Positions 1-28,215 of a stretch of DNA of 28,215 nt are shown piece by piece. The position numbers were made by a program, and so were the translations under genes. The stretch comes from a bacterium. Its GTDB lineage: Bacteria; UBP7; UBA6624. Location: the NCBI GenBank assembly GCA_014384545.1, contig JACNFQ010000045.1, forward strand, positions 1-28,215. Reading direction: 5' to 3'. The notes beneath the pieces are model-generated. The model was not told the origin of the DNA. It worked only from the letters and a program-made list of their open reading frames with translations, and did no database searches. Within the stretch, counting starts at the first letter, position 1, and every line of letters starts with the position of its first letter.

Positions 1-352
1 GGGGGTTACAGCAGTACTGGGGGTTGGGGGGGGGGTTGCTGGGTTGTGGGGGGGTTTTTCGTGTTGGTAGGAAATTGCTGTGATGGGAAACACTAGGGAT
101 ACCCTTTGAGCCATTCAGGCGTATGGGGGGTCCATGTTGGTTGGAGCTGCAAGCATGTTGCCAGGAGGATTAGGTGCCGCCGAGTGGAGCTTATCTACAT
201 TGTTGCAGTCATTGGGGAAGTTGCAAGAACCCCTTTTGGCCAACCAAGCAACCCTCTTGACACGGTTGGTCACACTATGGTTTGGATTTCCATTGGGCGT
301 ATGGGCTGTGTGGTGGGCAACGAAGAAGAGAGGTCTTCATGATTCGGGATAG
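1..352 (+). pseudogene. Broken 3' end of a lysylphosphatidylglycerol synthase/flippase-like (UPF0104) membrane protein
   Basis: The frame open from about 110 to 352 gives a hydrophobic C-terminus with a segment reading SMLPGGLGAAE, then a predicted membrane helix (LVTLWFGFPLGVWAVWW) and a short basic tail. The PGGLG motif followed by a last membrane helix is typical of the C-terminus of the UPF0104 / LPG-synthase transmembrane family, which acts in lipid or glycolipid transfer. Upstream the frame is broken: this frame has TAG at 68-70 and TGA at 107-109, while the neighbouring frame carries a plausible continuation (TLGIPFE, about 90-110). A one-base shift near 107 would join the two. The first 60 bases are runs of G, so the breaks may be sequence errors at an assembly edge rather than true decay. 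The gene also runs off the left end of the window. The family call rests on the last ~75 residues only. Confidence 0.5.
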
Positions 353-388
353 GACTTTCCCCTAGCCATCGTTAGGGGCGAGGAAGTC
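353..388 (+). terminator. Possible terminator hairpin after the flippase-like gene
   Basis: An imperfect hairpin begins directly after the TAG at 350-352. The outer arms are GACTT (353-357) and AAGTC (384-388); the inner arms are CCCCTA (359-364) and TAGGGG (373-378), with an 8-base loop. TTCTTGG follows, so the T-tract is weak. Its position right behind a stop codon and before a convergent operon suits a plus-strand terminator, but the bulged stem leaves this uncertain. Confidence 0.35.
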
Positions 389-396
389 TTCTTGGC

Positions 397-426
397 AAGA
401 AAAAGGGCGGAGCCGAAGCCCCGCCC
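397..426 (-). terminator. Rho-independent terminator of the gmk...tusA-like operon
   Basis: Read on the minus strand, GGGCGG (426-421), one mismatch, GC, a TTCG loop, GC and CCGCCC (410-405) form a GC-rich stem that runs directly into TTTTT CTT (404-398). This is a classic intrinsic terminator with a stable tetraloop. It lies about 125 bases past the stop codon of the last gene of the minus-strand operon (TAG at 552-550). The 428-549 stretch between the stop codon and the hairpin contains nothing else that I recognise. Confidence 0.85.
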
Positions 427-549
427 CACCCAGGTTACTGAGTTTGAAAACCCCGCAAAGCCCTCATAAGCGGAAGTCTCCTATTCTGTATACCTCCTAC
501 CGTCCTGAAAGTTTCCCGGTTGCTGATCCAAGTGAAACAGAGGCTGGAT

Positions 550-789
550 CTATGCTTCTCTCTCGCCTCCTCCCACCCTGATTCGGAATCGAGGAGGGTT
601 TTCAACGACCAAACCCAGATAGAGATGTCCCTCTCCTTGGCACCACGCTTCGATATCCAGAGATGCCATGGGGTCGTCCGACAAGACCTCTGCCACTTCG
701 CCCTCTTCTAATCCCAAGATCGCTTTCGCCAGACGAATCACAGGAAGGGGGCAAAGTAAGCCCAACGCATTTACCTCAACGACGCGCAC
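550..789 (-). CDS. TusA/SirA-family sulfur carrier protein
   Basis: The 79-residue protein matches the small two-layer TusA (SirA, PF01206) fold. It opens with the diagnostic NALGLLCPLPVIRL, in which the CPxP cysteine (Cys13) carries a persulfide in this family, followed by the usual EGEVAEVLSDDPMASLDIEAWC core. TusA proteins accept sulfur from a cysteine desulfurase and pass it on for tRNA thiolation, molybdenum cofactor synthesis or sulfur oxidation. Start: a GTG at 789 overlaps the end of the upstream NifS-like gene by 14 bases, so the two are probably translationally coupled. It is the last gene of the operon. All hallmarks of an active carrier are present; the destination of the sulfur cannot be read from the window. 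Confidence 0.9.
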   Translation of the reverse strand: MRVVEVNALGLLCPLPVIRLAKAILGLEEGEVAEVLSDDPMASLDIEAWCQGEGHLYLGLVVENPPRFRIRVGGGEREA

Positions 790-1864
790 GCACCCAACAC
801 CTCTCTAAGGAATCTAGGGTCCATTCCATCTCCTCTTTCGTCCAATCAAAGGGGGGAGAGAAGTGGAAACCTGCCCTAGGCTGAGGGACACCCATGGACT
901 GTAGGACCTTGCTGGGCAAGCCCGCTCCTGATTGGCAAGCGGATTCTGACCCCATCCAAATACCCTCAAAAGCACACCCTGCCCGGAATGCCTCCATATC
1001 GACGTTTTCTCCCCAACCAGCAACGACCGACTCTAAACGTTCTCCACCCTCAAAGAGATGGACTCCTTCCCATTCCTCTACACCCTTACGAAAGATGCCC
1101 ATGAGCGCCAGAAACGAAGGAGAACATTCCCCGCCAAGAATGCTCTCTGCAGCACCCACCACAAGGGGAACCCCCAGCCGTCCAGGTCGAATACCCCCTT
1201 CGCCTATGCCCCCACCCATTATGGGGAGGGGCTCTGCTCCTCTCCACGCGAGGAACCCGATCCCCACCGGACCCCCAAACCGATAAAAAGAGAGGGAGAC
1301 CCATCGGACGCCCTCTATACCCCTAGGGGGTATGCCATTCCACCCCACCGAAAGATCCACCAACAGGTTTACTCCCCGTTTCTTTCCTTCTTCTACCAAC
1401 TGGTGAATATCTTGAACAGCTCCCGTTTCGCCTGAAGCTGATTCAACGAATACCAAGTCTCCCTCTTTACATTGGCTTAGATTGATCCCTTCCAAGTGGC
1501 CTGTTCTAGATAGGGGGTGTTGCACCAAACTTGCCCCTTTCTGTATCAAGCGGTTCGCTGCCCCTACAAAGGACAATCGGGAGCCCACGGGTAGGACAAC
1601 TTGAGAAGGTTGCAAGGCATGTGTCGCTAAGTGGTGTGCTTCGGTGGCTGAAGAGGTAAAGACGCCACCTCTCCACCCACCACCCAGAGCGGAAAGTATC
1701 TCTACGCGTCCCTTTTCAATGAGCGAAGAGGCCTTCTGCCCCCCTGGATGTTGTCCCTGTCCGTGGGGAAAAGGGATCCCAATATGTCGCTCCATCGCCT
1801 CTTTGACATCGCCCCGAAGAGGGCGTCCGTTCCAACAATCTAGGTTTTGGGGGTTTCCTTTCAA
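776..1864 (-). CDS. NifS/IscS-like aminotransferase class V protein lacking the PLP lysine
   Basis: About 362 residues with the cysteine desulfurase layout: an N-terminal NLDCWNGRPL in place of the usual YLDnnAttP, FTSSATEAHHLA (PLP phosphate region, normally FTSGATEsNNLA), GETGAVQDI, LLVDLSVGWNGIPP (holding the PLP-pyridine aspartate), GGGIGEGGIRPGR (substrate arginine region) and GSESACQSG with the sulfur-accepting cysteine (residue 310). The Schiff-base site, normally SFSGHKxYGPxGIG, reads SLSFYRFGGPVGIG: His becomes Tyr and the PLP lysine becomes Arg (codon CGG at 1282-1280). The His that stacks on PLP also seems replaced (VESASGE). I chose the TTG at 1864 because it overlaps the metK stop as TTGA, the junction style used elsewhere here; a TTG at 1888 is the alternative. 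Followed by a TusA-like gene. Its activity as a desulfurase is doubtful. Confidence 0.85.
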   Translation of the reverse strand: MKGNPQNLDCWNGRPLRGDVKEAMERHIGIPFPHGQGQHPGGQKASSLIEKGRVEILSALGGGWRGGVFTSSATEAHHLATHALQPSQVVLPVGSRLSFVGAANRLIQKGASLVQHPLSRTGHLEGINLSQCKEGDLVFVESASGETGAVQDIHQLVEEGKKRGVNLLVDLSVGWNGIPPRGIEGVRWVSLSFYRFGGPVGIGFLAWRGAEPLPIMGGGIGEGGIRPGRLGVPLVVGAAESILGGECSPSFLALMGIFRKGVEEWEGVHLFEGGERLESVVAGWGENVDMEAFRAGCAFEGIWMGSESACQSGAGLPSKVLQSMGVPQPRAGFHFSPPFDWTKEEMEWTLDSLERCWVRARR

Positions 1865-1873
1865 CAGAAAGGA
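1856..1873 (-). promoter_or_regulatory. Hairpin around the metK stop / NifS-like start
   Basis: A perfect 7-bp inverted repeat (TCCTTTC 1856-1862, GAAAGGA 1867-1873, four-base loop) lies across the TTGA stop/start overlap at 1861-1864. In the minus-strand mRNA it puts the metK TGA and the proposed TTG start in the loop and the descending arm of a small hairpin. The ascending arm is part of a 14-base copy of the 16S rRNA 3' end (1866-1879), so no Shine-Dalgarno sequence is available directly upstream. A role in coupling or damping translation of the NifS-like gene is inference. Confidence 0.3.
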
Positions 1874-3093
1874 GGTGATGGGTCCCAAGGGAGGTCTAAA
1901 TCAGTTCGCCCAAAGTGACCGTAGGCTGAAAGGGGAAGGTATTGACGGTCCCACAACCCCAGTTTATTGATGATTGTCCGCACATCCCACTTGAACCCTC
2001 GCAAGAACGCCTCAACTTCCTTCTGTTGAGATTGAGGCGAAACCTCAACGTAGGGTTCGGATACGAGTTCCGTTTTATGGATGGCATACGCTACTTGGAT
2101 TTCCACCGACTCCACCTGTGGAAGGTTTTCAAGCACATGAACGGCTGCCCACCGTGCAAAATAGGCACCTGAACGATCTACCTTTGTAGGGTCTTTTCCA
2201 CTAAATGCACCACCACCATTCGGCACAAAACCCCCATATGTATCCACAGTAATCTTCCGTCCTGTAAGCCCCGTATCCACCATGGGACCCCCTTCATTCC
2301 AACAACGAGAAGGTTGGATCGTATCGGGGCCTACCCCATCAGCCAAGTGGGAACCCACCACAGGTAAGACCACCTCGTCCCACAACGCCTCTCGCAACCG
2401 TTTCAACCCAGCCGTCGACCCTTCTTGGTCCTTTGAAGTGGCTGCCAAACCATCAATAGCCTCATCATGTTGTGTGCTCATAACGATAGCGTGGACTTGT
2501 GGTCGGGGACGAACCCCACTTTCATACGCCTCAATCGGTGTCTTTCCTTCTGGGTAAACGACCGTAACTTGGGTTTTGCCATCTGGTCGTAACCAAGGGA
2601 GAATCCCCTTTTCTCTCACATAGGCAAGGCGCTGGGCAAGAGCGTGCGACCACGCGATTGCTGAGGGTAAACCCATAGGAGTTTCGCGGGTGGCATACCC
2701 GCACATCATCCCTTGGTCCCCCGCCACCTCGCCCGCTTCCTGCCCTTTGCTCAACTCTCTAGACTGCCCTTTCAGATCCGTGAGATCGACCGAAACAGTG
2801 GTGGGGTCACATTGGAGGGAGTCTTCGTCGTACCCCGCCGCCACCAAGAGATTTCGCGCCAAGGCAGGTGTTCGATTTGCTAATGCTTCTACCAAATCTT
2901 CATCTACCTCACCAGAGACGATGACCCTCTTTCCTGTCAAGAAAGTCTCAACGGCGGTTCGGACACTCCCGTCTGCCCCACTCTCCTTCCGTAAACTCAA
3001 TGCAGAATCTAAGACACTATCAGAAATACCATCAGCCAACTTATCAGGATGGCCCGCAGTCACCGATTCGCTCGTAAAGTAATACTGACTCAT
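1861..3093 (-). CDS. metK: S-adenosylmethionine synthase
   Basis: MetK makes S-adenosylmethionine from ATP and methionine in the cytosol. The 410-residue product has the family signatures: FTSESVTAGHPDKLADGISD near the N-terminus (ATP and metal-binding His/Asp), AGDQGMMCGYATRETP, ILPWLRPDGKTQVTV, TGLTGRKITVDTYGG, the P-loop-like GGGAFSGKDPTKVDRSGAY, and the C-terminal YGHFGR. It is slightly longer than E. coli MetK because of insertions around residues 105-120 and 205-240. The ATG at 3093 overlaps the rpe stop (ATGA, 3093-3090). MetK is commonly found in gmk-rpoZ-coaBC-priA operons, although usually next to coaBC rather than after rpe. Key residues look intact and activity is expected. Confidence 0.97.
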   Translation of the reverse strand: MSQYYFTSESVTAGHPDKLADGISDSVLDSALSLRKESGADGSVRTAVETFLTGKRVIVSGEVDEDLVEALANRTPALARNLLVAAGYDEDSLQCDPTTVSVDLTDLKGQSRELSKGQEAGEVAGDQGMMCGYATRETPMGLPSAIAWSHALAQRLAYVREKGILPWLRPDGKTQVTVVYPEGKTPIEAYESGVRPRPQVHAIVMSTQHDEAIDGLAATSKDQEGSTAGLKRLREALWDEVVLPVVGSHLADGVGPDTIQPSRCWNEGGPMVDTGLTGRKITVDTYGGFVPNGGGAFSGKDPTKVDRSGAYFARWAAVHVLENLPQVESVEIQVAYAIHKTELVSEPYVEVSPQSQQKEVEAFLRGFKWDVRTIINKLGLWDRQYLPLSAYGHFGRTDLDLPWDPSPPFC

Positions 3094-3737
3094 TGACAGA
3101 TCTCTCTAATCCGGCGAACACCTTCGCTTGGGTCTCCACAGCCAAAGATCCCCGACCCCGAAACGAGAACGGTTGCTCCTGCCTCACACAAGGCAGCTCC
3201 ATTCGTAATATCAACTCCACCATCCACTTCAATCTCAAAGTCCAGTCCTTCACTTCTCTTTCTCTGAGCAAGAGATGAAACCCTCTCAATGCTCTCTGGA
3301 ATAAATGCCTGCCCCCCAAAACCAGGAAAGACGGACATAACCACCACCATATCCAAATGAGGGAGGAGGGGAAAGAGTTGGTCCAGTGATGTATCGGGAT
3401 TCAACGCAATACCCGACAAACAACCCAGCGATTTGATTTCTCCAAGAGCTTCCAAGGGTTCAGGCTCGGCTTCGATATGGAAAGAGATCGCTGAAGCACC
3501 TGCTTGAGCAAAAGGGGAAAAGTAGGTCCGGGGGTTTTGAATCATCAAGTGAACATCCTGAAATACATCCATCACTGAAAACCCCTTGACCATCGGTATT
3601 CCCATGCTGAGATTGGGAACGAAGTGTCCATCCATCACATCAATATGGAGCCAATCGGCACCTCCTGAAAGGACAGCACTTGCGCTCCCTCCCAAATCGA
3701 GGTAATCTGCCGCGAGAATCGAGGGTGCAATCTTCAT
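3090..3737 (-). CDS. rpe: Ribulose-phosphate 3-epimerase
   Basis: A 215-residue TIM-barrel enzyme that interconverts ribulose 5-phosphate and xylulose 5-phosphate in the pentose phosphate or Calvin pathway. The sequence shows APSILAADYLDL at the start (catalytic Ser), HIDVMDGHFVPNLSMG (metal-binding His and Asp), DMVVVMSVFPGFGGQAFI (normally MSVnPGFgGQ; here Phe for Asn), EIEVDGGVD (catalytic Asp) and LVSGSGIFG, a phosphate-binding turn. The ATG start overlaps the stop of the upstream pseudokinase gene as ATGA (3737-3734). rpe normally closes the fmt-rsmB-stp-pknB-rsgA-rpe neighbourhood, which supports the reading of the gene before it as a relic of pknB. Confidence 0.96.
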   Translation of the reverse strand: MKIAPSILAADYLDLGGSASAVLSGGADWLHIDVMDGHFVPNLSMGIPMVKGFSVMDVFQDVHLMIQNPRTYFSPFAQAGASAISFHIEAEPEPLEALGEIKSLGCLSGIALNPDTSLDQLFPLLPHLDMVVVMSVFPGFGGQAFIPESIERVSSLAQRKRSEGLDFEIEVDGGVDITNGAALCEAGATVLVSGSGIFGCGDPSEGVRRIREICQ

Positions 3738-5467
3738 TCAAAGCGTGTGGACCACGCCACGCGTCCACCTTGGGTTATTGTAAGAACAACGGGGCGGATT
3801 CCTTCGTTCAATAATCGCCTAAGTGAGAGGAGAAATGCAGGTTCGCTCAAGAGTGATGACCACGGCTCTCTCCAAGAGATCTCCTCATCCCCCCCCGAAA
3901 GGAGCACATTGACTCCCCCCCGTTGAATCCAATCGGGGAATTCACGCCGATCAAAGACCCACCCTTCGGTCGTTTCTGGGGGAGTCTCCACACTTAGGAG
4001 AATATCCCCCACCCATAGAGAAGGAATGAAGTCTCCCTCTTGCGGAGATTGACCCACAACCCGTTCCTTCTCTAACCCTTGACGCGTGCGCCTAAAGATG
4101 CGTACGCCCCCAGCAACCACAATCCCCTCGTTTTCAAGTTTTGTCAGCGCGTCAATTACCGTCTTCTGGTGAAGTGATGGGAAAGTATGGAGTTCCTCTG
4201 CCAGAGGGAAACTTACTTCCAGAACAACCCCCTCGCCATGCCCCAATATACCTCCTGGTTCTGGCACCATCCCTACGACGCGTCCAGGGACTTCAAGAGC
4301 ACTTTGACTGACACGAATGCTCCCCACCCACAACCCCCGAGCAAGGAGCTCTCTTGTAGCTTCGGACACCATCTCACCCACCAAGTCTGGTAGACGATTC
4401 TCTTTAGGACCCGGACTCGTCCAAATCTTGATGGTAGCACCCTCTCTCAAGGAACGACCAGCGATCGGCTCGGTTCGTGAAACGACCCCCATTGGGAATC
4501 CTCCCGCTTCATCTTCACCTACCCTTTCTACCTGATAGCCCATCGCCCGCAACCGAGGAAGAGCCATGTGGAGAGGTTCTCCCCGCAGATCGGGAAGTCG
4601 ACCACTTCCCGGGAAGAAGGCTAAGAGACGCAAGACCTCAATCGCTGCCCAACCCCCTGCCAAAGCCAACAGAAGCCTAGATAGGGGGTCTAGCCAACGG
4701 CGCACAATTCGGGTTAGTTCGCCCCCTAGTCCTCGATCTTCTCTCTCGTCTTCAATCACGGCCTCCACCCGCCCTGACAGGCGAGAGAGCCCACTTTTGA
4801 CCTTCTCCTTTTTCCCCGAAAGAAGGTCTCGTAGAGGTTCCACAAGCAAGGGGGGGATTGACTTGGGGAAGTTCTGGGGTGTATTGCCCGCTACAGGATA
4901 ACCTCCCGTCAAGAGACGCATAACCAACAACCCCAATGCGCGACCATCTCTTTCTTCAGCGGACCGATCCCCCTGAATTCCCCCCAATCCCAACGGGGGT
5001 GCCTGGGGAAGATCCTCCATCGCTCTTCCGACAATCGTCGTCGCTGGGAAATCAGCCAACCAAGCCTTCCCTTTGCTATCCACAATAAAACTCTCACCCT
5101 TTAGCCAACCGTGGCTTATTCCAGCTGTTTGTAGTGCAGAAACAGATAAGGAAAGAGAGCGAATCACTTCCAATCTATCGGAGCGACGAGGATTGCTTTT
5201 TAGCCAATCGGGAAGCCACCTTTCGGTATCAGGACAATCGACAATAACTCTCATTTCGCCTCGAAACCCCTTGATTGCACGCAAAGATAAGATTCCGGGA
5301 AAAGACCGTCCTAAAAGACTCTCCACTCTTGAAGCCTCAAGACGCCAATTGAGATCGGGATGTTGGGCAGACCACACCAAACAGGGTCTTTCTCCCCACA
5401 TCGCACGATGGATCCGGAAAATCCCGCGTCTTCCAATCGGTCTCAATAGGCGGAGGGTTTGTGGCAC
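3734..5467 (-). CDS. PASTA-domain membrane pseudokinase (PknB/PrkC-like)
   Basis: About 577 residues: a kinase-like lobe (1-230), a linker, one membrane helix (263-285, SRLLLALAGGWAAIEVLRLL) and three external PASTA repeats (about 291-351, 359-420, 428-494), then a C-terminal tail. The opening LRLLRPIGRRGIFRIHRA matches the glycine-rich loop of Hanks-type kinases, but the catalytic residues are gone: the VAVK lysine region reads CLVWSA, the HRDLKxxN loop is HGWLKGESF (Asp to Trp, residues 119-121, and Asn lost), and DFG is DFP (139-141). The PASTA kinase family senses cell-wall muropeptides or lipid II. Locus position (after fmt, before rpe) matches pknB. A GTG start at 5467, one base after the fmt stop with GAGGT ten bases upstream, looks best; an ATG at 5500 is the alternative. 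The frame stays open upstream to 5623. Likely a non-catalytic receptor. Confidence 0.85.
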   Translation of the reverse strand: MPQTLRLLRPIGRRGIFRIHRAMWGERPCLVWSAQHPDLNWRLEASRVESLLGRSFPGILSLRAIKGFRGEMRVIVDCPDTERWLPDWLKSNPRRSDRLEVIRSLSLSVSALQTAGISHGWLKGESFIVDSKGKAWLADFPATTIVGRAMEDLPQAPPLGLGGIQGDRSAEERDGRALGLLVMRLLTGGYPVAGNTPQNFPKSIPPLLVEPLRDLLSGKKEKVKSGLSRLSGRVEAVIEDEREDRGLGGELTRIVRRWLDPLSRLLLALAGGWAAIEVLRLLAFFPGSGRLPDLRGEPLHMALPRLRAMGYQVERVGEDEAGGFPMGVVSRTEPIAGRSLREGATIKIWTSPGPKENRLPDLVGEMVSEATRELLARGLWVGSIRVSQSALEVPGRVVGMVPEPGGILGHGEGVVLEVSFPLAEELHTFPSLHQKTVIDALTKLENEGIVVAGGVRIFRRTRQGLEKERVVGQSPQEGDFIPSLWVGDILLSVETPPETTEGWVFDRREFPDWIQRGGVNVLLSGGDEEISWREPWSSLLSEPAFLLSLRRLLNEGIRPVVLTITQGGRVAWSTRFE

Positions 5468-5468
5468 T

Positions 5469-6335
5469 TTAGCCCTGACCTCGCAAGAACTCTGCCCCAT
5501 CCATTTCTCGTTTCCCCGCGGGATGGACTCTCCCAATGGAGAGAACCCCGTCACCAGTCCCCAAGAGAAGGCTAGTCCCTCTTGATGCCAATTCACCCAC
5601 CCCCAAAGTGCCCTCAACAACACCCTTAGATCCTCTCAATCCCAACCAAGAACCCTTCCAACGCATCCTCGCTCCTGGAGAGGGGTCTAGGGCCCGAATG
5701 CGATGGTGCATTTTTGGGGCAGACATCGTGGGAACAACCTCCCGATCTTCGGCTGTAATGCGGGAAGCCCAAGTCGGTTCTCCCTCCTGTTCCATACGGA
5801 CAGCCGTTCCTTCCCCCAAAGCATCCCAGATGTCCCGCAGTTGCCTTACCCCCTCTTTTCCCATCTCTTCCTTCACCCATCCTCCCGTACTAAGGGGGGG
5901 GGCTTTTACCCAGCCGCGGATCAGTACCGGACCAGCATCCCACTCCTCAACGAGTTCTATCCAACACGCACCCAACCGTTCCTCTCCAGCCATGAGGGCA
6001 CGCTGAATGGGGGCAGCTCCTCGCCATCGGGGCAAATCGGATGGGTGAAAGTTCAATGTCCCCAACGGTCGGTTCAGCCAAGAAGGTGGAAGGTAGTTGC
6101 CATAGGAAACGACCAAGAGAAGGTCGCAAGGAGGACACTGATGGGTAGCGGGGCTAAAGGTATGAATGGGGATTTCCTTCTCGGTCGCCCATCTTGAGAC
6201 TTCGGTTTCTCGTCTCCCGAGCCCTCTACCCGCTTTGGCAGGGGGTCGGGTCAAGACCCAATCGGGTCTCTGGGGAAGGAGGGACAGAATATGGCAAGCC
6301 AATCCATCTGATCCAGCAAAACCTACTCGAAACAA
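5469..6335 (-). CDS. fmt: Methionyl-tRNA formyltransferase
   Basis: Formylates initiator Met-tRNA using 10-formyl-tetrahydrofolate. The 288-residue product is a little short (usually about 310) but has the core: RVGFAGSDGLACHIL at the N-terminus, a loop GRGLGRRETEVSRWA, DLLLVVSYGNYLP, the catalytic block LNFHPSDLPRWRGAAPIQ (Asn and His), EEWDAGPVLI (catalytic Asp), and a C-terminal beta-barrel region. Substitutions are seen in the usual K-x-G-R-G region and in the tRNA-binding C-terminal domain, which is reduced. The start is a TTG at 6335, within the end of def (13-base overlap). The def-fmt pair is a standard arrangement, since formylation and deformylation act on the same nascent chain. 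Confidence 0.95.
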   Translation of the reverse strand: MFRVGFAGSDGLACHILSLLPQRPDWVLTRPPAKAGRGLGRRETEVSRWATEKEIPIHTFSPATHQCPPCDLLLVVSYGNYLPPSWLNRPLGTLNFHPSDLPRWRGAAPIQRALMAGEERLGACWIELVEEWDAGPVLIRGWVKAPPLSTGGWVKEEMGKEGVRQLRDIWDALGEGTAVRMEQEGEPTWASRITAEDREVVPTMSAPKMHHRIRALDPSPGARMRWKGSWLGLRGSKGVVEGTLGVGELASRGTSLLLGTGDGVLSIGRVHPAGKREMDGAEFLRGQG

Positions 6336-6826
6336 CGCTTTGCCTCCTCCACACCAACGGGGCGTTCTTTATACTCTAAACTCCCTTCCAGTGCTCGGTC
6401 AAAAAGCAGAACACCATCTAGGTGGTCCAGTTCATGTTGAATGACACGAGCAAACAGACCACTCGCTTCCATCCTGAATCTCTCTCCATCCAAGTGGGTC
6501 GCTTCAACGACGACATAGGGAGACCGTGGCACTCTCGCAATGAGTTCCGGCATTGAGAGACATCCTTCCCAATCCACGACACGCTCTGAGGAATGCTCCA
6601 GAATAATGGGGTTGATTAGGGGGTGAACTCTCTCTTCCTCATCCCGGCAAAGAGCGAACCGGAGAGAGACCCCTACTTGAGGTGCAGCCAAACCCAAACC
6701 TTCCTTTTCTTCTAGGATTCTCTCCATCCCTGCCACCATCTCAGGACTTACGCCTTCCTTTACGGGGCGACAAGGCTCCATGAGAACTGGAGCCGGAAAA
6801 TAGACGAGCTTAATTCGGCTGTTCAT
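6323..6826 (-). CDS. def: Peptide deformylase
   Basis: A 167-residue metalloenzyme that removes the N-formyl group from nascent proteins. All three signature motifs are intact: GLGLAAPQVG (motif I), EGCLSMPE (motif II, the Cys metal ligand) and VIQHELDHLDG (motif III, HExxH with the two His ligands and catalytic Glu). The ATG at 6826 overlaps the priA stop as ATGA (6826-6823) and the 3' end overlaps fmt. Expected to be active and essential together with fmt. Confidence 0.97.
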   Translation of the reverse strand: MNSRIKLVYFPAPVLMEPCRPVKEGVSPEMVAGMERILEEKEGLGLAAPQVGVSLRFALCRDEEERVHPLINPIILEHSSERVVDWEGCLSMPELIARVPRSPYVVVEATHLDGERFRMEASGLFARVIQHELDHLDGVLLFDRALEGSLEYKERPVGVEEAKRCFE

Positions 6827-8436
6827 TCACTACAGATTCCTTTGGGGATATAGAAGAGACGCACTTCCCCCCTCACACGGTCTACCCAAGCTTTGGCACT
6901 CTCTATCGTACTTTGGGGCAAGAGGGGATGCCCCCGCAGAACGACAGCTCCAAAACGGCGCTTTGGACCAGTAATCCACCCCTTCTTCTTGTCCCACCAA
7001 TCAGGGTGGTTCTCCAGGATCACTTCAGGAACTTCTCCCGCCCGCTCTGAGACGAAGAGCACGAGCATCTCACCAAAGGGTGGCAGAGACATCAGTTTTC
7101 GTATCTCTTTTTCCTCTCTCCAATGGATGCCTGCATCCCCTTCCAATACGGATTGGATGGCGGTGGGAATCCGTTTTCCTACGCCCAAATAGAGTGCCGT
7201 ATCTTCTGCTGTGCAGGATTGGCGCAACGCCATCAACCGCCACCACCCTTGCTCCAGAGCAAACGCATCCCTTCCACTCAAATGAGACCGAGCATTGGGA
7301 ACCCACCTAATCACATCAGCCCCTAATGAGAGAATGGTCTCAAAATCGGTCGTAATCAAGAACGGTTTCTCCCCCTCTAGAAATGCCCTCTTTCTCGCTC
7401 GCTTCTTGGCAAGCGTATCCTGTCCAATCACTGTGACACTCTTGGCGGGTAGCACCCTGTCAGCCCACGCCTTGACTGTATCTATCCCCCCTTTAGATTT
7501 CTGGAGTCGTGTTCCATCTAGAGGACATCGAGAAAGGGGGGGCCAATCTCGTCGACAAAGGAGACAACCCACCCGCCATCCTGCTCTCTCTAGAAGGGCT
7601 GAACCACACCTTTGACAACGGACAACATCTTCACACCTCGTGCACCACAGCGGTCCTACGCCCCTTGAAGCGGTCCACAAGGCGACCTTCTTGCCCTGGC
7701 GAATCAGCCTGCGCAACCACTTACTTCTCCCCGTTAGACCCACGGGTAATTCAACAGCCTCTCCTCTTACCCAAGGAGAAGAGCCCGTTCCCTCCCCCTC
7801 GTTCTCCAAGAAGTCGGCTAGGGGGAGTGGCTGCCCCATTTTCTCTAGGGGAACCCCATACGCCCTTGCTGCCATTGCGCCTAATCGTCTCCCATCTCGA
7901 AATGGGGCACGGAAAAGGCGACAGTGCCCCCCATGCCCCGGCTCAAGAATAACGACTTTCTTGAGGGAGGTAAAGGGGAGCCCTAAGATGGCGTCCGTTC
8001 CTACAAAAACCCCCCCTTTTCCTTCTGCAGCAGCCCTCCAACTCTGCTTGCCTGCCAAGAATGCCCCTTTGGGAGCCCATCTCTTGACACCGCCCACAGA
8101 TGGCGCTACCCAAACTTCTTGGTTCCCCTCCCCCTTTTCTCCCTCCATAGGACCCTCTTTTGGGAGCAATAATGAGGAGAAATCCCCGGGTTCAATGAGT
8201 GCCTCGCCAGAGAGAGAGAGGAAGCGCCGTCTGGCAGGGGAGAGACGAGGTCCGACTTCAAGAATCTCTTTCAGTTTTTGCCCGTCGTCCTGGGCACCTT
8301 CCCGACTCACAATCCCCCAAACGGTGCGGTTTCCAAAAGGGACCTTGACCCAAGTGCCAAAAGGGAGAGGTTGGGGTGATAAGTAAGACCAAGGCGTAAA
8401 CCCAGGCACATGGACGGGGTAAACCCCGAGAACCAC
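6823..8436 (-). CDS. priA: PriA-like primosomal protein N', helicase motifs lost
   Basis: About 537 residues, much shorter than typical PriA (about 730). The N-terminal DNA-binding domain (VVLGVYPVHVPGFTPWSYL, then GTWVKVPFGNRTVWGIV) is clear. The zinc domain is also clear (WCTRCEDVVRCQRC, GCLLCRRDW, RCPLDG), with seven of the eight cysteines: the last CxxC has Asp for Cys. So is the C-terminal part (RKLMSLPPFGEM; YIPKG near the end). The GxTGSGKTE Walker A segment is absent, and the DEEHD motif aligns with LEPGHGGHC. The GTRSAlF segment survives as GTDAILGLPF. So this is a helicase-dead PriA, as known in actinobacteria, probably acting as a structural helicase loader. Start: a GTG at 8436, 13 bases past the upstream stop, fits the family N-terminus; a TTG at 8487 is possible. 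Neighbours coaBC, def and fmt are typical. Confidence 0.88.
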   Translation of the reverse strand: MVLGVYPVHVPGFTPWSYLSPQPLPFGTWVKVPFGNRTVWGIVSREGAQDDGQKLKEILEVGPRLSPARRRFLSLSGEALIEPGDFSSLLLPKEGPMEGEKGEGNQEVWVAPSVGGVKRWAPKGAFLAGKQSWRAAAEGKGGVFVGTDAILGLPFTSLKKVVILEPGHGGHCRLFRAPFRDGRRLGAMAARAYGVPLEKMGQPLPLADFLENEGEGTGSSPWVRGEAVELPVGLTGRSKWLRRLIRQGKKVALWTASRGVGPLWCTRCEDVVRCQRCGSALLERAGWRVGCLLCRRDWPPLSRCPLDGTRLQKSKGGIDTVKAWADRVLPAKSVTVIGQDTLAKKRARKRAFLEGEKPFLITTDFETILSLGADVIRWVPNARSHLSGRDAFALEQGWWRLMALRQSCTAEDTALYLGVGKRIPTAIQSVLEGDAGIHWREEKEIRKLMSLPPFGEMLVLFVSERAGEVPEVILENHPDWWDKKKGWITGPKRRFGAVVLRGHPLLPQSTIESAKAWVDRVRGEVRLFYIPKGICSE

Positions 8437-8449
8437 TTTGGAGTGTGCG

Positions 8450-9556
8450 CTAACTTCCCTCCTCCGTGCTCGGTTCAGACGGGACAACAGGCGGGGATTC
8501 CAACTCCTCTAAGGGTGTCTCATCAGACGGGACAACAGGGGGGGATTCCAACTCCTCTAAGGGTGTCTCATCGGTGCTCTCGCTTGAGGGGAACTCCTCT
8601 GTCATTCCCAGAAGGTCCAAACGGAGTGTCCCAAACAAGTCAAAGTCAAAAACCAATCCCTGTTCGTTGAGCCTCTCGACAATCCATCTTTGATAGTGGG
8701 GCATAAACCTCATCTCTGTCACAATGCTCCTAACCGTCTCTATCACTTCTTCAAAAGAATGCTCCACTTCTTCCTTGCGCCCCACCATAGTTACAAAGAG
8801 GTGTGCCTCAATATCAATCCCTACAGGATACTGAAAAGGACCACTCCAGGACCCTTCTTCCATCAAAGACAAAGTGTCGGCGACTTCGGGGGGGAAAGTA
8901 CTCTTGATTTGTCCTATCGTTAGGGGGTCAGAAACGAGTCCGCCTTCTCGGGCAGTCAGTTCGTCCATACTATGCTCTCTAGCGACCACACTAAAGTCGT
9001 CCCCACCCTCTAATCTCTCCAAGACTCGAGCAGACTCTTCTTCGTTGTCCAAGAGAATAATCCCAATCCTCATACGGAGAGGCTCCAAGAATGCCTGTCG
9101 ATTCTCTAAATAGAAATCCAATAGATCGTCATCTGTAGGCAATAGCCCAACCAAACCGAGAATCTCTTGGGGGAGAATCTCTCCTTTCATCAACTCTGTC
9201 GTTTGGACCATTTGATGGAACTTGATTACCGCCTGATGCCCAAAGAGCTGTTCAAATTGGAGGAAAGCGATGCGCATGGCGGGCTCTGCTTCCAGCTGAA
9301 TGAACCGTTCTACATCAGCTAAAGTCACCTCTACACCCCGTGCCTTTGCTTCTAATAAGAGAAGGTGCCCTTCAACGACTGCAGCGACTGCAGACTGTGC
9401 CCCCCCAGGGGGATCTTCGCCCCACTGAAACATCGCAATCACCACCTCGTCTAGGGTTATGGGGTCGTCCCCCACATGTCCAATGACAACCCCTTCGCCG
9501 GCAGCTCCTCCTAATGCACCTAGTGCGAAGAGCGAAAGAAGGAACAGACGTTTCAA
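8450..9556 (-). CDS. SurA/PrsA-like parvulin-type exported foldase
   Basis: The 368-residue protein starts with a signal peptide (MKRLFLLSLFALGALGGAAG). It continues with a helical chaperone segment like the SurA N-terminal domain (VIGHVGDDPITLDEV, then long helices with VEGHLLLLEAKARGVEVT), a parvulin-like rotamase domain (about 160-285; LEGGDDFSVVAREHSMDE, EGGLVSDPL, FPPEVADTLSLMEEG), and a Ser/Pro/Glu-rich C-terminal tail holding a 16-residue duplication. In parvulins the first strand normally reads RHILV; here it is RIGIILLD without the His, so isomerase activity is uncertain and a chaperone role may dominate. It would help exported proteins fold in the periplasm or outside the membrane. 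The TTG start at 9556 overlaps the coaBC stop as TTGA (9556-9553). Its place inside the coaBC-priA block is unusual. Confidence 0.8.
   Translation of the reverse strand: MKRLFLLSLFALGALGGAAGEGVVIGHVGDDPITLDEVVIAMFQWGEDPPGGAQSAVAAVVEGHLLLLEAKARGVEVTLADVERFIQLEAEPAMRIAFLQFEQLFGHQAVIKFHQMVQTTELMKGEILPQEILGLVGLLPTDDDLLDFYLENRQAFLEPLRMRIGIILLDNEEESARVLERLEGGDDFSVVAREHSMDELTAREGGLVSDPLTIGQIKSTFPPEVADTLSLMEEGSWSGPFQYPVGIDIEAHLFVTMVGRKEEVEHSFEEVIETVRSIVTEMRFMPHYQRWIVERLNEQGLVFDFDLFGTLRLDLLGMTEEFPSSESTDETPLEELESPPVVPSDETPLEELESPPVVPSEPSTEEGS
8476..8571 (-). repeat. Two tandem 48-bp units in the tail of the parvulin-like gene
   Basis: Units 8476-8523 and 8524-8571 are directly adjacent and differ at one base (c at 8492, g at 8540). 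Each encodes the 16 residues DETPLEELESPPVVPS in the C-terminal tail. Two copies in frame and almost identical point to a recent duplication; a variable-number tandem repeat is possible. Confidence 0.95.
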
Positions 9557-10728
9557 GAAATCACCACCCTTTTCGGAATTACCTCATCCAGCAATCTTGA
9601 GGCGATCTCTCTTTTGCTTGATAAAGGAATCAACAGATCACGCCCCTTCAAGAACAGAATACCTTTGTTCTTGCCTGTCCCAAATCCAGAATCCTTGTCT
9701 GAAATATCATTGGCAAAGACACCATCTGCTCCTTTTTCAAAGACCTTATTAGCCGCTTCTTGGGGTGCTCCACCTGCATGGGCAGCAAATCCCAGCACGA
9801 AGCCCGCATCATCCCTTCGGGCTACAGACTCCAAAGCATCTGGAGCCTCCGACCAAGGTGGTGGACCACTTTCTAACCAATCTCTCTTCCGCGGCTTTCC
9901 TTTGACAGGTTGAGGGAAGACCAAATCACCGACTGCTGCTGCAAAGAAACCGATATCAAAAGGTACTTTGCCCGCACATGTAGCCATCTCCCCCGCCGTA
10001 ACGACCTCTAGGCGTTGAACGCCCAAAGGAACGGGGGGGGTTCCTGGACCTGCTACGACTGTCACTTCAGCTCCTCTTAACCACGCTTCAGTCGCTATCG
10101 CTGCCCCCATTGTGCCTGTTGAAGGATTGGAAAGAAACCGAACAGAATCTAAAGGCTCACGCGTGGGGCCCGCTGTGACCAAGACACGCAATCCCTCATA
10201 ATCTTGAGAGGTAAGAGCGCGTTGCACATAGGAAAGAATCTCATCAATCTCTGCCAAGCGACCAACCCCTTCTTCCCCACAAGCTAACTTCCCCTCTGCA
10301 GGAGGAACGATGACGACCCCTCTTTCTGTCAACGTCTTGATGTTCGCCTGGACAGCAGCACTTTTCCACATCTGAGCATTCATTGCAGGGGCAACGACCA
10401 GAGGGTGGGTTGAAGCCAAAGAAAGGGTAGAAAGAAGATCATCTGCCAACCCCCATGCCAACTTCGCTAGGAAATGAGCCGTTGCGGGTGCCACCAAAAG
10501 CAAGTCACTTTCCCTTTCTAGTCGGATATGAGGCATGCCCTCTTTCCAGAGGTTGGTATGGACGGGATTGCCCGTCAGCCCCTCTAGGAGTGAGGTCCCA
10601 ACAAACGCTTGAGCTCCCTTTGTAAGAATCGTCTCTACGCAGACACCCTTTGTCCGAAGAGAACGGACGAGCTCTGGGATCTTTCCTGTAGCGATGCTCC
10701 CTGTGATACCCAACAGGATTCGGGTCAT
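9553..10728 (-). CDS. coaBC: Bifunctional phosphopantothenoylcysteine decarboxylase / phosphopantothenate-cysteine ligase
   Basis: Catalyses two consecutive steps of coenzyme A synthesis. The 391-residue product has an N-terminal flavoprotein CoaC half (ILLGITGSIATGK; MPHIRLERESD with the catalytic His; VAPAMNAQMW; GKLACGEEGVGRL with the active-site Cys) and a C-terminal CoaB half (VLVTAGPTREPLDSVRFLSNPSTG, GAEVTVVAGP, AAVGDLVFPQPVKGKPRKRD, FVLGFAAHAG, FANDISDKDSGFG). The start is the ATG at 10728, four bases after the rpoZ stop; the frame is open further upstream, but that stretch is inside rpoZ and lacks homology. The gmk-rpoZ-coaBC order is widely conserved. Confidence 0.97.
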   Translation of the reverse strand: MTRILLGITGSIATGKIPELVRSLRTKGVCVETILTKGAQAFVGTSLLEGLTGNPVHTNLWKEGMPHIRLERESDLLLVAPATAHFLAKLAWGLADDLLSTLSLASTHPLVVAPAMNAQMWKSAAVQANIKTLTERGVVIVPPAEGKLACGEEGVGRLAEIDEILSYVQRALTSQDYEGLRVLVTAGPTREPLDSVRFLSNPSTGTMGAAIATEAWLRGAEVTVVAGPGTPPVPLGVQRLEVVTAGEMATCAGKVPFDIGFFAAAVGDLVFPQPVKGKPRKRDWLESGPPPWSEAPDALESVARRDDAGFVLGFAAHAGGAPQEAANKVFEKGADGVFANDISDKDSGFGTGKNKGILFLKGRDLLIPLSSKREIASRLLDEVIPKRVVIS

Positions 10729-10732
10729 CGCT

Positions 10733-11083
10733 CTAAATATCCGAATCGGGGATTCGTTCGTAGTCGTTGGGAAAGATGTTCTTGGCAGGTCCCCCCATAT
10801 CGGAAGCGAGTTTTGGCTTGATTGCCCCTGAAAGCAACTCGGCAATAGCGACTTGGACATAACCGATTTCTTGACATGTTCGGGGCTCATTGGAAATGGG
10901 ATTTACACCCAAATCAATCTTCGGTTTGTCCACCCCTGCATTTAGGTGGTGTGCTCGCTGTGAAACGACCTCTGCTACCACATAGCGATTGGGGTAGATC
11001 TTTAGGAGGTCTTCTATAGTAAGTACACCATCAATCCCCTTTTCGCCCACGAGGTCGTCATAGTTCTCCATTTCTTTTTCCAT
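10733..11083 (-). CDS. rpoZ: RNA polymerase omega subunit
   Basis: The 116-residue protein carries the omega core: a first helix LTIEDLLKIYPNRYVVAEVVSQRAHHLNAG (normally nRy.LV..vakRARqL) and a second segment EIGYVQVAIAELLSGAIKP (normally kp..iAl.Ei..Gki). Omega helps fold the beta' subunit and in some bacteria takes part in the ppGpp response. It is longer than E. coli omega (91) because of a 30-residue insertion between the two conserved parts and an acidic C-terminal extension. Position between gmk and coaBC is the standard one. The ATG at 11083 has no evident ribosome binding site; a second ATG lies five codons in. Confidence 0.88.
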   Translation of the reverse strand: MEKEMENYDDLVGEKGIDGVLTIEDLLKIYPNRYVVAEVVSQRAHHLNAGVDKPKIDLGVNPISNEPRTCQEIGYVQVAIAELLSGAIKPKLASDMGGPAKNIFPNDYERIPDSDI

Positions 11084-11095
11084 AAGGAGGGGATT

Positions 11096-11701
11096 CTACC
11101 TTCCCTCAAAGAAAACCTCTATGCAACGATGGAGTTCTTCCTTGACATCATCTATAAGATCATTGACAAGAACTCTGTCCGCATGGACAGACCATGCCAG
11201 TTCCTCATCAACCTGGATACGCCTTCTTTTTCTAGATTCTTCGTTGTCCGTCCCCCGTGCCCCTATTCGTTCTTCAAGAACCTCCTTGTTTGGAGGAGCA
11301 ATAAAGAGGAGCAATGCGTGGGGAAAGAGGGGGTGTAATGTCTTAGCACCTTGCACATCTACCAACAGAAGAAGATTCTCCCCTGCTTGGAGGGGTTCCT
11401 CTAAATCTTGTTGTCTGACACCATAGTAGTGGTCATACACTTGGGCCCATTCCACAAACTCTCCCTCATTGATGCCCGACTTGAACGAGGATGTATCTAG
11501 AAAATGGTACGCCTTTCCGTCCTCTTCATTTCCACGAGGATTCCGTGTGGTACACGTAATGACCTTGCGAAAGGGGAAAGCATCCAGCAACCCCCTAGCT
11601 AAAGTGTCCTTTCCAACCCCCGAGGGACCCGTCAAGATAACGAATCGACCCCGAGGTATTCCCTCCCTAGGTCTACTTGGGTTTTCCCGCTCTCTTTCCA
11701 C
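11096..11701 (-). CDS. gmk: Guanylate kinase
   Basis: Phosphorylates GMP to GDP with ATP. The 201-residue product shows the P-loop ILTGPSGVGKDTLARGLL, the GMP-binding FRKVITCTTRNPRGNEEDGKAYHF (TTR-P.-E..G..Y), FVEWAQVYDHYYG, LLLVDVQGAKTL and a lid region with RKRRRIQVDEEL. The P-loop Ser/Thr is preceded by an unusual Asp (GKDT). It is first in the left operon, beginning with GTG at 11701. No Shine-Dalgarno sequence precedes the start; an extended -10 sequence seven bases upstream suggests a leaderless transcript. The first ~18 residues are polar and not conserved, so a later start cannot be excluded. Confidence 0.95.
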   Translation of the reverse strand: MERERENPSRPREGIPRGRFVILTGPSGVGKDTLARGLLDAFPFRKVITCTTRNPRGNEEDGKAYHFLDTSSFKSGINEGEFVEWAQVYDHYYGVRQQDLEEPLQAGENLLLLVDVQGAKTLHPLFPHALLLFIAPPNKEVLEERIGARGTDNEESRKRRRIQVDEELAWSVHADRVLVNDLIDDVKEELHRCIEVFFEGR

Positions 11702-11708
11702 CGGAGGG

Positions 11709-11717
11709 ATGATACCA
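11709..11717 (-). promoter_or_regulatory. Extended -10 promoter element for the gmk operon
   Basis: The minus strand reads TGGTATCAT here, matching the extended -10 pattern TGnTAnnAT. Seven bases separate it from the GTG start of gmk, so transcription would begin at or next to the start codon. No convincing -35 element is seen at the usual distance, which is tolerated by extended -10 promoters. Confidence 0.4.
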
Positions 11718-11786
11718 GAAAAGAGTGTATGAATACTACGGGAATGAGAGGGAGTGGGAGCCCCAAGAACCTCGTAGGCAATTCGA

Positions 11787-11792
11787 TAGAAT
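11787..11792 (+). promoter_or_regulatory. Candidate -10 element for grpE-dnaK
   Basis: TAGAAT lies six bases before the ATG of grpE, with no good -35 box. The distance fits a leaderless transcript starting on the ATG. The TAAGG next to the ATG has no spacing and would not work as a normal Shine-Dalgarno site. No CIRCE operator inverted repeat was found between the divergent genes, so HrcA control is not supported. Confidence 0.35.
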
Positions 11793-11798
11793 GTAAGG

Positions 11799-12389
11799 AT
11801 GTCCGAAAACGATTACGCTCCACTCTTGGCTGATTGGTCCGACCAAGAAAAAGATCCTCTTGAGATTGGGAGCCTCGTCCAACCCCTTCTTGATGAAATC
11901 GCTTCCCTGCGCACATCTCTCGCCCTCATGCAAGAAGAGATTGCTCGCTTTGAAGCGTTTGAGGGTGCAAGGGGGGTTGAATCACTTACCCAGCGCGTCA
12001 ACCATTTTGAGGCTTTCTTAGGGGATTGGAAGGGTGAATTGGCTGAAACCGCCCAGAAAAAGGTCCAAAGAGAGAGTGTTCGTCCCTTATTGGCTGGCGT
12101 GGATGCTTTGGTTCGTGCTCGAGATTTTTTGGCGACCACAAAAGAAGGCTCGGATGCATTGTCAGGCATAGGAGAAGTGATTTCGCTCTTTGATCAACTC
12201 CTTTCTCCCTATGGGTTTTCACCCATTGAACCTTCTTCAGGTTCTTCTTTTGACCCGACTGTACACCTGGGAATGGGGAAGGAGAAAGGAAAGGAAGGGA
12301 AAGTCGTGCGGGTTCTTCAACGAGGATGGCACCATGGGGGTAAATTGATGCGACCAGCCGAGGTAACCGTCGGGAATGGTGAATCATAA
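11799..12389 (+). CDS. grpE: GrpE-like nucleotide exchange factor
   Basis: GrpE releases ADP from DnaK. The 196-residue protein has an acidic N-terminus, a long coiled-coil region (about 25-85; QPLLDEIASLRTSLALMQEEIARFEAF), then a four-helix and beta-wing part with the conserved signatures RPLLAGVDALVRA (normally llp.lDnl.rA), FDPTVHLGMG (FDPn.HeAv) and the C-terminal VVRVLQRGWHHGGKLMRPAEVTVG (v..v...Gy...grvlRPA.V.V). Its sequence is divergent but the length and motif order are right, and the next gene is dnaK. It heads the right-hand operon. Confidence 0.88.
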   Translation: MSENDYAPLLADWSDQEKDPLEIGSLVQPLLDEIASLRTSLALMQEEIARFEAFEGARGVESLTQRVNHFEAFLGDWKGELAETAQKKVQRESVRPLLAGVDALVRARDFLATTKEGSDALSGIGEVISLFDQLLSPYGFSPIEPSSGSSFDPTVHLGMGKEKGKEGKVVRVLQRGWHHGGKLMRPAEVTVGNGES

Positions 12390-12403
12390 TGGTGGGCTTG
12401 CGT

Positions 12404-12409
12404 TATACT
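12404..12409 (+). promoter_or_regulatory. Possible -10 element in the grpE-dnaK gap
   Basis: TATACT sits in the 57-base gap between grpE and dnaK and would give a leader of about 30 bases containing the dnaK ribosome binding site GAGGAG (12433-12438, eight bases before the ATG). No matching -35 box is seen, so a separate dnaK promoter is only a suggestion. Confidence 0.25.
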
Positions 12410-12446
12410 TGTCCATGGTTTTGTGCGTTTTTGAGGAGTTTCATTT

Positions 12447-14204
12447 ATGTCTAGAAATATTGTAGGGATTGATTTTGGGACCACGAATAGCCTTATCTCT
12501 GTCATGACAGAGTCGGGGCCTGAACTGATTCCCAACCACAGAGATACCTTTACTACCCCCAGTGTGGTGGGTATCTCTGAAACGGGTGACCTTCTAGTGG
12601 GAGAGCCTGCTAAGAACCAAGCGATTGCTTTTCCCAATCGTACCGTCTCTTCAATCAAGCGCCTCTTGGGGTCTAAGGAGCCTATTCTTCTGGGCAAGGA
12701 TGAGTTTTCACCCCAAGAACTAGCAGGAGCGATCATCAAGAGGCTCAAACTAGATGCAGAAGAACATCTGGGAGAAATCGTGGAAGAGGCTGTCATTACC
12801 GTTCCGGCCTATTTCTCTGATGCCCAACGGCAAGCTGTGAAGGATGCAGGAGAAATCTCCGGCTTTGTGGTGGAGCGGATTTTGAACGAGCCTACTGCTG
12901 CCGCTCTCGCTTATGGTCTGGATCAAGATGGAGAAGATACTCTCCTTGTTTACGACTTTGGTGGTGGCACCTTCGATGTCTCTATTATCCGCAGTAAGGA
13001 AGGAGCGTTCCGTGTGCTTTCAACATCAGGAGATTCCTCGTTGGGTGGTGATGAACTTGACTGGGCGATTGGTGAATGGTTGATGGCGTCTTTCAAGAAG
13101 ACGGAAAACCTAGACCTCCAAGGGGACGAGGTGGATGAGATTCAAAGGCGTGTCATTCTCCAACGGCTAAAAGATGCCTCAGAGAGAGCAAAGATTGACC
13201 TATCTGAACACTTGGAAACCACGATAAACCTCCCCTTTATTTACACTGAATCCGATGAACCCAAGCACCTAAAAGTGACCTTGGGTAGAGATCTCTTTGA
13301 AGACCTTATTTCGCCCTTTGTTGATAAGACAAAACAGCCCGTCCTTTCTGCGCTAGAAGATGCGGGTCTCTCCTTCTCTGATATCACTAATGTGATTCTT
13401 GTGGGGGGAACGACCCGTATTCCCTATGTCAAGAACTTCGTTGATGATTTGACGCAACATGACACGAAAGAGACCGTTGACCCCGATAAAGCGGTTGCTT
13501 TGGGTGCTGCGATTCAAGCAGGCATCAAGAAGGGTTCGCTTGAAGAGATGGTCATTGTGGATGTGGCACCCCACTCTTTGGGGATTGAAGTTCGAGATGG
13601 AAGGTTTTCGGTGATTATCCCCCGGAATACTGCGATCCCTTGCTCCAAGAAAAAGCCTTATGTCACCACAGAGGATAACCAAACCGAAGCCCAGATAACC
13701 ACCTTCCAAGGGGAGGATGAAATCGCTGGTAAGAACTCTAGGTTGGGCGAGTTTATCTTTTCAGGTATTGACCCACAACCGGCTGGGAAATCACTCGTGG
13801 ATGTCCAGTTTGATTATGACATCAATGGGCTGGTGAAAGTAACCGCAAGAGACCGCATTACTAAAGCGGAGCGGAGTGTCGTTTTCAAAGCTTCCGAAAA
13901 ACGGCTTAGCCGTGAAGAGGTACGCGAAGCTCAAGTAGAAATTGGTGTCCGTACCTCTGGAGAAAGGGTAAAAGTCGGAGCCGTTTCTGATGCTGAGGCA
14001 CTCGTCTTTGAAGCTGAGGCTTTCCTTAGAGACCGAAAGAAGTTTCTTCCTAAGGAAGTGATTGAATCACTCCGTGGACAGATTGTTAAGGTTCAACGGG
14101 CGATTGAGACCGACCCTAACACGATCAAGAGTACTACCGAACATCTCCAAATACATCTCTCTGATGCCGAAGTCCAATGCCAAGCCGTAGAGGAAGAAGT
14201 CTAG
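12447..14204 (+). CDS. dnaK: Hsp70-family chaperone DnaK, short form
   Basis: An ATP-driven chaperone working with GrpE. The 585-residue product has the actin-like ATPase (GIDFGTTNSLISV; AVITVPAYFSDAQRQA; ILNEPTAAALAYGL; LLVYDFGGGTFDVSII; NVILVGGTTRIPYV) and a substrate-binding beta domain (HSLGIEVRDGRFSVIIPRNTAIP; EAQITTFQGEDEIAGKNSRLG; VDVQFDYDINGLVKVTARDR). Typical DnaK is about 635 residues: here the linker segment reads VDVAPHSLGIEV rather than the usual DVTPLSLGIET, the helical lid (about 490-585) is reduced, and the C-terminal acidic EEVD-like tail is replaced by AVEEEV. The ATG is preceded by GAGGAG with good spacing. No dnaJ is present in the window. It could be a specialised Hsp70 rather than the main DnaK, but the grpE pairing favours DnaK. 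Confidence 0.93.
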   Translation: MSRNIVGIDFGTTNSLISVMTESGPELIPNHRDTFTTPSVVGISETGDLLVGEPAKNQAIAFPNRTVSSIKRLLGSKEPILLGKDEFSPQELAGAIIKRLKLDAEEHLGEIVEEAVITVPAYFSDAQRQAVKDAGEISGFVVERILNEPTAAALAYGLDQDGEDTLLVYDFGGGTFDVSIIRSKEGAFRVLSTSGDSSLGGDELDWAIGEWLMASFKKTENLDLQGDEVDEIQRRVILQRLKDASERAKIDLSEHLETTINLPFIYTESDEPKHLKVTLGRDLFEDLISPFVDKTKQPVLSALEDAGLSFSDITNVILVGGTTRIPYVKNFVDDLTQHDTKETVDPDKAVALGAAIQAGIKKGSLEEMVIVDVAPHSLGIEVRDGRFSVIIPRNTAIPCSKKKPYVTTEDNQTEAQITTFQGEDEIAGKNSRLGEFIFSGIDPQPAGKSLVDVQFDYDINGLVKVTARDRITKAERSVVFKASEKRLSREEVREAQVEIGVRTSGERVKVGAVSDAEALVFEAEAFLRDRKKFLPKEVIESLRGQIVKVQRAIETDPNTIKSTTEHLQIHLSDAEVQCQAVEEEV

Positions 14205-14229
14205 AACGCTGGATTCCACAACGAGAGCT

Positions 14230-14523
14230 TTGGACAGGTTGTCCCATTTCTTGGCGACAGATGATCCAAGAACGGGAGAGTTTGTTCGTAAAGTAGCCCC
14301 TTGGATTCCAGTGCCCTATCAAGAGCGTTTCTCCCGTTTGGCTGCCCTATGGGCGTTGTCAAAGGGAAAGTTTTCGTTGGCACAACGACTTGCGCCAGAA
14401 GATGAGGAGATTATGGCAGGTGTCCAACAAGGACTCCGAGACCGACTCGTTTCTCTTGGATTGTATCGAGCCAATCAGTTAGGACTCTCTCCACGAAAGG
14501 GAGTCAGCCAGGTTAACCACTGA
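14230..14523 (+). CDS. Hypothetical small helical protein between dnaK and the RNA methyltransferase
   Basis: A 97-residue reading frame with a TTG start 25 bases after the dnaK stop. I do not recognise it. It is predicted to be mostly helical, with mixed charge and no membrane segment (KVAPWIPVPYQERFSRLAALWALSKGKF, EEIMAGVQQGLRDRLVSLGLYRANQL). It is likely real because the only possible full-length start of the next gene is a CTG that overlaps its TGA stop (CTGA, 14520-14523), the coupled-junction form used elsewhere in these operons. The ribosome binding site is weak and other TTG or CTG starts nearby (14209, 14239, 14251) are possible. Confidence 0.55.
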   Translation: MDRLSHFLATDDPRTGEFVRKVAPWIPVPYQERFSRLAALWALSKGKFSLAQRLAPEDEEIMAGVQQGLRDRLVSLGLYRANQLGLSPRKGVSQVNH

Positions 14524-15218
14524 AGGGGGAGCAAGCACCTGCAACGCGCCGTCATTTTCAGGCTTTAAGACGGCTAAAACGGGAGCAGACCAGAAAAAAA
14601 GAAGGTCTCCTACGGGTTGAAGGACTCCGACTCTTTCAAGCCGCACTCGCCTCTGGATGGATACCCAATACCGTTCTTGCTGACCCCTCTTTGCACTTGA
14701 ACACCCCTCATCTATCGGCTCCCTCCCAACGCCTCCAAAGCTTGATGATTCAGCCTCGTCTTGAGCCAGTTGTAGCTTGGGGACCTGCCCCGGTTCCACC
14801 CCCTTTGCCCAAGGGTCGATTGCTCGTCTTGGATATCCAAGATCCCGGAAACCTAGGCACACTCATCCGATCAGCAAGGGGGCTTGGCGTAGAGGGGGTT
14901 GCTCTTCTGCCACGATGCCCTGACCTCTATAACCCCCGTGTCCTTAGAGCGTCTGCGGGCACCCTCTTTGGTTATCCCGTGGGTGCGTGGACGGAGAGTC
15001 TTCTAAAAGACCGCACCCTATTCGTAGCCGAAGCCCACGGTGGAAACCCCGTTCCTTCTCCACCGCCACAAGAGTGGCTCTTGGTCTTGGGGCATGAGAC
15101 AACAGGCACCTCTCCCCTATTCTTGGGTAGAGGTGTTTCTCTGACACTCACCTTGACCGGCGTGGAAAGTTTAGGCGTTGCCGCAGCAGGTGCAGTCTTG
15201 ATGGATCGCCTCACTTAG
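14520..15218 (+). CDS. SpoU/TrmH-family RNA methyltransferase
   Basis: A SAM-dependent SPOUT enzyme that 2'-O-methylates rRNA or tRNA. The N-terminal substrate-binding part is visible upstream of the first TTG (14691): residues RRLKREQTRKKEGLLRVEGL match the family opening (kl..kk.R...g.f.veG), so the true start must be upstream. The frame opens at 14517 and contains no ATG, GTG or TTG before 14691; the CTG at 14520, overlapping the previous stop as CTGA, is the best start (232 residues). Motif 1 is VLDIQDPGNLGTLIRSARGLG, motif 2 LLVLGHETTGTSP, and motif 3 reads GVESLGVAAAGAVLMDRL, where the usual SLN has Gly for Asn. It could be a TrmH or 23S rRNA Gm2251-type enzyme; the target cannot be told. 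Confidence 0.88.
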   Translation: MKGEQAPATRRHFQALRRLKREQTRKKEGLLRVEGLRLFQAALASGWIPNTVLADPSLHLNTPHLSAPSQRLQSLMIQPRLEPVVAWGPAPVPPPLPKGRLLVLDIQDPGNLGTLIRSARGLGVEGVALLPRCPDLYNPRVLRASAGTLFGYPVGAWTESLLKDRTLFVAEAHGGNPVPSPPPQEWLLVLGHETTGTSPLFLGRGVSLTLTLTGVESLGVAAAGAVLMDRLT

Positions 15219-15230
15219 TCGTTTAGACAG

Positions 15231-15236
15231 TATAAT
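15231..15236 (+). promoter_or_regulatory. -10 element of the rpsF operon promoter
   Basis: A perfect TATAAT lies 13 bases after the stop of the RNA methyltransferase gene, giving a leader of about 65 bases before rpsF. No good -35 box stands 17 bases upstream. The leader contains a clear ribosome binding site (GGGAGG, about 15291-15297, ten bases before the ATG). I see no S6:S18 binding hairpin in it. Confidence 0.5.
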
Positions 15237-15307
15237 AGCGTTGCCTTTTTTGCGTAGGAACGGTTAGGACCTATGCCACAGACCATAAAAAGGGAGGTTT
15301 AGTTTAG

Positions 15308-15901
15308 ATGTCTTATCAGTTTCCAGATCCGGTAGCGATGCCGCGCGTCTACGAGTTGGCGCTTATTCTGACACCAGACCCCAAGAGAAAGGAGAGCGTA
15401 GAGGAACGCATTGATGGCGTCCTTTCCACCGCCAAAGGGAAGATACATGAGAAGCATGATTGGGGTTCTCGTCGCCTAGCCTATCCGGTTCAACGAGAAG
15501 ATGAAGGGCACTACCTCTTTTATCAGGTCTCTTTGGTTCCTTCATCGGTACCAGGGTTAGAAAAGAGTTTGGCTGAAGATGAAGAGGTCTTGCGATTTGT
15601 CATCTTTCTGAACGATACTTTCGTGATTCCCTCCGACGAGGGTCCCCCAACGCCCAGACAGGATGCGGGGCCCAGACCCTCACCAGTGGTAACCCCCAAA
15701 TCCGAAGAGGGAGGAGAGGATACCCCAGAAAGGGTCGAGGGAGAGCCCGAAAGTACGGGTTCTGGTGAGGACGATTCTGAACCTGAACCCAAGAATGGGG
15801 ACTCTCCAGAAGGTCCTGAAGAGACCACACCAAATACTGAGTCTTTAGATGAGGATACAGAACCATCCCCTGAAGAGCCAGAAGAAGAGAAGGAGGCTTA
15901 G
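15308..15901 (+). CDS. rpsF: 30S ribosomal protein S6 with long acidic C-terminal tail
   Basis: The first ~105 residues are the S6 fold: MPRVYELALILTPD (YE.m.il.P), GKIHEKHDWGSRRLAYPVQREDEGHYLF (the conserved W-G-R-LAY-I segment) and RFVIFLNDTF. S6 binds S18 in the 30S platform. From residue 109 to 197 the protein continues as a low-complexity tail rich in Glu, Asp, Pro, Ser and Gly; by my count about 31 of 89 residues are acidic and six are basic. Standard S6 proteins end near 100-135 residues, and in E. coli RimK adds glutamates post-translationally; here an acidic tail is encoded. The start is the ATG at 15308, which has the better ribosome binding site; a second ATG follows ten codons later. 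rpsR follows with no gap; the usual ssb between them is missing. Confidence 0.95.
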   Translation: MSYQFPDPVAMPRVYELALILTPDPKRKESVEERIDGVLSTAKGKIHEKHDWGSRRLAYPVQREDEGHYLFYQVSLVPSSVPGLEKSLAEDEEVLRFVIFLNDTFVIPSDEGPPTPRQDAGPRPSPVVTPKSEEGGEDTPERVEGEPESTGSGEDDSEPEPKNGDSPEGPEETTPNTESLDEDTEPSPEEPEEEKEA

Positions 15902-16210
15902 ATGCCCAGAATCACCCACCCAACGCGTGCCCTTCGGAAGAAGAAGATGGCACAGAGATTTCGGAGCCGACGAGGTCGTAAACCTCAACGCCCTCGTCTC
16001 ATTGAAGAACCTATTGATTACAAGAACATTGCGCTTCTACGGACTTTTCTCAATCTTCGCTGGGCACTCAAACCGAGGCGACATACACGCCTTTCGCGGT
16101 CCCAACATGCAGAAGTCGTTCTCGCTGTCAAACGAGCACGCTCGTTGGCTTTGCTTCCCTACCACCAGCACCACGAAGCTTATGGTCTGAACTTCCTGCC
16201 GCGCCGATGA
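15902..16210 (+). CDS. rpsR: 30S ribosomal protein S18
   Basis: A 102-residue basic protein with the S18 core: PIDYKNIALLRTFLN (idYkd...L..fl), ALKPRRHTRLSRSQHAEVVLAVKRARSLALLPY (kI.prR.TGls.k.QR.l..aIkrAR.laLlPy). The conserved G-x-I and TG of that segment are replaced (RHTRLS), so it is somewhat divergent. A basic N-terminal extension (MPRITHPTRALRKKKMAQRFRS) precedes it. It starts directly after the rpsF stop and overlaps rplI by ATGA, in the classic rpsF-rpsR-rplI cluster. Confidence 0.95.
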   Translation: MPRITHPTRALRKKKMAQRFRSRRGRKPQRPRLIEEPIDYKNIALLRTFLNLRWALKPRRHTRLSRSQHAEVVLAVKRARSLALLPYHQHHEAYGLNFLPRR

Positions 16211-16653
16211 AACTTATCCTTCTTACTGCTGTCCCGGGATTGGGCGACCAAGGAGACGTTGTGGAGTCCAAGGCGGGATATGCTCAGAACCACCTTCTCC
16301 CTAAGGGACTTGCTTTACGGGCAACGCCCGAACTGATTGCTTCCCGTAAGGATCTTATCGCTTCTCGGGAACGAGAAGAAGATCTCGTGGTCGCTGCTAG
16401 AGTCGCTTTACATGAGGCTGTGTTGGCTTTGCCAGCCAACATCCGAATTAAAGCCAAGGCGGGGCCTACGGGGCGACTATTCGGTGCTGTCAATCGGCGT
16501 CAAGTCGCCACTGCCCTTTCACGTGTTACGGGTTTGGATGTGGAGAGGGGAGCTTTGAAGATGAACCCTGCTCGTGAGACTGGAGAGCACACCGTTCTCC
16601 TCGTCTTGCCAGACCTTCCCGAGATTTCTTTGGTTCTTGAGGTTTTTGACTAA
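16207..16653 (+). CDS. rplI: 50S ribosomal protein L9
   Basis: The 148-residue protein shows the N-terminal L9 domain (MKLILLTAVPGLGDQGDVVESKAGYAQNHLLPKGLA, normally kVILledV.glGkkGdvv.Vk.GYarNfLiPkg.A), the connecting helix (RKDLIASREREED) and the C-terminal domain (GPTGRLFGAVNRRQVATAL, normally geegKLFGsVt..dIa). It binds 23S rRNA near the base of the L1 stalk. The ATG overlaps the rpsR stop (16207-16210). Confidence 0.97.
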   Translation: MKLILLTAVPGLGDQGDVVESKAGYAQNHLLPKGLALRATPELIASRKDLIASREREEDLVVAARVALHEAVLALPANIRIKAKAGPTGRLFGAVNRRQVATALSRVTGLDVERGALKMNPARETGEHTVLLVLPDLPEISLVLEVFD

Positions 16654-18064
16654 GCCCCCTTCCTCTTCAGCCCCTCCCCACGACCCTCAGGCGGAAGCGT
16701 ATGTCCTTTCTGCCTATTTGACGGGTCGTGCTGACTTGATTGAGGATGCGGACATCCACCCAAAACCAGAGTGGTTCTATGAATCTACCCATCGGGAGAT
16801 TTTCATGGCGATCCACCACCTCCATCACCACGGGTCTTCAACGGATGGTGTGACGGTCGCCCATAGACTGAGAGAGACCGACTCTCTCAAGCGTGCTGGA
16901 GGGGAGAACAAGATTGCACTCTTGACAGAGGCTTTCCCTACAGCAACTCAGATCCGTGGCCACCTGAAGATTCTCAAGGATTACCACACCCGCCGTGGGC
17001 TCCTAAAAGTAGGTGTGGTCATTACTGAAGAAGCTAAGAAAACTTCATCTTCAATTCGGGACCTTCTTTCGCACGCCGAAGAAGAGATTATGTCTGTTTC
17101 GGATACCAATCTGGGGACAAAATCCCATGATGTCATTGATCTTCTAGGTGAGAAGAGCGACAGTTTATCTGGGACACCCGACTTGTCGGGGGTCTTAGAA
17201 GGTAGAGAATGTGATTACGGTCAACTGAATACTCTCTTGGGTGGATTCCGACCATCTAACCTCGTCATTCTCGCCTCTAGACCTGGAGAGGGAAAGACCT
17301 CCCTAGCTATCAATCTGGCATTCCAAGTGGGGTATCGCTCTCAACATCCCGTCCTTTTCTGTTCTCTAGAAATGACCCATTCGGAACTGATGAATCGGTT
17401 GATAGCGAGCGAATGCACTCGTTTGGTCGATTTCCCCCCTTCCGATGGCTCCATCAGACCACAACCAATGCCCCTAAGCACCCTTTATGAAGCGCTGATT
17501 GCCAACGGGTTCCAATCAGATGTTCAAGAGGCCTATTTGGATGCCTTGATGAACAATAGGGTTGCATCCCGCTCTGATATTCTCCATATCATCGACAAAC
17601 CCGACCTTGATGTCACCGAAATGCACATCCATGCTCGGAGGCTAAAGAAGAAGTCGGGGAGGGTGGGGATGGTCGTCGTGGATTACTTACAGCTCGTCCG
17701 TGCCCCTTCAGTCTTGCGGCGGGGAGGAAAACGGTATGAAGAAGTGGGAGAGGTATCTCGTAGCTTGAAGAAGATGGCGAAGGAACTTGAGTGTCCCGTC
17801 CTAGCTATTTGTCAGCTTTCACGAGAAATCGAGAAGAGAGAAGATAAGCGCCCACTCCTTTCTGACTTGCGAGAGAGTGGTTCGTTGGAACAAGATGCCG
17901 ATAGCGTAATCTTTCTCCATGATCCCTCATACGGCAACCGAGCAACGGAACGTCCCGATTCCTCAAACATCGAGTTGGTGGTGCTCAAGAATCGCCACGG
18001 GAAAACGGGGCGTGTCAAACTCACTTTTGATCGCCCCCACCAACGTTTCAAGCCCAACGATTAG
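16646..18064 (+). CDS. dnaB: Replicative DNA helicase DnaB
   Basis: The hexameric 5'-3' fork helicase. The N-terminal domain begins PPHDPQAEAYVLSAYL (normally PP.s.eAE.svLG..l) with FYESTHREIFMAI; the RecA-like domain has LNTLLGGFRPSNLVILASRPGEGKTSLAINLAF (Walker A lysine near residue 217), FCSLEMTHSELMNRL, RVGMVVVDYLQLV (Walker B), AICQLSREIEKREDKRPLLSDLRESGSLEQDADSVIFLHD and a terminal GKTGRVKLTFDRPHQRF. About 472 residues, usual length. The frame is open back to a GTG at 16574, but that part lies in rplI and lacks homology; a TTG at 16646 or 16637 overlapping the rplI end is more likely. rplI-dnaB is a conserved pair. It would be loaded with the help of the helicase-dead PriA. Confidence 0.95.
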   Translation: MTKPPSSSAPPHDPQAEAYVLSAYLTGRADLIEDADIHPKPEWFYESTHREIFMAIHHLHHHGSSTDGVTVAHRLRETDSLKRAGGENKIALLTEAFPTATQIRGHLKILKDYHTRRGLLKVGVVITEEAKKTSSSIRDLLSHAEEEIMSVSDTNLGTKSHDVIDLLGEKSDSLSGTPDLSGVLEGRECDYGQLNTLLGGFRPSNLVILASRPGEGKTSLAINLAFQVGYRSQHPVLFCSLEMTHSELMNRLIASECTRLVDFPPSDGSIRPQPMPLSTLYEALIANGFQSDVQEAYLDALMNNRVASRSDILHIIDKPDLDVTEMHIHARRLKKKSGRVGMVVVDYLQLVRAPSVLRRGGKRYEEVGEVSRSLKKMAKELECPVLAICQLSREIEKREDKRPLLSDLRESGSLEQDADSVIFLHDPSYGNRATERPDSSNIELVVLKNRHGKTGRVKLTFDRPHQRFKPND

Positions 18065-19285
18065 ATGAGGGTTGCTGTTGTAGGTAGTGGTGGGCGTGAA
18101 GATGCGATGGGATGGGCACTTGCCCGACATGGTCATCAAGTCTCTATCGCCCCAGGAAATGGAGGTTCTCGTCCGTGGAACTCTATACCCCCTACTTGCG
18201 AGGCTTTGGTTGACTACGACTTGGTCGTAATCGGTCCCGAGCAACCCTTGGCGGATGGTCTAGCCGATGACTTGCGTGCCCAAGGAACGACCGTGTTTGG
18301 GGCAGGAAAAAAGGCTGCTCTCCTTGAGTCCAGCAAAGCATTTGCACGAGATTTTTGCAGACGGAATGAGATTCCTTCCCCCCAAAATGAGACCTTCGAT
18401 TCTCTCTCTCTAGCATTGAGACATATCGATTCAACGGTTGGCCCTTGGTTTATCAAAGCCTCGGGGCTTGCTGGTGGGAAGGGGGCATTGCCTGCCCCTG
18501 ACGTCCCCACGGCAAAGGGACATTTACGCCACCTCATGGAAGGAGGTCTGGGGCATGCCGGGGAGGTCGTCGTCATTGAAAGTTGGGAAGAAGGACCAGA
18601 GATCTCTCTCCACTTGGTTTTGGGTGGTGAAGGAGAGCCTGGTCATTTTCCGTTTGCCCGAGACCATAAGAGGGCATATGACGACGATAGGGGACCAAAT
18701 ACTGGCGGTATGGGGGCTTTCGCCCCCCTCCCCCCCAAAGAGTCTGAACAGATTGGAGCTGAAATCAAATCGATCATGTCAAGAATCGTAGCGGGGATAG
18801 AGAGAGAGGGGATCGATTTTCGAGGCGTCCTCTTCCCTGGATTCATCCTGACTCCGGAGGGTCCTAAACTCCTAGAGTTTAATGTGCGTTTTGGTGACCC
18901 AGAAACTGAGGTGCTTTTCCCCTTGCTTCGGGGAGACCCTGCCGAATGGATGGTTGCGGCCGCTACAGGAAGTGGTCTTGCCCAGCCCCAGTTTTCTTCT
19001 CTCTCTGCCCTAACTGTCATCTTAGCTTCCAACGGATACCCGGAACATCCCGTGAGCGGCATTCCTCTCCCCCCCCTTCCTCGCCCCGGAGAACCGGACG
19101 GAAAATCAGCCCTCATCTTCCAAGCGGGAACGAAGCGGGACGGTGAAGATCTTCTCTCTTCGGGTGGTCGCATCTTAGCTGTAACGGGTTTGGGGAAAAC
19201 CCTTGCGGACGCAAAATCAATAGCCTACAATGCCATTCGCCCCTTGGCTGTTTCAGGAACGAGATTTCGGGAGGATATTGGCTGA
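18065..19285 (+). CDS. purD: Phosphoribosylamine-glycine ligase
   Basis: The second step of purine synthesis (ATP-grasp ligase). The 406-residue product has the N-terminal VAVVGSGGREDAMGWALA, LVVIGPEQPLADGLADDL, FGAGKKAALLESSKAFARDFCRR, the ATP-grasp region FIKASGLAGGKGALPA (normally KADGLAaGKGV; Asp replaced by Ser), HKRAYDDDRGPNTGGMGAFAP and FRGVLFPGFILTPEGPKLLEFNVRFGDPETEVLFPLL. Start: an ATG directly after the dnaB stop. The length is slightly below the usual ~425. Placement after dnaB and before a DUF3006 gene is not a standard purine context. Confidence 0.96.
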   Translation: MRVAVVGSGGREDAMGWALARHGHQVSIAPGNGGSRPWNSIPPTCEALVDYDLVVIGPEQPLADGLADDLRAQGTTVFGAGKKAALLESSKAFARDFCRRNEIPSPQNETFDSLSLALRHIDSTVGPWFIKASGLAGGKGALPAPDVPTAKGHLRHLMEGGLGHAGEVVVIESWEEGPEISLHLVLGGEGEPGHFPFARDHKRAYDDDRGPNTGGMGAFAPLPPKESEQIGAEIKSIMSRIVAGIEREGIDFRGVLFPGFILTPEGPKLLEFNVRFGDPETEVLFPLLRGDPAEWMVAAATGSGLAQPQFSSLSALTVILASNGYPEHPVSGIPLPPLPRPGEPDGKSALIFQAGTKRDGEDLLSSGGRILAVTGLGKTLADAKSIAYNAIRPLAVSGTRFREDIG

Positions 19286-19500
19286 TGAATACCTATGTTG
19301 TCGTTGATACAGTTGAAGGGGCATGGGCTGTTCTAGAACTACCACAAGGAGACCGCATCGATTGGCCCCTCTCTTCTCTCCCACCTAGCACGAAAGAAGG
19401 TTCTGTACTACGCCTCAACTTAACTTTGGACTTGGAGGAGGAAGCGCGTCGCCGTGCCGAAGCTCTTCGGCTGGCAGAAGAAGCTAGAAAGCGTAGATGA
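19285..19500 (+). CDS. DUF3006-family small protein
   Basis: A 71-residue protein: a short beta-barrel-like N-terminus (VVDTVEGAWAVLELPQGDRIDWPLSSLPPSTKEGSVLRLNL) followed by a charged helix (EEEARRRAEALRLAEEARKRR). The opening (vvdriEg..avle......i.lPls.LP...kEGdvl.i) is that of DUF3006 (PF11213), proteins of unknown role often encoded next to a ComEC-like MBL hydrolase, exactly as here. Its ATG shares one base with the purD stop (TGATG), and the next gene overlaps by ATGA. Confidence 0.85.
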   Translation: MNTYVVVDTVEGAWAVLELPQGDRIDWPLSSLPPSTKEGSVLRLNLTLDLEEEARRRAEALRLAEEARKRR

Positions 19501-20393
19501 ATAGGTTTCTTCTCCTCCTCCTTTCGGTTCTATCACTTGGGTGGGCTCTTGCTCCCCTTCCTACTGCCGCGCCTGACCATCCCTCTTTTTCGATCACTTT
19601 CTTAGATGTAGGGCAAGGAGACGCGATTCTCCTTCTTTCGGAGGGTCATGCCTTGGTGGTAGATGCTGGGCGAAAAAACGCATCTGTCCCTTCAAGAATG
19701 AGAGCTCTTTTGAGGGGCGCCCAAGTGGACTATGTCGTTGCCACCCATGCAGATGGCGACCATATTGGAGGGATGGAGGGATTCCTTTCCGAACACCCAA
19801 AGACGACTTTCTTTGAGCCAGGAAAGAGCCATACCACCTCGCAATGGCTCTCTTTGATGGGGTTCTTGGCGACAGGGAATCATGAGATTTCTACCCGCCT
19901 ACCTTCCACTCAGCCTCGTTGGGTTGGAAACACCCAAGTTACTCTATTCCCTCCCCCAAAACCTAGCCTAGGAGTGAGCCTGAACGAAAATGGCATTCTC
20001 ATCGGTATTCGTATGGGGGGATGGCGCGTTCTTCTCCCGGGAGACGCAGGTGAAAAGCGAGAACATCGCTTGTTGGCGAATCAGACCTTGCGTCACTTTT
20101 TGCCCGAGAGCGATTCACTTTCACTGTTGGCGATGGGGCACCATGGGAGTCGCACTTCCACATCCTCAAGATGGTTGGATGCTCTCCAGCCACTCGCGGT
20201 TGCCTGTTCTGCGGGGTATGAGAATCGGTATGGTCACCCTCATCAAGAAACGATTGACCGCCTTGATGCGCGCCAGATTCCTTGGTTTTGTACCGCCGAC
20301 GAGGGGACCTTGCACTATCGGTTTGATTCCGAAGGACTTTCTGTTCAGACTGATGAACATCCTCTCTGGAACAACTTAGCACTTTCGCCATGA
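19497..20393 (+). CDS. Exported ComEC/Rec2-like MBL-fold hydrolase
   Basis: The 298-residue protein begins with a signal peptide or membrane anchor (MNRFLLLLLSVLSLGWALAPLP) followed by a metallo-beta-lactamase domain related to the C-terminal part of ComEC: FLDVGQGDAILL, ALVVDAGRK, VVATHADGDHIGGMEGF (metal ligands His84, Asp86, Asp88, His89), VLLPGDAG, LAMGHHGSRTSTS and SAGYENRYGHPH. All expected metal-binding positions are present. ComEC's membrane channel domain is absent, so this is the free-standing form, which may act as a nuclease or phosphodiesterase outside the membrane. It is paired with DUF3006 upstream and overlaps holA (ATGA) downstream. Confidence 0.9.
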   Translation: MNRFLLLLLSVLSLGWALAPLPTAAPDHPSFSITFLDVGQGDAILLLSEGHALVVDAGRKNASVPSRMRALLRGAQVDYVVATHADGDHIGGMEGFLSEHPKTTFFEPGKSHTTSQWLSLMGFLATGNHEISTRLPSTQPRWVGNTQVTLFPPPKPSLGVSLNENGILIGIRMGGWRVLLPGDAGEKREHRLLANQTLRHFLPESDSLSLLAMGHHGSRTSTSSRWLDALQPLAVACSAGYENRYGHPHQETIDRLDARQIPWFCTADEGTLHYRFDSEGLSVQTDEHPLWNNLALSP

Positions 20394-21400
20394 TTCATCT
20401 CTTATTAGGAGATCATTACTTGGTGGGAGAAGCGAGGCGTTCCCTTCGAGCTAGGTCGGGGCTTCAACCCTCGGACATTGCCACCCTTTCTGCTCAAGAG
20501 ATTGCGAGTGATTCGTTGTTGGGGGTAGAGACTCGTCTCAACCAAACAGCGATGTTTGGCCCACCTCCTTGGGTGGAAACGACTGAAATTGCTCAACTCC
20601 TAACAGAGATTTCCAGAGAGGACGACTTGGGGCGTTTGGGACGGAATCGGTTGAGTCGCCTTCTCCAAGATCCCCCCGAAGGCACTTGGATTTTGACCCA
20701 AGAAGTGCATCTCCCTAGACGGGGACCTTTCCGAACGCAAACTGCATTCTTGAAGGCGGTGGGTTCCACCTCAACCTTCTTGAGTGATGCCTCTTTTAGT
20801 CTACAACGATTTGACCTTCCCAAAAACAGGAGGGGGCAGCCTGATTACCCTTCTTTTTTTGGGGAGGAACTCAAAAAACATGGACTCAGCTTTGACCCTT
20901 CCTTCCTCCAGCAAGGGGTTGAACGGCTGGGTTCGGATACAGCTTCTCTGGTTCAGGGTGCAAAAACCCTCTCCCTCCTGGTCTGGCCCCAAAAGACGCT
21001 TTCAACGACCCACCTCTCTTCCCTCCCGCAATCCGGAGCGGGAACGGTCTTTCGCCTCGTGGACTTTATTCTAGATGGAGCGCCTAGGGAGAGCCACTTG
21101 CTTCTGAATAAACTGAGGAAGGGAGGAAGCGAACCGATGATGGTACTGGGGTGGATCGTGGCTGAGTGGCGTCGGCTTGCGCTCGCATTGGATCCCCTAG
21201 ATGCAGGGGGCCTCCGCGATGCTCTAGGTCCCCGTATGGGGTGGAAAGGAACCCATCTAAAAAAGCGTGCCCGTCATGCTGGCTTGGACTCTATCCGGGA
21301 TGGTTTTTCGTACCTAGCAAAAACCGATTTGTCCCTAAAGACAACCGATTCTGATCCTTGGGGACTCTTATCAACTCTCCTCTACAATCTCACGCCATGA
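20390..21400 (+). CDS. holA: DNA polymerase III delta subunit
   Basis: The clamp-loader subunit that opens the beta clamp. The 336-residue protein matches PF06144 in outline: an N-terminal IHLLLGDHYLVGEARRSL (normally y.l.G.E.~l....), a middle part with LGVETRLNQTAMFGPPPWVET and EGTWILTQEVHL, a FLPKN-like linker, and a C-terminal three-helix region TVFRLVDFILDGAPRESHLLLNKLRKGGSEPMMVLGWIVAEWRRLA, which is the most typical segment. The rest is divergent. The ATG overlaps the preceding stop by ATGA, and asnS overlaps its end by ATGA. Confidence 0.85.
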   Translation: MIHLLLGDHYLVGEARRSLRARSGLQPSDIATLSAQEIASDSLLGVETRLNQTAMFGPPPWVETTEIAQLLTEISREDDLGRLGRNRLSRLLQDPPEGTWILTQEVHLPRRGPFRTQTAFLKAVGSTSTFLSDASFSLQRFDLPKNRRGQPDYPSFFGEELKKHGLSFDPSFLQQGVERLGSDTASLVQGAKTLSLLVWPQKTLSTTHLSSLPQSGAGTVFRLVDFILDGAPRESHLLLNKLRKGGSEPMMVLGWIVAEWRRLALALDPLDAGGLRDALGPRMGWKGTHLKKRARHAGLDSIRDGFSYLAKTDLSLKTTDSDPWGLLSTLLYNLTP

Positions 21401-22689
21401 AAAGAACGCGTATTCTTGATTTGCCCACCTGCAAAGAAGGAAGCGAAGTGCAGATTAGTGGTTGGGTAGATGGCGTAAGAGCATTGGGGAAGATTGCGTT
21501 CCTTTCCATTAGGGATGGAACTGGAACGGTCCAAGCGGTCGCAAAGCCCACCACGAGCGGTTGGGATTTGGTAGAGGAGTTATCGCTTGAAACTGCGATT
21601 TCGCTGAGAGGGATTCTGAAGAAGGATGAGCGTGCTCTGGGCGGCGTTGAAATCAAAGCTACCCAGTTATCAATCATCGCTCCGTCTGCTCCCGATTACC
21701 CCATTCAGCCTAAAGAACATTCCACGGGTTTCCTTATGTCTCAACGCCATCTTTGGATTCGGCGTCCGCTTCAAGCTTCGCTTTTGCGTATCCGTTCCAC
21801 CGTCATTCTTGCCGCTCAGAATCACCTAGACAGTCTGGGGTATGTGAGAGTTGATGCCCCCATCTTGACCCCTACTTCTTGTGAGGGCACGACAACCCTC
21901 TTCAAGTTGGATTATTTTGAGAAAACTGCATACCTGACCCAAAGCGGACAGCTCTACAACGAGGCAACTGCCCACGCCTTGGATAGAGTTTATTGCTTTG
22001 GTCCTACTTTCCGAGCTGAAAAGAGCAAGACACGTAAACATCTCACCGAGTTCTGGATGTTAGAGCCTGAAGCAGTCGGTTTGGGGTTGGAGGAGAATAT
22101 CTCCTTACAAGAATCTCTATTCTGCGCCTTGATTGATGGTGTTCTGGATGCGCATGAAGAAGAGTTGGAAAGACGTTTCAAGCGTGACCTAAGAGCACTC
22201 AAGATCTGTCAGCGCCCTTTCCCCCGAATGACCTTTGCCGAAGCGTCTTCCCGATTGTCCTCATTGGGGTTTCCTCTTGATGAAGAAGGTGATTTTGGAG
22301 CCCAACACGAAGAGGAGTTGGCTAAAGATGTAGGAAGACCGTTTTTCGTTCATCACTTTCCCGCGGCAGCCAAAGCGTTCTATATGGCGCCCGACCCCCT
22401 AGACCCGTCCCTTTCCCTCTCTTTGGACTTGATAGCCCCAGATGGGGGGGGTGAAATTACAGGGGGTGGGGTTCGTATCCAAGACCCCAATCTATTGGCA
22501 AGGCGAATGGACGAAGAAGGACTCAACAGGGATGACTTTTCTTGGTATACCGATTTGCGCAAGTATGGCGGTGTCCAAACCGGGGGGTTTGGGATGGGTA
22601 TTGAGCGGATGGTAAGGTGGCTAACGGGTACACACCATGTCCGAGAAACGATTCCGTTTCCACGGACGATTGATCGCCTCAGCCCTTAG
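21397..22689 (+). CDS. asnS: Asparaginyl-tRNA synthetase
   Basis: A class IIb synthetase of 430 residues. The N-terminal OB fold reads VQISGWVDGVRALGKIAFLSIRDGTGTVQAV; the catalytic core has QPKEHSTGFLMSQRHLWIRRPLQASLLRIRS, CEGTTTLFKL, YLTQSGQLYNEATAHALDRVYCFGPTFRAEKSKTRKHLTEFWMLEPE (motif 2) and GGVQTGGFGMGIERMVRWLTG (motif 3). The wording of the QSGQLY and TRKHLTEFWM parts is that of AsnRS and the related archaeal-type AspRS; the KEH and RHLW segments favour AsnRS. The ATG at 21397 overlaps the holA stop; an earlier in-frame ATG at 21358 lies inside holA and adds no conserved sequence. It ends the plus-strand operon, five bases from a convergent gene. Confidence 0.93.
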   Translation: MKRTRILDLPTCKEGSEVQISGWVDGVRALGKIAFLSIRDGTGTVQAVAKPTTSGWDLVEELSLETAISLRGILKKDERALGGVEIKATQLSIIAPSAPDYPIQPKEHSTGFLMSQRHLWIRRPLQASLLRIRSTVILAAQNHLDSLGYVRVDAPILTPTSCEGTTTLFKLDYFEKTAYLTQSGQLYNEATAHALDRVYCFGPTFRAEKSKTRKHLTEFWMLEPEAVGLGLEENISLQESLFCALIDGVLDAHEEELERRFKRDLRALKICQRPFPRMTFAEASSRLSSLGFPLDEEGDFGAQHEEELAKDVGRPFFVHHFPAAAKAFYMAPDPLDPSLSLSLDLIAPDGGGEITGGGVRIQDPNLLARRMDEEGLNRDDFSWYTDLRKYGGVQTGGFGMGIERMVRWLTGTHHVRETIPFPRTIDRLSP

Positions 22690-22694
22690 CCCAA

Positions 22695-23675
22695 CTAGGA
22701 GAGCGGGTCTAAAGGGAGACCAATCCCTCTTTCCTTGGCGCGAATCGCTACAATCTGTGCTGTAGCCATATCCTGAATCGCCAACCCTGTTGAGTCAAAT
22801 AGGGTTAGCTCTTTTTGGAGTGACCTATCCTCATTGGCGACAAGTACACCCAACTCGGCGATGATATCCTCTCGTGAAATCAGTTCCTGAGCAAGAGGGA
22901 GATTGATTTCGCCTGAGTGGCTTGCTTGGGTCCAATCATCCACCACTAGATGGGCTCGCATCAAGAAGAGGGGGTCTACCTCTTGTTTCCCTTCCGCGTC
23001 AGCACCTATTCCATTGAGGTGTGTGTGGGGGCGAACGATATCCTGATCCCAAACGACGGGTTGTCTGGCAGGGGTCGTTGTAATGATGATATCGGTATCG
23101 CAAGCCTCTTTGAGGTTACCGATTTCTACATCTACCCCAGGTCTGATATCTGCAATCCACTCCGCCAGCGATTCGCAAGCCTCACGCCGTGGATCAAAGA
23201 GAACGACCCGCTTGATATCCCGTACACAGAAATGAGCTTCAATCTGGTATCTAGCTTGGACACCCGCACCAACCAACCCCACCTCTTCGGCTTGTGGAAT
23301 CGCCAACCATGCACTCGCAACGGCACCACCAGCCCCCGTCCTGACGGCGGTCAAGTGGGTTGCATCCATTACCGCCACGGGGAGACCCGTTTTGGGGTCG
23401 TTCAAGACGGTCAATGCCATCACCGTGGGGAGGTCAATCTCAGGGTTGTTGGGATGAACCGTTACAATCTTGACGCCCGTGGCCCCTGAACTGGGAATAT
23501 ACGCGGGCATTGAACGAAGATCTCCATCGTGTCCGTCATAGATAAGGTAAGACTTGGGGGGCATTTGAACTTCATTCCTGCCCCATGCCCCAAATGCGGC
23601 TTCGACCGCATCCACTGCCTCTTCCATCGTGATGAGGCTCTGAACCTCGGTCCTTGTCAGGAATACCATACTCAC
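22695..23675 (-). CDS. Ornithine cyclodeaminase / alanine dehydrogenase family protein
   Basis: A 326-residue member of the OCD/mu-crystallin family (NAD(P)H-dependent, acting on imino acids). It shows MPPKSYLIY and DLRSMPAYIP, GVKIVTVHPNNP (substrate lysine), AVMDATHLTAVRTGAGGAVAS (conserved Arg), the Rossmann loop EVGLVGAGVQARYQIEA, and HLNGIGADAEGKQEVDP (catalytic Asp). The family includes ornithine cyclodeaminase, archaeal-type alanine dehydrogenase and ketimine reductases; the exact substrate cannot be told. A GTG start at 23675 overlaps the serS stop (GTGA); an ATG two codons later is an alternative. Directly convergent with asnS, with five bases between. Confidence 0.9.
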   Translation of the reverse strand: MSMVFLTRTEVQSLITMEEAVDAVEAAFGAWGRNEVQMPPKSYLIYDGHDGDLRSMPAYIPSSGATGVKIVTVHPNNPEIDLPTVMALTVLNDPKTGLPVAVMDATHLTAVRTGAGGAVASAWLAIPQAEEVGLVGAGVQARYQIEAHFCVRDIKRVVLFDPRREACESLAEWIADIRPGVDVEIGNLKEACDTDIIITTTPARQPVVWDQDIVRPHTHLNGIGADAEGKQEVDPLFLMRAHLVVDDWTQASHSGEINLPLAQELISREDIIAELGVLVANEDRSLQKELTLFDSTGLAIQDMATAQIVAIRAKERGIGLPLDPLS

Positions 23676-24907
23676 AGCCCCAAGACCTCCTTCCCCATCC
23701 TCTTAGCCAAGAGTGTGGGCAGGACGACCGATCCGTTTTCTTGCCAACCCCATTCCAAGAGAAAAGCGATCAAGCGACCGACCGCAACACCCGTTCCATT
23801 GAGGAGCTCAGGTAAAGCACGGGAGCGTTCTATTCTAATCCCTGCTCTCCGAGCCTGAAACGTTCCACAGAGACTTACAGATGATATTTCGGTCCATCCA
23901 CAACTGGGGAAGGGGACCTCTAGATCAAAGGTCTTCATGGAGGCAAACGCTAGATCCTCTGAAGCCAACATCACTCTGCGGTAAGGAAGCTCTAGTTTCT
24001 CTAAGATGCTTTCGGCACGCTCTACTAAGAACAAGAGTTCCTCTTCTCCATCCCCTTCCTTGACCGCAGATACCATCTCTACTTTAGAGAACTGATGTTG
24101 GCGCAATAGCCCCCGGTTTCTCTTTCCATGGGTGCCTGCTTCACGGCGAAAGTTGGGGGTAAGTGCCGTCAATCGAATGGGCAGAGCTTCTTCGTGGAGG
24201 GGGTCTGTTCCCAAGAGATTGACCAGAGCTACTTCAGAAGTAGGAATCAACCAGTCTCCGTCTTCGGTTTGATAGCTTTCGCTAGCAAACTTAGGCAACT
24301 GCCCACTCCCCTCCATCGCACTCGTCCTGACCACGAATGGTGGACTTACTTCTTCAAACCCAAAGGGGAGATGTTCCTCCACCATCCACGACCCTAGGTG
24401 GCGAGCCAAGAGGGCCCCATCCCCTCTAAGACAAGGCCATCCTGAACCCGAAAGATGGGTTGCACCTTCAGGGTCCAAAATCCCTAGAGATTTGCCGATT
24501 TCGTCATGGGGCGGTCTCTCTTCTAGAGATGCCTTTCCCCACTCTTTTACAACGCGCCCTTTATCCTGACCCCCCAAGGGAACATCGGGGTGGGGTAAGT
24601 TGGGCAGCCGAAAGAGCGCATCCTTCAAGGTCTCCTTCTTCCTATCCATCTCACCCTTCGCTTTATCCACCCCTTGTGACGCTTCTTTCGCTCTAAGAAT
24701 CAAATGCTCTCTTTCCTCAGGGGTTGCCTTCCCTACCCTCTTTGCCGCCTCTTTCGCTCTATGAGCCATCTGGTCATGTCGTTCTTGGGCGGATCTTCGC
24801 TCTTGATCCAACCTGACAAGGTGCTCCCCATCAACGACTTCTCCCCGTCGAGAAAGAGAAGCGACCCAGTCATGGGCAGATCCTTCAACATCTTGGAGTG
24901 CGTACAC
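23672..24907 (-). CDS. serS: Seryl-tRNA synthetase
   Basis: A class II synthetase of 411 residues. An N-terminal coiled-coil arm (about 30-100; LDQERRSAQERHDQMAHRAKEAAKRV) is followed by LPNLPHPDVPLG, GSGWPCLRGDGALLARHLGSWM, the motif 2 region LTALTPNFRREAGTHGKRNRGLLRQHQFSKVEM, EISSVSLCGTFQARRAGIR and the motif 3 segment LPELLNGTGVAVGRLIAFLLEW. The serine-specific HTLNGS reads LPELLNGT, and the C-terminus is slightly divergent (GSVVLPTLLAKRMG). A GTG start at 24907 shares a base with the stop of the lipoyl gene (TAGTG), indicating coupling. Expected to be active. Confidence 0.96.
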   Translation of the reverse strand: MYALQDVEGSAHDWVASLSRRGEVVDGEHLVRLDQERRSAQERHDQMAHRAKEAAKRVGKATPEEREHLILRAKEASQGVDKAKGEMDRKKETLKDALFRLPNLPHPDVPLGGQDKGRVVKEWGKASLEERPPHDEIGKSLGILDPEGATHLSGSGWPCLRGDGALLARHLGSWMVEEHLPFGFEEVSPPFVVRTSAMEGSGQLPKFASESYQTEDGDWLIPTSEVALVNLLGTDPLHEEALPIRLTALTPNFRREAGTHGKRNRGLLRQHQFSKVEMVSAVKEGDGEEELLFLVERAESILEKLELPYRRVMLASEDLAFASMKTFDLEVPFPSCGWTEISSVSLCGTFQARRAGIRIERSRALPELLNGTGVAVGRLIAFLLEWGWQENGSVVLPTLLAKRMGKEVLGL

Positions 24908-25134
24908 TAAGTAAAACTCCCCAATCGCTCACCTATAAGAACGGTGGACCCTTCAGTCTTTTCGTGGGACAGGAATCCCGCAAAGGGGGATTCAACAGAA
25001 AAGACCACTTTTGACGTTTCAAGTTCCACGACTTCATCCCCTTCTTGAACAGCCGCTCCTTCATCAACCAGCCATTGAGACAGCACAATATCTCCTTCTA
25101 TTTTTCCCAATGAGGGAACCCTAAGAACGGTCAT
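24907..25134 (-). CDS. Free-standing lipoyl-domain protein
   Basis: A 75-residue protein consisting of a single lipoyl/biotinyl domain: VPSLGKIEGDIVLSQWLVDEGAAVQEGDEVVELETSKVVFSVESPFAGFLSHEKTEGSTVLIGERLG. The LETSKV hairpin with Lys42 corresponds to the ETDKA loop lipoylated in 2-oxo acid dehydrogenase E2 subunits. There is no peripheral subunit-binding or catalytic domain. It begins with ATG seven bases after the stop of the beta-helix gene and couples to serS. The partner enzyme is not in the window. It may be an E2 remnant or a dedicated lipoyl carrier. A longer in-frame open stretch upstream overlaps the beta-helix gene and is unlikely to be used. Confidence 0.8.
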   Translation of the reverse strand: MTVLRVPSLGKIEGDIVLSQWLVDEGAAVQEGDEVVELETSKVVFSVESPFAGFLSHEKTEGSTVLIGERLGSFT

Positions 25135-25141
25135 CAATGAT

Positions 25142-28100
25142 CTAGTTCTGCGTACAGGTGATACCAGCAACCAAACCGATGCCACCACCAAATGTAAAGA
25201 GGCAGTCTCCTTGGAGGTTGCCTCCACTAGTCGAGACAATCGCTCGCGGGTGCGTTGCCTCATACCTCCCATTTTCTCCATAAGGTACCGAGCAGAATGG
25301 TCCTGCACAGAAAGTTAGGGGTTGGAAACCGGGGTTGACGCCATTCCCATCTATGTACATCCCTCGTGTCAAGGAATTGCTGATATCCACATCAACGAAC
25401 AGGGGGCTGCTCTGTTGCATCCATACCATTCCCTCTAAAGCACCTCCCCCATAAATGACCGCCGTGCTTCCCAAGCGACTAATAAGGCTGTTGTTCCCAC
25501 TGGCTGAGTAGGGCGTATTGGGCTTCCAATCGCACGCAGGGTCGCACTCCTCGTCTTCGTCTGCTTGAGTGCCGTTATAGGGGCTATTGGGATGATCGGT
25601 CCAACTATTGCAACCCTGAGGGTTTTCGTTCGAATTAGGGACAGGCGGACTTCCTGTGTAATCCGTCGTTCCACCTTCCGAGTTCAAGAGAGCGACTATA
25701 TCAGATTCACAGACCGTATCAATGTTTAGGAATCCTTCCCAGAAATCAAGAGTACGGCTATGGAAAAGGATTGCACCCCAATCACCGGGGGCGGCAGGCA
25801 AATCGAAGATGCCGAACTCTGGGGAGTGAAAATCGATCTTGCCACCTCGGGTTTGATCATGAATACTCGTAAAGAAAGAGTCGTCCGCAATCAAGAGACT
25901 ATGGTTGTGTATGTCCACATCGTTTTGACTCCATTCAGGGTTCTCTGGCTCGTCAGAAACTTTGACGATAGCACCATCAACCTGGAGATAAACAGGGCTG
26001 AGCGATCCCGCCAATGCGCTATAACTTTCAAAACCATCACTAGGGAGCACCACCAAGTCGTTCGTCAGCAAATAGGGAACATTCCCCGAAAAAGGAACGC
26101 CACCAGTTGAACCGTCCAAAGCTCCCCAAACAGTATCAGGGTTCACATTAGCTGGATAGTTCAAAGCTGTGTCGGGATCGGTAGCGGGTGCGGTAGCATC
26201 GTTGGAGTCTTCATCACGAATCACCCAACCGTAAACCTGCACAGCATTCCTAACACAGGGTGTAGCCCCCGAATTACAGGTCACTGTATCGGCTGCTGTC
26301 TTATCAAAGATATTTGACATCGGTCGCTGGTTGCTTGCCCCATCTCCCAACTCAACACCCGCAGGAATCCGGGCTTGATAGGGGCTATTGTCTCGGAAAA
26401 GCGAACTAGAGATACTGGGCTCTGTTGCATCATGTTTGTTTTGATCAGCACCTCCAAGAACGAGGAGGTCTGGGTCGGTGCCCGGTGTAATGGGGAATCC
26501 CCAATCTGGTTGATCCAAATGGACATAGAGCCCATGTCCAATCTGAATCTGAGAAAACCCTGGAGGAATGGGTTTCCCACCCCCTCCCTGTCCTACGGGG
26601 AGGAGAACGGTAGCATCGTTATCCAAAATCTGATTCCCAATGAATGTGGGACCTGTATGTTTGATATAGATACCCCCCCCCGTATTCCCTTGGAACGTAT
26701 TGGAGATAATCCGCGGGGTAAGGAAATTGCCACCCGGATCAACAAACTCATTCCGTGCAGCCAAACCTCTCCAACTATTTTGACTGACCGTGTTGTTGAG
26801 CATCTCCCCTCGTGATGGAGTAATGGAACCGATACAGTCACCTAATGAACCATCGTCAAGGAGGAAGTCAACACCATGCCCCGTGTCATAACCATCACCA
26901 TCCGCTCCATTCTCGTTAATAATCGCCCCATCAAGCGTGAAATCAAAGATGTTTTCGAAGCGCACGCCGCCCAGTCCATTCCTTCGGACCCGATTGATAT
27001 CGTTGGAACTGACAATGACAGGGACGGGCTGGCGCAAATCACAAGCTCCTACACCCGAATCGGCATCACCACCTAACATATAGATACCCCAACCCCCATT
27101 ATCTTGAATGGTGACACCATCCACTACGGGGTCCTGTGTAAACTCAATATAAAGTCCATCACTCCCGTTGTCGTGAATGCTTGTGGTGAGATTGGGCAAA
27201 GACGAACCCTCAATAATGAAGGGGCTGTCACTGGCATGGATACCTCGTTGTCCGTTGTGGTGAATTTCCGTACCAAAGGTCACATCAAGGTTAAAGTCTT
27301 GTGTCGCCGCTATTCCGTGTCCTAGGGACCAACCGACATCCGCATCTCCCACACGGAAAACCGCTCCAGGATCAGAAGGACCTGTAAAAGAGATCGCGGC
27401 GGCATCAGTCTGTCCGCCACCTCCACCAAAGAGAACACGAACATCTTCTAATAGCCCACTAATCTGAGTCTGAATCCGAAGACTACCCCAATCTCCACCC
27501 GTTTGCTGCCCCCTAGAAAAGAGGTCTCGGTTGGAATCAATGGGTGTAATCGTGCAGGTAAAGAGGATTTGATCAATCTCTCCGTTGCAGTCGTCTGCGA
27601 CACTCGTCCACGAAATAGGGTTCGCATCTGTTCCACGACCCTCCAAGAAACCACTCACAAAAAGGTCAACGCCTGTATTATCTACAACGATATTCCCCAG
27701 TCCATCATCAAAGGGTGTGGGGTCGCCCATCTTGATAACCGTCCCCTGATTGATAGCAAGCCTAGAGCCAGAAGCAACACGCACATCCCCTTCAATGAAG
27801 TAAGCCATGGGTGTGTCGGGAGCGCCATCACCTGTTGTGTCAATAAAGAAGGGTGTCCATGTCGTATCCACGCCAACGACTCGGTCGGTAATGGAACATT
27901 CAAATCCACAGAGATTAGAGCCCGTATTTGGCTCGGGAACGGATGGTCCATGGAGAGCAATCACTGGGAACTGTGTGCCTAGAGCAGCCCCACTATCCAC
28001 CATGAAAGTATTCGCCAAACAGTCATCACCGGTTCCCAAGACACCGTCAGGACCCCTCCCCATCGTGGTGGGAATATCAGCAGGATTCACTGTCTGACAG

Positions 28101-28215
28101 AGCCATTCTGCTCCCATAGAAGGGTGTCCCGCTACGGGATACGCTTCGTTGTTTTCAAAGAGAGAGCCACTGACCATGGGGAATGTGCCAGGGATATCGC
28201 TTCCCGACTCCTCAA
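25142..28215 (-). CDS. Large right-handed beta-helix repeat protein, 5' end beyond the window
   Basis: At least 1,024 residues, open without a stop to the right edge (the frame reads IPGTFPMVSGSLF across the first internal ATG at 28177), so the N-terminus and any signal peptide are missing. Many short rungs have the beta-helix pattern of Asn-Gly turns and G-I-Y/H-x strands: HHNGQRGIHAS, HDNGSDGLYIEF, QDNGGWGIYML, RRNGLGGVRFENI, GNTGGGIYIKHTG. Calcium-type loops such as GPDGVLGTGDD and low-complexity Asp/Pro/Gly stretches occur. Cysteines are frequent for such a protein, e.g. DCNGEIDQILFTC and CDPACDW, which suggests disulfides and an external location. No C-terminal sorting motif is seen (ends GITCTQN). 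Likely a secreted or surface protein, perhaps a polysaccharide-active or adhesin-type one; substrate unknown. No housekeeping role is suggested by its neighbours. Confidence 0.85.
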   Translation of the reverse strand, partial: EESGSDIPGTFPMVSGSLFENNEAYPVAGHPSMGAEWLCQTVNPADIPTTMGRGPDGVLGTGDDCLANTFMVDSGAALGTQFPVIALHGPSVPEPNTGSNLCGFECSITDRVVGVDTTWTPFFIDTTGDGAPDTPMAYFIEGDVRVASGSRLAINQGTVIKMGDPTPFDDGLGNIVVDNTGVDLFVSGFLEGRGTDANPISWTSVADDCNGEIDQILFTCTITPIDSNRDLFSRGQQTGGDWGSLRIQTQISGLLEDVRVLFGGGGGQTDAAAISFTGPSDPGAVFRVGDADVGWSLGHGIAATQDFNLDVTFGTEIHHNGQRGIHASDSPFIIEGSSLPNLTTSIHDNGSDGLYIEFTQDPVVDGVTIQDNGGWGIYMLGGDADSGVGACDLRQPVPVIVSSNDINRVRRNGLGGVRFENIFDFTLDGAIINENGADGDGYDTGHGVDFLLDDGSLGDCIGSITPSRGEMLNNTVSQNSWRGLAARNEFVDPGGNFLTPRIISNTFQGNTGGGIYIKHTGPTFIGNQILDNDATVLLPVGQGGGGKPIPPGFSQIQIGHGLYVHLDQPDWGFPITPGTDPDLLVLGGADQNKHDATEPSISSSLFRDNSPYQARIPAGVELGDGASNQRPMSNIFDKTAADTVTCNSGATPCVRNAVQVYGWVIRDEDSNDATAPATDPDTALNYPANVNPDTVWGALDGSTGGVPFSGNVPYLLTNDLVVLPSDGFESYSALAGSLSPVYLQVDGAIVKVSDEPENPEWSQNDVDIHNHSLLIADDSFFTSIHDQTRGGKIDFHSPEFGIFDLPAAPGDWGAILFHSRTLDFWEGFLNIDTVCESDIVALLNSEGGTTDYTGSPPVPNSNENPQGCNSWTDHPNSPYNGTQADEDEECDPACDWKPNTPYSASGNNSLISRLGSTAVIYGGGALEGMVWMQQSSPLFVDVDISNSLTRGMYIDGNGVNPGFQPLTFCAGPFCSVPYGENGRYEATHPRAIVSTSGGNLQGDCLFTFGGGIGLVAGITCTQN

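Follow-up and report, generated by a model that had tools for sequence, protein, structure and literature searches.

The 28,215-nucleotide stretch of DNA analysed here, referred to below as the window, carries on its minus strand a TTG-initiated gene (776–1888) for a 370-aa lysine-less protein of the NifS/IscS fold, assigned by ORF calling and Pfam. The Pfam domain of the protein is Aminotran_5 (PF00266; 35.6 bits, cut-off 21.5), and the nearest NCBIfam models are DndA, NifS and IscS, matched at 20–62 bits, below their cut-offs of 304–643. Directly upstream, overlapping it by 28 nt, is metK (1861–3093, minus strand; TIGR01034, 297 bits), with rpe (3090–3737, minus strand; TIGR01163, 241 bits over cut-off) upstream of metK. 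A tusA-like gene (550–789, minus strand; 79 aa) overlaps the other end by 14 nt, giving one operon in the order rpe-metK-X-tusA, where X is the lysine-less NifS gene. The CPxP motif of the TusA-like protein, described in a first-pass annotation of this DNA together with the overlap, is present as CPLP; the protein scores 62.3 bits with the Pfam TusA model (PF01206, cut-off 28.6) and 38 with the NCBIfam TusA equivalog, under the cut-off of 78. Further along the window are a gene (3734–5623, minus strand) for a 629-aa protein with PASTA domains, in which Pfam detects no kinase domain and of which the N-terminal part resembles a degenerate kinase (HGWLKGESFIV, ADFP), so that it is possibly a pseudokinase, and one (6823–8487, minus strand) for a PriA-like protein whose sole detected domain is 3'BD (27 bits); the helicase domain was not found in the latter, and cysteine-rich zinc-type motifs remain.

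The window protein was aligned with E. coli IscS and other NifS proteins; residue columns follow IscS numbering, and the roles given to them are those of established desulfurase structures. Three substitutions reported in the first-pass annotation are borne out by this alignment. Arg203 (codon CGG, 1280–1282, minus strand) occupies the Lys206 column, which is all lysine in the reference set, Tyr202 (codon 1283–1285, minus strand) occupies the preceding His205 column, and Arg104 (codon 1577–1579, minus strand) takes the place of the PLP-stacking His104. Lys206 is the PLP lysine of IscS (PMC8300815). The residue losses are more extensive than first noted, as N155 is replaced by G, Q183 by V, T243' by R and the substrate arginine R354 by H. 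T76, D180 and S203 are retained, D180 being the only one kept among H104, N155, D180, Q183, H205, T243' and Arg354. The persulfide-loop cysteine is likewise kept, as had been stated, and is Cys318 (codon TGC, 935–937, minus strand) in the Cys328 column, on a loop of the same (class I) length as that of IscS.

A replacement lysine that had moved into the pocket was sought by aligning the 11 lysines of the window protein, and none was found. K29 alone is also lysine in the ortholog described below when the alignment is anchored on IscS, K10 and K141 also match lysines of that ortholog in a pairwise alignment, and none of the three aligns with a PLP-contact position.

An ortholog in another genus

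The genome that contains the window (G000; 1.39 Mb, 79% complete, 107 contigs) was compared with two others of its phylum, G001 and G002. A single ortholog was found, in G002, which represents another genus; it is 31% identical to the window protein and also starts with TTG. All eight residues of SFYRFGGP are identical in the two proteins, including the arginine at the lysine position, and both also have GSRLS with Arg104, TSSATEAHHL and the loop cysteine. Their common departures from IscS are R104, Y202, R203, H86 and S103, and the residues at the Thr243 and Gln183 positions are unlike between the two. Within 3 residues of pocket positions 34/62 residues of the pair are identical, as against 70/291 elsewhere (p=5e-6).

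The order rpe-metK-X-tusA, with overlapping genes, is the same in G002 as in the window, and neither operon has an IscU gene. Convergent to tusA in the window is an ORF (134–352, plus strand) that by eye looks like the last part of a gene for a membrane protein, and at the matching position in G002 the membrane protein gene is complete (L007, 2927–4018, minus strand); judged by eye, the synteny therefore seems to continue past tusA. In the G001 bin (62% complete) this gene, TusA and metK are all absent, and because metK is missing too from so incomplete a bin, this absence is uninformative. Orthologs were sought in plasmids and none was found.

Since the G002 ortholog carries the same substitutions although it is 31% identical overall, a base error in the CGG codon, which the first-pass annotation had allowed for, is contradicted, and chance is excluded with it. 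Nor is the gene a pseudogene, as decay would not leave the surroundings of a dead active site as the best-conserved part. The aligned sequences support well the loss of normal PLP chemistry that had been expected from the missing lysine: in both genera the substrate arginine and most of the remaining PLP contacts have disappeared along with it.

Predicted fold and relation to known proteins

An AlphaFold2 model of the window protein, computed from an input of this protein and 31 NifS relatives with the G002 ortholog left out, has a pLDDT of 89.6 and a pTM of 0.89. The best 50 PDB matches listed are cysteine desulfurases, NifS-like proteins or selenocysteine lyases, with Z of 34–40. Against IscS/NifS structures Z is 37–40, including 38.9 for the E. 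coli IscS-TusA structure 3lvj, and against the lysine-less IscS of Archaeoglobus fulgidus it is 38–39 (39.1 for 4hvk). In the predicted model the NifS/IscS fold is intact, in agreement with the earlier statement that the rest of the scaffold is kept, the match to cysteine desulfurases reaching Z of 40.

The window protein stops near IscS residue 384 and lacks the IscU-binding C-terminal tail. In IscS this C-terminal segment contributes to the IscU interface, and IscS from which it has been deleted no longer binds IscU (PMC2854127); the absence of the tail is consistent with a role that involves TusA and not IscU. A tail containing SP is found in 17/17 of the other lysine-less proteins described below and in neither of the two orthologs. 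As a sign of IscU partnership, however, tail length is not decisive for single proteins, the median among NifS proteins being 12 with an IscU neighbour versus 7 without.

Lysine-less IscS proteins are already known. The IscS of A. fulgidus (4eb5, 4eb7, 4hvk) carries Asp in place of the lysine, lacks desulfurase activity and is believed to contribute a cysteine ligand for the IscU-bound cluster and not to act as a sulfur source; IscS1 of Methanosarcina acetivorans is also without the lysine (PMC7585200). Like the window protein, A. fulgidus IscS combines the IscS fold and the loop cysteine with the loss of the PLP lysine. Its partner, however, is IscU and its C-terminal end is of the usual kind, whereas the window protein has TusA as its neighbour, no tail, Arg in place of Asp at the lysine site and far more of the pocket lost. 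In E. coli, IscS passes persulfide from Cys328 to Cys19 of TusA (PMC2854127). The window protein resembles E. coli IscS (3lvj) in fold, loop cysteine and loop length, and in its predicted TusA partner, but unlike it has no PLP lysine, no substrate arginine and little of the PLP pocket. The E. coli tusA gene lies outside the isc operon, whereas that of the window overlaps the lysine-less NifS gene. The open-access literature searched yielded no report of a lysine-less NifS with TusA as its partner, and within that literature both this pairing and the degree of pocket change look new.

A wider class of lysine-less NifS proteins

A profile built from the two orthologs was used to search 386 genomes from across the bacterial domain. 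The orthologs score 690 and 727 bits, as sequences that themselves built the profile, and the next-best match scores 114. Two candidate orthologs, at L008 and L011, were rejected as ordinary NifS with the lysine. From 120 loci around NifS matches we scored 123 other NifS homologs. The lysine is missing in 17 of the 123, a survey set picked by likeness to two lysine-less proteins, and is replaced by Q, R, G, S, T or M. The window protein had been treated as a single oddity, and it is not one: the 17 come from 13 other bacterial families (L102, L103, L105, L106, L107, L124, L127, L143, L150, L171, L178, L183, L185, L188, L189, L205 and L211).

The substrate arginine R354 is lost in 17/17 of the lysine-less proteins versus 1/106 of those with the lysine, whereas the loop cysteine is retained in 17/17 and the loop length in nearly all. 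A TusA neighbour, defined as one within 3 kb on the same strand, accompanies 11/17 lysine-less genes versus 2/106 lysine-bearing ones, a result that is unchanged with E. coli TusA as the sole query. DsrE-like neighbours follow the same division (7/17 versus 0/106), as do IscU neighbours (13/17 versus 32/106), and many of the 17 are clustered with IscU, a DsrE-like protein and TusA. Counted per gene, the TusA linkage has a Fisher p of 6e-10, which is overstated as the 17 group as one clade; counted by family it is 7/13 versus 2/77 (p=7e-6), and the DsrE linkage is 5/13 versus 0/77. The clade has modest support, and because the 17 form one clade few independent events lie behind these statistics; an independent-pairs test of the TusA linkage had 2 pairs only and no power.

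The window protein has the traits of this clade, with Lys206 and Arg354 lost, Cys328 kept and TusA adjacent. In quick trees, however, the window pair falls apart from the 17-member clade, on a long branch, and a topology with one group is not rejected (p-AU 0.69). Members of the clade (L103, L106, L143, L188 and others) keep His104, mostly Thr243', and the SP tail, none of which the window protein does, and they often have IscU and DsrE-like neighbours, whereas beside the window protein there is TusA but not IscU. We conclude that the window protein either belongs to or parallels a wider lysine-less class, among which A. fulgidus IscS has been studied. One of the two lysine-bearing NifS genes with a TusA neighbour (L207, 3542–4711) has lost R354; it branches near the lysine-less clade and is a possible intermediate.

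Proposed function and alternatives

Standard sulfur trafficking begins with a PLP desulfurase that splits cysteine. The recurrent loss of the lysine beside TusA suggests instead a protein that hands sulfur on, with no cysteine-splitting activity of its own. From the fold, the residue losses, the kept cysteine, the conserved tusA operon and the recurrence in other bacteria, we tentatively propose, with a confidence somewhat short of even, that the window protein is a catalytically dead class I desulfurase fold, serving as a dock for TusA and as a persulfide relay through Cys318. Without its PLP lysine, its substrate arginine and the greater part of the PLP pocket, it would be unable to split cysteine. 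TusA would dock on the window protein as it does on IscS, and Cys318 on the mobile loop may take persulfide from SufS/SufU, from a rhodanese domain, or from sulfide or polysulfide. Persulfide would then be exchanged between Cys318 and the CPxP cysteine of TusA, through which sulfur could reach thiolation, such as MnmA-dependent 2-thiouridine, or the molybdenum cofactor.

TusA docking is the weakest step of this relay because several of the TusA-contact residues of IscS, taken from the IscS-TusA interface (PMC2854127), are not kept. Trp45 is Gln, a residue often seen there in normal NifS too, Glu49 has become Ser, and Arg220 and Arg237 are lost, while an acid at Asp52 and Arg55 remain.

The other sulfur genes of these genomes offer possible partners. 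A normal SufS with its lysine (SGHK) is encoded in both G000 and G002, so that a second, ordinary desulfurase does exist in the genome, as the first-pass annotation had asked; in G000 a SufU-like gene adjoins sufS, and the SufS gene is unlinked to the lysine-less one. One TusA per genome was detected in G000 and G002, namely the neighbour of the lysine-less NifS. MnmA is found in all three phylum genomes with the expected PC..C and second cysteine, and G000 has a MoeB/ThiF-rhodanese fusion beside a MoeA-like ORF (both named by eye). DsrE_2 was looked for in the phylum's genomes, which are incomplete, and not found. With SufS, MnmA and MoeB-rhodanese genes present, a true desulfurase and likely customers for TusA are at hand in the cell, and these proteins are a possible sulfur source and customers of the relay. 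As a separate observation, a thioredoxin gene precedes mnmA in 3/3 of the phylum genomes (L045, 1081–2431; L044, 1175–2511; L043, 1175–2511).

A cysteine-only sulfur relay and a scaffold for TusA had both been considered conceivable at the outset. Either would fit the TusA pairing, the kept cysteine and the same combination elsewhere, and at this point the function is read from sequence. In the second case the window protein would be a structural or regulatory partner that holds or protects TusA, or tunes SufS/SufU, with no sulfur on Cys318. The TusA pairing and the lost catalysis fit this equally well, and A. fulgidus IscS is itself thought to be a ligand or scaffold (PMC7585200). We nevertheless consider it unlikely, as a scaffold would not need the loop cysteine that is present in both orthologs and 17/17 of the others, nor does it account for a loop length kept in nearly all lysine-less proteins.

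A pure relay leaves the two conserved pocket arginines unexplained, and so leaves room for a bound anion. The pocket may have been rebuilt around Arg104, Tyr202 and Arg203 for another anionic ligand, making the protein a new enzyme or ligand binder. That conservation peaks at the altered pocket (34/62 versus 70/291 identical), with R104, Y202, R203, H86 and S103 common to the two orthologs, speaks for such a role. It is, however, slightly less likely than the scaffold, as no ligand is known, two sequences only are involved, and the Thr243 and Gln183 positions are not alike in them.

Some other PLP enzymes of fold type I are known to have partner subunits without the lysine, for example LCB1 of serine palmitoyltransferase. 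By analogy with these, the window protein could be a non-catalytic subunit that pairs with the normal SufS present in both genomes. This we regard as improbable, because SufS is of class II and distant in sequence and the genes are unlinked. The use of PLP or PMP for some activity without a Schiff base seems about as improbable; T76, D180 and S203 are retained, but H104, N155, Q183, H205, K206, T243' and R354 are all changed. A pseudogene or an assembly error might be suspected in so fragmented an assembly (107 contigs, 79% complete), but its probability is negligible, given a full-length ORF and substitutions that are repeated in the other-genus ortholog at 31% identity.

The relay that we prefer for the window protein may extend to the wider class, in which case lysine-less NifS with TusA, often with a DsrE-like protein and IscU, would be a general bacterial module for cysteine-independent sulfur delivery, of which the window protein, with its two-arginine pocket, would be the most reduced, TusA-only form. 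We hold this generalisation to be possible but doubtful. In such a module, sulfide or polysulfide sulfur would enter through DsrE/TusA, ride on the loop cysteine and reach IscU or thiolation enzymes. A conserved desulfurase fold that has lost cysteine splitting but stays with a sulfur carrier would show that docking persulfide is reason enough to keep the fold, and would indicate a sulfur supply in which cysteine is bypassed at this point. An Aminotran_5 annotation beside TusA or IscU may label dead enzymes as desulfurases. Whether lysine-less NifS proteins take and hand on persulfide becomes a directly testable question. Among the genomes with a member of the lysine-less clade, at least four also carry a normal NifS.
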